From contig NZ_JQNR01000005.1 of NCBI RefSeq assembly GCF_000745345.1, positions 2,170,001-2,234,000 on the forward strand: a stretch of 64,000 bases of DNA, given 5' to 3'. The position numbers and the translations under genes were made by a program. Below are positions 1 through 64,000 of this stretch, in pieces. The DNA is from Actinacidiphila yeochonensis CN732 (GTDB lineage Bacteria; Actinomycetota; Actinomycetes; Streptomycetales; Streptomycetaceae). How positions within the stretch are numbered: position 1 is the first letter of the stretch; every line of letters begins with the position of its first letter. The notes under the pieces are model-generated. The model saw only the letters and a program-made list of their open reading frames with translations, made no database searches and was not told the DNA's origin.

Positions 1-123
1 GGCGTCGCTCCACCGCGCCCAGTCCTCGTAGTGCCACAGCAGCCAGATCTCGAAGCACGGTGAGCTGATCGCGACGCCGATCCCCAGCGCGCGTGCCCGG
101 TCGCAGGCGGCTTCGAGGCGCAT
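1..123 (-). CDS. RloB-like protein, fragment running off the left edge
   Basis: Reading leftwards from an ATG at 123, the strand encodes about 41 residues of high-GC3 sequence, including SSPCFEIWLLWHYEDW. This closely matches the hallmark SNPCFELWLL-HFED block of the RloB family (proteins often linked to restriction or abortive-infection islands, function poorly defined). The rest of the protein lies outside the window. In RloB proteins about 90-100 residues with a YxxVxEGxxTE-like start normally precede this block. The same frame stays open to the right of 123, but codon use becomes poor and no such motif appears before the opposite-strand gene begins at 337. The copy may therefore be 5'-truncated. 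Identity rests on one motif. Confidence 0.5.
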   Translation of the reverse strand, partial: MRLEAACDRARALGIGVAISSPCFEIWLLWHYEDWARWSDA

Positions 124-336
124 GGATGCCCCGTTTGGGGGAACGTTGGACCACCCGTATCTCACGCTCCGTGAACGAGGGGCAACCATCGCGTGAAGCA
201 TGGTCCGGGTGGCGTCCGGCGCAAGACCAAGTCAACGTTCCGCAAATACATTGCCGGTGCCGCACGGGCGCCGCCCGCGCGGCTTTCGCGCGGTGTGCGC
301 GCCCGCGCACCGCGCCGGACTGGGGCGGGGTGGGAC

Positions 337-729
337 ATGGCCCGGGAGGCCGGGGGCATCGTTGTCGGGAGTTCCGGCACGCGATGCCACATCGACATCG
401 ACGAGGACGGCTGGTACGCCTGGCGGTTGACGGCCAACAACGGCCGGGTGATCGCCCTGGGGGTGGGCACGTACCGCGAGGACACGCAGTGCCGTGCCGC
501 TTTCGAGGCGCTCTGCTCGGACGCGGGGAAGCTGGTCGGCGGGGTCCAGCACGCCGCGGAGGCCAACGGGTGGGTCTGGCGCGCCCGGGACGCCGGGGGA
601 CGGACGCGGGCGGTGTCGGCGCGCGCCTACGAGCGCCACTCCACCTGCCAGGCCGCCTACGACCGGTTCCGGATGCTGCTGGGTGTGCTGGCCGAAACCG
701 GAATCATCCCGTGGGGTGACACCGCCTGA
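337..729 (+). CDS. small DUF1508/YegP-like two-repeat protein
   Basis: This encodes 130 residues from an ATG at 337. An in-frame ATG at 193 exists, but the 48 extra residues are arginine/alanine-rich and unlike a conserved domain. The protein contains two similar blocks. The first (about residues 25-60) is GWYAWRLTANNGRVIA followed by a Tyr and a Cys-containing helix. The second (about 75-115) is GWVWRARDAGGRTRAVSARA followed by YERHSTCQAAYDRF. The W-x-W, GR-x-A and small-residue/Tyr pattern resembles the tandem DUF1508 (YegP-like) fold. The family has no firm biochemical role. It is followed by 141 bp before pstC, with no sign that the two are co-functional. Confidence 0.6.
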   Translation: MAREAGGIVVGSSGTRCHIDIDEDGWYAWRLTANNGRVIALGVGTYREDTQCRAAFEALCSDAGKLVGGVQHAAEANGWVWRARDAGGRTRAVSARAYERHSTCQAAYDRFRMLLGVLAETGIIPWGDTA

Positions 730-870
730 TCACTCGTGTGCGTCCAGTGAAGGAATTCGACGTTCCGATTACGACAACCGCACGCAGATGAACGGAAGTT
801 GCCTCTACGGGTGCTGTCGTTCACACAAGCGTGCGGGACCGGCCACCGGTTGACGTGAGCGTGTCGTGCC

Positions 871-1890
871 GTGACGACACCGACTCCGGCGGGGTCGGCC
901 GAGGCGGCGCGGGCCGCCGACCGGCCCCGCCGCCTGCACTCCGACTCCGGCCTGCCCGACCGGCTCTTCCGCGGCACGGCCCGTGCCGGCGGCGGCCTCG
1001 TCCTCGCGGTGATGCTGCTCGTCGGCGGCTTCCTGCTCTACCAGGCGTGGCAGGCCCTGCGCCGGGCCGGCTTCTCCTTCCTCACCACCGCCCAATGGGA
1101 CCCGGACGCCGGCCACTTCGGCATCGCCGCCGTCCTCACCGGCACCATCCTGATCGCCCTCGTCGCCGTGGTCTTCGCGGTGCCGCTGGCGACCGGAACC
1201 GCGCTGTACATCTCCGAGTACGCGCCGCAGCGGCTGCGCCGCACCCTGGTCAGCGTGATCGACCTGATGGCCGCGGTGCCGTCGGTGGTCTACGGCCTGT
1301 GGGGGCTCTTCTTCCTCCAGGGCAAGGTGATCGGGCTGGCCCGCTGGCTGTCGACGTACTTCGGCTGGTTCCCGCCGTTCAAGGTCGACGGCGCCGACCC
1401 GCACGACCCGCTCGCCACCGCGACGGTCTACACCGCGTCCACGTTCGTGGCGGGCATGGTGGTGGCGATGATGGTCACCCCGATCATCTGCTCCATCATG
1501 CGGGAGGTCTTCTCGCAGGCCCCGGTCGGCGAGCGGGAGGGCGCGTTCGCCCTCGGCGCCACCCGGTGGGGGATGGTCCGGGCCGTGGTGCTGCCCTTCG
1601 GCGCCGGCGGCATGATCGGCGGCACCATGCTCGGCCTCGGCCGGGCGCTGGGCGAGACCATCGGCGTCTACCTGGTGATCTCCCCGGTCTTCGCCGTCCA
1701 GTGGCACGTCCTGCAGAGCGGCACCAGTTCGGTGTCCTCCCTCATCGCCCTGCGCTACGGCGAGGCCAGTTCGTTCGGCATGTCCGCGCTCATGGCGGCG
1801 GGCCTCGCCCTGTTCCTGATGACGCTGGTGGTCAACTTCGCCGCGTCCTCGATCGTCGCCCGCAGCCGCTCCGGCGCCACCGCCGAGTAG
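871..1890 (+). CDS. pstC: PstC-type ABC phosphate permease subunit
   Basis: This encodes 339 residues from GTG 871. After a hydrophilic N terminus there is one membrane segment (about residues 45-70), then the MetI-like permease domain with about five more helices. The permease-ATPase coupling loop is visible as EREGAFALGATRWGMVRAVV (about residues 222-241). The block MAAVPSVVYGLWGLFFLQG is typical of PstC. The PstCA heterodimer forms the membrane channel of high-affinity phosphate importers. It starts the plus-strand set that continues with pstA 47 bp downstream and ends with pstB at 12107. Unlike standard operons, no pstS precedes it. A GTTCAC half-site lies at 819, but without the adjacent direct repeat expected for a PHO box. 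Confidence 0.88.
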   Translation: MTTPTPAGSAEAARAADRPRRLHSDSGLPDRLFRGTARAGGGLVLAVMLLVGGFLLYQAWQALRRAGFSFLTTAQWDPDAGHFGIAAVLTGTILIALVAVVFAVPLATGTALYISEYAPQRLRRTLVSVIDLMAAVPSVVYGLWGLFFLQGKVIGLARWLSTYFGWFPPFKVDGADPHDPLATATVYTASTFVAGMVVAMMVTPIICSIMREVFSQAPVGEREGAFALGATRWGMVRAVVLPFGAGGMIGGTMLGLGRALGETIGVYLVISPVFAVQWHVLQSGTSSVSSLIALRYGEASSFGMSALMAAGLALFLMTLVVNFAASSIVARSRSGATAE

Positions 1891-1937
1891 CCCGGCAGGC
1901 CCGCACAGCCGGGGCCTGAGCAAGGAGACCACTTCGT

Positions 1938-3644
1938 ATGACCACCGACGCGACGGGCGCCCCGCCACCCCACCACGCTCGGCCAGACCACACCGCCCCG
2001 CCGGTCCCGCAGGCCCCGGCCGGCCCGGCCGCCTTCGCCGAGGCCGAGACGGTGGTCCTCGACCCCGTGGGCCCCGCCGGTCCCGCAGGCCCTGCCGGTT
2101 TCGCCGTTCCTGCCGGTTTCGCCGGGCCGGGGGGAGCCGGCGGCGCGGACCACGCGGGCAAGCGGTCCGGCTCCCGTCCGACAACGATTCCGGTGCCTCG
2201 GCCCGACGCGGCGGAGCGGCGCCGCACCACCTCCACCGTCCGGCAGACGGACGTGTTCGCGGTGTTCGGCGCCGCGCTCGCCTCGCTCTCCCTGACCTGG
2301 CTGTTCTTCACCCGTCTCGCGCCCTTCAGCGGCACGCTCGGCTTCGTCGTCTTCGCCTACCTGCTCTTCCTCGCGATCTACGCGCTGCTCGTCTCGTACG
2401 ACGAGGAGGGGCCGGCGGTCCGCGACCGGCTGGCGTCGGTGGTGGTGCACACGCTGGCGGTGCTGCTGCTGGTGGCGCTGGTCTTCGTGCTCGTCTACAC
2501 GCTCTGGTCCGGCCGCAAGGCCCTGCCGCACCTGAACTTCTTCACCCAGGACATGCAGAAGGCCGGCCCGCTGGACCCGCTGAGCGTCGGCGGCATCCGG
2601 CACGCCGTGCTCGGCACGCTGATCCAGATCTCCATCGCCCTGGTGCTCACCGTGCCGGCCGGCCTGCTCTGCGCGGTCTTCCTCAACGAGGTGCCGGGCC
2701 GCTACGCGCGCTTCGTGCGGACGGTGGTCGAGGCGATGACGGCGCTGCCGTCGGTGGTGGCCGGCCTGTTCATCTACGCCACCGCGATCCTCGTGCTGGG
2801 GATGCCCAAGTCCGGGCTGGCGGCGGCGCTCGCGCTGTCGGTGATGATGCTGCCGATCATCATCCGCGCCTCGGACGTGGTGATCCGGCTGGTGCCCGGC
2901 ACGCTGCGGGAGGCGTCGTACGCGCTGGGCTCTCCGCGCTGGCGGACGGTGTGGCACGTGGTGCTGCCCACCGCCCGGTCCGGGCTGACCACCGCGGTGA
3001 TCCTCGGCACCGCCCGCGGCGTGGGCGAGACCTCCCCGGTGCTGCTGACCGCGGGCTTCACCGCCGTCACCAACACCGACCCGACGCACAACCCGATGGT
3101 CTCGCTGCCGCTGGCCACGTTCGAGTTCGTGCAGTCCCCGCAGCCGGCGATGATCGCCCGCGGCTTCGGTACGGCCTCGGTGCTCGTCGTGCTGGTGCTG
3201 GTGCTCTTCGTGGTGGCCCGGGTGATCGGCGGCCGCGGCCCGGGCGCGCTGACCCGGCGCGGCACCCACCGCCGGGTGGTGGCCTCCCGCCGCGACCAGC
3301 AGCGCTTCGCCGAGCGGGCGGCGCTGCGGTCGGCCCTCGACGGGGGCCGCCCCGACGGCCCGTGGCGGCCGGCTCCAGCCGGTGCCGCCGGTGCCGCCGG
3401 TTCGCCCCCGTGGCCCGCTCCGGCCACCTCCGACCCCACCCGTCCGCTCCCGGCCGACCCCGGCGCCGTACCCGGCACCCGCGCCGAGACCGCGCCCGAC
3501 CCCGTACCCGACCCCGACACCGCCGCAGCGCCCGGCACCCCGGCCGACGACACCGGCCCGGCCCCCGAGAGCAGCCCCCGTACCACCACCAGCCAGGACT
3601 CGGAGCCCGGCGAGGGCCCCGCACAGGGAGTTGACGGAAAGTGA
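1938..3644 (+). CDS. pstA: PstA-type ABC permease subunit with long low-complexity ends
   Basis: This encodes 568 residues, far longer than ordinary PstA (about 300). Residues 1-95 are Pro/Ala/Gly-rich with collagen-like GPAGPAGPAG runs. Residues about 105-430 hold three N-terminal helices and then the MetI-like domain, with the coupling loop LREASYALGSPRWRTVWHVV and the PstA-like GVGETSPVLLTAG block. The last roughly 130 residues are Pro/Ala/Asp-rich and cytoplasmic or disordered. RBS AGGAG precedes the ATG at 1938. The stop overlaps the GTG of the next gene (GTGA), implying translational coupling to the anchored binding protein. The membrane core is clearly a PstC partner; the role of the extensions is unknown. 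Confidence 0.87.
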   Translation: MTTDATGAPPPHHARPDHTAPPVPQAPAGPAAFAEAETVVLDPVGPAGPAGPAGFAVPAGFAGPGGAGGADHAGKRSGSRPTTIPVPRPDAAERRRTTSTVRQTDVFAVFGAALASLSLTWLFFTRLAPFSGTLGFVVFAYLLFLAIYALLVSYDEEGPAVRDRLASVVVHTLAVLLLVALVFVLVYTLWSGRKALPHLNFFTQDMQKAGPLDPLSVGGIRHAVLGTLIQISIALVLTVPAGLLCAVFLNEVPGRYARFVRTVVEAMTALPSVVAGLFIYATAILVLGMPKSGLAAALALSVMMLPIIIRASDVVIRLVPGTLREASYALGSPRWRTVWHVVLPTARSGLTTAVILGTARGVGETSPVLLTAGFTAVTNTDPTHNPMVSLPLATFEFVQSPQPAMIARGFGTASVLVVLVLVLFVVARVIGGRGPGALTRRGTHRRVVASRRDQQRFAERAALRSALDGGRPDGPWRPAPAGAAGAAGSPPWPAPATSDPTRPLPADPGAVPGTRAETAPDPVPDPDTAAAPGTPADDTGPAPESSPRTTTSQDSEPGEGPAQGVDGK

Positions 3645-5374
3645 GAAGGATACGAGCAGCGGCAGCCACGGTCGCGCTGCTGATCAGCTCGCTGCTGATC
3701 GTCGGGCAGGGGCCGGTCGCCAACGCGACCACCTATGCCCGGATCAGCGGCGCGGGCTCCACCTGGAGCCAGAACGCCCTGGACCAGTGGCGCCGCAACG
3801 TGACGCAGTACGGCATGACCGTCGACTACCAGGGGACCGGCTCCTCCGACGGGCGCCAGCAGTTCAAGAACGGCACGGTCGACTTCGCCGTCTCCGAGAT
3901 CCCCTACGGCATGACCGAGTTCGGGGTGCGTGAACCTCCGCCCACCCGCGGCTACGCCTACATGCCGATCGTGGCCGGCGGTACCGCCTTCATGTACAAC
4001 CTCAAGATCGGCGGCAAGCGGGTCACCAACCTGCGGCTCAACGGCGACACGGTCTCCAAGATCTTCACCGGGAAGATCACCAACTGGTCGGACAAGCAGA
4101 TCGCGGCCGACAACCCCGGCCTCACGCTGCCCAACCGCAAGATCATCCCCGTGGTCCGCTCCGACGGCTCCGGCTCCACCGCCCAGTTCACGCTGTGGAT
4201 GTCCAAGCAGCACGGCGACGTCTGGAACGACTACTGCCGGCGCGTCAACAAGCCGGTGCCCTGCGGCCTGACCTCGTACTACCCCGTGGTGCCCGGCTCC
4301 GGGTTCATCTCCCAGTCCGGCTCGCTCGGCGTGTCCGGCTACACCCGGCAGAACTACGCCGAGGGCGCCATCACCTACGTCGAGTACTCGTACGCGCTGA
4401 CCACCGGCTTCCCGGTGGCCAAGATCGAGAACGCGGACGGCTACTACACCGAGCCCACGGCCTCCAACGTCGCGGTGGCGCTGACCAAGGCGACGATCAA
4501 CACCAACAAGAGCTCCTCGCAGTACCTCACGCAGATCCTCGACAACGTCTACACGTACAAGGACCCGCGCACGTACCCGCTGTCGAGCTACAGCTACATG
4601 ATCCTGCCCACCACGCTCGCCGCCCCGCTCAACGCGGACAAGGGCCGCACGCTGGGCGCGTTCGGGTACTACTTCCTGTGCGAGGGGCAGCAACAGGCCG
4701 GGAAGCTGGGCTACTCACCGCTGCCGATCAACCTGGTGCAGGCCGGGTTCGACCAGCTCAAGCGGGTCCCCGGCGTGCAGACGCAGTCGATCAACGTCGC
4801 GGGCTGCGACAACCCCACCTTCTCCTCCGACGGCACCAACACGCTCGCCAAGAAGGCCCCTTACCCGGCGTCGTGTGACAAGGCCGGCACCACGCAGTGC
4901 TCGTCGGGCACCGGCGGCGCGGCCAAGACGTCCACAACCGTCAAGGCCTCGGCAGGGGGCAACCACTCCTCCGGCACCACCTCGACGACCGCCGGCAGCA
5001 CCACCTCGGGCAGCCCGTCCGCCGGTACGGCGTCCGCCGGAGGCACCTCCGGGTCCGGCGGCACCACCGCCACCACGGGCGGCGCCTCGGGCGCCTCCGG
5101 CAGCTCCACCACCTCGGTGGACCCCGACACCGGCCAGGCGATCGGCACCGCCACCGGCGGCGGTGACGGCGGCAGCCAGGACATCGCGGCCTCCACCGTG
5201 TCGGTCGGCTCCGACTCGTTCTGGGGCCTGCGCACCTGGCTGATGGTGCTGTCCTCCCTGGTGCTGCTCGGCGTGGTGCTCGCCCCGCCGACGATCTCCC
5301 GCCGGCTGGCGGCGAGAAGCGCCGCCCGTTCCGCCTCGGCCGTCGACGACCGCAGGGGAGGCCCGCGATGGTGA
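3641..5374 (+). CDS. PstS-family binding protein with C-terminal membrane anchor
   Basis: This encodes 577 residues. A signal peptide (about 1-29, ending VANA) is followed by a PstS phosphate-binding domain. Canonical blocks are visible: ISGAGSTW (35-42), VDYQGTGSSDGRQQF (61-75), DFAVSEIPYGM (81-91) and VVRSDGSGSTAQFTLWM (171-187), the last being the phosphate-coordinating loop. A Ser/Gly/Thr-rich linker of about 100 residues then leads to one transmembrane helix (about 531-549) and a basic cytoplasmic tail. There is no lipobox, so anchoring is by a C-terminal helix rather than the lipid used by standard actinobacterial PstS. It overlaps pstA by 4 nt and the next gene by 7 nt. Ligand specificity could still be phosphate, given the intact loop. 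Confidence 0.87.
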   Translation: MRRIRAAAATVALLISSLLIVGQGPVANATTYARISGAGSTWSQNALDQWRRNVTQYGMTVDYQGTGSSDGRQQFKNGTVDFAVSEIPYGMTEFGVREPPPTRGYAYMPIVAGGTAFMYNLKIGGKRVTNLRLNGDTVSKIFTGKITNWSDKQIAADNPGLTLPNRKIIPVVRSDGSGSTAQFTLWMSKQHGDVWNDYCRRVNKPVPCGLTSYYPVVPGSGFISQSGSLGVSGYTRQNYAEGAITYVEYSYALTTGFPVAKIENADGYYTEPTASNVAVALTKATINTNKSSSQYLTQILDNVYTYKDPRTYPLSSYSYMILPTTLAAPLNADKGRTLGAFGYYFLCEGQQQAGKLGYSPLPINLVQAGFDQLKRVPGVQTQSINVAGCDNPTFSSDGTNTLAKKAPYPASCDKAGTTQCSSGTGGAAKTSTTVKASAGGNHSSGTTSTTAGSTTSGSPSAGTASAGGTSGSGGTTATTGGASGASGSSTTSVDPDTGQAIGTATGGGDGGSQDIAASTVSVGSDSFWGLRTWLMVLSSLVLLGVVLAPPTISRRLAARSAARSASAVDDRRGGPRW

Positions 5375-7860
5375 TCCGCAACCCCGGCCGCGCGGCGGGG
5401 ACGGCCCGCGCCCGCGCCGGCAACCTCGTGGCGGCGCTGCTCGCCGCCCTCGGCCTGGTCCTGCTGCCGCTGCCCGCCGGGGTGAGCAGCGCGCGAGCCG
5501 ACTCGGGGACCACTACGGAGACCGGCTCCGCGGTCACCAAGTCGGGCACCAAGGGCACCTACGACGACTTCTCCGGCCTCAAGGTCACCGTCGAGCAGAC
5601 CGAACACCTGCGCGGCCAGGGCGTCAAGGTCACCTGGACCGGGGGAGCGCCGACCATCCCGGCCGGCACCACACCGCTGCTGGGCAACTTCCTCCAGATC
5701 ATGCAGTGCTGGGGGAACTCGCCGGACGGGCCCGACCCCGACCAGTGCGAGTTCGGGGAGAACCCCGCCTACAGCGTCACCCAGACGTCGACGCGGACGG
5801 TGGGCGGCGGCTTCCCGGACCCGCTGGAGCCCACCGAGCGGACCATCCCCTTCCGCCCGGTGCGGGGCGACACGGTGACCGACCCCACCACGTACTTCAC
5901 CCCCCTCACCACCAACGAGATGGACTACGCGCCCACCGGGGCGGACGGCGCCGGAGCGGACGTCTTCGACGTGGAGTCCGCCGTCGACGCCGACTACATG
6001 GGCTGCGGGAGCGTGGCCAAGTCCGGGGACACCCCCGAGCCGTGCTGGCTGGTTGTGGTGCCGCGCGGCACCCATGAGCCCGACGGGACCGTGCCGAGCC
6101 TGGGCCTGCGCAGCTCGGCGCTGTCGGCGAGCAACTGGGCGCAGCGGATCGTCTTCCGGCTCGGCTTCGACCCGATCGGCTCCTACTGCCCGATCGGGCA
6201 GAAGGAGGTGGAGACCATCGGCTCGGAGATGGCCTCCGAGGCGCTGACCGCGTGGCAGCCCACGCTGTGCACCGAGGACAAGATCACCTTCGGCTACGAG
6301 CAGCAGAGCGAGGACTTCGCCCGTACGCAGGTGACCGCGCCGACCGACGGCTCGCCCATGATGGCGTTCGTGGAGTCCCCGGTCACCCCGGCCGAGGGCG
6401 GGTCACCCATCGTGCACGCGCCCCTGGCGCTCTCCGGCCTGGTGATCGCCTACAACATCGAGACGCCGGACTCGACCCGCCAGATTCCCCGGCTGCGGCT
6501 GAACGCACGGCTGCTGGCCAAGATGCTGACCACCTCCTACCAGTACGACCTGCCGGGTCCGACCAGCCAGTTCGCCCGGGGGGACCTGAACCCGAAGAAC
6601 CCCACGAGCCTCATCACGGACCCGGAGTTCCTCGCCCTGAACCCCGGTTTCACCCACACGGTGCGGCAGTACGAGGACATCGCGGTGCCGCAGACCAGCG
6701 CCGACTACATCGCGACCCTCTGGCGCTGGCTGCGCTCGGACCCGGACGCGCGCAACTTCCTCGCGGGCAAGCCCGACCCCTGGGGCATGACCATCAACCC
6801 GAGCGCGCTCAAGGAGCTGACGCCGGCGACGAACACCACGATCAACTCGTTCCCGCGCACCGATCCCACGAAGTGGGTCCCCGTGGCGGAAGCCCCCAAC
6901 TTCTCCATCGACTCCGTGGGGACGAACCCCTACACGAACGGGCTGCACGACTCCGCGGTGCGGGTGGCCACGCACGCGCAGCCCGGATACACGGGCGTCC
7001 TCGGGCAGACGACCACCGGCTACACCTTCACGACCAACGGGTACAACGGCCCGGGTGACGCCTTCAACCTGGGCGTCACCGACGCGGCGACCGCCGCCCG
7101 CTACCGGCTGGGCACGGCTGAACTGCTCAACTCCGACGGGCAGTTCGTCGCCCCGACGGTCAACTCGCTGACCACCGCGGCGAACGCGATGAAGCAGGGG
7201 AGCACCCCCGGGGTGCTCGACCAGAACCCGGGTCTGAAGACGTCGGGGGCCTACCCGCTCACCACGATCACCTACGGCGCCGCCCCCACCGGCCTCGACG
7301 CGACCACCAGGGCCGACTACGCCAAGCTGATCCGCTACGCGGTCGGCGACGGCCAGCAGACCGGAGTGGGCCCCGGCCTGCTGCCGCCGGGCTACGCACC
7401 GCTCACCACCTCCCTGCGCGAGCAGGCCCTCGCCGCCGCGACCGCGCTGGTCAAGGGGGTGTCGCCCAGCCAGGCCGCGGGCGACTCCGACAGCGGGGGG
7501 TCCGGCGGCCCGGACGCGGCCGGCGGCTTCGACTCGTCCGCCGCCTCGGGCGGCACCGGCGGAGCCGTGGCGCCGAGCGCCTCCGTCCAGCCGACCGCCA
7601 CCGCCACCGCGACCGCATCGCCGACCGCGTCGGCCGCGGCGGGCGGCGGCGGGAGCGGGGGGTCCGGAACCGGCAACGCCGCCTCGTCCCAGGGCACGAC
7701 CTCCGGGGTCCTGCTCGGCGCGGTCCGCTGGGTGCTGCTCACCGTGCTGGCCGTGGGCCTGGCCGGTTCGGTCGGCGGTCCGCTGCTGATCAGGGCCGGG
7801 ATGATCGGCGCGGGCCGGCCCGCCGCCGGGGCGCGGCCATGGGGGCGGAGCACGGGATGA
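5368..7860 (+). CDS. 830-residue anchored surface protein with degenerate PstS-like domain
   Basis: A signal peptide (about 1-44, ARA/D) precedes a large extracellular region, a Ser/Gly/Thr/Ala-rich linker (about 690-775), one membrane helix (about 780-800) and a short basic tail. Residues about 351-390 (PLALSGLVIAYNIE, then LRLNARLLAKMLT) align by eye with PIVAGGTAFMYNLK and LRLNGDTVSKIFTG of the upstream PstS. A second match is NPGFT followed by VPQTSADYIATLWRWL (about 425-455) against NPGLT and RSDGSGSTAQFTLWM. The phosphate loop RSDGSGST is thus replaced by VPQTSADY, so ordinary phosphate binding is unlikely. Cysteine-rich inserts occur near residues 112-125 and 212-225. It starts inside the preceding gene, indicating one transcript. 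Function unknown; the PstS relationship is my own reading. Confidence 0.75.
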   Translation: MVIRNPGRAAGTARARAGNLVAALLAALGLVLLPLPAGVSSARADSGTTTETGSAVTKSGTKGTYDDFSGLKVTVEQTEHLRGQGVKVTWTGGAPTIPAGTTPLLGNFLQIMQCWGNSPDGPDPDQCEFGENPAYSVTQTSTRTVGGGFPDPLEPTERTIPFRPVRGDTVTDPTTYFTPLTTNEMDYAPTGADGAGADVFDVESAVDADYMGCGSVAKSGDTPEPCWLVVVPRGTHEPDGTVPSLGLRSSALSASNWAQRIVFRLGFDPIGSYCPIGQKEVETIGSEMASEALTAWQPTLCTEDKITFGYEQQSEDFARTQVTAPTDGSPMMAFVESPVTPAEGGSPIVHAPLALSGLVIAYNIETPDSTRQIPRLRLNARLLAKMLTTSYQYDLPGPTSQFARGDLNPKNPTSLITDPEFLALNPGFTHTVRQYEDIAVPQTSADYIATLWRWLRSDPDARNFLAGKPDPWGMTINPSALKELTPATNTTINSFPRTDPTKWVPVAEAPNFSIDSVGTNPYTNGLHDSAVRVATHAQPGYTGVLGQTTTGYTFTTNGYNGPGDAFNLGVTDAATAARYRLGTAELLNSDGQFVAPTVNSLTTAANAMKQGSTPGVLDQNPGLKTSGAYPLTTITYGAAPTGLDATTRADYAKLIRYAVGDGQQTGVGPGLLPPGYAPLTTSLREQALAAATALVKGVSPSQAAGDSDSGGSGGPDAAGGFDSSAASGGTGGAVAPSASVQPTATATATASPTASAAAGGGGSGGSGTGNAASSQGTTSGVLLGAVRWVLLTVLAVGLAGSVGGPLLIRAGMIGAGRPAAGARPWGRSTG

Positions 7861-8013
7861 CATCCGGCCGGGCAGTGGACACGACTGCCGCCGCGGGGAC
7901 CTACGCGCCCCGTGGAGGGAAATTCGAGGGTATTCCCCGAAGATTTCCGTTCACTTTTCCGGGGCTACTTTTTTGGTTGCCCGATGGAAATCCGAACGGC
8001 AAGATATTCACTG

Positions 8014-8030
8014 CCCGGCCGAAAGCCGGG
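8014..8030 (+). promoter_or_regulatory. hairpin in the AT-richer leader of the soluble PstS-like gene
   Basis: CCCGGC (8014-8019) and GCCGGG (8025-8030) enclose the loop CGAAA. The hairpin lies 77 nt before the GTG at 8108, inside a 247-nt gap (7861-8107) that is visibly less GC-rich than its surroundings. The gap contains a T-run at 7968-7975 and a GTTCAC half-site at 7949. This gap is the likely site of a separate promoter and 5' leader for the next gene. No known riboswitch class was recognised. Confidence 0.35.
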
Positions 8031-8107
8031 AATTGCGGGGGAGGGTGCTGGAAATCCCCCCGTGCACGTCACACGAGTAATTCCATCCGCATGACACGGA
8101 GGAAACA

Positions 8108-9205
8108 GTGAACGTGAGAATCGCCAAGCGTGCGGCCGTCGCCGCGGGTGTCGCGGTGCTGAGCCTCGGCCTGGCCCTTCCCGTCGCGCAGGCCGACCCG
8201 ACGACCGACTCGATCACCGGCAGCTCCTACCGCGAGCTGGTCGGCGTGGGTTCGGACACCACCCAGGACGTGCTGAACGGTCTCGGCAACGCGATCGGTG
8301 ACCCGGACTTCAGCCCGGCGTCGCTGCTGATCGCGTCCTACGACGCGGTGGACCCGTCGACCGGCGCGGTGCACGGTTCCATCACCACCCGGGACGGCGG
8401 CCCCGCCGTGCAGCGCCCCAACGGCTCGGCCGAGGGCGTCAACGCGCTGGCCGCCGACATCCAGTCCGGCGCCGGCAACTTCGACTTCGCCCGCTCCTCC
8501 AGCGCCCCGGACGCCACCGGCACCACCGGCACCTGGATTCCGTTCGCCCTGGACGCGGTGACCGTGGCCGTCTCCGGCTCCAGCACCCTGCCGACCAACT
8601 TCACCAAGACCCAGCTGCAGCGCGCGTACAACTGCGAGGACCCGACGACGGGCACCGCCCTGGCCGCCGGCCAGTTCCCGGTGATCAACGGCGTGACCGT
8701 CCACCCGCTGGTGCCGCAGGCCGGCTCCGGCACCCGCAAGTTCTGGGCGTCCACCCTCGGCTTCAACGCCAACACCCTGCCCAGCTGCGTCAGCGACGTG
8801 GACAAGGACGGCGTGGCGGTCGAGGAGCACGACGGCAGCGCCCTCAAGCGGACCGTCGCCGCCAACGGCGCCGAGGACATCGCCCCGTTCTCGATCGCCC
8901 AGTGGATCGCGCAGTCCAACAGCTCCACCACCGGTGTGCGGGACCGCCGGCACGGCGCCGTTCTGCGCTCCGTCGACAGCAAGCTCCCGGTCGTCAACGG
9001 CGAGCTCAACACGGCGTTCGGGATCACCCGTGACGTCTACAACGTCGTGGCCACCAGCCGGCTGGCGGACGCGGACATCGCGTACGCCTTCGTCGGCACC
9101 GGCTCCCAGGTGTGCCTGAACTCCGCGGTCATCGAGGAGTACGGCTTCGGCAGCCTGGGCAGCGCCTGCGGCAGCACCACCACCAAGGGCGCGCTGAGCC
9201 TGTAA
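8108..9205 (+). CDS. secreted PstS-like substrate-binding protein
   Basis: This encodes 365 residues from GTG 8108, with the strong RBS ACGGAGGAAA. A signal peptide (about 1-28, AQA/D) has no lipobox, and there is no C-terminal helix or sorting motif, so the product should be released or held non-covalently. PstS-fold landmarks are LVGVGSDTTQDVLNG (about 41-55), PNGSAEGVNAL (about 100-110), FDFARSS, PFALDAVTVAVSG and VPQAGSGTRKFW (about 202-213). The last corresponds to the ligand loop but reads QAGSGTRK rather than RSDGSGT. The ligand is uncertain: phosphate or another oxyanion is possible. It has its own leader upstream and strong hairpins downstream, suggesting independent expression within the locus, as expected for an abundant binding protein. 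Confidence 0.8.
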   Translation: MNVRIAKRAAVAAGVAVLSLGLALPVAQADPTTDSITGSSYRELVGVGSDTTQDVLNGLGNAIGDPDFSPASLLIASYDAVDPSTGAVHGSITTRDGGPAVQRPNGSAEGVNALAADIQSGAGNFDFARSSSAPDATGTTGTWIPFALDAVTVAVSGSSTLPTNFTKTQLQRAYNCEDPTTGTALAAGQFPVINGVTVHPLVPQAGSGTRKFWASTLGFNANTLPSCVSDVDKDGVAVEEHDGSALKRTVAANGAEDIAPFSIAQWIAQSNSSTTGVRDRRHGAVLRSVDSKLPVVNGELNTAFGITRDVYNVVATSRLADADIAYAFVGTGSQVCLNSAVIEEYGFGSLGSACGSTTTKGALSL

Positions 9206-9220
9206 CCACCGTCCGGCGGG

Positions 9221-9259
9221 GGCCGGCCCGCCCACCGCGCCACCAGGCGCGGGCCGGCC
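9221..9259 (+). terminator. hairpin just after the secreted PstS-like gene
   Basis: GGCCGGCCCGC (9221-9231) and GCGGGCCGGCC (9249-9259) are perfect 11-bp arms beginning 16 nt after the stop. An alternative inner hairpin with loop ACCA (9236-9251) is possible. No T-run follows, as is common for streptomycete terminators. Confidence 0.55.
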
Positions 9260-9300
9260 TCCGCCAGACAACCCGTCAGCGCCGTCCAGGCTCCCCGCAC

Positions 9301-9377
9301 GAGCACCACCCGAGCATCACCCAAGTACCTGCCGAGCACCACCCGAGCACCACCTGAGCACCACCTCGGCACCACCG
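9301..9377. repeat. seven in-register 11-nt tandem units, consensus GAGCACCACCY
   Basis: Units begin at 9301, 9312, 9323, 9334, 9345, 9356 and 9367. Five match GAGCAYCACCY, the third (9323) is degenerate and the seventh starts CGGCACCACC. Eleven nucleotides is close to one helical turn, so equivalent bases face one side of the DNA. The array lies between the secreted PstS-like gene and the Ig-like protein gene. It does not match the GTTCA-type PHO-box unit, although that unit is also 11 nt. Confidence 0.7.
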
Positions 9378-9403
9378 GCCGGGCACCTCACCAGGTGCCC
9401 GGC
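9378..9403 (+). terminator. perfect 11-bp hairpin abutting the 11-nt repeat array
   Basis: GCCGGGCACCT (9378-9388) pairs perfectly with AGGTGCCCGGC (9393-9403) across the loop CACC. It starts exactly where the tandem array ends and lies 91 nt before the start of the Ig-like gene. It could be a second terminator or part of a regulatory leader. Confidence 0.5.
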
Positions 9404-9494
9404 TGCGGGCGTCGTCCCGCCGGCCCGGCCGTGCGGCGGCCCGCCCACCCGTACATCCCGCACCACCGACCGGCCCCGGAGGGGACGAAGCGAC

Positions 9495-10967
9495 ATGACG
9501 AAACGAGTACACGCCGTGACCAACGGCGTTATGGCACTGTTCCTGGCGTCCGGGGGGCTCGTCCTCACCGCGTCCGGCACCGCACACGCGGACATCACCG
9601 GCACGGCGACCCTGACGCCCACCTCCGGCGCCACCACCGACAAGCCCGCCTTCACCGAGCTGACCCTCTCGGCGGGCTGCCCCACCGGGTACCAGACCGG
9701 AGCGCGGGTCGACGTCGTCCTCCCGAGCGGCGCGCTGGGCACGCTCCTCATCACCAACATCGGCGCTCCCTACGGCAGCGGACCGGTCACCATCGACTTC
9801 CCCAGCACGGCGCCGACGGGGAGCGCCTACATACCGGTCTCCACGGTGGTGACGAGCCAGCACCTCGCCGACGGCACGTATCCGCTGTCCGTGGAGTGCG
9901 GGATCACGAGCCCCACGACGGACCAGGCCCTTCGCACGTACACCAACCTGAACCTGGAGGTCGCCGGGGCGTCCTGGACGGTCAAGGAGGTGGCGCCGCC
10001 CACGGAGACGACTCTCGCCCTGACCGAGTCCCCCAAGGGCCACGGCGTCGTCGACCAGGACATCACCCTGACCGCGGCCGTCACGCCGGCCGACGCGGCC
10101 GGCACGGTGACCTTCACCCAGACGGGTACCGCGCTGGTCCTGGGATCGGCGGCGGTCAGCAACGGCAGCGCGTCAGCCACGATGACGCCCGTCGCCAACC
10201 CGACGCTGAGAGGCATCACCGCGGTCTTCGTGCCCGACGACGCGACGAAGTACGCGCAGAGCACCGCGACCGACACCTACCCGATCGTCGCGAGCCCCGC
10301 GATCACCGTGCTCGACGACACGGGCAACAACCTCCAGGACACGCCGACGCTCAAGGGCGGCCAGAAGCTCGCGATCACCGCCGAGGGCTTCCAGCCGAAC
10401 ACCGCCGACGCCACGGCGGGTGAGGACGTCGACATCGCCCTCGACGGTACGGCGGCGACGCCGGCGTCGGCCTCCGCCACGGTCGACGGCACGGTGGACA
10501 ACCTCGCGTACACGGTGCCCTCCGACATCGCCGACGGCACCCACCGGCTGTCCCTCACCGGCAAGACCAGCGGCGTCGAGATCGACTTCCCCTTCATCAC
10601 GGGCAGTTCCACCAGCGCGGACGACGGCGGTACGTCGGGGGACTCCTCCGGCAGCACGGCCGGGGACTCGGGTGACAGCTCGGGTACGACGGCCGGGGAC
10701 TCGGGTGACAGCTCGGGCGCGACGGCCGGGGACTCGGGCGACAGCTCGGGCGCGACGGCCGGGGCCGTGGACGACAGCTCCGCCGGCTCCACCGGCACCG
10801 CCGATTCCGGCTCCGGCAGCTCCGGGGTGCTCGCGGCCACCGGTGCCGCCGGGGTCCTCCCGCTGGGCGGGCTCGGCCTCGTGCTCATCGCGGTCGGCGG
10901 GTACGCCGTCTACCGGGTGCGCCGTGACGGCCGGATGCTGACGTTCGGGTCGACGCCGCGCGACTGA
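9495..10967 (+). CDS. Ig-like cell-wall surface protein with LAATG sorting signal
   Basis: This encodes 490 residues from ATG 9495, with a GGAGGGG RBS. A signal peptide (about 1-33, AHA/D) is followed by three beta-rich segments of about 100 residues. The middle one (about 170-270) resembles Big_3/5-type bacterial Ig repeats (TLTAAVTPADAAGTVTFTQ). A Gly/Ser/Asp linker (about 375-440) carries about three copies of a 12-residue unit, TAGDSGDSSGAT. The C terminus is LAATG (446-450), then a hydrophobic helix (about 454-474) and RVRR. That is a standard sorting signal; LAxTG is the preference reported for class E sortases of Streptomyces. The sortase-like protein encoded next door lacks its catalytic residues, so a housekeeping sortase elsewhere would have to act. 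Ligand unknown. Confidence 0.8.
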   Translation: MTKRVHAVTNGVMALFLASGGLVLTASGTAHADITGTATLTPTSGATTDKPAFTELTLSAGCPTGYQTGARVDVVLPSGALGTLLITNIGAPYGSGPVTIDFPSTAPTGSAYIPVSTVVTSQHLADGTYPLSVECGITSPTTDQALRTYTNLNLEVAGASWTVKEVAPPTETTLALTESPKGHGVVDQDITLTAAVTPADAAGTVTFTQTGTALVLGSAAVSNGSASATMTPVANPTLRGITAVFVPDDATKYAQSTATDTYPIVASPAITVLDDTGNNLQDTPTLKGGQKLAITAEGFQPNTADATAGEDVDIALDGTAATPASASATVDGTVDNLAYTVPSDIADGTHRLSLTGKTSGVEIDFPFITGSSTSADDGGTSGDSSGSTAGDSGDSSGTTAGDSGDSSGATAGDSGDSSGATAGAVDDSSAGSTGTADSGSGSSGVLAATGAAGVLPLGGLGLVLIAVGGYAVYRVRRDGRMLTFGSTPRD

Positions 10968-11130
10968 CCGGCCGGCGGCGCGGGCGGGGGCCGTCCCCGC
11001 CCGCGCCCGGGGACGCCGTCCCGCCACCGGGGGACGCCGTCCCGCCACCTTGGGGCCGTCGCGACGAGTACGCCGCCCCACCTGAAACCGTTCGACACCG
11101 TCGTTTCGACGCCGTTGGAAGGGGCCCTCC

Positions 11131-12054
11131 GTGGCCGTCATCTCACCGCCCCAGCCCGACGCCGGCCCGCAGCCGCAGCCGTCGCCGGCCGGGCAGCGGC
11201 CCCGCCGGAGCGGGCCCGACCCGCGGTTCGCGGTCCCCGGCGCCGCCCTGACCGTGCTCGCCGCCCTCCTGCTCTGCTTCGCCGCCAACCTCACCGTGGT
11301 CGGGCACATCGAGCACGCCCGCGCCCAGCAGACCGGGTACGACACGCTGCGCAAGGAACTCGCCCTCGGCACCGCGCCGGTGGGCCCGCTGGACCAGAAC
11401 GGCAAGCGGGTCGCCGACGGGGCTCCGGTGGCGGTGCTGCACATCCCCGGGATCAGCCTGCGCGAGGTCGTCTTCCAGGGCACCACCTCGGGCGACCTGA
11501 CGCGCGGCCCGGGCCACCTGCGCAACACCCCGCTGCCCGGCCAGCCCGGCACCAGCACCCTGCTGGGCCGGCAGTGGGGCTACGGCAGCCCGTTCCTGCA
11601 CATCGCCCGGCTGCGCCCCGGCGACCCGATCACCGTGACCACCGGTCAGGGCGAGCAGCACTACCGGGTTATCGGGGTGCGGCTGCCCGGCGACCCCGCA
11701 CCGGCCCCGCTGGCCGCCGGGCAGGGCCGGCTGACCCTGGTCACCGCGACGGGCGGCCCCTACACCCCGCACGGCGTGGTGCGGGTGGACGCCGAACTGC
11801 TCGGCACCGCGCAGCCCGCGCCGGCCGTCGGCGGCACCCTCTCGGCGGCCGAACTCCCGCTGGCCGGCGACCCGTCGGCGTGGCTGCCGGTGCTGCTGTG
11901 GCTCCAGGCGCTGCTGCTGGCCACCGTCGCCGTCTGCTGGAGCTTCCGCCGCTGGGGGCGCTGGCAGACCTGGACCGCGGGCCTGCCCGTGCTCGTCGCG
12001 CTGGTGCTGGCGCTGTCCGGCTCGGTCACCGAACTCCTGCCCAACCTCCTGTGA
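11131..12054 (+). CDS. sortase-fold membrane protein lacking catalytic His, Cys and Arg
   Basis: This encodes 307 residues from GTG 11131 (RBS GGAAGGGG). An N-terminal helix (about 33-57) precedes a sortase-like beta domain (about 95-225) with VAVLHIPGISLREVVFQG, RNTPLPGQPG and RPGDPITVTT blocks. Two extra helices (about 251-270 and 283-299) follow. In active sortases the histidine lies in a GHR-type motif; here the equivalent is LLGRQWGYGSPF with Arg147. The cysteine normally ends a TLVTC motif; here it is LTLVTA with Ala206 (codon GCG). The usual catalytic Arg position reads Gly near residue 215. The fold is kept but transpeptidation should be impossible. It sits 52 bp before pstB, suggesting a structural or scaffold role in the Pst-like complex. 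Confidence 0.8.
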   Translation: MAVISPPQPDAGPQPQPSPAGQRPRRSGPDPRFAVPGAALTVLAALLLCFAANLTVVGHIEHARAQQTGYDTLRKELALGTAPVGPLDQNGKRVADGAPVAVLHIPGISLREVVFQGTTSGDLTRGPGHLRNTPLPGQPGTSTLLGRQWGYGSPFLHIARLRPGDPITVTTGQGEQHYRVIGVRLPGDPAPAPLAAGQGRLTLVTATGGPYTPHGVVRVDAELLGTAQPAPAVGGTLSAAELPLAGDPSAWLPVLLWLQALLLATVAVCWSFRRWGRWQTWTAGLPVLVALVLALSGSVTELLPNLL

Positions 12055-12106
12055 ACCGGCCCCGCTGGCCCGAACCGACCCCGTCCACCGCCCCGGAGGC
12101 CACCCG

Positions 12107-12973
12107 ATGCCGACCACCGACCAGACCATGCAGCTGCCGCCCGTGCCCACCGGGCCGACCCCCTTCGCCGGCACCCCGGGCAAGGCCGCCGAGGCCCGCC
12201 CCGCGACGCTGGACGCCCGCGACGTGTCCGCCTGGTTCGGCGACCACAAGGTCCTCGACCGGGTCTCGCTGACCATGCCCGCACAGCGGGTCACCGCCCT
12301 CATCGGCCCGTCCGGCTGCGGCAAGTCGACGTTCCTGCGCATCCTCAACCGGATGCACGAACTCGTCGGCACCGCCTCACTGGCCGGCCAGGTGCTGCTG
12401 GACGGCGCCGACATCTACGACCGCGGCCGCCGCATCACCCACGCCCGCCGCGAGATCGGGATGGTCTTCCAGAAGCCCAACCCGTTCCCGGCGATGTCGA
12501 TCTACGACAACGTGCTGGCCGGACTGAAGATGAACGGAGTCAAGGCCGCCCGCAACGACCGCGACGACCTGGTGGAGGAGTGCCTGACCAAGGCCGGGCT
12601 GTGGCGCGAGGTCGCCGACCGGCTGCGGCAGCCCGGCGGCGCGCTCTCCGGCGGCCAGCAGCAGCGGCTGTGCATCGCCCGCTCGCTGGCCGTACGGCCC
12701 CGGGTGCTGCTCATGGACGAGCCCTGCTCGGCTCTCGACCCGACCTCGACCCGCCGGATCGAGCAGACCATCGGTGAACTGTCGCACGAGGTCACCATCG
12801 TCATCGTCACCCACAACATGCAGCAGGCCGCCCGCGTCTCGCACCAGTGCGCGTTCTTCCTCGCCGAGCACGGCACGCCCGGCGCCATCGTCGAACACGG
12901 CCCCACCGAAGCGATGTTCGGCAGCCCCCAGGACACCCGTACCGCCGACTACGTGGGCGGCCGCTTCGGCTGA
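12107..12973 (+). CDS. pstB: PstB-type phosphate ABC transporter ATPase
   Basis: This encodes 288 residues from ATG 12107, with RBS GGAGG. After about 35 extra N-terminal residues the protein has a canonical ABC ATPase. It shows Walker A GPSGCGKST, the PstB hallmark MVFQKPNPFP, signature LSGGQQQRL, Walker B VLLMDEP followed by CSALDP, and the switch histidine in VTHNMQQA. It powers the PstC/PstA channel. Its distance from pstCA (over 8 kb, separated by five surface-protein genes) is unusual, since pstB normally follows pstA directly. Its presence at the end of the same-strand set is the main reason to treat the whole run as one system. A strong bidirectional hairpin follows. Confidence 0.9.
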   Translation: MPTTDQTMQLPPVPTGPTPFAGTPGKAAEARPATLDARDVSAWFGDHKVLDRVSLTMPAQRVTALIGPSGCGKSTFLRILNRMHELVGTASLAGQVLLDGADIYDRGRRITHARREIGMVFQKPNPFPAMSIYDNVLAGLKMNGVKAARNDRDDLVEECLTKAGLWREVADRLRQPGGALSGGQQQRLCIARSLAVRPRVLLMDEPCSALDPTSTRRIEQTIGELSHEVTIVIVTHNMQQAARVSHQCAFFLAEHGTPGAIVEHGPTEAMFGSPQDTRTADYVGGRFG

Positions 12974-12991
12974 GCCCCTGTCCGGCCGGAC

Positions 12992-13036
12992 CCGCCGGAC
13001 CCGCCGGGACGTGTGGGGTTCCGGCGGGTCCGGCGG
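12992..13036. terminator. 16-bp-arm hairpin between pstB and the mutase gene
   Basis: Positions 12992-13007 and 13021-13036 are perfect reverse complements (CCGCCGGACCCGCCGG on the left) with a 13-nt loop. The hairpin lies 19 nt after the pstB stop and 54 nt from the end of the convergent mutase gene, so it can serve both strands. Confidence 0.7.
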
Positions 13037-13089
13037 TCGGGAGGCGGCGGTCGTCGGAAGCGGCAGTCGTCAGGAGCCGGCGGCCGTCG

Positions 13090-14838
13090 TCAGAAGCCGG
13101 CGGCCTTCGAGAGGTCGGCCTTGAGACGGGACAGCAGGTCGGCGGCGCGGGCGCGGGCAGCGGGGAGGGCGGCGGCGCCGGGGACCGGGACGACCACCTC
13201 CAGGTAGCACTTGACCTTCGGCTCCGTGCCGCTCGGACGGACCGTCACCCGGGCGGAGTCCACGTCCGGGCCGGCCAGCCGGTAGCGCAGGCCGTCGGTG
13301 GGCGGCAGCCCGTCCACGCCCTCGGCCAGGTCCTGCGCGGCGGCCACCGCCAGGCCGGCCAGCGCCTGCGGCGGGGTCTCGCGCAGCCGCGCCATGGCCG
13401 CGCCGATCAGCCCGAGGTCCGCCACCCGCACCGACAACTGGTCGGTCGCGTGCAACCCGTGGGCGAGCGCCAGCTCGTCCAGCAGCCCCGCCAGGGTGCC
13501 GCCCTCCCGCTTCACCGACGCCGCCAGCTCGGCCACCAGCAGCGCGGCCGTCACGCCGTCCTTGTCCCGCACCCCGTCCGGGTCCACGCAGTAGCCGAGC
13601 GCCTCCTCGTAGCCGTACCGCAGACCCGGCACCCGGGAGATCCACTTGAAGCCGGTGAGGGTCTCCTCGTAGCCGAGGCCCGCGGCGGCCGCGATCCGCG
13701 ACAGCAGCGACGAGGAGACGATGCTCGCCGCGAACACGTCCTGCCCCGGCTCCACCGCCCCCCGGCGCACCAGGTGCAGGGCGAGCAGCGCGCCCAGCTC
13801 GTCCCCGCGCAGCATCCGCCAGCCGCCCTCCGCCGCCGGGTCGGGCACCGCGGCGGCGCACCGGTCGGCGTCCGGGTCGTTGGCGACGACCACATCGGGG
13901 CCGACCGCGGCCGCGTCCCGCAGCGCCAGGTCCATCGCGCCGGGCTCCTCCGGGTTGGGGAACGCGACGGTGGGGAAGTCCGGGTCCGGATCGGCCTGTT
14001 CGGCCACCACCGCGGGCAGCGGGAACCCGGCCCGGGCGAACGCGGTCTCCAGCACCTCCCGGCCCACGCCGTGCAGCGGCGTGTAGACCGTCGAGACCTC
14101 GCGCGGGCCGCCCGGCGCCACGACGGAGGCCGTGCGTTCCAGGTACGCCTCCAGCACGTCCTCGCCGAGCACCTGCCAGCCGTGCTCCGGCCGGGGCACC
14201 GACTCCAGCGCGCCCACCGCGGCGATCCGCGCGGCGATCTCCGCGTCCGCCGGCGGCACGATCTGCGAGCCGTCGCCGAGGAACACCTTGTAGCCGTTGT
14301 CCTGCGGCGGGTTGTGGCTCGCGGTGACCATCACGCCGGCCGCCGCGCCCAGGTGCCGGATCGCGAAGGCCAGCACCGGAGTCGGCAGCGGACGTGGCAG
14401 CACCGCCGCCCGCAGCCCCGCACCGGTGACCACCGCGGCGGTGTCCCGCGCGAACCGCTCCGACAGGTACCGCGCGTCGTAGCCGATGACGACGAGCCCG
14501 CCGCCCTGCTCGGCCACGTACCGGGACAGGCCGGCCGCGGCGCGGATCACCACCGCGCGGTTCATCCGCATCGGGCCGCCGCCCATCGCCCCGCGCAGCC
14601 CGGCGGTGCCGAACTCCAGGGTGCCGGAGAAGCGGTCGGCCAGCTCCTCGCCGGCGGTGCCGTCCCCGCCCGCCGCGGCGGCCAGCAGCGCGGCCAGCTC
14701 CTCGCGGGTGGCCGGGTCGGGGTCCTCCCCGATCCACTCCCGCACCCGTCCGGCCAACTCCCCGGGCAGCCCCGCGCCGCCACTCGTACCGTGCGCCCCG
14801 AGGGCGTCCTCACCGTGTCGCGCGTCCACGTCGGTCAC
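13090..14838 (-). CDS. phosphomannomutase/phosphoglucomutase (alpha-D-phosphohexomutase)
   Basis: This encodes 582 residues and interconverts hexose 1- and 6-phosphates via a phosphoserine; long members also act on phosphopentoses. Landmarks run in order: catalytic serine loop VMVTASHNPPQDNGYKV, metal loop NDPDADR, sugar-specificity loop GYEEALGY and C-terminal phosphate-binding loop RPSGTEPKVKCYLEV. The length fits the long actinobacterial PgcA/ManB group. ATG 14838 is chosen; the first 25 residues are not conserved in appearance. The upstream neighbour on the same strand is purine nucleoside phosphorylase, a common pairing in Streptomyces. Both could feed pentose or hexose phosphate salvage. 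Confidence 0.88.
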   Translation of the reverse strand: MTDVDARHGEDALGAHGTSGGAGLPGELAGRVREWIGEDPDPATREELAALLAAAAGGDGTAGEELADRFSGTLEFGTAGLRGAMGGGPMRMNRAVVIRAAAGLSRYVAEQGGGLVVIGYDARYLSERFARDTAAVVTGAGLRAAVLPRPLPTPVLAFAIRHLGAAAGVMVTASHNPPQDNGYKVFLGDGSQIVPPADAEIAARIAAVGALESVPRPEHGWQVLGEDVLEAYLERTASVVAPGGPREVSTVYTPLHGVGREVLETAFARAGFPLPAVVAEQADPDPDFPTVAFPNPEEPGAMDLALRDAAAVGPDVVVANDPDADRCAAAVPDPAAEGGWRMLRGDELGALLALHLVRRGAVEPGQDVFAASIVSSSLLSRIAAAAGLGYEETLTGFKWISRVPGLRYGYEEALGYCVDPDGVRDKDGVTAALLVAELAASVKREGGTLAGLLDELALAHGLHATDQLSVRVADLGLIGAAMARLRETPPQALAGLAVAAAQDLAEGVDGLPPTDGLRYRLAGPDVDSARVTVRPSGTEPKVKCYLEVVVPVPGAAALPAARARAADLLSRLKADLSKAAGF

Positions 14839-14980
14839 GCAGTCCTCTCGCCGTGGGAGTGGTTGTGTGTCGTGCGGGTGGTGCCGTCGTCCGTTCCTAC
14901 CCGCCGCGCCGCACCCGCCATGCGGACCGACCGGACCGCGTGGCGGGCACGGCGCGGACCGCGGACCGGCCGGACCGGCC

Positions 14981-15056
14981 CACCGATCGGACCGACCGGA
15001 CCGTCGCGGGTCAACCCGCGGTGCGGGGCGATGCGGGCCTGGCGGTCCGATCGGTG
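14981..15056. repeat. nested inverted repeats between pnp and the mutase gene
   Basis: Outer arms CACCGATCGGACCG (14981-14994) and CGGTCCGATCGGTG (15043-15056) are perfect 14-mers. Between them, CGCGGGT (15005-15011) and ACCCGCG (15014-15020) form a further short hairpin. The element lies in the 277-bp gap 14839-15115. It could be the pnp terminator or a structured leader of the mutase mRNA. Confidence 0.5.
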
Positions 15057-15115
15057 CGGCCGGAGCGTGCGGGGCGGCCTGCCGGCACGGGGTGCCGGAG
15101 ACGCCCCGCGCCGGG

Positions 15116-15925
15116 TCACAGCCGGCCGAGCACCTGGCCCAGGAGGGCGCCCATGCGGGCGGCGGAGACCCGGCCGGCCTCCAGCACCTCCTCGTGGTTG
15201 AGCGGCGCGCCGGTCATCCCCGCGGCCAGGTTCGTCACCAGGGAGACACCCAGCACCTCGGCGCCGGCCTCGCGGGCCGCGATCGCCTCCAGCCCCGTCG
15301 ACATCCCGACCAGGTCGCCGCCTATCGCGCGCACCATGCCGATCTCGGCGGGCGTCTCGTAGTGCGGGCCGGGCAGCTGCGCGTAGACGCCCTCCTCCAG
15401 CGAGGGGTCCACCTCCTTGCACAGGGCGCGCAGCCGGGGCGAGTAGAGGTCCGTCAGGTCGACGAAGCGGGGGCCGACGAGGGGCGAGGTGGCCGTCATG
15501 TTGATGTGGTCGCTGATCAGCACGGGCTGACCGGGCCGGAAGCCGGCGCGCAGGCCGCCGCAGCCGTTGGTGAGCACCACCGTCTTGCAGCCGGCCGCCA
15601 CGGCCGACCGGACCCCGTGCACGACGCTGGCCACGCCGTGGCCCTCGTACAGGTGCGTACGGCCCAGGAAGACGAGGGCGCGCACGCCGCCTATCCGCAC
15701 CGAGCGCAGCACACCGGCGTGGCCGGCCACCGCGGGCGCGGGGAACCCCGGCAGGTCGGTGGCCGCGAGTTCGTGGTCGGGCTCGCCCAGCTCGTCGGCG
15801 GCGGGCACCCAGCCCGAGCCCATGACCAGGGCCACGTCGTGCGTCTCGACACCCGTCAGCTCGCGCAGGCGAGCGGCGGCGGCCTCGGCGGCGGCGTACG
15901 GGTCGGGTTCTACGGAAGCGTTCAC
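15116..15925 (-). CDS. purine nucleoside phosphorylase
   Basis: This encodes 269 residues, the usual length for trimeric (family 2) purine nucleoside phosphorylase, which cleaves inosine and guanosine with phosphate. Visible motifs are [16 protein letters not shown] (phosphate-binding GSG), the GRTHLYEGH block, [33 protein letters not shown], and [15 protein letters not shown] with the substrate-binding Met-Ser region. The start is ATG 15925. It lies upstream of the phosphohexomutase on the same strand, consistent with nucleoside salvage. The dispersed intergenic repeat lies beyond its 5' end. Confidence 0.88.
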
Positions 15926-16126
15926 GGCATGAGGGTAACGCCTTCGGGCCTACGCGCGTAGATGCGCATGCCGTTCTGGGGTGGTTCGGGCCGTTCGACG
16001 GCATTTCCCCCGCGCCCTGCGCCCGGGGGCCGGACACGCCCCCGCCAGCGCCTCCGCCAGCGCCTCCAGCGGAAAGGTGCGCGCCCCGGAGCGGAGACCC
16101 GACGTGACGTACCGCCGGCGGCGCTG

Positions 16127-16202
16127 GTGCCTCCTCCGGCGAGGTGCGCACCGCTCGCCCGCGCTGGCTACCGCTACCGGGCAGACCCTGCCGGTCACGG
16201 CA
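16127..16202. repeat. internally deleted copy of the dispersed intergenic repeat
   Basis: The head (GTGCCTCCTCCGGCGAGGTG and on to about 16168) resembles the head of the 62.66-kb copy. It is then joined directly to a tail at 16172-16202. That tail matches 16335-16365 at 30 of 31 positions. The central hairpin present in the full copies is missing. Adjacent head-to-tail placement with the full copy suggests local duplication or repeated insertion. Confidence 0.6.
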
Positions 16203-16211
16203 GTGGTGCCG

Positions 16212-16368
16212 CTCTCGGCAGGGTTTGCCCCGCTCGCCGCCCTGGCACGGCCGTCCGCCGCGTTGCCGTACCGGCCGAGTAGGCCCACTACGAGGCCGGT
16301 TCGGCGCCTTGCGGCCGACCGCACCAGGACACCTCGCTACCGGGCAGACCCCGCCGGTCACGGCACTA
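16212..16368. repeat. full copy A of a ~157-nt dispersed intergenic repeat supplying a stop codon
   Basis: This aligns by eye with 62661-62816 over nearly equal length. Shared stretches include CGCTCGCCGCCCTGGCACGG, GTAGGCCC-CTACGAGGC and CGCTACCGGGCAG. The central stem pairs CCGGCC (16271-16276) with GGCCGG (16294-16299) around GTAG/CTAC. The last three bases, CTA (16366-16368), are the TAG stop of the minus-strand gene that follows, exactly as in the second copy. Confidence 0.75.
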
Positions 16369-16803
16369 GCAGGGGCGCTTGCGCAGCTCCATGACGTAGT
16401 CGTAGGGCGCGCCCGCGGACTCCGCGGCGTCCGCCAGCTCGCCGAGGTAGCGGGCCGAGGGCAGGCCCCCCTCGTAGTCGTTGAGGACGTAGAGCCAGGC
16501 CGCGAGGTCGCCGTCCAGCGTGTGGACGCGGACCGTCGTCCGCCGGTAGATGCCGAGTGGCACGCCCTCCCAGCGGTCCATGGACTCCTCGTCCACCGGA
16601 GCGATGTCGTAGAGCCCGACGAAGACCTGGCTGCCGGGCGCCTCCACCAGCGTCGCCAGCGCGCCCTCCCACCCCATCTGCTCGCCGCCGAAGGTCAGCC
16701 GCCAGCCGTCCAGCCAGCCCGTGCCGCGCAGCGGGGAGTGCGGTGCGCGGCGGGTCATCAGCCGCGCGTCGAGATTGCTGCCGTAGGCGGCATAGAGCGA
16801 CAT
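16366..16803 (-). CDS. gamma-glutamylcyclotransferase-like protein
   Basis: This encodes 145 residues from ATG 16803, starting MSLYAAYGSNLDARLM. The Y-G-S-N nucleotide- or substrate-pocket motif at the very N terminus is diagnostic of the GGCT/AIG2 fold, which supports this start over the upstream in-frame ATG at 16845. Later blocks GLYDIAPVDEESMDRWEGV (acidic catalytic-region residues) and YRRTTVRVHTLDG fit the family. Active members release 5-oxoproline from gamma-glutamyl peptides, but many bacterial members are uncharacterised. The TAG stop is contributed by the dispersed repeat downstream. The gene stands alone, divergent from the dehydrogenase at 17019. Confidence 0.82.
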   Translation of the reverse strand: MSLYAAYGSNLDARLMTRRAPHSPLRGTGWLDGWRLTFGGEQMGWEGALATLVEAPGSQVFVGLYDIAPVDEESMDRWEGVPLGIYRRTTVRVHTLDGDLAAWLYVLNDYEGGLPSARYLGELADAAESAGAPYDYVMELRKRPC

Positions 16804-17018
16804 GGAGACGAGAGTACGTGAGTGATCGCGTCCGGGAACGCCCACACGGCCCGGATCACCCGGGCGTCACGGGCACTCCGGGGCCACCCGGGCGTACCGG
16901 TCCGCGCGCCGATCCACCACCGGTCCACCACCGGTCCGCGCGGGCCCGGGCGGGGGCCCGTCCCCCGCTCGCACCCCCCTGGGCGCGCCCGGTTGGCGCG
17001 TGCGGGACAATAGGGCAT

Positions 17019-18485
17019 GTGACTCGGATCGTGATCATCGGTGGCGGACCCGGCGGCTACGAGGCCGCGCTCGTTGCGGCGCAGCTCGGCGCGGAGGTGA
17101 CCGTCGTCGACGCTGACGGCCTGGGCGGCGCGTCGGTGCTCACCGACTGCGTGCCGTCCAAGACCCTCATCGCCACCGCCGAGGTGATGACGACCTTCGA
17201 CTCGTCCTACGACGAGCTCGGCATCATCGTCGCCGACGCTCCCTCGCTGCCCACGCTGAGCCGTGCGGAGCCCGAGGACCCGGAACGCGGCGCCCGCGTC
17301 GTCGGCGTGGACCTCGGCAAGGTCAACCGCCGCGTCAAGCGGCTCGCGCTGGCCCAGTCGCACGACATCACCGCCTCCGTGACCCGGGCCGGCGTCCGGG
17401 TGCTGCGCGGCCGGGGCCGCCTGGAGGGCTGCCAGACCGCCGAGGGCACCCGCTGCGTCGTCGTGGAGGGCGCCGACGGCTCCACCGAGCGGCTGACCGC
17501 CGAGGCGGTCCTGATCGCCACCGGCGCCCGCCCGCGCGAGCTGCCGGACGCGCAGCCCGACGGTGAGCGCATCCTCAACTGGACCCAGGTCTACGACCTG
17601 GAGGAGCTGCCGTCCGAGCTGATCGTGGTGGGCTCCGGCGTCACCGGTGCCGAGTTCGCGGGCGCCTACCAGGCGCTCGGCTCGCACGTCACGCTGGTGT
17701 CCTCGCGCGACCGGGTGCTGCCCGGTGAGGACCCGGACGCCGCCGCCGTCCTGGAGGACGTCTTCCGGCGCCGCGGCATGAACGTCATGGCCCGATCCCG
17801 CGCCGAGACGGTCAAGCGGCTCGGCGACCGCGTCGAGGCCACCCTCACCGACGGCCGGGTGATCAGCGGTACGCACTGCCTGATCGCGGTCGGCGCGATA
17901 CCGAACACCTCCGGCATGGGGCTGGAGGAGGCCGGCGTGAAGCTCACGCAGTCCGGCCACATCAAGACCGACCGGGTCTCGCGCACCAGCGCCCCGGGCG
18001 TCTACGCGGCCGGCGACGTCACCGGCGTCCTGGCGCTCGCCTCGGTCGCCGCCATGCAGGGCCGTATCGCGATGTACCACTTCCTCGGCGACGCGGTCGG
18101 CCCGCTGAACCTGAAGACGGTCTCCGCGAACGTCTTCACCGACCCGGAGATCGCCACCGTCGGCTACACCCAGGCCGACGTCGACGCCGGGCGGATCGAG
18201 GCCAACGTCGTCAAGCTGCCGCTGCTGCGCAACCCGAGGGCGAAGATGCAGGGCATCCGGGACGGCTTCGTGAAGCTCATCTGCCGCCCCGGCACCGGCA
18301 TCGTGGTGGGCGGCGTGGTCGTCGCGCCGAAGGCGAGCGAGCTGATCCACCCGATCTCCATCGCCGTCGACAACAGCCTGACGGTGGAGCAGATCGCCAA
18401 CGCCTTCACCGTCTACCCGTCGCTCTCCGGCTCCGTCGCCGAGGTGGCCCGCCAGCTCCACACGCGCCGCAACCCCGGGCTCTGA
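17019..18485 (+). CDS. lpdA: NAD(P)H-quinone dehydrogenase, LpdA-like flavoprotein
   Basis: This encodes 488 residues from GTG 17019, chosen because the FAD Rossmann motif IVIIGGGPGGYEAAL begins four residues later. A second dinucleotide motif, IVVGSGVTGAEFAGAY (about 208-223), and VYAAGDVTG near 330 are typical of the dihydrolipoamide dehydrogenase fold. The redox disulfide CxxxxC is absent: the site reads GGASVLTDCVPSKT, with Ser replacing the first cysteine. The same loss is known in mycobacterial LpdA (Rv3303c), which reduces quinones rather than lipoamide. A C-terminal dimerisation domain (YPSLSGSVAEVARQL) is present. It probably supports redox balance at the membrane. Confidence 0.85.
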   Translation: MTRIVIIGGGPGGYEAALVAAQLGAEVTVVDADGLGGASVLTDCVPSKTLIATAEVMTTFDSSYDELGIIVADAPSLPTLSRAEPEDPERGARVVGVDLGKVNRRVKRLALAQSHDITASVTRAGVRVLRGRGRLEGCQTAEGTRCVVVEGADGSTERLTAEAVLIATGARPRELPDAQPDGERILNWTQVYDLEELPSELIVVGSGVTGAEFAGAYQALGSHVTLVSSRDRVLPGEDPDAAAVLEDVFRRRGMNVMARSRAETVKRLGDRVEATLTDGRVISGTHCLIAVGAIPNTSGMGLEEAGVKLTQSGHIKTDRVSRTSAPGVYAAGDVTGVLALASVAAMQGRIAMYHFLGDAVGPLNLKTVSANVFTDPEIATVGYTQADVDAGRIEANVVKLPLLRNPRAKMQGIRDGFVKLICRPGTGIVVGGVVVAPKASELIHPISIAVDNSLTVEQIANAFTVYPSLSGSVAEVARQLHTRRNPGL

Positions 18486-18971
18486 TCCGGCTCGGGCCGG
18501 CTGCCGAAGGGTTCCGGCCGACCTTCCGTGCGGCCCGGCTCCGGGTCCGGGCCCCGGTCCAGCCCTGAGTCGGCCCCGGTCCAGCCCTGAGCCGGCCGCG
18601 GTCCGGGTCCGGTCCGGGTCCGGTCCGGGTCCGGGGTCTGGGTCGGGGCCGGGTCCGGCGGCTGGTCCGGTCGTGAGTTCGTTCCGGTTTCTCCCGCCCG
18701 CTCTCGCCGTCATACGGCCGGTCCCGTCCGACACGGCCGGCTGTCGCCTTGGGGGTGGGCGGGCGGGGCGGAGGCCGGGGCCGGACGTTCGGTGTCCGCG
18801 TGTTCGGAGCGGGAGGTTGGACGGCGGAGGTTTCAGAAGCGGACGGGCGGTGTGCGGGTCAGGCGAACGTACGGTCGCCCTATAGCACTTGGCGGTCGGT
18901 TTTGAGTGCCACTTCCGTCATGCGGTGCAAAACGCTGAAACCGTCCGGTCGTTGGGGTTACTGTCGGTTCC
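18486..18971. other. intergenic region with short GC repeats before deoR-like gene
   Basis: No gene was recognised. Two copies of CCCCGGTCCAGCCCTGAG occur around 18552-18590, followed by three tandem 11-nt GGTCCGGGTCC units (18600-18632). The last 80 nt before GTG 18972 are less GC-rich (GGTTTTGAGTG, TGCAAAACGCTGAAACC) and are where the regulator's promoter is expected. Confidence 0.5.
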
Positions 18972-20309
18972 GTGTTCGCTGCTGAACGTCGTCAGTTGAT
19001 CCTGGAGATGGTGCGTGCCAATGGAGCGGTGTCGCTCCGGGAGCTCGCCCGAGTCGTCCAGACCTCCGAAGTGACCGTGCGCCGGGATGTGCGGGCGCTG
19101 GAGGCCGAAGGACTGGTGGACCGCCGGCACGGCGGGGCGGTACTCCCTGGCGGCTTGGCCCGGGAGGCCGGTTTTCCACAGAAGGCACAGCTCGCCGCCG
19201 CGGAGAAGACGGCCATCGCCGATCTCGCGGCCGAACTGGTGGAGGAGGGTGAGGCGATCGTCGTCGGCGCCGGCACCACCACGCAGGAGCTGGCACGGCG
19301 GCTCGCCCGGGTGTCCGGGCTGACCGTCGTGACCAACTCGCTGCTGGTCGCGCAGGCGCTGGCCCATGCCAACCGGGTCGAGGTGGTGATGACCGGCGGC
19401 ACGCTGCGCGGCTCCAACTACGGCCTGGTCGGCAGCGGTGCCGAGCAGTCCCTGCAGGGGCTGCGGGTCTCGCGGGCGTTCCTGTCCGGCGCCGGACTGA
19501 CCGCCGAGCGCGGCCTGTCCACGTCGAACATGCTCTCCGCGAGCGTGGACCGTGCGCTCGTGCAGGCCGCGGCCGAGGTGGTGGTGCTGGCCGACCACAC
19601 GAAGCTGGGCGCCGACACGATGTTCCAGACCGTGCCGACGGACCTGATCACCCACCTCGTCACCGACGAGCCCGGGCCCGAGGACGAACGGGCCGCCACG
19701 GAGCTCCAGGCGCTGGCCGACCGCGGGGTGCGCGTCTCGGTGACGCCGGCGCGCGGCGCGGGCGGTGCCGGGGCCCCGGGGACGGGGTCGCCTCCGTGCG
19801 GGGGCGGCACGAACTGCCCTCGCCGCGGCGCCACCAGCGGGCTCAGCCACTGGGTGCGGCAGAGCCGTTCGCCGTCCGCCTGGCGGACGTGCGGCGGCAC
19901 TAGGGCCGGGTGCGGCACCGGCCGGGGCCCGGTTCCTGGCGCGGGTGCCGCGTGGCGCCCGTACGCCCCCGGTCCTCCGTACGGCCCCGGGTCGTGCGGG
20001 CCGGGGTGCGGGCTTGGACGTGCCCGTGTTCCGGGCCCTGGGTGTGAGGGGCAGGCCCTCGGGGGCTCGGCCGTCCGCGTCGTCCCAGCGGGCACGGAGG
20101 CCGCGCGGCCGGCGGCCCTGCCGTGGTGCCCTCCGCCGGGCCCCGCGTCCCTCGTCCGGAGGCCCCTGGGCTCCTTGGCTCCTGGGCTCGGAGGTCCAGG
20201 GAGGCCAGGGGCAGAGGACCGGGGTGCGGGTCAGACCGCGGCGGTCGCCGTCCGAGCGGGGGCGTGGGTGCGGATGCCGTCGACGGCCAGCGACATGAGG
20301 CGGCCGTAG
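18972..20309 (+). CDS. DeoR-family transcriptional regulator with apparent 3' frameshift
   Basis: Residues 1-58 form a DeoR helix-turn-helix (RQLILEMVRANGAVSLRELA, then VTVRRDVRALEAEGLVDRRHGG). Residues about 75-240 form the DeoR C-terminal sugar-phosphate sensor domain (VGAGTTTQELARRL, TNSLLVAQALA, TGGTLRGSNYGLVG, LADHTKLG). Family length is about 250-290, but this frame continues to 445 residues as Gly/Pro/Arg-rich sequence and overlaps the 3' end of the opposite TetR gene. Another frame around 19785-19903 gives LPSPRRHQRAQPLGAAEPFA and a stop at 19901-19903, which looks like a natural C terminus. A one- or two-base indel near 19760-19790 is the likely cause. The N-terminal call is firm; the true end is uncertain. 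Confidence 0.75.
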   Translation: MFAAERRQLILEMVRANGAVSLRELARVVQTSEVTVRRDVRALEAEGLVDRRHGGAVLPGGLAREAGFPQKAQLAAAEKTAIADLAAELVEEGEAIVVGAGTTTQELARRLARVSGLTVVTNSLLVAQALAHANRVEVVMTGGTLRGSNYGLVGSGAEQSLQGLRVSRAFLSGAGLTAERGLSTSNMLSASVDRALVQAAAEVVVLADHTKLGADTMFQTVPTDLITHLVTDEPGPEDERAATELQALADRGVRVSVTPARGAGGAGAPGTGSPPCGGGTNCPRRGATSGLSHWVRQSRSPSAWRTCGGTRAGCGTGRGPVPGAGAAWRPYAPGPPYGPGSCGPGCGLGRARVPGPGCEGQALGGSAVRVVPAGTEAARPAALPWCPPPGPASLVRRPLGSLAPGLGGPGRPGAEDRGAGQTAAVAVRAGAWVRMPSTASDMRRP

Positions 20310-20800
20310 AGGCCCTTCTCCTCCGGGTTCTTCTCCGCGACCAGTACGAACGCGTAGGTGAGCCGGAGCAGGTCCGAAATCGTGGCGTCGGCCCGGATGG
20401 CGCCTGCCTCCTGCGCGCGGGTGAGCAGCGCGCCGCCCGCCGCGTGCAGCGCGGTCCGGCAGGCCGGCATCCTCGTCTCCGACGCCTCGACGATCGCCGC
20501 CGACAGCCCTCGGTAGGCGCTGGAGTGCACGGCGACCGCGCGCAGCCAGTCGGTGAGCGCCGCCGCCGGGTCCTCGCTGTCCAGCAGCTCCGCGGCCCGC
20601 TCCGACAGTGAGTCCAGCTCCTGCGTGAAGACCGCGTTCATCAGCGAGTAGCGGTCGGGGAAGTGCCGGTAGAGCGTGCCGATGCCCACGCCGGCGTGCC
20701 GGGCGATGTCCTCCAGGGCGACATCCGTGCCGTGCACGATGAACGCCTGTCGGGCCTCTTCCAGCAACCGTTCGTAGTTGCGCTGAGCGTCTGCCCGCAT
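20231..20800 (-). CDS. TetR-family regulator, probable repressor of the adjacent MFS gene
   Basis: This encodes 189 residues from ATG 20800, with GGAGG RBS. The N-terminal helix-turn-helix is seen in RLLEEARQAFIVHG, VALEDIARHAGVGIGTLYRH and FPDRYSLMNAVF, the standard TetR layout. The remaining helices form a ligand-binding domain. It is divergent from the efflux gene at 20975. The gap contains a perfect 14-bp-arm palindrome (20908-20943), the obvious operator, so auto- and cross-repression relieved by an exported compound is expected. An upstream in-frame ATG at 20938 would put coding sequence through the operator and was rejected. Confidence 0.87.
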   Translation of the reverse strand: MRADAQRNYERLLEEARQAFIVHGTDVALEDIARHAGVGIGTLYRHFPDRYSLMNAVFTQELDSLSERAAELLDSEDPAAALTDWLRAVAVHSSAYRGLSAAIVEASETRMPACRTALHAAGGALLTRAQEAGAIRADATISDLLRLTYAFVLVAEKNPEEKGLYGRLMSLAVDGIRTHAPARTATAAV

Positions 20801-20907
20801 TCCGTCCTCCCGAGGCCCGAAGTTGTGCGCCCCTGCCCGAAGTATGCGCCCGGAGTGCCGTGGATGGATTGTCCCCCCAATCGGGCGCGAAAAGCGATAG
20901 CGGAAGT

Positions 20908-20943
20908 GGAGGTTGCCTCCGTATAGTATCGGAGGCAACCTCC
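20908..20943. promoter_or_regulatory. TetR-type operator between divergent tetR and MFS genes
   Basis: Left arm GGAGGTTGCCTCCG (20908-20921) and right arm CGGAGGCAACCTCC (20930-20943) are exact reverse complements, separated by TATAGTAT. Each arm is itself a near-palindrome (GGAGG..CCTCC), so two dimers could bind. The AT-only spacer resembles a -10 box, placing the operator over the efflux promoter about 30 nt before its ATG. Confidence 0.75.
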
Positions 20944-20974
20944 GTTTATCTCTCCGCTGGAGGCGTACCCACCC

Positions 20975-22504
20975 ATGTCCACCTCGCGCCCGGCGTCCCC
21001 ACCGCCGTCCTCCTCCTCGCCGTCTCCCTCCCCGTCCGAGCCCCCATCCCCGTCAGGGTCGCCGTCCGAGTCCCCGTCCCCGTCCCCGTCCGGGCCGACG
21101 TCCCCCGGCCCGGACGAGAGCAGGAAGGGGAGCCACCCCTACCTCGTGCTGGCCGCGATCGTCGGCACCCAGCTGATGATCCTGCTGGACGTGACCGTGG
21201 TGAACGTCGCACTGCCCGCCATCCGCGACCACCTCGGGTTCAGCCCCACCGGGCTGTCCTGGGTGGTGAACGTCTACACGCTCGCCTTCGGCGGGCTGCT
21301 GCTGCTCGGCAGCCGGGTCGGCGACATGGTCGGGCGCCGCACCGCCCTCGTGTGGGGTGTGGCCGTCTTCACTCTCGCCTCGGCGGCCGGCGGGCTGGCG
21401 GAGGACCGCGCGGAGCTGCTGGTCGCCCGCGGGGTCCAGGGCGCCGCAGCCGCGCTCGCCGCGCCCGGAACCCTCGCCCTGATCGCCACCTCCTTCGCCG
21501 AGGGCGCCGAACGCAACCGGGCGCTGGCCGTCTTCTCGGCGGTCTCGGGCGCCGGATCGGCCATCGGGCTGGCCCTGGGCGGCATGCTCACCGACTGGGG
21601 CTCGTGGCGCTGGGTGTTCTTCGTCAACGTCCCCGTCGGCGCCGCGATCCTGCTGCTCGCCCCGCGCCACATCACCGAGACCCGGCGGCAGCGCGGCGGC
21701 CGGTTCGACGTCACCGGCGCGTTGACCAGCAGCCTCGGCGCCGCCGCCCTCGTCTACGCCTTCATCCGCGTCGCCGCCACGCGGTGGACCGACGGCCGGG
21801 CGCTCACCCTGTTCGCGGCCGCCGTCCTGCTGCTGGCGGCCTTCCTCGTCAACGAGCTGCGGGTGGAGAGCCCGCTGGTGGTCCTGCGCCTGTTCCGGAG
21901 CCGCAACCGGGCCCTGGCCTACACGGCGATGCTGCTGGTGCCGGCCGGGATGTTCGGCGTGTTCTACTTCGCCACCCAGTACCTCCAGAACGACCTGCGG
22001 TTCAGCCCGTTGCGCACCGGGTTCGCCTTCCTGGCGCTGGCCCTCCCGCTGCTCGCGGCGGCCCGGCTGGCACCGCGGCTCATCGGGCGGTTCGGCGCCA
22101 AGGCGGTGGTGTGCGCGGGGCTTCCGCTGAACCTGGCCGGCACGCTGTGGCTGGCCCAGCTCGGCCCGGGCGACGGCTACGCCTCCGGGATCGCCGGCCC
22201 GCTGGTCCTGGTCGGGCTCGGCGTCGGCTGGACGATGATGCCGCTGAACACGTTCATCCTGTCCGGGGTGGCGCCGCAGGACGCAGGGTCCGCGTCGGGG
22301 CTGCTCCAGACCATGCAGCAGGTCGGCGGCAGCCTCGGCCTGTCGGTGCTGGTGACCGTCTTCGGCACGGTCTCCCGGCACAGCCGTGCGCACGCCTTCG
22401 TGGACGGAGCCACCGCCGCGTGGACGCTCGCCGCCGTCTTCACCGCGGCGGCGTTCGTGCTGGTGCTCGCGCTGCGTCCGCCCGCCCGCCCGGCCGTGCG
22501 CTGA
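20975..22504 (+). CDS. MFS drug efflux transporter, DHA2 (EmrB/QacA) type
   Basis: This encodes 509 residues. The first 48 residues are a Ser/Pro tail (PSPSPSEPPSPSGSPSESPS). About 14 membrane helices follow, starting PYLVLAAIVGTQLMILLDVT. The DHA2 motif LDVTVVNVALPAI lies in helix 1, motif A appears as GSRVGDMVGRRTALV (loop 2-3), and motif C-like GAGSAIGLALGGMLTDWGSW in helix 5. The second half continues to the C terminus. Such proton-driven pumps export hydrophobic drugs. Divergent control by the TetR protein through the palindrome upstream is likely. A 17-bp-arm hairpin follows the stop. Confidence 0.87.
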   Translation: MSTSRPASPPPSSSSPSPSPSEPPSPSGSPSESPSPSPSGPTSPGPDESRKGSHPYLVLAAIVGTQLMILLDVTVVNVALPAIRDHLGFSPTGLSWVVNVYTLAFGGLLLLGSRVGDMVGRRTALVWGVAVFTLASAAGGLAEDRAELLVARGVQGAAAALAAPGTLALIATSFAEGAERNRALAVFSAVSGAGSAIGLALGGMLTDWGSWRWVFFVNVPVGAAILLLAPRHITETRRQRGGRFDVTGALTSSLGAAALVYAFIRVAATRWTDGRALTLFAAAVLLLAAFLVNELRVESPLVVLRLFRSRNRALAYTAMLLVPAGMFGVFYFATQYLQNDLRFSPLRTGFAFLALALPLLAAARLAPRLIGRFGAKAVVCAGLPLNLAGTLWLAQLGPGDGYASGIAGPLVLVGLGVGWTMMPLNTFILSGVAPQDAGSASGLLQTMQQVGGSLGLSVLVTVFGTVSRHSRAHAFVDGATAAWTLAAVFTAAAFVLVLALRPPARPAVR

Positions 22505-22529
22505 CGGCGGCGTCCGGCGGCTCGGAAAC

Positions 22530-22568
22530 GGCCCGGGGCCGGCGGTGGACAACCGCCGGCCCCGGGCC
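22530..22568. terminator. 17-bp-arm hairpin between MFS gene and accA2
   Basis: GGCCCGGGGCCGGCGGT (22530-22546) pairs perfectly with 22552-22568 across a 5-nt loop. It lies between the convergent ends at 22504 and 22604 and should act on both strands. Confidence 0.75.
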
Positions 22569-22603
22569 TGTGCGCGACCGGGCCGGAGCCCGGGCCGCGG
22601 ACC

Positions 22604-24370
22604 TCAGTCCTTGATCTCGCAGACCACCGCGCCGGAGGAGATCGAGGAGCCGACCTCCGCCTTCAGCCCGGACACCGTGCCGGCGCGGTGCGCGTTGATG
22701 GGCTGCTCCATCTTCATCGCCTCCAGGACGACGATCAGGTCGCCCGCGGCCACCTTCTGGCCCTCCTCCACCGCGACCTTGACGATCGTGCCCTGCATCG
22801 GCGAGGCGAGGGTGTCGCCGGAGACCGCCGCGGCGGCGCGGCTGGCCGCCCGGCGCTTCGGCTTGGCACCGGCGGCGAGGCCGGTACGGGCCAGCGTCAT
22901 CCCCAGGTGCGCGGGCAGCGACACCTCAAGGCGCTTGCCGCCCACCTCGACGACCACCGTCTCGCGGCCGACCGACTCGTCCTCCTCGCCGGGGGCCGCA
23001 CCGGTGAACGGCTCGATGGTGTTCTCGAACTCCGTCTCGATCCAGCGGGTGTGGACGGTGAACGGGCCCTCGCCCTTCTTCGGGGCGAACGCCGGGTCCC
23101 GGACCACCGCGCGGTGGAACGGGATGGCGGTGGCCATGCCCTCGACCTGGAACTCGTCCAGCGCGCGGGCGGCACGCTGCAGCGCCTGCTCCCGGGTGGC
23201 GCCGGAGACGATCAGCTTGGCCAGCAGCGAGTCCCAGGCGGGGCCGATCACGCTGCCGGACTCCACGCCGGCGTCCAGTCGCACGCCCGGGCCCGTGGGC
23301 GGGTTGAAGACGGCCACCGTGCCGGGCGCGGGCAGGAAGTTGCGGCCCGGGTCCTCACCGTTGATGCGGAACTCGAAGGAGTGGCCGCGCAGCTCCGGGT
23401 CGCCGTAGCCCAGCTCCTCGCCGTCGGCGATGCGGAACATCTCGCGCACCAGGTCGATGCCCGAGACCTCCTCGGTGACCGGGTGCTCCACCTGGAGACG
23501 GGTGTTGACCTCAAGGAAGGAGATGGTGCCGTCCTGGCCGACCAGGAACTCGCAGGTGCCGGCGCCGACGTAGCCGGCCTCCTTGAGGATCGCCTTGGAG
23601 GCGGAGTACAGCTGCGCCACCTGCTCCTCGTTCAGCCAGGGGGCCGGGGCCTCCTCGACGAGCTTCTGGTGGCGGCGCTGGAGCGAGCAGTCGCGGGTGG
23701 AGACGACCACCACGTTGCCGTGCTGGTCGGCCAGGCACTGCGTCTCGACGTGCCGGGGGCGGTCGAGGTAGCGCTCGACGAAGCACTCGCCGCGGCCGAA
23801 CGCGGCCACCGCCTCGCGCACCGCCGACTCGTACAGCTCCGGGACCTCTTCCAGCGTTCGGGCCACCTTCAGGCCGCGTCCGCCACCTCCGAAGGCCGCC
23901 TTGATGGCGATCGGCAGGCCGTTCTCCTCGGCGAAGGCGACGACCTCCTCGGCGCCCGAGACCGGGTCGGGGGTACCGGCCACCAGCGGGGCGCCGGCGC
24001 GCTGGGCGATGTGACGGGCCGCCACCTTGTCGCCGAGGTCGCGGATCGCCTGCGGCGGCGGACCGATCCAGGTCAGCCCGGCGTCCAGCACGGCCTGGGC
24101 GAACTCGGCGTTCTCCGACAGGAAGCCGTACCCGGGGTGGACCGCGTCCGCACCCGACTCGGCGGCCGCCGCCAGTACCTTCTTGATGTCCAGATAGCTG
24201 CTGGCCGGGGTGTCACCGCCCAGCGCGTACGCCTCGTCGGCGACGCGCACATGCAGCGCGTCCCGATCCGGCTCCGCGTAGACCGCGACGCTGCCGATCC
24301 CGGCATCCCGGCACGCACGAGCGACACGGACAGCGATTTCACCGCGGTTGGCGATGAGCACCTTACGCAC
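22604..24370 (-). CDS. accA2: acyl-CoA carboxylase alpha subunit (biotin carboxylase + BCCP)
   Basis: This encodes 588 residues from GTG 24370 (RBS GGAGGG), giving the conserved start [20 protein letters not shown]. The biotin carboxylase domain spans about 1-450, with the ATP-grasp glycine loop [11 protein letters not shown] and [20 protein letters not shown]. The C-terminal biotinyl domain carries the biotinylation site EAMKMEQP about 35 residues from the end. The enzyme makes carboxybiotin for the beta subunit encoded at 26621. With the epsilon subunit (26313) and BirA (28408) this is a complete acyl/propionyl-CoA carboxylase set supplying malonyl- or methylmalonyl-CoA for fatty acids and polyketides. 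Confidence 0.93.
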
Positions 24371-24788
24371 GACGGCTCCCTCCTTGGAACAAGCAGAGTT
24401 TAGGTACTGGCCACACTTGCTGCCGAGGCACCCCTGCGCGTGAGGCTTCCCACACGGAGGGTGATCCAAAGGCCCGAAGAACCCCTGAACGCCTGCTCAG
24501 TCCACGGTACGGCGAGGGTACGGGCACTGTCCCGTACTCCCGCTGCCCTACCGCGTCGAGCCTGGCTCGGCCTGCCTGGCAGGCAGTTGCGTTGTGGGGT
24601 TCCTACGAAGACGGCGGTGAAACTTTGCCCGCGCGTGTCCCCGGAAGAGTGGCGTTGCCGCGACCCTTGCCCCTTCGCGTACCGGTGGGTAGCCTGCGGG
24701 CCGCGGGGTACCAGCGGTAACTCCGGGGCGCGGGCAGGCTCCGGGGCCGGGCGCCGGCCCACCGGCCGCCGCCCCGGAAGGGGGACAG
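24371..24788. other. divergent promoter region of accA2 and a small membrane protein gene
   Basis: No gene was recognised. A short palindrome, TGCCTGGCAGGCA, occurs near 24577-24590. The segments next to each start are somewhat less GC-rich, consistent with divergent promoters. No riboswitch was recognised. Confidence 0.45.
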
Positions 24789-25256
24789 GTGCGCAGAGGC
24801 ATAGCGGTGACCACGGCTGCGGCGCTCGTCCTGGAGGCGCTCGCCATCGCGTTGGTCGGCTCCGTCCTCGGGCTGGCCGTGCGCCGCCAGAACATGTCGC
24901 TGGCCGGGTTGAGGACTGACGCCATGGCAGCCGGCGCGTGGACCGGGGGCGGGGTGCTCGCTTTGTTCCTGGCCGGTTGCGCCGTTCTGGTGGTCCGGAT
25001 CGCCGTACGCGACCGGACGGCGGGCCGGGTCGGGCGCGTCGCGCTGACCGTCTGCGCCGTCGAGCACGCGGTGGCCGGCGCGGCCGCGGTGGGTCTGGCC
25101 GGCTGGGCCGCCTTCGGCGCGCTCATGGTCGTACTCGCCCTGCTCGTGGCCACGCTGCTGTTCTACGCGCCCGAGGGCGACCGGCTCGTCCCCGTCCCCG
25201 GCTCCGACCCGGACCCGGGTGCGCCGGGGGAGGCGGCGCCGCCCGCGGCGGCCTGA
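24789..25256 (+). CDS. small four-helix membrane protein of unknown function
   Basis: This encodes 155 residues from GTG 24789, preceded by GGAAGGGGGAC. Four hydrophobic helices are visible: about 7-29, 47-70, 83-104 and 107-128. The first contains VTTAAALVLEALAIALVGSV. The C-terminal 30 residues are Pro/Gly/Asp-rich. Genes of this kind are found next to the accA2-maf segment in Streptomyces, but I do not recognise a functional family. It converges on maf with a 23-bp gap. Confidence 0.65.
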   Translation: MRRGIAVTTAAALVLEALAIALVGSVLGLAVRRQNMSLAGLRTDAMAAGAWTGGGVLALFLAGCAVLVVRIAVRDRTAGRVGRVALTVCAVEHAVAGAAAVGLAGWAAFGALMVVLALLVATLLFYAPEGDRLVPVPGSDPDPGAPGEAAPPAAA

Positions 25257-25279
25257 GCCGCCGCCGCACTGGCAGGACG

Positions 25280-25924
25280 TCAGTCCGTCGGCGCCCACAG
25301 GTCGGTGATCCGGACCCCGAGGTCGGCCAGCAGCCGCCGCAGCAGCGGCAGCGACAGGCCGATGACGTTGCCGGGGTCGCCCTCCACGCCCTCCACGAAG
25401 GGCGCCGACCGCCCGTCGAGGGTGAACGCCCCCGCCACGTGGAGCGGTTCGCCGCTGGCCACGTAGGCGGCCACCTCGGCGTCGTCGGGGGTGCCGAACC
25501 GCACGGTGGTGGACGCGGTGGCCGCCACCTCCTGCCCGGTGGCGGTGTCGATGACGCAGTGGCCGGTCTGGAGCACCCCGGACCGGCCGCGCATCGCCTG
25601 CCAGCGGGCGGTGGCCTCCGCGGCGTCGGCGGGCTTGCCCAGTGCCTGCCCGTCCAGCTCCAGCACCGAGTCGCACCCCACGACCAGCGGGGCACCCGGC
25701 GGCAGCCGGTCCCCGCCGGCCACGGCGGCGGCCTTGGCGCGGGCCAGCCGCAGCGCCAGCTCGGCCGGGGTGGGCGCGGTGACGGAGTCCTCGTCGAAGC
25801 CCGAGACGACCACCACCGGGTCCAGCCCCGCCTGGCGGAGCAGCCCCAGCCGGGCGGGGGAGGCCGAGGCAAGGACGAGGGGACGGCGGGCGCGGTTCAC
25901 CTGGGCATCGCTCACGCGGCTCAT
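25280..25924 (-). CDS. maf: Maf-family nucleoside triphosphate pyrophosphatase
   Basis: This encodes 214 residues. The Maf signature [19 protein letters not shown] (about 16-34) is followed by the acidic SGFDEDSV block, [20 protein letters not shown] and [22 protein letters not shown], all typical. The late motif [19 protein letters not shown] is present. Maf proteins hydrolyse non-canonical or modified NTPs and influence septation in some bacteria. The ATG at 25924 gives an extra 14 residues before the conserved block; GTG 25897 is an alternative start. It is downstream of mmpB on the same strand. Confidence 0.88.
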
Positions 25925-26044
25925 CCTAGAACCCGCCGCCGGGTGGCTTCCTGCCCCTCGGGGCAGGGTTGCAGGACCACAGCGGGCGGCGTGGGCGGCG
26001 TGGCCGGCGTGGGCGCCTTAGGCGGGGGTGGGTACTGTGCCGGG

Positions 26045-26179
26045 TCAGGCGTACCAGGCGACGAGGGCCATCGCCAGGGCCGCGGCCACCGCCACCACCA
26101 CCATCGCCCGGCGGACCTGGACCTGCGTCCGGCGCAGGTCCTCGTCCCGCTGCCGGGGCTGGTCGTCCGTCCAGAGCAT
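26045..26179 (-). CDS. mmpB: morphogenic membrane protein MmpB-like microprotein
   Basis: This encodes 44 residues starting MLWTDDQPRQRDEDLRRTQV. A charged cytoplasmic N terminus is followed by one helix (about 26-44, AMVVVAVAAALAMALVAWYA), which ends the protein. Sequence, size and position between pccE and maf match the MmpB microprotein described in Streptomyces as a developmental membrane protein. A perfect 22-bp palindrome (26212-26233) lies 33 nt upstream, so expression is probably regulated independently of pccB. Confidence 0.8.
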   Translation of the reverse strand: MLWTDDQPRQRDEDLRRTQVQVRRAMVVVAVAAALAMALVAWYA

Positions 26180-26211
26180 GCCGTCCAGGGTGACGGCCGA
26201 CGCCCTCCCGC

Positions 26212-26233
26212 GCCTGAGTACGCGTACTCAGGC
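26212..26233. promoter_or_regulatory. perfect 22-bp palindrome upstream of mmpB
   Basis: The sequence is its own reverse complement, with core TGAGTACGCGTACTCA. On the minus strand an extra CTGAGTA half-site precedes it by 9 nt (within 26234-26240), giving a 1.5-site arrangement in front of mmpB. The cognate regulator is not encoded nearby. Confidence 0.6.
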
Positions 26234-26312
26234 TACTCAGCCGAGGCTCTCCCACCCCGCCCGGCACATCCGCCCCCAGGCCCCGGGGCGCTGCCGGGTC
26301 GGTGCCGGGGCG

Positions 26313-26522
26313 TCAGGCCCGCCAGGCCGAGGTGCGCCAGGCGTCGGGCCCCGGGCGGCGCGGCGCACCCGGAACGGTCCGTGCCGGATCGGACCAGGCG
26401 CTCCGGTGCTCCGGGGCAGGGCCGTCGTCCTGCGCCAGCGCCATCGCGCGGGCCCGCACCAGCGCCACCACGGCGGCCAACTCCTCCGGAGTCGGCCACC
26501 CCCGCTCCACCTTGATGTCCAT
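26313..26522 (-). CDS. pccE: acyl-CoA carboxylase epsilon subunit
   Basis: This encodes 69 residues beginning MDIKVERGWPTPEELAAVVA, then LVRARAMALAQ and a Trp-rich end (SAWSDPARTV, then DAWRTSAWRA). The sequence GxPTxEELAAVxA with a C-terminal W-x-x-S-x-R region is the actinobacterial epsilon-subunit pattern. Epsilon is a small peptide that stabilises or stimulates the alpha/beta carboxylase complex. ATG 26522 lies 98 bp after the pccB stop on the same strand, so it is probably cotranscribed. Confidence 0.85.
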   Translation of the reverse strand: MDIKVERGWPTPEELAAVVALVRARAMALAQDDGPAPEHRSAWSDPARTVPGAPRRPGPDAWRTSAWRA

Positions 26523-26620
26523 GCGGCTCCTCTCCCGCTCCCGGGCCCGCTGCCCGTCCCCGCCCGCCGTCCGAATCCCCGCCCTCGGCGCCTGTCCACG
26601 GCGCCCGCCCGGGGACGGCG

Positions 26621-28210
26621 TCACAGCGGGATGTTGCCGTGCTTCTTCGGCGGCAGGCTCTCCCGCTTGTTGCGCAGCGTCCGCAGCGCCCTGACCAGGT
26701 GCGAACGGGTCCGCGAGGGCTCGATCACCGCGTCCACGTAACCCCGTTCGGCGGCTGTGTACGGGTTGAGGAGGGTGTCCTCGTAGTCCTGGACGAGCCG
26801 CTGACGCAGCTCGTCGGCCTCCTCGGGGCTCGCCGCCTCGGCCAGGGCGCGGCGGTGCAGGATGTTGACGGCGCCCTGCGCGCCCATGACGGCGATCTGC
26901 GCCGTCGGCCACGCCAGGTTGAGGTCGGCTCCCAGGTGCTTGGAACCCATCACGTCGTACGCGCCGCCGTACGCCTTGCGGGTGATGACGGTGATCAGCG
27001 GCACCGTGGCCTCGGCGTAGGCGTAGATCAGCTTCGCGCCGCGGCGGATGATGCCGTCCCACTCCTGCCCGGTGCCGGGCAGGAAGCCAGGGACGTCGAC
27101 GAAGGTGAGCACCGGCACGTTGAAGCTGTCGCAGGTGCGGACGAAGCGCGCGGCCTTCTCCGAGGCGTTGATGTCCAGGCACCCGGCGAACTGGAGCGGC
27201 TGGTTGGCCACCACGCCCACCGGCCGGCCCTCGACGCGGCCGAAGCCGGTGATGATGTTCGGCGCGAACAGGGCCTGCGTCTCCAGGAACTCCCCGTCGT
27301 CCAGGACGTGCTCGACGACCTTGTGCATGTCGTACGGCTGGTTCGCCGAGTCCGGTACCAGGGCGTCGAGCTCGCGGTCCTCGTCGGTCACCGAGAGGTC
27401 GGCCTCGACCGGGAAGGACGGCGGCTCCTCCAGGTTGTTGCCCGGCAGGTAGGACAGCAGCGCCTTGACGTACTCGAACGCGTCCTTCTCGTCCGCCGCC
27501 ATGTGGTGCGCGTTGCCGGAGGTCGTGTTGTGGGTGCGGGCCCCGCCCAGCTCCTCCATGCCGACGTCCTCGCCGGTCACCGTCTTGATCACGTCAGGGC
27601 CCGTGATGAACATGTGCGACGTCTGGTCGACCATCACCACGAAGTCGGTGATCGCCGGGGAGTAGACCGCGCCGCCCGCGCACGGCCCGGTGATCACGCT
27701 GATCTGCGGGATGACGCCGGAGGCCAGCGTGTTGCGGCGGAAGATCTCGCCGTACATCCCCAGGCTGGCCACGCCCTCCTGGATGCGGGCGCCGCCGGAG
27801 TCGTTGACGCCGATCACCGGGCAGCCGGTCTTCAGGGCGAAGTCCATCACCTTGGTGATCTTCTCGCCGAACACCTCGCCCAGGGCCCCGCCGAAGACGG
27901 TGAAGTCCTGCGAGAACACCGCGACCGGCCGACCTTCGACGGTGCCCCAGCCGGTCACCACCCCGTCGCCGTAGGGGCGGTTGTCCTCCAGGCCGAAGTT
28001 GGTGGAGCGGTGCCGGGCGAACTCGTCCAGCTCCGTGAACGAGTCCTCGTCCAGCAGCAGTTCGATCCGCTCCCGGGCGGTCAGCTTCCCCTTGGCGTGC
28101 TGTTTCTCCACCGCGCGGGCCGAGCCGGCGTGGGTCGCCTCCTCTACGCGGCGGCGCAGGTCGGCGAGCTTCCCCGCAGTCGTGTGGACGTCGTACTCCT
28201 GCTCGGCCAT
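26621..28210 (-). CDS. pccB: acyl-CoA (propionyl-CoA) carboxylase beta subunit
   Basis: This encodes 529 residues with two crotonase-like carboxyltransferase lobes. Oxyanion-hole glycines are visible in the N lobe ([20 protein letters not shown]) and [15 protein letters not shown]. In the C lobe they appear in [20 protein letters not shown] and [19 protein letters not shown]. The residue known to tune substrate choice (PccB D422 in S. coelicolor, Asp for propionyl-CoA preference, hydrophobic in AccB/AccD6) is Asp here, in GGAYDVM. It transfers carboxyl from AccA2 biotin to acyl-CoA. It is divergent from birA across about 200 bp, a functional pairing. Confidence 0.93.
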
Positions 28211-28407
28211 GGAGGCGGCTCTCCTGCTCTCGGCTCGGTCCTGTGCGGTCGTAGGTGCTCAGGCAGGCGGCACCCGCCGACGCCGGAGGCGGGCGGGCCC
28301 GTGGCCGACGGTACTGGCGGGTAAGGCTGACCGGTAGCGTAGTGGCGCCGCACGGCCGCGGGCACTGCGGCGTCCACCACACCTTCCGCCCCTTCTAGGG
28401 TGGACCC

Positions 28408-29301
28408 ATGACCTCCTACGGGACCCCGCGCGGGACCTCGAACCCCTGGTCGGACCTGAACCGCCCGCCGCTCAACGCCGCCGCACTGCGCCGAGCGGTG
28501 GTGGTGCCCGGCGCGCTGTGGAGCGATCTGGACGTGGTCGCCGCCACCGGTTCGACCAACAGCGACCTCGCCGCCAAGGCGGCTTCCGGGGCGCCGGAGG
28601 GCACCGTCCTCGTCGCCGAGGAGCAGACCTCCGGACGAGGCCGACTGGACCGCCGGTGGAGCGCCCCGCCGCGTTCGGGCCTGTTCTTCTCGGTGCTGCT
28701 CCGTCCGGGTGGGCCCGGCGGCGCCGGGCTGACGCCGGTGCCGGCTCACCGCTGGGGGTGGCTGCCCCTGCTCACCGGTGTGGCCGTCGCGACCGCCCTG
28801 TCCCGCGCCGCCGGCGTCGACACCGCCCTCAAGTGGCCCAACGACCTGCTGCTCACCGCGGACGGCGAGGAGCGCAAGACCGGCGGCATTCTCGCCGAAC
28901 GGGTCGGCGAGGACGGCGTGGTCATCGGCATCGGCGTCAACGTCTCCCTGGAGGCCGGGGAGCTGCCCGTGCCGACGGCGACCTCCCTGGCCCTGGCCGG
29001 CGCTCCCGGCACCGACCGGGACCCGCTGCTGCGTGCGGTGCTGCGCTCGCTCGACGACTGGTACGGCCGCTGGCGTGAGGCCGACGGCGACCCGGACCGG
29101 TGCCGGCTCCGGCAGACCTACGCGGCGGGCTGCGCCACCCTGGGCCGGCAGGTCCGGGCCGAGCTGCCCGGCGGGCGGGAGCTGAGCGGCACGGCTGTGG
29201 CGGTCGACGGCGACGGGCGGTTGGTGATCGCCGGGCCGGACGGCGAGCAGGCCGTCGGGGCCGGGGACGTGATCCACCTGCGGCCGACTGCCGAAGAGTG
29301 A
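28408..29301 (+). CDS. birA: biotin-[acetyl-CoA-carboxylase] ligase
   Basis: This encodes 297 residues with no N-terminal DNA-binding domain, so it is a monofunctional (group I) biotin ligase. Motifs are TGSTNSDLAAKAA, the biotin-AMP loop EEQTSGRGRLDRRW, LFFSVLLRP, LKWPNDLLL, KTGGILAER, and IGIGVNVS. The C-terminal SH3-like subdomain (GTAVAVDGDGRLVIAGPDG) is complete. It biotinylates the EAMKM lysine of AccA2. It is transcribed divergently from pccB and followed 94 bp later by cya. Confidence 0.92.
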   Translation: MTSYGTPRGTSNPWSDLNRPPLNAAALRRAVVVPGALWSDLDVVAATGSTNSDLAAKAASGAPEGTVLVAEEQTSGRGRLDRRWSAPPRSGLFFSVLLRPGGPGGAGLTPVPAHRWGWLPLLTGVAVATALSRAAGVDTALKWPNDLLLTADGEERKTGGILAERVGEDGVVIGIGVNVSLEAGELPVPTATSLALAGAPGTDRDPLLRAVLRSLDDWYGRWREADGDPDRCRLRQTYAAGCATLGRQVRAELPGGRELSGTAVAVDGDGRLVIAGPDGEQAVGAGDVIHLRPTAEE

Positions 29302-29395
29302 GCCACGGCACACCTGCCGTATCTTTGAGGAGCTGCGTCGTCTCAATGATCGGAAGGGCTGTGCGCAGGGACTCTTCACGGGCCAGGCGGTAGGG

Positions 29396-30772
29396 GTGGA
29401 CAACGACAGGCCCCCGCCGCACGAGCCGTCCACCCCGGGTGCGGAGCCCGCGGCGGGCCCCGGACGGCCCCCTGCGGGCGACCTTGGCGTACCTTCCGAG
29501 AGAGACGCCGACCGGCGTTCCGGAACGGGCGCCCGGGCGGCGAAGCCTCCGGCAGAAGCCGGTGGCGACTCGGAACAGCAGCCCGAGGCGTCCGCTCACG
29601 AGGCCGACGCCGATCAGACCCCGGAGCCGCGTCCGGGGAACGCACGGGATGGCGGTTCCGCCCCGGAGGCCGACGCCGGGGACGAGTTCGCCGAGGCGTC
29701 GGACGCCGAGGGCGAGCCGGCCGAGGGCGAGGAGGGCGCGGGGGATTCCGGCGAGCATCCGCTGGCGCTGCGGCTGGAGCAGCTCATCCTGGGCGCGCCC
29801 CGCCGCTACACCCCCTTCCAGGCCGCCCGCACCGCGGGTGTGTCCATGGACCTGGCCTCCCGTTTCTGGCGGGCGATGGGCTTCGCCGACATCGGCCAGG
29901 CCAAGGCGCTGACCGAGGCGGACGTCCTCGCTCTGCGGCGGCTGGCCGGCCTGGTGGAGGCCGGGCTGCTCAGCGAGTCGATGGCGATCCAGGTGGCCCG
30001 GTCCACCGGTCAGACCACTGCCCGGCTGGCCGACTGGCAGACCGACTCCTTCCTTGAGGGCCTGACCGAGCCGCCCGAGCCCGGTATGACCCGCGCCGAG
30101 GTTGCCTACCCGCTCGTCGAGCTGCTGCTGCCGGAGCTCGAGGAGTTCCTGATCTACGTGTGGCGCCGCCAGGTCGCGGCCGCCACCAGCCGGGTGGTGC
30201 AGTCCGACGACGAGGAGGCCGTGGACCGGCGGCTCGCCGTGGGCTTCGCGGACCTGGTGGGCTTCACCCGGCTGACCCGGCGCCTTGAGGAGGAGGAGCT
30301 CGGCGAACTCGTCGAGGCCTTCGAGACCACTGCGGCCGACCAGGTCGCCGCGTACGGGGGCCGGCTGATCAAGACGCTCGGCGACGAGGTGCTCTTCGTG
30401 GCCGACGACCCCGGAACAGCCGCCGAGATCGGCATACGGCTGATCGAGACGATGACCGGTGACGAGACGATGCCGGCCCTGCGCGTCGGCATGGCCTTCG
30501 GCACGGTCACCACCCGGATGGGCGATGTCTTCGGGACGACCGTCAACCTCGCCTCGCGGCTGACCTCCATAGCCCCGCGCGACGCCGTACTGGTGGACGG
30601 CGATTTCGCGGAGGCGCTGGGCGAGGCGGGCGAGGCACCGCTTTCCGAGGCGGATGTGGCGGCGGATCCAGGGGAGAAGTACCGCTTCGCGCTTCAGCCG
30701 ATGTGGCGCCGGCCGGTGCGTGGCCTCGGCGTCGTGGAGCCGTGGCTGCTCACCCGGCGGAACGTTCGCTGA
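29396..30772 (+). CDS. cya: class III adenylate cyclase
   Basis: This encodes 458 residues from GTG 29396. Residues 1-120 are acidic and disordered. Residues about 125-240 form a helical regulatory region (LGAPRRYTPFQAARTAGVS, then WRAMGFADIGQA) similar to the autoinhibitory domain of mycobacterial Rv1264. The catalytic domain (about 275-440) has both metal aspartates (GFADLVGFTRL and LGDEVLFVA), the adenine-selecting Lys in RLIKTLGDE, Asp in GDVFGT, and the transition-state Asn/Arg in TVNLASRLT. All are intact, so ATP-to-cAMP conversion is expected. In Streptomyces, cAMP affects germination and antibiotic production. The position next to birA is conserved, from memory. Confidence 0.9.
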   Translation: MDNDRPPPHEPSTPGAEPAAGPGRPPAGDLGVPSERDADRRSGTGARAAKPPAEAGGDSEQQPEASAHEADADQTPEPRPGNARDGGSAPEADAGDEFAEASDAEGEPAEGEEGAGDSGEHPLALRLEQLILGAPRRYTPFQAARTAGVSMDLASRFWRAMGFADIGQAKALTEADVLALRRLAGLVEAGLLSESMAIQVARSTGQTTARLADWQTDSFLEGLTEPPEPGMTRAEVAYPLVELLLPELEEFLIYVWRRQVAAATSRVVQSDDEEAVDRRLAVGFADLVGFTRLTRRLEEEELGELVEAFETTAADQVAAYGGRLIKTLGDEVLFVADDPGTAAEIGIRLIETMTGDETMPALRVGMAFGTVTTRMGDVFGTTVNLASRLTSIAPRDAVLVDGDFAEALGEAGEAPLSEADVAADPGEKYRFALQPMWRRPVRGLGVVEPWLLTRRNVR

Positions 30773-31029
30773 GGCAGGGCAGGACTCCGCCCACGGCCCG
30801 CCAGCCTGCCGGCCTGGCTGCCCCGCCGTCCGTTCCGCCATCCGACCTGCCCTCTGTCCTTCCCCCTTTTCCTCCGCCCTTCCGTCTCGCCGTGCTGCCC
30901 GCTGCCCTGTCCGCTGCTCCGTGAGTCGCTGCGCCATCGGTCTCGCCTCCGCTTTAGCCGTGTTGTCGCTGTTGTCCGCTGTCTTGCGCTTCGTTCTCAT
31001 CCTGGCCCGGTCGCGGTACCGCTCGGCAG

Positions 31030-31080
31030 TTATCCACAGGGTGAATCCCGGTCGGGAAAATCCGCCGGAAGTTATCCACA
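31030..31080 (+). promoter_or_regulatory. two consensus DnaA-box nonamers 42 bp apart
   Basis: TTATCCACA occurs at 31030-31038 and again at 31072-31080, same orientation, each embedded in GTTATCCACAGG. The nonamer is a perfect match to the general DnaA box; the Streptomyces oriC favours TTGTCCACA. Spacing is four helical turns. They lie in the 396-bp gap 30773-31168, which is otherwise empty, upstream of the enoyl-CoA hydratase gene. Confidence 0.55.
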
Positions 31081-31168
31081 GGTGGAGTCGGGAGTCAGGT
31101 GGGGGTGGGTGCGGGAGTGGAAGGATGGCCTCGGGTTCACGATCGTTAACGGGAGGGAGGGCCGACGC

Positions 31169-31966
31169 ATGAACGAGCGGCGGTTCGGGGAGTACGTGGT
31201 CGTCAGGCGGCACGGCGAGCGGGTCGCCGAGCTGGAGCTCGACCGGCCGGAGGCGATGAACGCGGTCTCCTCGCGTATGGCGGAGGCCCTGGCGGAGGCT
31301 TGCGCGGCGCTGGCCGGGGACGGTTCGGTGAGCGCGGTGGTCCTCTCCTCCTCACGGGAGCGGGCGTTCTGCGCGGGCGCGGACCTGAAGGAGCGGAACG
31401 CGCTGAGTGACCTGGAGCTCCAGCGGCAGCGCCCCCTGGCCCGCTCCGCCTACACGTCCGTGCTGGAGCTGCCGGTGCCGGCGGTCGCGGCAGTGGCCGG
31501 GTTCGCTCTCGGCGGCGGCTACGAGCTGGCCCTGTCCTGCGATGTGATCGTGGCCGACGAGACCGCGGTGGTGGGCCTGCCCGAGGTCTCCGTGGGGGTG
31601 ATCCCGGGCGGCGGCGGTACGCAGCTCCTGCCCCGGCGGGTGGGGGCCGCGCGCGCCGCCGAACTGGTCTTCACCGCCCGCCGGGTCGCCGCGGCGGAGG
31701 CCCTGGAGCTGGGCATGGTCGACCAACTCGTCCCGGCCGGATCGGCCCGGACGGAGGCGCTGTCGCTGGCCGGCCGGATAGCGGCGAACTCCCCGGTGGG
31801 CCTGCGTGCGGCCAAGCGGGCGCTGCGGCTGGGCCACGGGCTTGACCTGCGTACGGGGCTGGAGGTGGAGGACGCCGCCTGGCGCACGGTCGCGTTCTCG
31901 GCGGACCGGGCGGAAGGGGTGGCCGCGTTCAACGAGAAGCGCGCGCCGGTCTGGCCCGGCCTCTGA
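31169..31966 (+). CDS. enoyl-CoA hydratase/isomerase family protein
   Basis: This encodes 265 residues from ATG 31169, placed after RBS GGGAGGGAGG; an earlier in-frame ATG at 31082 would overlap the DnaA-like boxes. Crotonase motifs are LDRPEAMNAVSSRMAEAL, the oxyanion-hole FCAGADLKERNALSD, VAGFALGGGYELALSCDVIV, and catalytic-region LPEVSVGVIPGGGGTQLLPR. A Glu lies in each of the two positions used for water addition (ELALSCD and GLPEVSVG regions), consistent with real hydratase activity. It may act in fatty or branched acyl-CoA breakdown. A perfect 20-bp-arm hairpin follows. Confidence 0.88.
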   Translation: MNERRFGEYVVVRRHGERVAELELDRPEAMNAVSSRMAEALAEACAALAGDGSVSAVVLSSSRERAFCAGADLKERNALSDLELQRQRPLARSAYTSVLELPVPAVAAVAGFALGGGYELALSCDVIVADETAVVGLPEVSVGVIPGGGGTQLLPRRVGAARAAELVFTARRVAAAEALELGMVDQLVPAGSARTEALSLAGRIAANSPVGLRAAKRALRLGHGLDLRTGLEVEDAAWRTVAFSADRAEGVAAFNEKRAPVWPGL

Positions 31967-32270
31967 CCGTGCCCAAGCTGTCGCTGCCGCCGGGGCTTGG
32001 CACGGCCCGGCGGTGGCTTCGGGCGGCGACCACGCGTGAGGGCAGGCCGCGGCCCGGCCCAACCGGCTGCCGGCAGGTCGGCCCCGCCCGGGCTCGGGGG
32101 CGGCTGGGTCCGTCCCGCCCCGCCCTCGGGCCCGGTGGCAGGGCGGGGCGGCTGCGACTGTGGGTTCTGGGCGTGTCAGGTCCGGAGCCGGGGTGCACAC
32201 GGTGGGGGGCCAGCGCTGGTCGGCCGCCCGGGGTGCGCGTGCGCCCGTCCTGTCGGCGGTGTCCGGATGA

Positions 32271-32314
32271 CCGGGTGCCGTGGCCTCCGGCCGACCGGAG
32301 GCCACGGCACCCGG
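32271..32314. terminator. perfect 20-bp-arm hairpin between convergent genes
   Basis: Arms 32271-32290 and 32295-32314 are exact reverse complements with a CCGA loop. It is the longest perfect stem seen in this window. It lies in the 405-bp gap between the hydratase (ends 31966) and the GGDEF gene (ends 32372), close to the latter. No gene was recognised elsewhere in that gap. Confidence 0.75.
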
Positions 32315-32371
32315 CCAGACAGCCGCCCGGCCGCCGGGCAGCTCCCGGGTGCGGCCCGGCTCAGGGGCTGT

Positions 32372-33538
32372 TCAGGTGCTGGGCGGGGGGTGGGAGCCGC
32401 GGATGTGGCGGCGTTCGCCCCCCGACGTGGCGGGAGGGGAGTCCGCGAGGCTGACCACGGGGTCGTGCGGGCCCTCGCGCCCCGCCACCACGGGACGGCC
32501 GGCGCGCAGCGCCTTCGCCCGGTACTGCGCCGCGTCCGCGAGACGGAACAGCCGCCGTGCGGTCCGCACCGTCCCGATCTCCTCACCAGTGGAGGCGATC
32601 CCGCAGGCCACCCCTTCGCCCACCTCCAGCTCCGCCGCCCGGGCGCACAGCTCCTCCGCCGCCCGGACCACCTCGTCGGGGTCGAGACCCACCGCCAGCA
32701 GGCAGAACTCGTCGCCGCCGAGCCTGGCGGCCAGACTCCCCGGGAGGGTGGCACCGCACAGCGACAGCAGCGATCCGAACCGTTCCAGCAGCCGGTCGCC
32801 CACGGCGTGCCCGAAGCGGTCGTTGACCTTCTTCAACCCGTTGAGGTCGCAGACCACCAGGGTGACCACCGTGCCGTGCTCGCGGTGCCGTTCCAGCGCC
32901 TCGTCGAGGCGGGCGTCGACGGCGCGGCGGTTGCCCAGGCCCGTCAGCTGGTCGGTGAAGGCGAGCCGCTGCACCTCGGCGAGGCGTTCGGTCTGCGCGA
33001 TCCCGGAGGAGACCAGCGCCGCGAGAACCGTCGCGAAGTCCGCGTCGGCCCGGTCGAACGGCCGTTCCCCGATCCGCCGGGCGATGTAGAGCTCGCCCCA
33101 GGCCCGTCCGTGCAGGAGCACGGGCGCCACCACGCAGCTTCCGCGCCCCCGGCGGCGGAGTGCCGCCGCCCGCCCCCAGCTGCCGCCGCCGGGGGAGCCG
33201 CCGTTGTCCACGGAGTTCTCCACCCACGCGTGCGGCTCGCCGCCGCCCGCCCAGGTGCCGTGCAGGAACTCGGCGATCTCCGGGAAGTCGTGGACCGAGT
33301 ACGACTCGTCGTCCGGTTCCGGCTCCTCCCCGGGGGCGAGGTCGCCGTCGTTCACCAGTACCCGCAGCCGTCCCGTCTCCCGTTCCCACGCGGAGATCGC
33401 CGCGAACGACCCGGCCATCGCCAGCCGCGCCCGCCGGGCGCCCGCGCGGGCCGCGGCACGCGGGGTCTGCGCCGCCGCGAGGGCCTGAGCCAGCTCGACG
33501 ACGGCACGCAGCCGCAGGTCAGCGGTACCTTCCACCAT
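32372..33538 (-). CDS. GAF-GGDEF diguanylate cyclase
   Basis: This encodes 388 residues. Residues about 15-195 look like a GAF sensor (AISAWERETGRLRVLVNDGD, then SCVVAPVLLHGRAWGELYIA and PFDRADADFATVLAALV). Residues about 205-365 form a GGDEF domain with FTDQLTGLGNRRAVDARLDE, CDLNGLKKVNDRFGHAVGD and the intact active site ARLGGDEF. No RxxD inhibitory site lies five residues upstream (the sequence is GSLAA), so product feedback by the classical I-site is not expected. It should make c-di-GMP, a master signal of Streptomyces development through BldD. No EAL domain or membrane segment is present; the protein is cytoplasmic. Confidence 0.88.
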   Translation of the reverse strand: MVEGTADLRLRAVVELAQALAAAQTPRAAARAGARRARLAMAGSFAAISAWERETGRLRVLVNDGDLAPGEEPEPDDESYSVHDFPEIAEFLHGTWAGGGEPHAWVENSVDNGGSPGGGSWGRAAALRRRGRGSCVVAPVLLHGRAWGELYIARRIGERPFDRADADFATVLAALVSSGIAQTERLAEVQRLAFTDQLTGLGNRRAVDARLDEALERHREHGTVVTLVVCDLNGLKKVNDRFGHAVGDRLLERFGSLLSLCGATLPGSLAARLGGDEFCLLAVGLDPDEVVRAAEELCARAAELEVGEGVACGIASTGEEIGTVRTARRLFRLADAAQYRAKALRAGRPVVAGREGPHDPVVSLADSPPATSGGERRHIRGSHPPPST

Positions 33539-33683
33539 CCCCCCAGGCTAGGGAGGTTCCGCTCGCGGCGGTCGGTGACGGGCAGCGTCTTGCGCTGAAT
33601 GGTCGCAACCCGACCCCCGTTCTGCCCCTCCGCGCCTCCCGCCCCCGTCGGGCGTCGGGGGCGGTGGCCTTAAGGGGAGAGGC

Positions 33684-34472
33684 TCAGCCTTCGCCGGGGG
33701 AGGGGGGACCACCGGTTCCGGTGCTCGTTCCGGTGCCCCCGCGGCCGTCCACGCGATCGTCCACGCGATCGTCCACGAGATCGGAAGGAGCGGTGGACCG
33801 CGCGCGGTCGGCGCGGACCCGTGAATCCTCTTCGGCGTCGGCGGCGGAGGTACCGTCCCCAGCCCTACCGCGCACCCCTTCGAGGGCGTCCCCTACCGCG
33901 TTCCCGGCCCGAACGCCGGCCGCGTCGGTCCCGTCACGGGCCTCGCGGGTCTCGCGGGCTTCGCCGGTCTCGACCTGGACAGGGGTGTCGGGGGAATGCC
34001 GGCCCCCAGTCGCCGGAGCCGCAACCGAGTGCGCGGATGCCCGGGACTCCACGGAAGCGGAGACGGAGGCAGTGCCAGAGGCAGCGGCGGAGGCAGAGGC
34101 CGGGGGAGAGGTGGAGGCCACCGGCTGCTGCGCGAGTGGGTCCGGGGCTGGGCCGTCCGGCCCGTCCGGCCCGTCGGAGGCGCCCGGCTCGGACGGGTCA
34201 GCAGCCATCGCGGCCCGGCGGGAGCGGCGGGCGGCGTTGGCGATCAGCCCCGCCCCCGCCACCAGGAAGCAGGAGCCGCCGATCATGTACGGCTTGGTGT
34301 CGATCATGCCCGTCTCGGGCAGCTCGGGCGCCGCCGCCTGGGCTGTTACGCCCTGTAGCGGTGCGGGCGCGGTGGCGGCCCCCGCGGAGGGGGCGGCGAC
34401 GAACGCGAGAACGGGCAGTGCGGTGAGGGCGGCGGCGACCGCCGCTGCGGCGCCGAAGCGCGGCGAGCCCAT
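33684..34472 (-). CDS. mini LPETG surface protein with long C-terminal tail
   Basis: This encodes 262 residues from ATG 34472, after RBS AGAGGGGGATC. A signal peptide (about 1-32) is followed by only about 18 residues before LPETG (51-55), then a hydrophobic helix (about 63-80) and ARRSRR. That is a complete sortase signal, so cleavage after Thr54 would leave a wall peptide of roughly 22 residues. About 175 further residues follow, low-complexity and rich in Ala, Ser, Asp and Gly, including a DDRVDDRVDGRGG repeat; these would remain cytoplasmic. No frameshift boundary is obvious. It is divergent from the L,D-transpeptidase lipoprotein, a cell-wall gene. Confidence 0.7.
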   Translation of the reverse strand: MGSPRFGAAAAVAAALTALPVLAFVAAPSAGAATAPAPLQGVTAQAAAPELPETGMIDTKPYMIGGSCFLVAGAGLIANAARRSRRAAMAADPSEPGASDGPDGPDGPAPDPLAQQPVASTSPPASASAAASGTASVSASVESRASAHSVAAPATGGRHSPDTPVQVETGEARETREARDGTDAAGVRAGNAVGDALEGVRGRAGDGTSAADAEEDSRVRADRARSTAPSDLVDDRVDDRVDGRGGTGTSTGTGGPPSPGEG

Positions 34473-34798
34473 CGAGATCCCCCTCTGAGGGCGGCACATC
34501 GGCCGGTGGCCCGGCCGTGGGGCACCGATCGTAGTGACTGCGGCGTGCCGGTGGAAGCCGGGCCAGGGATCGGCGCCCCGCCCGTAGCACCGCCGCCGAG
34601 CGGCACCCGACAGGACGGAGGGTGCCCGAACCGGCACAAAGGGATAGGTGATGCCGACCATGGTGCAGAAGTGGGGAAACCCACAATTAGGCCAGGAAAG
34701 GACGTATCGGGGCGTCCCTCCTGTTTCCATGGGTGTCGGAAGAAGCCCGGCACCGGCAGCGTCCGGTCCGTGGCCACCCCAGCCTTTTGGAGAGATGC
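34473..34798. other. divergent promoter region of LPETG gene and L,D-transpeptidase gene
   Basis: No gene was recognised. The stretch 34620-34720 is clearly less GC-rich (GGTGCAGAAGTGGGGAAACC, CACAATTAGG) and is the likely site of divergent promoters for the two cell-wall genes. Confidence 0.45.
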
Positions 34799-36178
34799 GT
34801 GACGTCGCCCGAGACCGGAAACGCCCCCAAGCCCGACCACAACGACGCCCGCCGCCCCCGCCGCGCTCTGCGCCGCGGCACCCTCGCCGCCCTCGCGGTG
34901 GTGGCCGGCGGCACCGCGGTGCTGACCGCGTGCGGCCACGGCGGGAGCGGCGTGGCCGGTGCCGAGAAGGCGGCGGCCACCAGCTCCCCCACCAGTACCC
35001 CGAGCAGCACGCCCGCCAGCACCACGGCGACCACCCAGGCCCGTGAGGACGCCAAGGCGGTCGACCAGGCCAAGCAGGCCTCGGCGGCGAAGATCACCAT
35101 CACGCCGAAGTCGGGCAGCACCGGCGTCGCGGTCTCGAAGACGGCGAAGGTCACCGTCACCGGCGGCAAGCTGACCTCGGTCACGATGAAGGCCGTCTCC
35201 TCGGGCCACACGGTGGCCGGCACCATATCCGCCGACGGCCGCACCTGGCAGCCCAAGGCGTCGCTCGGCTACGGGCTCCAGTTCAAGGTCAGCGCGACCG
35301 CCAAGGACTCGCAGGGCCGGCAGGCCACCGCGCAGTCCACGTTCGCCACCAAGGCGCAGTCCGGCAGCTTCGTCGGCTACTTCACGCCCGAGGACGGTTC
35401 CACCGTCGGCGTCGGCATGCCGGTGTCGATCAAGTTCAGCAAGGCGATATCCACCGCGGACCGGGCCGCCGTCCAGAGCGGCATCAGCGTCCAGTCCAGC
35501 AGCGGCCAGCAGGTGGTCGGCCACTGGTTCAGCTCCACCCGGCTCGACCTGCGCCCGCAGTCCTACTGGCAGGCCGGCTCGCACGTCACCCTGGGCCTGC
35601 ACCTCAAGGGTGTGAAGGGCGCGCCCGGCGTGTACGGCGTGCAGAACAAGACCGTCAGCTTCGACGTCGGCCGCTCGCAGGTCTCCACCGTCGACGCCCA
35701 GACGCACATGATGACCGTGGTCCGTGACGGCCAGGTCATCCGCACCGTCCCGGTCTCCGCCGGCGGTACGGGCCACACCACGTACAACGGCCAGATGGTG
35801 ATCGAGGAGAAGGACCTCTCCACCCGGATGAACGGGGCCACCGTCGGGTTCACCGACTCCGACGGCAAGGGCGAGTACGACATCCCCGACGTCCCGCACG
35901 CCATGCGGCTGAGCGACTCCGGCACGTTCATCCACGGCAACTACTGGTCCGACAAGTCCGTCTTCGGCACCACCAACACCAGCCACGGCTGCATCGGGCT
36001 GAGCGACACCAAGGGCGGCAAGGACGACACCACCGACGCGGCCTGGTTCTACGACAACTCCCTGATCGGAGACGTTGTCACCGTCGTCAACTCGCCGGAC
36101 AAGACGATCCAGCCGGACAACGGGCTCAACGGATGGAACATGTCCTGGAGCCAGTGGGTGGCCGGCTCGGCCGTCTGA
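34799..36178 (+). CDS. L,D-transpeptidase lipoprotein (YkuD, Ig-like domains)
   Basis: This encodes 459 residues from GTG 34799 (RBS GGAGAG). An Arg-rich signal peptide ends in the lipobox LTAC, so the mature protein is lipid-anchored outside the cell. After a Ser/Thr linker come two beta-sandwich domains (about 85-265), as in mycobacterial LdtMt2. The YkuD catalytic domain (about 270-400) shows HAMRLSDSGTFIHGNYW and the nucleophile motif TSHGCIGLSD. The usual HGCVRM-like tail is slightly changed to HGCIGL, still with Cys and His. A C-terminal subdomain ends NGWNMSWSQWVAGSAV. It forms 3-3 cross-links in peptidoglycan. Confidence 0.9.
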   Translation: MTSPETGNAPKPDHNDARRPRRALRRGTLAALAVVAGGTAVLTACGHGGSGVAGAEKAAATSSPTSTPSSTPASTTATTQAREDAKAVDQAKQASAAKITITPKSGSTGVAVSKTAKVTVTGGKLTSVTMKAVSSGHTVAGTISADGRTWQPKASLGYGLQFKVSATAKDSQGRQATAQSTFATKAQSGSFVGYFTPEDGSTVGVGMPVSIKFSKAISTADRAAVQSGISVQSSSGQQVVGHWFSSTRLDLRPQSYWQAGSHVTLGLHLKGVKGAPGVYGVQNKTVSFDVGRSQVSTVDAQTHMMTVVRDGQVIRTVPVSAGGTGHTTYNGQMVIEEKDLSTRMNGATVGFTDSDGKGEYDIPDVPHAMRLSDSGTFIHGNYWSDKSVFGTTNTSHGCIGLSDTKGGKDDTTDAAWFYDNSLIGDVVTVVNSPDKTIQPDNGLNGWNMSWSQWVAGSAV

Positions 36179-36231
36179 GGCCGGTTCCGGAGCCCGCCGG
36201 CCGCAGGCCGTCAGGCACTCACCGCACCCGA

Positions 36232-36276
36232 CCGAGGCCCTCGGTACGCCCACGTACGGCGTGCCGGGGGCCTCGG
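36232..36276. terminator. long hairpin between convergent Ldt and ROK genes
   Basis: CCGAGGCCC-TCGGTACGCC (36232-36250) pairs with GGCGTGCCGGGGGCCTCGG (36258-36276) over 19 positions, with two G-T wobbles and a 7-nt loop. Placed 54 nt after the transpeptidase stop. Confidence 0.65.
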
Positions 36277-36284
36277 CCTGTCTG

Positions 36285-36371
36285 CCCGTCCGGACGCCTC
36301 GGCTCGTTCGGACCCGCAGGCCCGTCCGGACGCCTCGTCGGCCCGTTCGGACCCGCAGGCCCGTCCGGACG
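36285..36371. repeat. tandem 36-39-nt repeat after the transpeptidase gene
   Basis: Units starting CCCGTCCGGACGCCTCG and ending GTTCGGACCCGCAGG occupy 36285-36320 and 36321-36359, with a partial third copy at 36360-36371. The array lies between the terminator hairpin and the end of the ROK gene. No coding value seen. Confidence 0.6.
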
Positions 36372-36446
36372 TCCAGGTCCGGTCCGGCCCTGGCGTCACT
36401 GGGCAGGGCAGACCACTCCGGGCACGGGTCCGGACGCCCCGGCCGG

Positions 36447-37619
36447 TCAGCGCTCGGGGGTGTGTATCCAGGCGGCCGGGTCGTCCAGCACCGCGCGTAC
36501 GGAGCTGTAGGCGGCGCCGCGCAGCACCCCGTCCCGGCCCAGCCGGGACGTCACCACGTCCTGGGGCCGCCAGCGCCGGTCGGTGACCCGGGCGGCCAGC
36601 TCGGCGCGTACCCCCGGCAGCAGCCAGGGCGCCAGGTCGGCCAGCGGGCCGCCGACCACGACGGCCTGCGGGTCCAGCAGGTTCACCGCGCCGCTGAGCG
36701 CCACCCCCAGCGCCTGCCCGGCCCCCGCCAGTGCGGCGATCGCGGCCGGGTCGCCCCCCGCCGCGGCGGTGCGCAGCGCCCGCGGAGTGCCCGCGCCGGC
36801 CGCGCGCAGCAGCGCCTCCTCGCCGGCGAAGGTCTCCAGGCAGCCGTGGGCGCCGCACGAGCACAGCGGCCCGTCGGGGCGGACCGGAACGTGGCCCAGC
36901 TCCCCGGCGAAGCCCCGGGCGCCGCGGAAGAGCCGGCCCTCGACGATCAGCGCGGCGCCGATACCGATCTCCGCCGAGACGTGCACGAAGTCGGCGAGCC
37001 GGTCGTGGCCGCCCAGCCAGAGCTCGGCCAGGGCGCCGAGGTTGGCCTCGTTCTCCACGACCGTGGTGCCCGGCCCGAGGGCGGTGGCCACGTCGACGTC
37101 CTCCCAGCCCAGGTTGGGCGCGCGCAGCACCGTGCCCCTGTCCTGGCCCACCAGCCCGGGGACGGCCACGGTGGTGCCGACCGGCCGCAGGTCCATCCCG
37201 GCGGCCTCCTTCGCCACCCGGCCGATCAGTTCGGCCAGTTCGGCCAGTACGGCGGCGGCCGGCCGGCCGCGGTTGTCGGCCGGGCACTCGCTGCGGCAGC
37301 GCAGGTCGCCGCGGAGGTCGACGACGCATACGGCCAGGTGGTCGACGCCGACCTCGGCGCCGATCCCGGCCGGACCGGCCGCGGCCAGCGCCAGCGCCGT
37401 CCCGGGGCGGCCGACGGTGCCGGGGCGCTGGGCTCCGCGCTCCTCCAGCAGCCCCGCGGCGAGCAGCTCGTCGACGAGGGTGGAGACCGTCGCCCGGGTC
37501 AGCCCCACCTCGGCGGCGATCGTCGCCCGGGTCAGGTTCTCGCCGGCGGCCAGGGCCCGCAGCACCAGGGCAAGGTTGCGGTGGCGCAGCTCCGCCTGGG
37601 CGCCGTTGCGTTTGACCAC
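36447..37619 (-). CDS. xylR: ROK-family transcriptional regulator, likely xylose repressor
   Basis: This encodes 390 residues. The N-terminal winged helix (RHRNLALVLRALAAGENLTR, then EVGLTRATVSTLVDELLAAG) precedes a ROK sugar-kinase-like domain. That domain has the phosphate loop-like VGAEVGVDHLAVCVVDLRGD region, VENEANLGALAE, EIGIGAALIVEGRLFRGARG and the zinc motif CSCGAHGCLETFAG. It lies downstream of xylB on the same strand and beside divergent xylA. It is therefore most simply the xylose-responsive repressor of both, although ROK regulators can respond to other sugars. Confidence 0.82.
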   Translation of the reverse strand: MVKRNGAQAELRHRNLALVLRALAAGENLTRATIAAEVGLTRATVSTLVDELLAAGLLEERGAQRPGTVGRPGTALALAAAGPAGIGAEVGVDHLAVCVVDLRGDLRCRSECPADNRGRPAAAVLAELAELIGRVAKEAAGMDLRPVGTTVAVPGLVGQDRGTVLRAPNLGWEDVDVATALGPGTTVVENEANLGALAELWLGGHDRLADFVHVSAEIGIGAALIVEGRLFRGARGFAGELGHVPVRPDGPLCSCGAHGCLETFAGEEALLRAAGAGTPRALRTAAAGGDPAAIAALAGAGQALGVALSGAVNLLDPQAVVVGGPLADLAPWLLPGVRAELAARVTDRRWRPQDVVTSRLGRDGVLRGAAYSSVRAVLDDPAAWIHTPER

Positions 37620-37863
37620 GGGCTCTCCTTCATCTCGCCGACGCCAAGTATGGGGTGGCGCCCGGCCGGGCCGTCAGAGACGGCCGGCCGCTCGCCGTCG
37701 CTCAGATATCCCGGCGCCGCTCTCCAATGCTCTCCGCCGCGGACGGCGATGGCGCGGGCCACGGCGGCAACCGCTCTCCGCCCCCGCGCCCCGCGCCCCC
37801 GCGCCTCAGTGCCCCGGGGCGCGCGGGGCGGACGCGGAGCCCGGACGGCCCGCGCCCGCCCCC

Positions 37864-37917
37864 CACCCGAGGGGCGTCAGCCACCCGAGGGGTGCCCCCC
37901 ACCCGAGGGGCGTCAGC
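37864..37917. repeat. three 18-nt tandem units at the 3' end of xylB
   Basis: Units CACCCGAGGGGCGTCAGC begin at 37864, 37882 (variant ending GTGCCCCC) and 37900; the last overlaps the xylB stop codon (37913-37915). The array occupies part of the 293-bp gap to the ROK gene; the rest of that gap is featureless. Confidence 0.6.
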
Positions 37918-39346
37918 CGCCGAGCAGCGGCAGCGCGGCGCCGAGCCGGGCCAGCGCCGCGTCGTCCCGTGCCACCGCCGGGTGCAGCGGGCCGTCGCTG
38001 GTGTGCCAGCGGCCGGCGATGGCCGCCGGCTCCTCGCCGGTGAGCAGCGACGCCGCCTGCACCGCCGCGCCCAGCGCGACCAGTTCCGAGGCGGCCGGCA
38101 CCCGCACCGGGCGGCCGGAGAGCCGGCGCACCGTCTCCAGCCAGGCGGCGCCGCGTGCGCCGCCGCCGATGAGCAGGATCGGTTCGTCCGCCGAAGCGGC
38201 GTCGCCGTCCACGCCGAGCACCAGGTCCAGTGCCGCGAGCAGCGCGTAGACGGCGCCGTCGTAGGCACCCTGGAGGATCTGGCCCGGGGTGGTGTCGTGC
38301 CGCAGGCCGGTCAGCAGCCCGGAGGCGTAGGGCAGGTTGGGGGTGCGCTCGCCGTCGAGGAACGGCAGGAAGGCGATCTCGCCGCCCGGCTCCACCTCGT
38401 TGCGCTCCCGGCCCAGCAGCTCGGCCACCTTGTCCACGGCGAGGGTGCAGTTGAGGGTGCAGGCCAGCGGCAGCCAGCCGCCGTCGGCGGAGGCGAACCC
38501 GGCGACGGTGCCGGACGGGTCGGCCGGCCGCTGCCGCGCGACCGCGTAGACGGTGCCGGAGGTGCCCAGGCTCAGCACCGGCTGCCCCGGGGTGAGGCCG
38601 AGGCCGAGGGCGGCGGCGGCGTTGTCGCCGGTGCCGGCGCCGACCAGCGCGCCCGGACGGACACCGACGCCCTCCAGTACAGTGCCGGCCCGCTCGCCGG
38701 GGCCGAGGACCGTAGGCAGCAGCTTCGGGTCGAGGCCGGCCTCGGCGAGCAGCTCCTCGTCGTACCCGCCGGTCCGCGAGGACCACCAGCCGGTGCCGGA
38801 GGCGTCGCCGCGGTCCGTGACGCCCGCGCCGCTCAGCCGCTCGGTGAGGAAGTCGTGCGGCAGCCGTACCGCCTTCGCGGCGGCGGCCACCTCGGGCTCG
38901 GTGGCGCGCAGCCACTCCCACTTGGAGATGGTGAAGCTCGCGCCCGGCACCGAGCCGACCCGCTCGGCCCACCAGGCGGCGCCCTTCTTCTCGACCAGCG
39001 CCTGCGCCTGCGGGGCGGAGCGCACGTCGTTCCACAGCAGTGAGGGCCGCAGCGGACGGCCCCGCTCGTCGAGGACCACCAGGCCGTGCTGCTGGCCGCC
39101 GACCGAGACCGCCTCGGCGGCCTGCGCGTACGGGCCGACCTGGGCGAGGGCCTCCTGCAGCGCCTCCCACCACACCTCGGGGTCGGTCTCCCGGCCCGCG
39201 CCGGTGCTCACCGTGTGCCGGGCCTGGCCGCGGGCCAGCACCTCGCCGGTGGCCACGTCGACCGCCAGCACCTTCGTGGACTGGGTGGAGCTGTCCACGC
39301 CGAGCACGACCGGCCCCTGCTGACCGTGCTGCCCGTCTGTCGCCAT
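37913..39346 (-). CDS. xylB: xylulokinase
   Basis: This encodes 477 residues from ATG 39346. FGGY-kinase landmarks are [15 protein letters not shown] (phosphate 1), [13 protein letters not shown] with the xylulokinase MHG-like segment [42 protein letters not shown] and the C-terminal ADP-binding [17 protein letters not shown]. It phosphorylates D-xylulose to xylulose 5-phosphate. It is divergent from xylA across a 208-bp regulatory gap. An upstream in-frame extension across the promoter and xylA was rejected. Confidence 0.92.
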
Positions 39347-39517
39347 GTGTGTCCTGGTCCTTTCCGCGGCACCCGCGAAGGTCGTGGTGATGAGGTCGGG
39401 CGGGGCTGCCGAGGGCTTGCCCCGGGGCCCTTCGGGAGGGCCGGACGGGGGTCCCGTGACAGGGCCCACGCAGATTCGCGGGGTGCCCCACTTCCCATCA
39501 TCGCCCTCGCATACTAA

Positions 39518-39539
39518 TTTGTTCAACAGTCTGACGAAT
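39518..39539. promoter_or_regulatory. candidate operator/promoter for xylA-xylB
   Basis: In an AT-rich island of the divergent gap, TTTGTTCA (39518-39525) and TGACGAAT (39532-39539) form an imperfect dyad (5 of 8 pairs) around ACAGTC, 15 nt before the xylA ATG. The preceding TACTAAT (39512-39518) resembles a -10 element. This is the natural target for the ROK regulator, but it is a weak palindrome. Confidence 0.4.
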
Positions 39540-39554
39540 AGGAGCCGACCCCCC

Positions 39555-40736
39555 ATGACTACCGAGACGAACCTCACCCCCAAGCCCGAGCACAAGTTCA
39601 CGTTCGGCCTGTGGACGGTCGGCTGGCAGGGCCGTGACCCGTTCGGTGACGCCACCCGCCCGGCGCTGGACCCGGTCGAGTCGGTCAACAAGCTCGCCGA
39701 GCTCGGTGCCGCCGGTGTCACCTTCCACGACGACGACCTGATCCCGTTCGGGTCGTCCGACGCCGAGCGCGAGGCCATCGTCAAGCGCTTCCGCGAGGCG
39801 CTGGACGCCACCGGCCTCACCGTGCCGATGGCCACCACCAACCTCTTCACCCACCCCGTCTTCAAGGACGGCGGCTTCACCTCCAACGACCGCGAGGTGC
39901 GCCGCTTCGCGCTGCGCAAGGTCATCCGCAACATCGACCTCGCCGTCGAGCTGGGTGCCAAGACCTACGTCGCCTGGGGCGGCCGCGAGGGCGCCGAGTC
40001 CGGTGCCGCCAAGGACATCCGCGTCGCCCTGGACCGGATGAAGGAGGCGTTCGACCTCCTCGGCGAGTACGTCACCGAGCAGGGCTACGACCTGCGCTTC
40101 GCCGTCGAGCCGAAGCCGAACGAGCCCCGCGGCGACATCCTCCTGCCGACCATCGGCCACGCGCTGGCGTTCATCAACTCGCTGGAGCGCCCCGAGCTGG
40201 TCGGCGTCAACCCCGAGGTCGGCCACGAGCAGATGGCCGGGCTGAACTTCCCGCACGGCATCGCCCAGGCGCTGTGGCACGGCAAGCTCTTCCACATCGA
40301 CCTCAACGGCCAGACCGGCATCAAGTACGACCAGGACCTGCGCTTCGGCGCCGGCAACCTGCGCGAGGCGTTCTGGCTGGTGGACCTGCTGGAGTCCTCC
40401 GACTACGAGGGCCCGCGCCACTTCGACTTCAAGCCGCCGCGCACCGAGGACTTCGACGGCGTGTGGGCGTCGGCCGCCGGCTGCATGCGCAACTACCTGA
40501 TCCTCAAGGAGCGCTCCGCCGCGTTCCGCGCCGACCCGGCCGTCCAGGAGGCGCTGCGCGCGTCCAAGCTGGACCAGCTCGCCCAGCCGACCCTCGGCGC
40601 CGGCGAGACGCTGGCCGACCTGCTGGCCGACCGCAGCGCGTACGAGGACTTCGACGCCGACGCCGTCGCCGAGCGCGGCATGGCCTTCGAGGCGCTGGAC
40701 CAGCTGGCGATGGACCACCTGCTCGGCGTCCGCTGA
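39555..40736 (+). CDS. xylA: xylose isomerase
   Basis: This encodes 393 residues from ATG 39555, the size of the short actinobacterial class I enzymes. Sequence features are the start [20 protein letters not shown] and [12 protein letters not shown] with catalytic His-Asp. Others are WGGREGAE, metal-ligand [50 protein letters not shown], and [11 protein letters not shown]. It converts D-xylose to D-xylulose (and glucose to fructose, the industrial use). It pairs with divergent xylB. A hairpin with a T-rich tail follows at 40820. Confidence 0.95.
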
Positions 40737-40819
40737 GCCACCCTCGCTCGGCTCCGGCCGAGCGACCGGCCTCGGCCCCGGGCCGAGCCACCCCGTGCTC
40801 GGCGTCCCCGCTGAGCCGC

Positions 40820-40850
40820 ACGCGCGTCCGGCCTCGTGCCGGGCGCGCGT
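40820..40850 (+). terminator. terminator hairpin after xylA
   Basis: ACGCGCGTCCGGC (40820-40832) pairs with GCCGGGCGCGCGT (40838-40850), 13 positions with one wobble, loop CTCGT, followed by TCTTCC. A smaller hairpin GCTCGGC/GCCGAGC lies at 40746-40763. Confidence 0.6.
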
Positions 40851-40950
40851 TCTTCCGTTCACCCGCCGGAGCCCCGCACAGCCCGGGGTGCGCGAAACCC
40901 GGCGACGGCGCCGCGCGTTGACGGGACGCGGGCAGCCGTGACGGCGACGC

Positions 40951-41060
40951 CCGGCACCCCCGGTACCCGGCGCCCGGCGCCCGGTACCCCCGGCATCCGG
41001 TGCCCGGCGCCCGGTACCCCCGGCATCCGGTGCCCGGTGCCCGGTACCCCCGGCATCCGG
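40951..41060. repeat. 30-nt tandem repeat upstream of ABC exporter genes
   Basis: Copies start at 40951 (degenerate), 40981, 41011 and 41041 (partial). They share CCGGTACCCCCGGCATCCGG followed by TGCCCGGCGC or variants, then four GTCGGC hexamers. The frame is open through it, but the encoded Pro/Gly repeats look like a read-through, not the start of the permease. In the rest of the 573-bp gap (40737-41309) I see the xylA terminators. There are also CTTCTCACCC direct repeats 20 nt apart (41177 and 41197), a possible regulator site. Confidence 0.65.
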
Positions 41061-41309
41061 AGTCGGCGTCGGCGTCGGCGTCGGCGGGGCGGGATTCTTC
41101 CGGGCCGTCCTGTCAGCAGGCTGTGCGCAGCCCCTGCCGGAGCTGTCCAAGGAAGAACTCATCCCGGCCTCAGCGCCTTCTCACCCAGGTGCGGTACTTC
41201 TCACCCCTGGATCAGACACGGCTCAGTACCTCCTCACCGCCGGTTCCTACCGTGGCGCGGCAACCAGCCATCCATCAGGCATGCCAGCCATCTCCCCCCG
41301 AGGAATCGG

Positions 41310-42806
41310 ATGTTCTTCACCTGTCTCCGGCGCGAGCTGCGCCGCCGGCACCGGGCGGCCCTCGTCGTCGCGCTGGGCCTCGCGCTCGGCATCGGGCTCG
41401 TCATCACCGTGAACGCGGTCTCCAGCGGCATGGGCCAGGCCCAGGACTCCGTCCTGAAGTCGCTCTACGGGATCGGGACCGACATGACGGTCACCAAGGC
41501 CCAGGCCGCGTCGGGTTCCGGCTCCGCGACCCCGCCCAAGTTCAACTTCGACGCCGACAGCAGCGGCAAGACCCAGAGCAGCGACCGGGTCATGGTCCAG
41601 GGCTTCCAGAGCCTGTCCTCCTCGGTCGTCGGCACCGTCGGCAAGCAGACCGGTGTCGCCAACGCCGTCGGCGGGCTCAACCTCCAGGTGCTCCAGATCA
41701 ACGGCTCCTTCAAGCAGGGCCAGTTCAAGCAGAGCCAGTCCAGCGGCTCGGGCTCCGGCTCGGGCGGCGGCTTCGGGCAGGGCGGCGGCTCCGCCCCGCC
41801 GCAGGGCGAGGTCCGCGGCGGCGGCGCCCAGTTCGACGCCAACAACTACACGGTCTACGGCGTGGACACCACCAACCTCGGGCTCGGCCCGATGGCCTCG
41901 TCCAAGATCACCTCGGGTACCACCTTCACCTCGGCGGACAGTGACGCCAAGGTGGTCGTGGCCGACTCCGCCTACGCCAAGACCAAGAGCCTGAAGGTCG
42001 GCTCCACCGTCACCATCAAGAGCGTCAAGTACAAGGTCATCGGCATCGCCACCGCCGACAGCGGCGACGCGTCCGCCAACCTCTACATCCCGCTCAAGCA
42101 GGCCCAGACGCTGGCCTCGGCCACCGGCAAGGTGACCACCATCTACGTCAAGGCGACCAGCTCGCAGAAGATCGACACGGTCAAGTCCGAGATCCAGAAG
42201 AACATCTCCGGCACCACCGTGACGACCTCGGCCGACCTGGCCTCCACCGTCTCCGGTTCGCTGTCGACCGCGTCCTCGCTCGCCACGAACGTCGGCAAGT
42301 GGCTGTCGATCGCTGTGCTCATCGTCGCGTTCCTCGTCGCCGGCCTGCTCACCTCCTCGGCGGTCAGCCGGCGCGTGCGGGAGTTCGGCACGCTCAAGGC
42401 GCTGGGCTGGAAGAGCGGCCGCGTCACCCGCCAGGTGATGGGCGAGGCGCTGGTCAACGGACTGATCGGCGGCGTCCTCGGCATCGCCCTGGGCCTGGTC
42501 GGCGCCTACGTGGTCACCGCCGTCAGCCCCACCCTCAGCGCCCAACTCGGCAGCTCGTCCGGCAGCACCGGCGGCGGCATGGGCGGCCCCGGCGGCTCGG
42601 GCGGCCCCGGTGGCGGCGGCTTCGGCGGCGGCGCCCGGCAGGCCGCGTCGAAGACCCTCGACGTCGCGCTGACCGCGCCGGTCCACGCCGGCACCATCGC
42701 GCTCGCGGTCGCCCTCGCCATCGGCGGCGGCCTGGTGGCCGGCGGCTTCGGCGGCTGGCGTGCCTCCCGGCTGCGGCCCGCCGACGCGCTGCGCCGCGTC
42801 GCCTGA
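41310..42806 (+). CDS. MacB/FtsX-type ABC transporter permease
   Basis: This encodes 498 residues from ATG 41310 (RBS CGAGGAA), starting MFFTCLRRELRRRHRAALVV. Helix 1 (about 15-37) leads to a large extracytoplasmic domain (about 40-320) containing a Ser/Gly-rich insert near residues 145-165. Then comes the FtsX-like trio of helices: about 330-352, 385-420 and 460-480. The cytoplasmic loop RRVREFGTLKALGWKSGRVT is the hallmark ATPase-contact region of MacB/FtsX permeases. A Gly-rich stretch (GGGMGGPGGSGGPGGGG) splits the last two helices. It works with the ATPase encoded 33 bp downstream, in export, mechanotransmission or lipid/peptide handling. Confidence 0.87.
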   Translation: MFFTCLRRELRRRHRAALVVALGLALGIGLVITVNAVSSGMGQAQDSVLKSLYGIGTDMTVTKAQAASGSGSATPPKFNFDADSSGKTQSSDRVMVQGFQSLSSSVVGTVGKQTGVANAVGGLNLQVLQINGSFKQGQFKQSQSSGSGSGSGGGFGQGGGSAPPQGEVRGGGAQFDANNYTVYGVDTTNLGLGPMASSKITSGTTFTSADSDAKVVVADSAYAKTKSLKVGSTVTIKSVKYKVIGIATADSGDASANLYIPLKQAQTLASATGKVTTIYVKATSSQKIDTVKSEIQKNISGTTVTTSADLASTVSGSLSTASSLATNVGKWLSIAVLIVAFLVAGLLTSSAVSRRVREFGTLKALGWKSGRVTRQVMGEALVNGLIGGVLGIALGLVGAYVVTAVSPTLSAQLGSSSGSTGGGMGGPGGSGGPGGGGFGGGARQAASKTLDVALTAPVHAGTIALAVALAIGGGLVAGGFGGWRASRLRPADALRRVA

Positions 42807-42839
42807 CCGGCCCCCCACCGTCCTCCCCAGGAGTCCTCC

Positions 42840-43529
<690 letters not shown>

Positions 43530-43605
43530 CCCACCCGGGGCCGACCGCCAACTGACCCCACCCGTCCCCCGGTCGGGCACCTCTCCACCCGGCCGGGCAC
43601 CCCAC

Positions 43606-43645
43606 CCGAAGCGCCCGCACGGAACACCCCGTGCGGGCGCTTCGG
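43606..43645 (+). terminator. 17-bp-arm terminator after the ABC operon
   Basis: CCGAAGCGCCCGCACGG (43606-43622) pairs perfectly with 43629-43645 across a 6-nt loop, 76 nt after the ATPase stop. Confidence 0.75.
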
Positions 43646-43905
43646 CGTGCGCGGCGGAGAACGGTGAACCGAGGAGGACGAGGGAGGAGCGACATTCGGC
43701 GCACCGTCAGATGCCGCTTTTACAAAGGTTTTTGAACGCGTATCCGGTACGAGGTCGGAGGCGCCTGGCAGGGAGAAGATGTCGGCGTGGCGCTCCTGTC
43801 CCGCGCTTCGCGGCTGTGTTTTCCGGACCTCCTGAGGCGTCGGCCCATTGCCCGTTCCGCGGCGATGCGTGAACTTCCGCAGCGGTTCCAAGAGGCGTGG
43901 AGGTA

Positions 43906-43934
43906 TTGCGAAGTGATGGTGATGATTTTACGCT
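43906..43934 (+). promoter_or_regulatory. candidate promoter of the LamG protein gene
   Basis: TTGCGA (43906-43911) and TACGCT (43929-43934) are separated by 17 nt in a distinctly AT-richer segment of the 485-bp gap 43530-44014, about 80 nt before ATG 44015. It resembles a housekeeping-sigma promoter. Confidence 0.35.
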
Positions 43935-44014
43935 CTCTTGATAAATGGCATGTGAAACTTTCGCGAACATGCTCGTGGTGCGCGGCTGCGTACGGTCGCG
44001 GGATTGGGGTGGGG

Positions 44015-46105
44015 ATGTCCAAGGTGAGACGTATGCCTGCTGGTAGGGCGTGGTTGGCCGCGCTCGCGGTATTGGCGCCGCTGGCGGTGGTCGGCGCGCA
44101 GGCGGCGTCGGCCGACACGTCTCCGGTCGGGGCGGCGGCCAGGAAGGACGCTGGTCCGTCAGCGAAGGGACGGGCCCCGAAACAGGCCGCCGGCTCGGGC
44201 AAGTCGGTGCGGGCGGCCGCGGAGACCGCGACGACGGGACGCGGAGGCAGGCGACGCCCCGGGATGGCGCCGCTTCCCGACTCCCAGGGCTCTTCGGCCG
44301 TGACCACGTCGCTTCCCGGCTCCCAGGACCCGTCGGCCGCGACCCCGCCTCCTCAGCCCCCGACGGTGACCTCGGCCGTGTACGAGGAGTGCGCGGCGGC
44401 GGACGGCACCGGCTGTCCCGTGGACGGAGCGGTGGGCGTGCCCGGCACCTTCACCGTCACGCCGGGCGCCGGCGACGTGCAGACCTACACATACGCGCTG
44501 GACAACGGCCCGGTCACGAGCGTCGCCGCCTCGGGCCCGACGCTCACGCTGGAGCTCACGCCGACCGAGGTGGGCATGAACGTCCTCACCGTCCACACCA
44601 CCGACACGGCCGGCGACGTGTCCGATCCCACGTCGTACTACTTCGACGTGGCCGCCGGCGCGCCGCCCGTCGGCGTGTGGTCCTTCGACGAGGGAAGCGG
44701 CACGACAGCCGCGGACTCGTCCGGCGGAGGCCACGCCGCCGTGCTGGCCGACGGAGCGGGATGGTCCGCGCTCGGCCGCGTGGGAAGCGCCCTGTCCACC
44801 AGCCCGACGGACGCCACGCCCGGCGGCTACGCCTCCGTACCGAGCCAGGACTTCACCGGCCTCGACACCTCGGAGTCGTTCACGATCTCCGCGTGGGCGC
44901 GCCTGACGGACGCCTCCCGCGACGCGGTGGTGGTCTCCCAGGCGGGCGCCAACGGATCGTCCTTCGCCCTTTCCTACTCGGCCGCAGCCCACACCTGGAG
45001 CTTCGACCGCTCCACGTCCGACGCGGACTCGCCCACCGTGGTGGGTTCCACGGCTGTGGCGCAGGCGCAGGTCGGTGTCTGGACCCAGCTGATGGGCGTC
45101 TACGACAAGAACGCCCGGACGATCCAGCTGTACGTCAACGGCGTCGTCCAGGGCGCGCCGACCTCCTTCACCACCCCGTGGAAGGGCAGCGGCGACCTGG
45201 AGTTCGGCCGCGGCCTGGCCAACGGCGGTTACCAGGACTACTTCTCCGGTCAGATCGACCAGGTCGAGCTGTGGAACCGGGTCGTCTCCCCGCAGGACAT
45301 CGAGGGGCAGCAGACGATGGCGGCCGCGGGTTCCTCGGACGACGACACACCGGCCCTCGCCGGTGAGTGGGACCTGGGCGACGGCTCGGGCACCGCCGCC
45401 ACCGACTCCTCCGGCTACGGTCGGAACGCCACCCTCGGCAGCGGCGCGGCCTGGACGGACGACGCCAGCGGCGCCAGGGGCGGCGTCCTGAGCCTGAACG
45501 GGGACGCCACCTCGTACGCCTCCGTCCCCGGCCCGGTGGTCGACGGCCAGGGCGACTTCACCGTCTCCGTCTGGGCGTACGTCGACGGTTCGGCGGTATC
45601 CGACACCAGCACCGAGCACACCATGCGCATCGTCGGCCAGTCCGGCGCCGCGAGTGACTCGTGGGGCCTCTGGTACACGAAGGCCGCGGGGGCCTCGGAG
45701 GGATCCTGGGTCTTCGGCCGCACCGCCGCCGACTCGACCTCCGCCGCCACGGTGACCTCCAGTGGCGGCGACCCGACCGCCGGCAGCGGCGCGCAGACCG
45801 ACACGTGGACGATGCTGACCGGTGTCTACGACGCCGAGCACCACCGCGTCGAACTCTTCGTGAACGGCGTTTCGGTGAACCCCGGAACCGACGACACCGG
45901 CAGCGCGCAGACCGGTGGGGGCACGCACTTCGACTGGCAGCCGTGGCAGGCCGCCGGCCCCCTCTCCATCGGACGCGGCCGCACCGCGAGCGGCGGCTAC
46001 GGCGACGCGATGACCGGCATGGTCAGCGGGCTGCAGATGTGGACGGGGCAGGTGTCGGCGAGCGACGTGTTCCTGCTCTACCTCGGTATCCCGGTGCCGT
46101 CCTGA
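44015..46105 (+). CDS. secreted protein with two LamG-like domains
   Basis: This encodes 696 residues from ATG 44015 (RBS GGGTGGGG); an in-frame extension from 43787 runs through the promoter region and was rejected. A signal peptide (about 1-33, ending ASA) is followed by a basic linker. A short Ig-like unit (about 120-215) follows. Two LamG/concanavalin-like units span about 218-430 and 445-690. Each starts with W-S-F-D-E-G-S-G-T or W-D-L-G-D-G-S-G-T, then DSSGxGxxA. Each ends with the conserved LxFGRG or LSIGRG and the GQIDQVELW or GMVSGLQMW strand. LamG domains usually bind glycans or proteins; no catalytic domain is present. No anchor is visible. Binding partner unknown. Confidence 0.82.
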   Translation: MSKVRRMPAGRAWLAALAVLAPLAVVGAQAASADTSPVGAAARKDAGPSAKGRAPKQAAGSGKSVRAAAETATTGRGGRRRPGMAPLPDSQGSSAVTTSLPGSQDPSAATPPPQPPTVTSAVYEECAAADGTGCPVDGAVGVPGTFTVTPGAGDVQTYTYALDNGPVTSVAASGPTLTLELTPTEVGMNVLTVHTTDTAGDVSDPTSYYFDVAAGAPPVGVWSFDEGSGTTAADSSGGGHAAVLADGAGWSALGRVGSALSTSPTDATPGGYASVPSQDFTGLDTSESFTISAWARLTDASRDAVVVSQAGANGSSFALSYSAAAHTWSFDRSTSDADSPTVVGSTAVAQAQVGVWTQLMGVYDKNARTIQLYVNGVVQGAPTSFTTPWKGSGDLEFGRGLANGGYQDYFSGQIDQVELWNRVVSPQDIEGQQTMAAAGSSDDDTPALAGEWDLGDGSGTAATDSSGYGRNATLGSGAAWTDDASGARGGVLSLNGDATSYASVPGPVVDGQGDFTVSVWAYVDGSAVSDTSTEHTMRIVGQSGAASDSWGLWYTKAAGASEGSWVFGRTAADSTSAATVTSSGGDPTAGSGAQTDTWTMLTGVYDAEHHRVELFVNGVSVNPGTDDTGSAQTGGGTHFDWQPWQAAGPLSIGRGRTASGGYGDAMTGMVSGLQMWTGQVSASDVFLLYLGIPVPS

Positions 46106-46138
46106 ACCGTGCCCGCGGACGCGGTTGACCTCTGCGGC

Positions 46139-46173
46139 GATCGGCTCCTCACACATCCGGCGAGGAGCCGATC
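46139..46173 (+). terminator. first terminator hairpin after the LamG gene
   Basis: GATCGGCTCCTC (46139-46150) and GAGGAGCCGATC (46162-46173) are perfect 12-bp arms, 34 nt after the stop. Confidence 0.65.
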
Positions 46174-46217
46174 CGCGGTTCGGTGACCTCGCGGCGGTGG
46201 GTTGGCGGTAGGGCGAG

Positions 46218-46251
46218 GCCCCGCCAGGCACGGCGTCCTGGCGGGGCTTTT
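46218..46251 (+). terminator. classical intrinsic terminator with T-run
   Basis: GCCCCGCCAGG (46218-46228) pairs with CCTGGCGGGGC (46237-46247), loop of 8 nt, followed directly by TTTT (46248-46251). It is the second of two hairpins after the LamG gene and the clearest intrinsic terminator in the window. Confidence 0.8.
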
Positions 46252-46699
46252 GCATGGGCGGCGGCAGTGGCCTGACGGGAGCTGACGGGACCTGACGGGG
46301 GAGGTCCGCGTACGGTTGCTGCGACGGCTGAGGCGGGGAGAGGGCTGGCGGCCTTCTGTCGGAACCGGCGGCCGTGGCAGAGGTGTTCGCGGCCCTGGAC
46401 CAGCTCCCCCGTGCGGGCCGGAGCAGGCCCGGGAGCTGCCCGGGCCCGTTGTGCGGGCACCGCCGTGGACGGCGGGGGAGTGCCGGAGCCCGCCGACGTG
46501 GCGGCCTGTTCGTCGACACCTGCCGGGGCGGGCGGCGCCGTTGGTGCTCCATGGCCACCTGTGGCAGCACGGTGGAGAAGGCCGCGCCCAAGGCGCGCGC
46601 CGGGGGCGTGGAGTGACGCGCCCGTGAGGCGGTGCGGGCGGCGCACCGGTGCCGGGAAGCGCCGGGGGCGGGGCGGGTCCGGCGGCTACGCTCAGCGGC
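46252..46699. other. intergenic region upstream of metB
   Basis: No gene was recognised. Three tandem 10-nt units CTGACGGGA occur at 46271-46300. No SAM or cobalamin riboswitch pattern was recognised before metB. Confidence 0.4.
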
Positions 46700-47881
46700 A
46701 TGAACGAGACCGAGCACGGCACGCGGCCCGACTCCCCCCACGCGTACCGGCACTTCGAGACCCTGGCCATCCACGCCGGGCAGCCCGCGGACGCGCAGAC
46801 CGGCGCGGTCGTGACCCCGATCTACCAGGTGTCGACGTACAAGCAGGACGGAGTCGGCGGGCTGCGCGGCGGCTACGAGTACAGCCGGTCGGCCAACCCC
46901 ACCCGCAGCGCGCTGGAGGAGAGCCTCGCGGCGCTGGAGAGCGGCCGGCGCGGCCTCGCCTTCGCCTCCGGCCTGGCCGCCGAGGACTGCCTGCTGCGCA
47001 CCCTGCTGAAGCCCGGCGACCACGTCGTCATCCCCAACGACGCCTACGGCGGCACCTTCCGGCTCTTCGCGAAGGTCGTGGAGCGCTGGGGCGTGCGGTG
47101 GTCGGTCGCGGACACCTCCGACCCGCGGGCGGTGCGCGAGGCGCTGCGCCCCGAGACCCGGGTGCTGTGGGTGGAGACGCCGTCCAACCCGCTGCTGGGC
47201 ATCAGCGACATCGAGGCGCTGGCCGGGGTGGCCCGGGAGGCGGGGGTGCGGCTGGTGGTCGACAACACCTTCGCCAGCCCCTACCTCCAGCAGCCGCTCC
47301 AACTCGGCGCGGACGTCGTGGTGCACTCCACCACCAAGTACATGGGCGGCCACTCCGACGTGGTCGGCGGCGCCCTCGTCACCTCCGACGCCGGGCTCGG
47401 CGAGGAACTCGCCTACCACCAGAACGCGATGGGCGCGGTCGCCGGGCCGTTCGACGCCTGGCTGGTGATGCGCGGGGCGAAGACGCTCGCGGTGCGGATG
47501 GACCGGCACTGCGAGAACGCCACCCGGGTCGCCGAGATGCTGGCCGGCCACCCCAAGGTGAGCCAGGTCTACTACCCGGGCCTGGCCGAGCACCCCGGAC
47601 ACGAGGTGGCCGCGAAGCAGATGAAGGCGTTCGGCGGGATGGTGTCCTTCCGGGTGCGCGGCGGCGAGGAGGCGGCCGTCGCGGTCTGCGACCGGGCCGA
47701 GCTCTTCACCCTCGGCGAGTCGCTGGGCGGCGTCGAGTCGCTGATCGAGCACCCCGGACGGATGACGCACGCCTCGGCGGCCGGCTCCCCGCTGGAGGTT
47801 CCGGCGGACCTGGTGCGGGTCTCGGTCGGCATCGAGGCCGCCGACGACCTCCTGGCCGACCTCCGCCAGGCCCTCGGCTGA
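46700..47881 (+). CDS. metB: cystathionine gamma-synthase
   Basis: This encodes 393 residues from ATG 46700. It is a Cys/Met-metabolism PLP enzyme. Seen are FETLAIHAGQPADAQTGAVV, YQVSTYKQDG, YEYSRSANPTRSALEESLA and FASGLAAEDC (phosphate-cup region). The lysine motif HSTTKYMGGHSDVVGGALV carries the Schiff-base Lys, and the C-terminal LFTLGESLGGVESLIEHPG is present. The family includes cystathionine beta- and gamma-lyases. The Tyr/Arg residues in YSRSANPTR and the E-S-L-I-E-H-P motif are shared, so gamma-lyase cannot be excluded. It stands alone on its strand. Confidence 0.85.
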   Translation: MNETEHGTRPDSPHAYRHFETLAIHAGQPADAQTGAVVTPIYQVSTYKQDGVGGLRGGYEYSRSANPTRSALEESLAALESGRRGLAFASGLAAEDCLLRTLLKPGDHVVIPNDAYGGTFRLFAKVVERWGVRWSVADTSDPRAVREALRPETRVLWVETPSNPLLGISDIEALAGVAREAGVRLVVDNTFASPYLQQPLQLGADVVVHSTTKYMGGHSDVVGGALVTSDAGLGEELAYHQNAMGAVAGPFDAWLVMRGAKTLAVRMDRHCENATRVAEMLAGHPKVSQVYYPGLAEHPGHEVAAKQMKAFGGMVSFRVRGGEEAAVAVCDRAELFTLGESLGGVESLIEHPGRMTHASAAGSPLEVPADLVRVSVGIEAADDLLADLRQALG

Positions 47882-48087
47882 GCGCGTAGGACCACGGGGG
47901 CGCGGGCCCGGCCGGCATATATCCGTCGGGTGGCGGTTCGGCGGCCCGTCCGGTGGGGACCGCCGTCCGGCGTCACCGGTCCGCCGTCACCGGTCCGGCG
48001 GGACGGGCCACGGTGAAAGCAGCCGGTCCGCCGTCCCCAGGCGGGTCTTTGCGCGGGTCTTCCCGGGTCTCCGCCCGGGTGGATGTA

Positions 48088-48127
48088 CAGGCTGGACTGC
48101 GCACCTTGCCGTGCGCAGTCCAGCCTG
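48088..48127. promoter_or_regulatory. 17-bp-arm palindromic operator before marR-MFS operon
   Basis: CAGGCTGGACTGCGCAC (48088-48104) and GTGCGCAGTCCAGCCTG (48111-48127) are perfect reverse complements around CTTGCC, ending 14 nt before the MarR ATG. The length and location suggest an autoregulatory MarR site overlapping the promoter or RBS, rather than a terminator for metB 200 nt upstream. Confidence 0.7.
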
Positions 48128-48141
48128 CGTACTCTGGCGGC

Positions 48142-48588
48142 ATGGCAGAGATCAGCGGGGTGTCCGAATCCGCCGTCACGGCGGGCCGCGAGGTCCGCAC
48201 GGTGTTCAGCAGGCTGCGGCGGCGGCTGCGCGACACGTACGACCCGACCGGCCTCACCACGTCCCAGTCCTCGGCGCTGAGCCAGCTGGACCGCGAGGGC
48301 GAGACCACGCTGACCGGGCTCGCCGCCGCGGAACGGGTCAGGCACCAGTCCATGGCCTCCGTCGTCGGCGTGCTGGAGGAGCGCGGCCTGGTCGAGCGGC
48401 GCCCCGACCCGGCCGACGGGCGCAGGCAGCTGATCTCGGTCAGCGCGGCCGGCCGGGCGTTCCTCGCCGACCGGCGCCACGCCAGCCAGGAGTGGCTGAC
48501 CCGCGTACTGGAGGAGCACTTCACCGAGGCCGAACGGCGGACCGTCGTCGACGCGATGGCCCTGCTCGACCGGCTGAACCGGCTGTGA
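48142..48588 (+). CDS. MarR-family regulator of the downstream exporter
   Basis: This encodes 148 residues from ATG 48142. The winged-helix core shows YDPTGLTTSQSSALSQLDRE, LTGLAAAERVRHQSMASVVG (recognition helix) and LEERGLVERRPDPADGRRQL (wing, with the typical D-x-R). The stop overlaps the GTG of the MFS gene (GTGA), so the two are translationally coupled. The long palindrome just upstream is the likely operator. Ligand unknown, probably a drug or phenolic compound. Confidence 0.88.
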   Translation: MAEISGVSESAVTAGREVRTVFSRLRRRLRDTYDPTGLTTSQSSALSQLDREGETTLTGLAAAERVRHQSMASVVGVLEERGLVERRPDPADGRRQLISVSAAGRAFLADRRHASQEWLTRVLEEHFTEAERRTVVDAMALLDRLNRL

Positions 48589-50201
48589 ACGCCGTGCTCC
48601 ACCGGCTGATACGCGCCACCCGGCGCGGCGGCGCCGGCAGCGGGAAGAGCAGCGGGAAGGGCGGCGGGGCCGACTCGGGGAAGGGTGCGCCGGCCGGGGC
48701 GTTCGACCGGCGGCTGCTCGCGCCGATGATGCTCGGCTCGATACTGAACCCGGTCAACTCCTCGATCATCGCCGTGGCCCTGGTGCCGATCGGCGCCGCG
48801 TTCGGGGCGCCGCCGTCGCAGACCGCGTGGCTGATCTCGGCGCTCTACCTCGCCACCTCGATCGGGCAGCCCGTGGTCGGGCGGCTCATCGACCTGTTCG
48901 GCCCGCGCCGGCTCTTCCTGGCCGGCACCGCGCTGACCGGCGTGGCCGGCGTCGTCGGGGTGCTCGCGCCCGACCTGGGGGTGCTGATCGCCGCACGGGT
49001 GCTGCTGGGCTTCGGCACCTGCGCCGGCTACCCGGCGGCCATGAACCTGATCCGCAGCGAGGCCCGGCGCACCGGCCAGGACAGCCCCGCCGGAGTGCTC
49101 ACCGCCCTGGCGGTCACCACGCAGACCATCTCCGTCATCGGCCCCTCCCTCGGCGGCCTGCTCATCGGCCTCGGCGGCTGGCGCGCCACCATGGCCGTCA
49201 ACGTGCCGCTGGCCGCGGCCGGACTGCTCCTCGGCGCGCTGCGACTGCCGCGCACGGAACCGGCCGAGCGAGGCAAGCGGGGTGAGCGGGCCGATGGCGG
49301 CGAGGGGGCCGAACGAGCCCGGGGCGGCGCCGTGGCCCAGCTGGACCTGCCCGGGATGGGGTTCTTCGCGGCGACGCTGGTCAGCCTGCTGCTCTTCCTG
49401 ATGCACCCGGCCGCCGACCGCTGGTACCTGCCGGTGGTGACCGTCCTGGCCGCCGCCGCCTTCACCCGGCGCGAACTCGGCTCCCCCCAGCCCTTCATCG
49501 ACCTGCGGGTCCTCGGCGGCAACGTGCCGCTGCTCGTCACCTACACCCGGGCGCTGCTCGCGTACGTGGTGTCGTACGCGGTGCTCTTCGGCTTCACCCA
49601 GTGGCTGGAGGAGGGACGGGGACTGACCGCCTCGAAGGCCGGGCTGGCGCTGCTGCCGCTCTTCCTGACCGGGATCGCGGTCTCCACCGCCACCGGGCGC
49701 CGGGCGGGCGTGCGGGGGAAGTTCCTGGTCGGCGCGGCCGGGCAGATCGTGGCGTGCGTCATGATGCTGTTCCTGGGCGCGCACAGCTCCGTGTGGCTGC
49801 TGGTGGCGGTCGCCGCCGTCTTCGGCGTCCCGCAGGGCCTGAACAGCCTGGCGCTCCAGAACTCCGTCTACTTCCAGGCGGACCCGGAACGGCTCGGCTC
49901 CTCCGCCGGGTTGCTGCGCACGTTCGGGTACCTGGGCGCGATCACCGCCTCCACCGCGAACAGCGCCGTCTACCGGCACCGGGCCGACACCGCCGGCATG
50001 CACCGGCTGGCGCTGGTCATGCTCGCGGCCGGGGCGCTGTTCCTGCTGGTCACCGTCTTCGACCGCGGCCTGGGTCGGATCGGCGCCCCGGCCCGACCGG
50101 CACGGTCGGTCCCGCCGACCCAGCCGTCTTCGCAGGCACCGTCCGCCGGTGAAGAGCGGCAGCAGCCCGGCCAGGAGCCCGAGCCGCCGCGCGGTCCCTG
50201 A
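48585..50201 (+). CDS. MFS efflux transporter in MarR operon
   Basis: This encodes 538 residues from GTG 48585. A short basic Gly/Ser-rich N terminus precedes about 12-14 helices. Visible are RRLLAPMMLGSILNPVNSSI (helix 1), motif A-like GRLIDLFGPRRLFLAG and motif C-like ISVIGPSLGGLLIGLGGW. A hydrophilic loop rich in Glu/Arg/Gly (about 218-245) lies between the halves. The C-terminal 45 residues are Pro/Ser/Gln-rich. The family exports drugs. It is regulated with the coupled MarR gene, and a cysteine-hydrolase-like gene follows 89 bp later in the same direction. Confidence 0.86.
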   Translation: MNAVLHRLIRATRRGGAGSGKSSGKGGGADSGKGAPAGAFDRRLLAPMMLGSILNPVNSSIIAVALVPIGAAFGAPPSQTAWLISALYLATSIGQPVVGRLIDLFGPRRLFLAGTALTGVAGVVGVLAPDLGVLIAARVLLGFGTCAGYPAAMNLIRSEARRTGQDSPAGVLTALAVTTQTISVIGPSLGGLLIGLGGWRATMAVNVPLAAAGLLLGALRLPRTEPAERGKRGERADGGEGAERARGGAVAQLDLPGMGFFAATLVSLLLFLMHPAADRWYLPVVTVLAAAAFTRRELGSPQPFIDLRVLGGNVPLLVTYTRALLAYVVSYAVLFGFTQWLEEGRGLTASKAGLALLPLFLTGIAVSTATGRRAGVRGKFLVGAAGQIVACVMMLFLGAHSSVWLLVAVAAVFGVPQGLNSLALQNSVYFQADPERLGSSAGLLRTFGYLGAITASTANSAVYRHRADTAGMHRLALVMLAAGALFLLVTVFDRGLGRIGAPARPARSVPPTQPSSQAPSAGEERQQPGQEPEPPRGP

Positions 50202-50290
50202 CCACGGCCCGCAGGCCGCGCTGTCCGGGGCCCGCCCCCATCCCCGTCCCCTCTTTCGCCGTTCCCCCGCTTCCCGAGAGGTACCGCACG

Positions 50291-50863
50291 ATGACGACCC
50301 AGGCGCCCGCCGCCCCGCGCTCCGCCCTGCTCGTGATGGACATCCAGCAGGCCATGGCCGGCCGCGTCCCCGACCCCGCCTACATCCCGCGGCTCAGCCA
50401 GGCCGTCGAGGCGGCCCGCACGGCCGGCGTCCCCGTGGTGCACGTGGTGCTCGGCTTCCGCCCCGGCCACCCCGACGCCAGCCCCGCCAACGCCATCTTC
50501 GGCGCGCTGCCGCCGACCGCCTTCACCCCTGACGACCCGGGCGCCGCCATCCACCCCGACGTCGCCCCGCGGGCCGGCGAGACGGTGGTGACCAAGAAGC
50601 GGGTCAGCGCCTTCACCGGCAGCGACCTCGAACTGGTGCTGCGCTCGACCGGCGTCGGCCACCTGGTGCTGACCGGCATCGCCACCAGCGGAGTCGTCCT
50701 GTCGACGCTGCGTCAGGCCGCCGACCTCGACTACCGGATCACCGTGCTCGCCGACGGCTGCGCCGACCCCGACCCCGAGGTCCACCGGGTGCTGACCGAG
50801 AAGGTCTTCCCGCGCCAGGCCGAGGTCACCACCGTCGACGCCTGGGCCGCCTCCCTCGGCTGA
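50291..50863 (+). CDS. isochorismatase-like hydrolase without the usual catalytic cysteine
   Basis: This encodes 190 residues from ATG 50291 (RBS GAGAGG). The family's catalytic aspartate is in LLVMDIQQAM and the lysine in VVTKKRVSAF. The nucleophile position, normally Cys in a T-x-x-C-V-x-x-T context, reads GIATSGVVLSTLRQAADLDY, with Val. Cysteine-less members include true isochorismatases, whereas nicotinamidases and N-carbamoyl hydrolases need Cys. An isochorismatase-type or non-amidase role is therefore more likely. Its place after a MarR/MFS pair suggests modification or breakdown of the same compound. Confidence 0.8.
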   Translation: MTTQAPAAPRSALLVMDIQQAMAGRVPDPAYIPRLSQAVEAARTAGVPVVHVVLGFRPGHPDASPANAIFGALPPTAFTPDDPGAAIHPDVAPRAGETVVTKKRVSAFTGSDLELVLRSTGVGHLVLTGIATSGVVLSTLRQAADLDYRITVLADGCADPDPEVHRVLTEKVFPRQAEVTTVDAWAASLG

Positions 50864-50943
50864 CCCCACCCCCGACCCCGTCCCGGCCCGCCCTGCCCCG
50901 CCACCGGCGGAGCCGGGCCGGGCTCAGCGCGTGTCCAGCGCGC

Positions 50944-51456
50944 TCAGGCTCTGTTGTCGAGCGGGTCGCGCTCGGCTCCTTCCCGCTGGGTGACCCCCGA
51001 ATACCACTCCGCGAGCGAGACGTTGAACCGGGCCAGCAGGGCGGTGAACACCTGTCGCTCCTCGTCCGACCACTCCTCCGTCACCTCGCGCATCAGTTCG
51101 CGCCGCGAGTCGCGCACCTCCTCCAGCCGGCCCCGGCCGCGCGGCGACAGGGCGAGGACGACGGCCCGCCCGTCCTCCGGGTGGGAGGTGCGCTTGACCA
51201 GGCCGGTGTCGACCAGCGGAGCGACCTGGCGGGTGACCGTCGAGGAGTCGATGCCCATGGCCTCGGCGAGCGCCTTGACGCCCATCGGACCCTCGTGGTC
51301 GAGCCGGTTGAGCAGGAGGTAGGCCGCACGGTCCATCGAGTTGCGGGCCCTGCCCACCCCGCCGAGGCGGGTCTGCTCGGCGCGGCGGGCGAAGAGGGCG
51401 ACCTGGTGCTGGAGGCGCTCAAGAAGGTCGTCCGAGGTCTCCGGAGAGTTGGACAT
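50944..51456 (-). CDS. MarR-family transcriptional regulator
   Basis: This encodes 170 residues from ATG 51456. DNA-binding core: RAAYLLLNRLDHEGPMGVKA, MGIDSSTVTRQVAPLVDTG and VKRTSHPEDGRAVVLALSPR, a full MarR winged helix. The long C-terminal dimerisation helix includes EEWSDEERQVFTALLARFN. It is divergent from ilvA. Its upstream sequence has about three GTCGGTGGTA-type 10-nt repeats (about 51486-51520). Targets unknown; it is distinct in sequence from the MarR protein at 48142. Confidence 0.86.
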   Translation of the reverse strand: MSNSPETSDDLLERLQHQVALFARRAEQTRLGGVGRARNSMDRAAYLLLNRLDHEGPMGVKALAEAMGIDSSTVTRQVAPLVDTGLVKRTSHPEDGRAVVLALSPRGRGRLEEVRDSRRELMREVTEEWSDEERQVFTALLARFNVSLAEWYSGVTQREGAERDPLDNRA

Positions 51457-51898
51457 GGCCTGGAAACTCGCGTTCTGTCGTCGGCGTCGGTGGTTGTCGG
51501 TGGTAGTCGGTGGTAGTCGGGCGGGTCGGGGTGCTGCTCGTCGTGCCTCTCGTGGTGCGGTCGCCGCCGGGGGCTTCGGCGGCGGGTGCGCCCGGAAGAG
51601 CAGGGGACGCGCCGGAAGTTGTGAGAAGAGTACGCGGACCCGGTGGCAAGGGGGCGTCTCTCGGCACTTATGTCCGGTGGGTAGGGGGTTCCGCGGCGGC
51701 GCGGCCGCCTTGAGCACCGGTCGCGGCCGTCTGACCAGGCGCCTCCACCGCCCAGCGCCCACACCCCTCCGGTCCGCCCTGGCCGCCGCGCCGGTCCCGT
51801 CGGTCTCGGCAGCCCCTCCCGTACCGGTGGACCCGTCCGTCCCACGCGCTGCCGCCCGGTGCCGTCGGGTGGCAGCAGCGGGCTGCCAGACTGGGACC
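51457..51898. other. divergent region between marR and ilvA
   Basis: No gene was recognised, although frames are open on the plus strand through it. Short GTCGGTGGTA direct repeats occur around 51486-51520 next to the MarR start. The rest is GC-rich without clear structure. Confidence 0.4.
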
Positions 51899-53119
51899 AT
51901 GGACCACAAGCTGCCCCAGACCGTCACGCTCGACGACGTCCGCGGGGCACACAAGATGCTCTCGGGGGTGGCCCGGGTGACGCCCATGGAGGGCTCCCGG
52001 CACCTGTCGTCGCTCGTCGGCGGCCCCGTGCTCTTCAAGTGCGAGAACCTCCAGCGCACCGGCTCGTTCAAGATCCGCGGCGCCTACGTGCGGATCGCCG
52101 GCCTGCGCCCGGAGGAGCGGGCGGCGGGCGTGGTCGCCGCCAGCGCCGGCAACCACGCGCAGGGCGTGGCGCTGGCCGCGTCGCTGCTGGGCGTCCGGTC
52201 CACCGTCTTCATGCCGGTCGGCGCGCCGCTGCCGAAGATCGCCGCCACTCGTGAGTACGGCGCCGAGGTGCGGCTGTCCGGCGCGGTCGTCGACGAGACG
52301 CTGCGCGCGGCGACCGCCTACGCCGAGGAGACGGGGGCGGTCTTCATCCACCCCTTCGACCACCCCGACATCATCGCGGGGCAGGGCACCGTCGGCCTGG
52401 AGATCCTGGAGCAGTGCCCCGAGGTGCGCACGGTCCTGGTCGGCATCGGCGGCGGCGGGCTCGCGGCCGGCGTGGCCCTGGCGATCAAGGCGCTGCGGCC
52501 CGAGGTGCGGGTGGTGGGGGTGCAGGCGGCCGGCGCCGCGGCCTACCCGCCCTCGCTGGCCGCCGGGCGCCCGGTGACCGTCGGCTCGATCGCCACCATG
52601 GCCGACGGGATCATGGTCGGCCGCCCCGGCGACGTGCCGTTCGCCCTCGTCCGGGACCTGGTCGACGAGGTGGTGACGGTCTCGGAGGACGCGCTGGCCG
52701 CGGCGCTGCTGCTCTGCCTGGAGCGGGCCAAGATGGTGGTGGAGCCGGCCGGGGCGAGTCCGGTGGCGGCGCTGCTGTCGAGGCCCGAGACGTTCCAGGG
52801 GCCGCTGGTGGCGGTGCTGTCCGGCGGGAACATCGACCCGCTGCTGATGCAGCGCATCCTGCGGCACGGCATGTCGGCGGCCGGCCGCTACCTGTCCCTG
52901 CGGGTGCGGCTGACCGACCGCCCCGGCGCCCTGGCGACGCTGCTGGGGGTGCTGTCCGAGGCCGACGCCAACGTGCTCGACGTCAGCCACGTGCGCACCG
53001 ACCCCCGGCTCGGGCTCGCCGAGGCCGAGGTCGAGCTGCACCTGGAGACGAAGGGCCCCGAGCACCGGGCCGCGGTGGCCGTCGCGCTGGAGCAGGCCGG
53101 GTACACCGTCACCGGCTGA
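51899..53119 (+). CDS. ilvA: threonine ammonia-lyase (deaminase) with ACT domain
   Basis: This encodes 406 residues from ATG 51899. The PLP domain shows the Schiff-base lysine in NLQRTGSFKIRGAY, ASAGNHAQGVALAA, HPFDHPDIIAGQGTVGLEIL, the phosphate-binding glycine loop VGIGGGGLAAGVALA and LSGGNIDPLL. A C-terminal ACT-like domain (about 335-406: LSLRVRLTDRPGALATLLGV, then ANVLDVSHVRT) suggests allosteric control. This short form with one ACT unit is the catabolic/TdcB-like or actinobacterial IlvA type. It makes 2-oxobutyrate from threonine. Confidence 0.88.
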   Translation: MDHKLPQTVTLDDVRGAHKMLSGVARVTPMEGSRHLSSLVGGPVLFKCENLQRTGSFKIRGAYVRIAGLRPEERAAGVVAASAGNHAQGVALAASLLGVRSTVFMPVGAPLPKIAATREYGAEVRLSGAVVDETLRAATAYAEETGAVFIHPFDHPDIIAGQGTVGLEILEQCPEVRTVLVGIGGGGLAAGVALAIKALRPEVRVVGVQAAGAAAYPPSLAAGRPVTVGSIATMADGIMVGRPGDVPFALVRDLVDEVVTVSEDALAAALLLCLERAKMVVEPAGASPVAALLSRPETFQGPLVAVLSGGNIDPLLMQRILRHGMSAAGRYLSLRVRLTDRPGALATLLGVLSEADANVLDVSHVRTDPRLGLAEAEVELHLETKGPEHRAAVAVALEQAGYTVTG

Positions 53120-53294
53120 CGCGCCGTCGGCAGCCGGCCCGTCGGCGGGGAGTCCATGAGAACACCCGCCGCCGTGTCGGCAGAACCGTTCCGGCGGCCT
53201 CGCGTTCGGCCGTTCAGCCACTGGGTCGTTCGGCAGTACGGCCGCCTGGTCGCCCTGCCGCCGGGCCGACGGGGCTCGTACGGTCCTGGGAGCG

Positions 53295-54161
53295 TCAGGA
53301 GGTGGCCGCCGAGCGGTACTTGCGCACCGCCAGCGACCGGAACACCAGGACGATCAGGACGGACCAGATCAGCGAGGCCCACACCGGGTGCTGCATCGGC
53401 CAGGCGCCGGCCTGGGAGACGCCCGGGTTGCCGAACAGCACCCGGCACGCCTGGACGGTCGCGCTGAACGGGTTCCAGTTCGCGACCGGTTGGAGCCACC
53501 CCGGCATGTTGGCGGAGTCCACGAAGGCGTTGGAGATGAACGTCACCGGGAAGAGCCAGATCAGCCCGCCCGAGGTGGCGGCCTCCGGGGTGCGCACCGA
53601 CAGGCCGATGAGCGCGCCGATCCAGGAGAAGGCGTAGCCGAGCAGGAGCAGCAGCGCGAAGCCGCCGAGCATCTTCGGGATGCCGTGGTGGACGCGCCAG
53701 CCGACCAGCACGCCGACGACGGCGAGCACGACGACGGTGAGCGCGGTCTGCACCAGGTCGGCCAGGGTACGGCCGGTGAGCACGGCACCGCGCGACATCG
53801 GCAGCGACCGGAAGCGGTCGATCAGGCCCTTGTGCATGTCGTCGGCGATGCCCGCGCCCGCGCCGGCGGTGGCGAAGGTGACCGTCTGCGCGAAGATGCC
53901 GGCCATGAGGAAGTTCCGGTAGTCGGTGGCGCTGAGCGACCCGCCGACGGCGACGGACCCGCCGAAGACGTAGCTGAACAGCACCACGAACATGATCGGC
54001 TGGATGAGGCCGAAGAGGACGACCTCGGGGATCCGCTTCATGCGGATCAGGTTCCGCCGCGCGACGACCAGGGAGTCGTGCGCGGAGCCCAGCAGGCCGC
54101 CGCGCGAGGTCGGCGCGAGGGTGGGGCGCGGGGTGCCGGGGGTCTGCGTGGTGGCGCTCAC
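53295..54161 (-). CDS. ABC-2 type permease (DrrB-like)
   Basis: This encodes 288 residues from GTG 54161. Six helices are predicted, with a cytoplasmic N terminus carrying SLVVARRNLIRMKRIPEVVL (elbow helix). The ABC-2 pattern continues with FGLIQPIMFVVLFSYVFGGS, MAGIFAQTVTFATAGAGAGI, DDMHKGLIDRFRSLPMSRGA and the late QPVANWNPFSATVQACR block, all typical of DrrB/NodJ exporters. The stop of the ATPase gene overlaps its start (GTGA), so the subunits are coupled. Substrate unknown. Confidence 0.9.
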   Translation of the reverse strand: MSATTQTPGTPRPTLAPTSRGGLLGSAHDSLVVARRNLIRMKRIPEVVLFGLIQPIMFVVLFSYVFGGSVAVGGSLSATDYRNFLMAGIFAQTVTFATAGAGAGIADDMHKGLIDRFRSLPMSRGAVLTGRTLADLVQTALTVVVLAVVGVLVGWRVHHGIPKMLGGFALLLLLGYAFSWIGALIGLSVRTPEAATSGGLIWLFPVTFISNAFVDSANMPGWLQPVANWNPFSATVQACRVLFGNPGVSQAGAWPMQHPVWASLIWSVLIVLVFRSLAVRKYRSAATS

Positions 54162-55261
54162 TTCGCGGCCTCCTCTGCGGCGGTGCCGGACTCGCCGGTT
54201 CGCGACCCGGTGGTGCCGGACTCGGTGGTGCCGGACTCGGTGGTGCCGGAGCCCGGGGTGTCGGACCCGGCGGAGCCGGACCCGGGGGTGGAACCGTCCT
54301 CGGACTCCTCGGCAGCCGCCTCCTCGGCGGCGTGGCCGGTCAGCGAGATGAACACGTCGTCCAGGGTCGGACGGCGCAGCCCGATGTCGTCGATCTCGAT
54401 GCCCCCGGAGTCGAGCTCGCGGATCACCTCGGCCAGCAGCTTCGCGCCGCCGGTGACGGGGACGGTGATCATGCGCGTGTGGGTGGTGACGGACGTTTCA
54501 CCCTTGCCGTGCCGGGCGAGGACCTGCCGGGCGTCCTCGATCCTGGCCGGGTCGTGGACGACCACCTCGACCCGCTCGCCGCCGGTGCGCGCCTTCAGCT
54601 CGTCCGAGGTGCCCCGGGCGATCACCGTGCCGTGGTCGATGACGCAGATGTCGTGCGCCAGGTGGTCGGCCTCCTCCAGGTACTGGGTCGTCAGCAGCAG
54701 CGTGGTGCCGCCGGCGACCAGCTCCTTGATGACCTCCCACAGCTGCTGGCGGTTGCGCGGGTCCAGGCCGGTGGTCGGCTCGTCCATGAACATCACCGGC
54801 GGGCTGACCACCAGGGCGGCGGCCAGGTCCAGCCGGCGGCGCATCCCGCCGGAGTAGGTCTTGGAGACGCGGTTGGCCGCGTCGGCGAGGTTGAACCGCT
54901 CCAGCAGCTCGTCCGCCCGGGCCCGCGCCTGCTTGGCGCCCAACTGGTAGAGCTGGGCGACCATCTGGAGGTTCTCCCGGCCGGTCAGGTACTCGTCGAC
55001 CGCGGCGAACTGGCCCGACAGGCCGATGTGGCGCCGTACCTCGTTCGGGTGCCGCACCACGTCGATACCCGCGACCACGGCCCTGCCGCTGTCGGGGCGC
55101 AGCAGGGTGGTCAGCACCCGCACCGCGGTGGTCTTGCCCGCACCGTTGGGGCCGAGCAGGCCGAGGACGGTGCCTTCCGGCACGTCGAGGTCCACTCCCC
55201 CCAGTGCCCTCACGTCGCCGAAGGTCTTGACCAGACCCTCCGCGTAGATTGCGCCCGGCAT
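54158..55261 (-). CDS. ABC transporter ATPase (DrrA-like) with repetitive C-terminal tail
   Basis: This encodes 367 residues from ATG 55261. Walker A GPNGAGKTT, DrrA-specific IGLSGQFAAVDEYLTGRENL, signature YSGGMRRRLDLAAAL, Walker B VMFMDEPTTGLDP and H-loop LLTTQYLEEADHL are present. A DrrA-type C-terminal domain follows (GIEIDDIGLRRPTLDDVF), as expected for the drug-exporter group. The last 50 residues are low-complexity with repeated SGTTESGTTESGTTGSRTGE. A perfect 18-bp palindrome lies 228 nt upstream. Together with the DrrB-like permease it forms a resistance-type exporter. Confidence 0.9.
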   Translation of the reverse strand: MPGAIYAEGLVKTFGDVRALGGVDLDVPEGTVLGLLGPNGAGKTTAVRVLTTLLRPDSGRAVVAGIDVVRHPNEVRRHIGLSGQFAAVDEYLTGRENLQMVAQLYQLGAKQARARADELLERFNLADAANRVSKTYSGGMRRRLDLAAALVVSPPVMFMDEPTTGLDPRNRQQLWEVIKELVAGGTTLLLTTQYLEEADHLAHDICVIDHGTVIARGTSDELKARTGGERVEVVVHDPARIEDARQVLARHGKGETSVTTHTRMITVPVTGGAKLLAEVIRELDSGGIEIDDIGLRRPTLDDVFISLTGHAAEEAAAEESEDGSTPGSGSAGSDTPGSGTTESGTTESGTTGSRTGESGTAAEEAAK

Positions 55262-55488
55262 GTCTCCTGGCTCCCGTCCCGTCTCGTCCGTGCTCCGTCG
55301 TGCTCTGCCGTGCTCCGCCGTCGCCTGTGGTCCGGATGGGCCGCGCTCCGGTCGGATACGCGGTACGTCCCCCCTACGACCGGAGCCGCGCCCGGAACTC
55401 ATCGGCGGCCCGGGGTACGGCTCGGCCGGCGTGCCCTCCTGGTGTCTCCGGGAGGTGCGCCGCTCGCGATGGAACGCGAGCATGGCAG
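55262..55488. other. leader region of the drrAB-like operon
   Basis: About 230 nt between the ATPase start and the palindrome contain no convincing gene; short open frames here have poor codon use. It probably holds the 5' untranslated leader of the ABC operon. Confidence 0.4.
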
Positions 55489-55506
55489 ACGCGATATATC
55501 GCGTCA
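55489..55506. promoter_or_regulatory. perfect 18-bp palindrome upstream of drrAB-like operon
   Basis: GACGCGATATATCGCGTC is fully self-complementary, with an AT-only centre (ATATAT) in very GC-rich DNA. The size and AT core fit a PadR- or TetR-type operator overlapping the promoter of the exporter operon. No regulator gene of either type is adjacent. Confidence 0.6.
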
Positions 55507-55598
55507 ACTCCTTTTGTATCTCTCTCTGTGCGGGGGTGTCGCGTGCGGGGGTGCCCGGCGCGTGCGGGGGTCCGCCCGAGTCGGCGGACGTGGGAACG

Positions 55599-55639
55599 CC
55601 GGAGCCCCGGCCGCCCTTGAGGGGCGACCGGGGCTCCGG
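55599..55639 (-). terminator. terminator hairpin after greA
   Basis: CCGGAGCCCCGGCCGCCC (55599-55616) pairs with 55621-55639 with one bulged/mismatched base around a TTGA loop. It lies 130 nt beyond the greA stop on the minus strand. Confidence 0.65.
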
Positions 55640-55768
55640 TACTGCCGGGTGCGCGGCGCGAAGACCGTGCGCACCGTGAGGGCCGCGCGCCAACCGCGGG
55701 AACGGGTCCGCACCGCGGGAACGGCTCCGAGCCGCGGAAGCGGGTGCGACCGCGGGAGGCGCGGGGGA

Positions 55769-56266
55769 TCAGCCCTGGTAGGGCTTGACGTCGAGGACCT
55801 TCACCTTGGCCGTCCGGCCGTTCGGCAGCTCGTACGTGGCGTCGTCACCGCGGCGCTTGCCCGCCACGCCCGAGCCGAGCGGGGACTGCGGCGAGTACGT
55901 CTCCAGGTCGCCGGCGACGCCCTCGCGGGAGCCGAGGAGGAACGTCATGGTGTCGTCGGGGTCGCCGTCGAAGGCGATCGTGACGACCATGCCGGGCGCC
56001 ACCACGCCCGTGTCCGCGGGGGCCTCGCCCACCTTCGCGGTCTCCAGGATCTGGTTGAGCTGGCGGATGCGGAGCTCAAGCTTGCCCTGGTCCTCGCGCG
56101 CGGCGTGGTAGCCGGCGTTCTCCTTGAGATCGCCTTCCTGGCGGGCTTCCTCGATCTTGGCGACGATCTCGGCGCGCGCCGGACCAGACAGGTGCTCCAG
56201 CTCGGCCCTGAGCTGGTCGTACGCCGCCTGGGTGAGCCAGGTGACGTTGTCGCTGGTCTGGGTCAC
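55769..56266 (-). CDS. greA: transcription elongation factor GreA
   Basis: This encodes 165 residues. The N-terminal antiparallel coiled coil carries VTWLTQAAYDQLRAELEHLS and the GreA signature AEIVAKIEEARQEGDLKENA followed by GYHAAREDQGKLE. The acidic hairpin tip (D-x-x-E in EGDLKENAGY) needed for stimulating RNA cleavage is intact. The C-terminal FKBP-like domain runs from VAPGMVVTIAFDGD to the end (TYSPQSPLGSGVAGKRRGDD). It rescues backtracked RNA polymerase. An upstream short hairpin CCGCCGT/ACGGCGG lies at 56333-56350. Confidence 0.93.
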   Translation of the reverse strand: MTQTSDNVTWLTQAAYDQLRAELEHLSGPARAEIVAKIEEARQEGDLKENAGYHAAREDQGKLELRIRQLNQILETAKVGEAPADTGVVAPGMVVTIAFDGDPDDTMTFLLGSREGVAGDLETYSPQSPLGSGVAGKRRGDDATYELPNGRTAKVKVLDVKPYQG

Positions 56267-56619
56267 AGGTGCTCCTCGTCGGTACTGTCGTGCCGTGTGC
56301 CTGTCCGGCGGACTTCCCGCGGACGGTGTGTGCCGCCGTTCGTACGGCGGGCAGGTCGTCCCGGCGGCCCCGGACAGGGCGCTGGCCCGGTGAACAAGTG
56401 CATTGCCACCCGCTGCCAGGACGAAACCACGAGCCTAACAATTCCTGGTCGCCGACGGGAACGAGTAAGGACCGGCGCGGCCTCCCCCGTCTCGCCCCCC
56501 GCGTTCCCGGCCGGGGCTCGGTCTGGGGCCGGCCTCCCGGCCGTCCGCGGTCGACTCCGGCCGCCCGGGGACGACTCCTGCCGCCCGGGGACGCCGTCAG
56601 CCCCGTGGGCCCGGGCCGG
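56267..56619. other. intergenic region between DUF4307 gene and greA
   Basis: A 7-bp hairpin (56333-56350, loop TCGT) lies 67 nt upstream of greA, and a less GC-rich patch (56395-56445) may hold its promoter. No gene was recognised. Confidence 0.4.
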
Positions 56620-57045
56620 TCAGCTCTTGGCGGTCTTGCAGCCGACGAGTTCGCCGGTGGTGCCGAGCGCGGTGGTACGGAGGGCGACGACCGTGTCGAC
56701 CTCCTTGGCGTGCTTCGTGATCCGCACATCCTTGCGGCCGACCTCGTCGTGGTCGGCGTCCTCCGAGCGCACCGTGCACACCGCGACCGCCCCGGCGTCC
56801 TTGTGGACCTCCAGGTGGATCTCCAGGGAGTGGTCCGAGACGGCCTTGAAGGCGACGACCTGAGCGCTCAGGCTGCTCTGCCGTACCGCGTGCCAGCCCC
56901 AGAGCACGACACCCACCGCGAGCAGCGCGCCCAGTACGATGGCGACGATCCGGAGCGTGCGGTCGGCACGGGCGTCGTCGTCGCGACCGCCCCCGTAGCG
57001 ACCCTCGGGAACGGTGGGCGCCGAGCCGGGCTGCACGGCCGTCAT
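56620..57045 (-). CDS. DUF4307 membrane protein
   Basis: This encodes 141 residues. A hydrophilic N terminus (GRYGGGRDDDARADRTLR) precedes one helix (about 31-52: IVAIVLGALLAVGVVLWGWH). An extracytoplasmic domain follows, with SLEIHLEVHKDAGAVAVCTV and two cysteines, ending GTTGELVGCKTAKS. This matches the actinobacterial DUF4307 pattern. The gene usually lies next to mca and greA in Streptomyces, and here it is divergent from mca. Function is unknown; the two conserved Cys might form a disulfide. Confidence 0.8.
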   Translation of the reverse strand: MTAVQPGSAPTVPEGRYGGGRDDDARADRTLRIVAIVLGALLAVGVVLWGWHAVRQSSLSAQVVAFKAVSDHSLEIHLEVHKDAGAVAVCTVRSEDADHDEVGRKDVRITKHAKEVDTVVALRTTALGTTGELVGCKTAKS

Positions 57046-57301
57046 GATCGTTCCTCCCTGGGGGGCCGGGGGTACCGCGGAATGAATCCCCCCCGTCTCC
57101 CGTCACTATAGGGAGGCACCCCCTCCCGCCCGGCGGGCGGGGGCCTTCCCCACGACCCGCGGCACGCGGGCCGGACCGCGGCGGGGCCGCGGAACCGGCC
57201 CGGCGCGCCGGGCCGACGGGGGCCGACGCGGGTCCGGCGCGGACCGGACGGGCCCGGCACAACCGAAGAACCACGAAGACGGAAACCCGAGGAAGCCTGC
57301 C

Positions 57302-58174
57302 TTGACAGAACAGCTTCGACTGATGGCGGTGCACGCCCACCCCGACGACGAGTCGAGCAAGGGCGCCGCCACCATGGCCAAGTACGTCTCCGAGGGCGTC
57401 GACGTCCTCGTGGCGACCTGCACCGGCGGCGAGCGCGGCTCGGTGCTCAACCCCAAGCTCCAGGGCGACCCCTACATCCAGGAGCACATCCACGAGGTGC
57501 GGGCCCGGGAGATGGACGAGGCCCGGCAGATCCTCGGCGTCCGGCAGTCGTGGCTCGGCTACGTCGACTCCGGGCTGCCCGAGGGCGACCCGCTGCCGCC
57601 GCTGCCCGAGGGCTGCTTCGCCCTGGAGGACGTGGAGAGCGCCACCGGCCGCCTGGTCGCCCTGATCCGCGAGTTCCGCCCGCACGTGATCACCACGTAC
57701 GACGAGAACGGCGGCTACCCGCACCCCGACCACATCATGACCCACAAGATCTCGGTGGCGGCCTACGAGGCGGCGGGGGACCCCGAGCGCTTCCCCGAGG
57801 CCGGCGAGCCGTGGACGCCGCTGAAGCTCTACTACAACCAGGGCTTCAACAAGGCGCGCACCCTCGCCCTGCACGAGGCGCTGCTCGCCCGGGGCCTGGA
57901 ATCCCCCTACGGCGACTGGATCAAGCGCTGGGAGGAGTACGACCGGCCCGAGCGCGACCTCACCACCCACGTGCCGTGCGCGGAGTTCTTCGAGATCCGG
58001 GACAAGGCGCTGCTCGCCCACGCCACCCAGATCGACCCGGACGGCGGCTGGTTCCGCGTCCCGATGGACCTCCAGCGCGAGGTCTGGCCGACCGAGGACT
58101 ACGAGCTCGCCAGCTCCCGGGTCGACGTCTCGCTGCCCGAGGACGACCTCTTCGCCGGCGTCCGCGAGGGCTGA
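57302..58174 (+). CDS. mca: mycothiol S-conjugate amidase
   Basis: This encodes 290 residues from a TTG at 57302 (VHAHPDDESSKGAATMAKYV begins at residue 10). LmbE/MshB-type metal ligands are visible: His/Asp in AHPDDES and His in GGYPHPDHIMTH. CTGGERGSVLNPKL and the C-terminal ETDP-like STRVDVSLPEDDLF region place it in Mca rather than MshB. It cleaves mycothiol conjugates of toxins to mercapturates for export, a detoxification route confined to actinobacteria. Confidence 0.92.
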   Translation: MTEQLRLMAVHAHPDDESSKGAATMAKYVSEGVDVLVATCTGGERGSVLNPKLQGDPYIQEHIHEVRAREMDEARQILGVRQSWLGYVDSGLPEGDPLPPLPEGCFALEDVESATGRLVALIREFRPHVITTYDENGGYPHPDHIMTHKISVAAYEAAGDPERFPEAGEPWTPLKLYYNQGFNKARTLALHEALLARGLESPYGDWIKRWEEYDRPERDLTTHVPCAEFFEIRDKALLAHATQIDPDGGWFRVPMDLQREVWPTEDYELASSRVDVSLPEDDLFAGVREG

Positions 58175-58350
58175 CGGACGCACCGCCCGGCCGGCGGCCC
58201 CAGCGCGCTGCCGGTTTCGCCGGCCGGCGGTCCCCCGCCGCCGCCGGGAGATCCCGGCGGAGGACGGAAACCGCTGGCCAGGCCGGTGCGCGGGGCGTTC
58301 GGGGCTCCGGACGGGGCCTGCGCGAAGGGCCCGTCGGGGACTGAGCGACA

Positions 58351-58668
58351 ATGGTGGGCGTGACTGACACGCACGCCCTCCACCACCTCGTCCCGCTCGC
58401 CCAGGAGCTGGATGAGAACAAGGTGACGCCGGGGCTCCTCGGATTCGTGGTGTTCGCGGTCATCGCCCTCGCGCTGTGGGCGCTGATGAAGAACATGGGC
58501 AAGCACATGAAGAAGATCGACTTCGACGAGGGGGAGGACCCGGCCCAGGCCGGCGCCGCCGCCCGCAAGGCCGGCGAGGCCGCGCCCCCGCCGCCCCCCG
58601 CCGCTGACGTTCGGATCCGGTTCCGGCGCGGTTCTGTCCGGTGCCTCCTGGCTCCGGCCCGGAGCTGA
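58351..58668 (+). CDS. small single-helix membrane protein
   Basis: This encodes up to 105 residues. The likely start is ATG 58351 or GTG 58360 (VTDTHALHHLVPLAQELDEN). One helix (about 29-46, LLGFVVFAVIALALWALM) is followed by a basic KNMGKHMKKIDFDEG segment, then Ala/Pro-rich sequence. The last 20 residues (RIRFRRGSVRCLLAPARS) look unlike the preceding part and may be read-through after a small indel. It resembles the small protein found after mca in Streptomyces. Function unknown. Confidence 0.65.
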   Translation: MVGVTDTHALHHLVPLAQELDENKVTPGLLGFVVFAVIALALWALMKNMGKHMKKIDFDEGEDPAQAGAAARKAGEAAPPPPPAADVRIRFRRGSVRCLLAPARS

Positions 58669-58917
58669 CCGCCTTCTGATCCGCGCCTGACCTGCTTCCG
58701 GTCTGCTGCCGGCCCGGTCCGATCGGATGATCAGCCCGCTCCCGGCTTGGTTTCAGCCCGGTCCGGCCCGGTTTCAGCCCGGTCCCGGCCTGGCCCCGGC
58801 CCGGCGCCCTCCCGCGCCGGGTCGTGATCGCGCGCACCCCGGCGCTGCCGGACGGGCCGCGGTCCGCACCCGCGGGGCCATCCCCCGGCTCAGCCCGGTA
58901 CCGGGGCCGCGCGGGCC

Positions 58918-61900
58918 TCACAGCGAGACCCCCAGCACCATGCGGGCGCCCCGCCCCGGGGTCATGCCCAGCCGCCACGCCTCCCACGGCGAGCCCGGCA
59001 CGATCGAGCCGCGGTCCAGCAGCGTCGCGTAGCCCTCCGCGTACTCGGTGAGGTCCGGGTCGCGCTGCGGGTACTCACCCGACAGCACCGTCCGCAGGTC
59101 CGCGCGGGCCTTCCCGGCGCCGTCCGGAGCGGCGGGGTCGGGCGGCAGCAGCGGCAGCACCGTGGCGCGCAGGAACACCGCCCAGTCCAGGCCGCGCCGG
59201 TCGCCGAGGCCGCCGAAGACCTCCACCGCCTCGTCCAGCAGCCGGTACGCCTCCAGCAGCCGGCCGTTGCCCGCGTCGATCACCGCCAGCTCCACGCACG
59301 ACCAGCCCTCGCCGTGCGGCACCCCGATCCGCCGGAAGTCCTGCCGGGCGTCCTGGAGGAGCTGCCGCGCGAAGCCGCTGTTGCGCAGGTTGCCGGTGCG
59401 GACCGCCCGCAGGTCCCGGGTGACCCGGGCCGAGTGGTGCCGGGCGCAGGCCAGCCCGTACTGGTCGCGCATCCGGGAAAACATGCTGCGGGCCCGCTCC
59501 AGCGCCCGCAGGCTGGCGTCGCCGTCGCCGCACTCCTCCAGCGCCTGCCCCAGGTGGTACAGCGTCCACGCCTCGCCGCGGGCGTCCTCGCTGGCGCGGT
59601 GGCGCTGCACCGCGGCGTCCAGGTCCCGGGCCGCCTCCCGCGCTTGCCCGCGCATCAGCCGGGCCCGCGCCTGCTCGGTCAGCGTCCACGCGGTACCGCG
59701 CGGGTCGCGGGCCAGCGCGTGCGCCCGCCCGGCCGCCCGCAGCTCGGCCTCGCCGTCGTCCACCCGGCCCACCGCCAGGTACACCTGGCCGAGTTGGAGG
59801 TGCGCCCACGCCTCGCCCTGCACGCTCTCGTTCGCCCGGTGCAGGTCGATCGAGGCGAGCAGCAGCTCCCGGGCCGGGCCGATCCGGCCCAGGTCGCGCA
59901 GGACCGCGGCCAGCGCGTGCAGGGTCCAGGCCCGGTCCTCCTCCAGGCCCGGCGCGCCCTGGATCTCCAGCGCCTCCCGCAGCTTCGCCTCCGCCTCCGG
60001 CAGGTTGCCCTGGTGGTGCAGGGTGATGCCCAGACTGTTGAGGGTGCGGGCCGCTCCGGACGGGTGCTGCGCCTCGAAGTAGAGGTCCACCACCGCGGTC
60101 AGTGTCGACTTGGAGCGGTCCAGCTCGCCCAGCTGCCGGGCCGCGATACCGGTACGCCACTGCACCGAGCGGACCAGCGGCGACGCGTCCCGGTCAGCCG
60201 CCTCCCGGCCGCCCGCCGACTGCGCCTGGGCCAGCTCGCTGATCTCGCCCAGCCGGTAGAGGTCGCCGCGCAGCAGGCAGTAGTCGCACAGCGCGCCCAG
60301 CAGCGCCTGCACGGCCGTCTGGTCGACGCCCTCGGTGTCGCGCAGCGCGGCGGTGATGAAGCTCGACTCCTCGTCCAGCCAGCGCAGCGCCTGTTCGAGG
60401 GAGGCGAAGCCGTGGTGCGCGAACCGGCCGGCCCGGGTCGAGGTCCGCCCCTCCACCAGCCGGATCACCGTGTCGGCGAGGTCGGCGTAGGAGCGGATCA
60501 GCCGCTCCTGGGCCGCGGCTCGCTCCGCCGGGTCCTCCTCGTCCAGCAGCCGCTCCCGGGCGAAGGCGCGCACCAGGTCGTGCGGCCGGTAGCGGCTGCC
60601 GCGCACGTGCTCCAGCAGGCCCGCCGCCGCCAGCTCGGCCAGCCGGCGGCCGGCCTCGTGCTCGTCGGTGCCGATCAGGGCCGCCGCGGCGGCCGCCCCG
60701 AAGCTGGCCCGGCCGGCCAGCGCCAGTCGGCGCAGCAGCTGCCGGCCCGGCTCCGGCTGGTCGTGGTAGCGCAGCGCCAGGACCCGGTCGACGGGGTCGC
60801 GCGGCCCGAAGACCTCGATGTCGGCGACCAGCCCGTTCGCACCCCCGTGGCCGGACAGGCCGGAGCCGGCGAGCCGCAGCGCGAACGGCAGCCCCGCGCA
60901 CAGCTCCCGCAGCCGGTCGGCCTGCTCCGGGCGCGGGGTGGCGGTGCCGGCCGCGTCGGCGGCCTCGCCCAGCAGCTCGAACGCGCCGTCCACGTCCAGC
61001 GGGCCGACCTCCAGCCGGTGCACCACCGCCCCCGGCACGTCCAGGTCGAAGGGCTCGCGCGCGGTGACCAGCACCAGGCTCTCCGAGCGGGCCGGTACGA
61101 GAGGGCGGACCCGCTCGGCGTCGACCGCGTCGTCCAGCACGATGACGACGGGCACGCCGGTCAGGTGCTGCTGGTACTGCTCGGCCAGCCGCCGCAGGTG
61201 CTGCTCCTGGTTCTGCCGCTCCCGGAAGAGCAACTGGTCGCGGGGGGCACCGAGCCGGTTGAGCAGGTGCAGCAGAGCGTCGCGGGCCGGCGTCGGCGCG
61301 GCGCCCGCGCCGCGCAGGTCCACCACGCAGGCGCCACGGAACTGGTCCCGCAACTGCCGGGCCGCGCGCACCGCCAGGCTGGTGCGGCCGCTGCCGGCCG
61401 CGCCGTGCAGCAGCACCACGGTCGGGCGCACCGCGGTGGAGGCCCGGGCCTGCTGCACCCACTGGGCGATCTGCGCCAGGTGGGCCCGGCGCCCGGCGAA
61501 CGGCCCTGCCGCCTCCGGGAGCTGCCCGAAGGACTGCTCCAGCATCGCGCGGGCGCGGGCCGCGGCGCTGCGGTCCCCGCCGGGGCCCGGCGCAGCGACA
61601 CGTGGGGCCGCGGCGCGCAGCCGGTGCGGGTAGGGGCGCCGGCGCGGGCGCCGAGGCGGGGTCCGGCACCGAGGACGCCGAGGGTGCCGAGGCGGGGTCC
61701 GGTGCCGAGGTCGCCGAGGGTGCGGAGGGTGCCGAGGGCTGCGGTGCGGGCTCGGCGGGCGCGGCCACGGGGCCGTCTTCCGGATCGGCCTCGCCCGGCG
61801 CTTCCGGGGGCACCGGTACGGGGTCCGGTGCCGGCACCCGTACGGTCTGCGCGGCGACGAACGGCCGTATCCCGCGCTCCTCGACGGCCGCGAGCCAGGC

Positions 61901-62323
61901 CGCCCTGGCGTCCAGGGCCGCCGCGGTCGGCTCCCCGGGATCGGCTCCCCGGCCGCGCCGCGATGCGGCGCCGAGGGCGGCGGCGCCCGTCGCGGCACCG
62001 GTCACCACGCCGGTCGCCAAGGCGGTCCCGGCCGACACACCCAGGCCCAGGTCGGCGCCGAAGGCGACGGCCGCGGCGACGGCCGCGGCCAGCCCCGGCA
62101 CGCCTGCCGGCCGGCCCGCACCGGCGGACCGGCCGTCGAGGGCGGCGCGGTAGACGGCGAACTCCGGTGCGGCCGGGCCGGTCAGCGCGTCCAGGCGCTG
62201 GCGGGCGCGGGCGAACAGGGCCCGGGCGTCCGTGCCCGAGGCGTGCTCCGCCACCACCCTGCGCAGCAGGCGCTCGACCTCCTCGCGATCGGATCCGCGT
62301 ACCGCGTTTGTTGCGTCCGCCAC
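58918..62323 (-). pseudogene. STAND (NB-ARC-like) NTPase with TPR-like repeats, split by a frameshift
   Basis: The N-terminal frame starts at ATG 62323 (MADATNAVRGSDREEVERLL) and includes a hydrophobic Ala/Gly-rich stretch (about residues 78-118) and a Pro/Ser/Ala linker. Near 61590-61625 coding shifts by one base into the frame that ends at 58918. That frame encodes FAGRRAHLAQIAQWVQQARA, P-loop VVLLHGAAGSGRTSLAVRAA (Arg-Thr in place of Lys-Thr), Walker B VVIVLDDAVD, VLVTAREPFD and a winged-helix region. About eight TPR-like helical repeats follow (GDLYRLGEISELAQ to DRRGLDWAVF). Together they give about 1,135 residues, the usual size of AfsR-like regulators lacking the SARP domain. The break may be real or an assembly error in a GC-rich run; the domain call is firm. 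Confidence 0.75.
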
Positions 62324-62517
62324 GTGTGCTCCCCTCCCACGACTGCTTCCGCGACTGTGTCCATGGGTGGAGACAACCCGCGGGGTCTATGGGGTTCCCG
62401 TACACGGGATGGCTCAATCCCCGTGCAGGGGGCAGGGCTTGAGCGTCCCTGGTCAGCCGGTCGTGAGCCGGTCGTGAGCCGGCCGGGCTCCGGTCGGGCT
62501 CGTCGGACGGCACCACA

Positions 62518-62553
62518 AGGACGTACGGCGGTCACCGGCACGCCGTACGTCCT
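62518..62553. terminator. 13-bp-arm hairpin between the STAND gene and the repeat element
   Basis: AGGACGTACGGCG (62518-62530) pairs perfectly with CGCCGTACGTCCT (62541-62553), loop of 10 nt. It is probably the terminator for the minus-strand YyaL-like gene to the right. The remaining sequence 62324-62517, upstream of the STAND start, shows no gene. Confidence 0.6.
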
Positions 62554-62660
62554 GTACCTGCTGCTGCACACCTCCGCTGAGCCAGGACCGGACCGGGTTC
62601 CGGGACACGCCGGACGCCGGCCGCGGCGCGCCCGGCTCGTGCCTCTCCCGGCTCGTGCCT

Positions 62661-62816
62661 CTCCGGCAGAGTGCGTCCCGCTCGCCGCCCTGGCACGGGC
62701 TTCGCGGCGTTGGCCGAAAGAGCCGCGTAGGCCCGCTACGAGGCTTTCCGGCCGCCTGGCGACGACCCGCGCCAGCACACCTCGCTACCGGGCAGAGCTC
62801 GCCGGTCGCGGCACTA
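62661..62816. repeat. full copy B of the dispersed intergenic repeat
   Basis: This is the partner of 16212-16368. It has the same head (CTCTCCGGCAGAGTG versus CTCTCGGCAGGGTTT), the same GTAG/CTAC-centred hairpin (62719-62747), and the same tail (CGCTACCGGGCAG at 62783). The final CTA (62814-62816) again forms the TAG stop of the minus-strand gene. The head motif GTGCCTCTCC is duplicated just outside (62641-62660). Confidence 0.75.
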
Positions 62817-64000
62817 GACCAGTCCGCGCAACTGGGAGCGCAGCGCGCGCGGGTCGGAGGTGGGGGCGTCGCAGACGAACCGGCGGCAGACGTAGGCCGC
62901 GGCCCGCCCTGCCCGGGTGGGCCGGTCGCGCAGCAGCGGGAACTCGTCCGACCCCTCCTCGCCCAGCGCCACCACCGCGCCCGGCGCCGCGCCCAGCAGC
63001 GCCGTACGGTGCAGGTCGTCGGTGAGCGGATCGCCCGCCGGGCCCACCACCGCCACCTCGCGCGGCCCGTCCAGCGCCGCCTCCGCGACGGCCAGGCCCC
63101 AGCCGACGAACCTCGGCGCCCGCCCCGCCAACGCCCCGACCACGCCCAGCGCCTGCTCGGCCGCCGTCCGGTGCGCCTCCGACCCGGTGTGCGCGGCGTA
63201 CGACAGCAGCGCCCCGGCCGCGGCGCTCCAGCCCGAGGGCACCGCGTTGTCCGTCGGGTCCTGCGGGCGGCGGATCAGCGCCTCCGCGTCGTCCGCGGTG
63301 TCGTACAGCGAACCGCCCGGCCCGGTGAAGTGCCGCAGCACGCAGCCGAGCAGCACCCCGGCGAACTCCAGCCAGACACCCTCGCCGGTGACCGAGGCCA
63401 GCGCGAGGAAGCCCTCCGCGACATCGCCGTAGTCCTCCAGCACGCCCGCGTGCCCGCCGGCCGTGCCGTCGCGGGAGGTGCGCAGCAGCCGGCCGTGCTC
63501 GTCCAGGTGGACCCGTACCAGCAGGTCCGCGGCGTCCACCGCGGCCTGCACCAGATCCGGCCGGTCGAAGTAGGCGCCGGTCTCCGCCAGCGCAGCCACG
63601 GCCAGGCCGTTCCAGGCGGCGACCACCTTGTCGTCCCGCCCTGGACGGGGCCGCCGGGAGCGCGCCGCGAGCAGCCGCTCCCGCACCGACGCCACCCGGT
63701 CGGCGTCCACCATCCCCGTACCCTGCGGCAGTTGCAGCACCGACGTGCCGTGCTCGAACGTGCCCTCCTCGGTGACCCCGAAGTACCCGGCGGCGAACGC
63801 GCCGTCCTCCGCGCCGAGTTCGGCTGCCAGCTGGGCCGGCGTCCACGCGTAGTAGGCGCCCTCGACCGAGCGGCCGGTGCCGTCGTCGCTGTCGGCGTCC
63901 AGCGCGGAGGCGAACCCGCCTTCGGGGGTGCCCAGTTCGGCGACGATGAAGTCGGCCGTCTCCAGCGCCACCCGCCGGGCCAGGTCGGAGCCGGTGGCCC
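62814..64000 (-). CDS. YyaL/spermatogenesis-associated-20-like protein, C-terminal part
   Basis: The coding region runs in from beyond the right edge and stops at TAG 62814, which belongs to the dispersed repeat. About 395 residues are visible: SALDADSDDGTGRSVEGAYY, then WTPAQLAAELG and GVTEEGTFEHGTSVLQL. DDKVVAAWNGLAVAALAETG, EDYGDVAEGFLALASVTGEG and a C-terminal Cys-containing RAAAYVCRRFVCDAPTSD follow. This is the (alpha/alpha)6-barrel half of the DUF255/thioredoxin-domain family; the N-terminal thioredoxin-like half lies outside the window. The function of the family is unclear; the barrel resembles N-acylglucosamine 2-epimerases and glycosidases. Confidence 0.85.
   Translation of the reverse strand, partial: ATGSDLARRVALETADFIVAELGTPEGGFASALDADSDDGTGRSVEGAYYAWTPAQLAAELGAEDGAFAAGYFGVTEEGTFEHGTSVLQLPQGTGMVDADRVASVRERLLAARSRRPRPGRDDKVVAAWNGLAVAALAETGAYFDRPDLVQAAVDAADLLVRVHLDEHGRLLRTSRDGTAGGHAGVLEDYGDVAEGFLALASVTGEGVWLEFAGVLLGCVLRHFTGPGGSLYDTADDAEALIRRPQDPTDNAVPSGWSAAAGALLSYAAHTGSEAHRTAAEQALGVVGALAGRAPRFVGWGLAVAEAALDGPREVAVVGPAGDPLTDDLHRTALLGAAPGAVVALGEEGSDEFPLLRDRPTRAGRAAAYVCRRFVCDAPTSDPRALRSQLRGLV

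Follow-up and report, generated by a model that had tools for sequence, protein, structure and literature searches.

The window (the whole 64,000-nucleotide stretch of DNA that was analysed) carries a Pst-type operon on its forward strand. Within this operon lies an open reading frame for a protein that resembles sortases, the enzymes that attach proteins to the cell wall, but has replaced catalytic residues; it is hereafter called the pseudo-sortase. The genes and the two altered codons, in window coordinates, are as follows:

871..1890, + strand, pstC permease
1938..3644, + strand, pstA permease
3641..5374, + strand, PstS-type binding protein with a C-terminal TM helix as its tether
5368..7860, + strand, 830-aa PstS-fold protein with a signal peptide, a low-complexity linker and a C-terminal TM helix
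8108..9205, + strand, secreted 365-aa protein, a recurrent neighbour, at most weakly PstS-like (TIGR02136, E=0.17)
9495..10967, + strand, secreted Ig-like protein with a C-terminal LAATG sorting signal (Big_3_5, 6e-8, just under the cut-off)
11131..12054, + strand, pseudo-sortase, GTG start, 307 aa
11569..11571, + strand, codon CGG of Arg147 (catalytic His column)
11746..11748, + strand, codon GCG of Ala206 (catalytic Cys column)
12107..12973, + strand, pstB, ATPase of the accessory Pst-type importer (TIGR00972, E=7e-101, 336.7 bits, just under the cut-off of 343.2)

The pseudo-sortase is encoded on the same strand as pstSCAB, and 52 bp separate its stop codon from the pstB start at 12107. Residues 103-206 match the Pfam Sortase family PF04203 (E=6e-14, 52.3 bits against a cut-off of 26.6), and comparison of an AlphaFold2 model (pLDDT 79, pTM 0.72) with solved structures gave Z scores of 19.0 to SrtD (4d70) and 16.0 to SrtE (5go5, 32% identity). 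With this match and the sortase beta-barrel, the protein belongs to the sortase superfamily by fold. Both hydropathy and the AlphaFold2 model place three hydrophobic helices within residues 31-79, 248-275 and 277-302. The predicted layout is an N-terminal TM helix, an extracellular sortase domain at about residues 94-226 and two C-terminal TM helices ending in LLPNLL; with one membrane helix at the N-terminus and two at the C-terminus, the sortase domain should face outside. A first-pass annotation of this DNA had described a recognisable sortase-like beta domain with three predicted membrane helices, encoded next to pstB, and all of this holds.

We then considered the catalytic residues. GRQWGYGSPF of the window protein aligns without gaps to GHRRTYGDPF of active sortases, which places Arg147 in the His column, and LTLVTA aligns to LTLTTC, which places Ala206 in the Cys column; both replacements had been read correctly at first pass. 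The Arg position had been read as Gly. There is indeed no Arg there, but the catalytic Arg column is Val216 in a larger alignment, with Gly215 adjoining, and the Gly may thus have been one residue off. The window protein consequently has neither the catalytic His and Cys of a sortase enzyme nor its third residue, the catalytic Arg or class F Asn.

Residues in these columns were counted in one alignment of 99 distinct family members, part of which come from short loci, and 39 catalytic-type (canonical) sortases. The His column holds R in 93 family members, K in 6 and H in none, compared with H in 39/39 canonical sortases. The Cys column is A in 74, G in 13, S in 10, T in 1 and V in 1, with no C in the family and C in 39/39 canonical sortases. 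The Arg column is mostly hydrophobic or small, with Arg kept in 3/99, while the canonical proteins have R in 23 and N in 15 of 39. The latter residue fits a known change of actinobacterial class F sortases, in which Asn stands in place of the catalytic Arg (PMC6998099). Six more pst-linked members from outside the class are all dead too, giving a total of 105 distinct homologues across the phylum, each with Arg or Lys at the His column and none with Cys at the Cys column. One of these six, the basal member L217, retains the catalytic Arg, with GRR at the His column and Ser at the Cys column. Replacement of both His and Cys in 105/105 distinct family members is therefore far beyond chance. Loss of the triad is family-wide for His and Cys and has exceptions for Arg. 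Orthologues with an intact triad were sought widely, and none was found beside a pst operon. Near-invariant and specific to the family in the 99-member alignment are R131, Q138, R147, Q173, R200 and P213.

Homologues of the pseudo-sortase were found in 23/35 genomes of the genus. At a threshold of 1e-12, matches were present in 127/395 genomes of the family, a count that includes some catalytic sortases at its weak end, and in 69/297 genomes of the class, searched with a single-sequence query, of which roughly 40 clearly belong to the pseudo-sortase family and the rest include catalytic sortases. At 1e-14, 75/396 genomes of the phylum gave matches, few of them belonging to the pseudo-sortase family. 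Absence from about a third of the genus genomes and from most sampled family genomes indicates that the gene is accessory.

In the tree the pseudo-sortases make up one side of a single branch (support 100/99), and with the catalytic columns removed the dead proteins still form one group (98/67; 99% of 200 bootstrap trees). The active proteins closest to them are three-helix class E sortases (L216, L218, L220-L226) that keep His, Cys and Arg; like the pseudo-sortases, they have two helices at the C-terminus and end in LLP (LLPxxx). The tree supports a probable descent of the pseudo-sortase from three-helix class E sortases. The active class E-type proteins come from other classes of the phylum. 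No pst operon was found near them in the fetched neighbourhoods, where L224 gave one weak ATPase match of 24% identity, and no sorting-signal neighbour was detected by simple pattern in the six of these loci checked. One genome (G678) has both forms, the dead copy beside pst genes and the active copy elsewhere. Loss of catalysis and residence in a pst operon coincide in every neighbourhood read, and the two may be causally tied.

Among NCBIfam models the window protein matches the class E model NF033747 best, at 69.4 bits and well below the cut-off of 160 bits, whereas three active three-TM relatives scored 176.7, 163.0 and 159.0 bits on this model, two of them passing. A Tyr in the beta3/beta4 loop of class E sortases reads the Ala at P3 of the substrate (PMC5148588). 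At this position the window protein has L130, and the family has R in 69, L in 17 and Y in 0 of 99 members, as opposed to Y in 28/39 canonical sortases. The beta6/beta7 loop is 19 residues long in the window protein, 28-29 in most class E-like proteins and ∼20-22 in the active three-TM relatives. A short loop as the mark of a lost peptide groove was dropped because the loops of the active three-TM relatives are nearly as short.

Pairwise comparison by the Nei-Gojobori method gave a dN/dS of 0.06-0.48 for the pseudo-sortase over 14 pairs, with 0.03-0.26 for pstB. These values are not near 1, as anticipated at first pass from purifying selection. Furthermore, genomes of 1.0-1.7 Mb retain the pseudo-sortase beside their second pstB. 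Three broken copies were encountered:

L085:9559-10456, frameshifted copy in genome G024
L091:9635-10451, copy with frameshifts in genome G365, whose pstB is broken too
L092:9818-9973, relic in genome G023

These copies could reflect either sequencing errors or decay. Some strains can thus do without the operon, whereas strains that keep it, those with genomes of 1.0-1.7 Mb among them, do so under selection. The sequence evidence supports the view that the pseudo-sortase is a true pseudoenzyme of long standing, maintained by purifying selection.

Neighbouring genes were counted on the same strand and within 10 kb in the 64 loci whose flanks reached 8 kb or more on each side. The most constant partners are pstB (62 loci) and the 830-aa PstS-fold protein (61), followed by pstS (54), pstA (51), the 365-aa protein (51) and a sorting-signal protein in at least 16, a lower bound, as the strict detector missed some signals flagged by another scan. 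Gene order around the pseudo-sortase differs between lineages while the pst association stays, which strengthens the case for a functional link. An ordinary pst operon is also present in 10/10 genomes checked.

The 830-aa protein has a predicted PstS fold (Foldseek 7e-13 to phosphate-binding proteins). By eye it is without the RSDGSG phosphate loop. It also has several invariant cysteines. Having a PstS fold without this loop, it may be a second degenerate component. In the window PstS (3641-5374) the C-terminal membrane helix follows a Ser/Gly/Thr-rich linker, and no lipobox was seen by eye. The column of its phosphate-binding Asp56 reads Glu here and either D or E in relatives, so the idea that the change marks an altered ligand was dropped. 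The LAATG motif of the window Ig-like protein is followed by a hydrophobic tail. A scan of six window proteins revealed neither a WxL nor a WxLIP domain. In related loci, WxL-like and WxLIP-like proteins (PF13731, PF06030) are encoded between the PstS-fold genes and the pseudo-sortase:

L129:5932-7095, WxL-like/WxLIP-like protein
L063:7835-9634, WxL-like/WxLIP-like protein
L080:3629-7218, WxL-like/WxLIP-like protein
L136:11278-12414, WxL-like/WxLIP-like protein

Upstream of pstC the best PHO box score was 10/14, the same as in shuffles, and no site rose above chance, whereas the ordinary pst operon of the same genome has a perfect PHO-type repeat (14/14). The region upstream of pstC (window 794-825) does contain a site, GGAAGTTGCC-N14-C[GA]TTCACA, that is common to the Streptomycetaceae loci L058 and L061. 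The 14-mer GGAAGTTGCCTCTA occurs once in the window versus 0.07 expected. The shared site may act as a promoter or operator of a kind other than the PHO box.

Because pst linkage is seen in 62/64 loci, a non-enzymatic role in the Pst system is the best reading; together with the dead triad and purifying selection it upholds the non-enzymatic role suggested at first pass. We propose that the fixed sortase pseudoenzyme probably serves an accessory PstSCAB-type importer complex as a subunit that is anchored in the membrane, faces outward and has no catalytic role. In this model a three-helix class E sortase would have lost its His and Cys at about the time it entered the pst operon; purifying selection has since kept the dead copy. 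The sortase domain would hold tethered PstS-type proteins, chiefly the 830-aa PstS-fold protein, near the PstC/PstA channel, while the C-terminal helices would pack in the membrane and the conserved pocket Arg/Lys147 would probably give a binding contact and not chemistry. We infer the formation of this complex, the identity of its partners and the role of Arg147; operon membership alone is not proof of a complex. Binding of the pseudo-sortase to PstC/A, the other role suggested at first pass, is possible, and other pocket roles such as ligand sensing or new chemistry would be expected to leave similar traces.

A dead sortase could instead grip LAxTG-type signals and hold or shield the surface protein encoded next to it, or pass that protein on to a catalytically active class E sortase, which agrees with the LAATG and hydrophobic tail of the window neighbour, with the seven catalytic-type sortases in the window's own genome and with the sorting-signal proteins in part of the Streptomycetaceae loci. 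However, sorting signals were detected in 16/64 loci (a lower bound from a strict detector), whole clades (L067-L070, L075-L077) have a pseudo-sortase without a sorting-signal protein, and the P3-reading position of class E (PMC5148588), Tyr in 28/39 canonical sortases, is Tyr in 0/99 family members. Signal gripping, suggested at first pass, therefore lacks support as a general role, and we consider it quite improbable. Decay of the gene to a pseudogene, or its carriage as a functionless passenger of the operon, might be read from the frameshifts or relics in G024, G365 and G023, yet it is contradicted by the dN/dS of 0.06-0.48, the single old origin and the retention in 1.0-1.7 Mb genomes, and we give it almost no credence.

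Two further alternatives invoke the former active site. The positive charge at the former His column is absolutely conserved, R131, R184 and R200 are near-invariant, and the gene sits in a Pst-type operon, all of which would suit a sensor whose Arg/Lys pocket binds an anion or a phosphorylated envelope ligand and modulates signalling or the activity of the importer. We regard such a sensor as unlikely, given that no PHO box was found at the window operon and no signalling gene was recognised nearby. The family-specific set of conserved polar residues might also indicate a new enzyme with different residues in the old pocket, but the Cys column varies among A, G, S, T and V with no alternative invariant nucleophile apparent, and the domain's nearly invariant His, H129, occurs in many active sortases as well (16/39), making a new enzyme very unlikely.

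Returning to the importer subunit, a bolder version can be offered tentatively. Across Actinomycetota there might be a distinct class of Pst-type importer that has the ancient pseudoenzyme family as its dedicated subunit. With the second PstS-fold protein this subunit would form a wall-reaching capture complex, and its former active site, with an invariant Arg/Lys for His, would now be a ligand or partner site controlling uptake. We found no published description of a pseudo-sortase in a pst operon in the open-licence full-text literature, and no family-wide, long-lived, catalytically dead sortase branch in the searchable sortase literature. What is new is a catalytically dead branch of the known sortase superfamily in a new setting. 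If our interpretation is correct, the sortase fold has been reused in a nutrient importer, where it plays a structural or sensing part, and actinobacterial genes next to pstB that are labelled 'sortase' or 'class E sortase' carry the wrong name. The findings also point to a second, poorly described Pst-type system that is retained even by small genomes.

Compared with known systems, the window protein resembles class E sortases (SrtE; S. coelicolor SrtE1, PDB 5cuw, 5go5) in being an actinobacterial, membrane-anchored beta-barrel protein. Unlike them, it is without the His, Cys and Arg, has the class E Tyr replaced and is fixed in a pst operon, and it differs from SrtE1-type enzymes by two extra C-terminal helices with an LLPN ending. 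The operon in turn shares with the PstSCAB phosphate ABC importer the genes pstS, pstC, pstA and pstB, the RSDGSG loop of PstS and the ABC motifs. To these it adds a second PstS-fold protein, a C-terminally tethered PstS, the pseudo-sortase and secreted Ig-like proteins, and the PHO-type repeat of the genome's ordinary pst operon was not detected at it. WxL/DUF916 cell-surface clusters are known from Firmicutes (PMC1534035, PMC10599100). Loci related to the window operon likewise encode small LAxTG proteins together with proteins of the WxL-like, WxLIP-like and Ig-like kinds, a surface assembly of comparable type, but in the pseudo-sortase loci this set is tied to a Pst importer and a pseudo-sortase.
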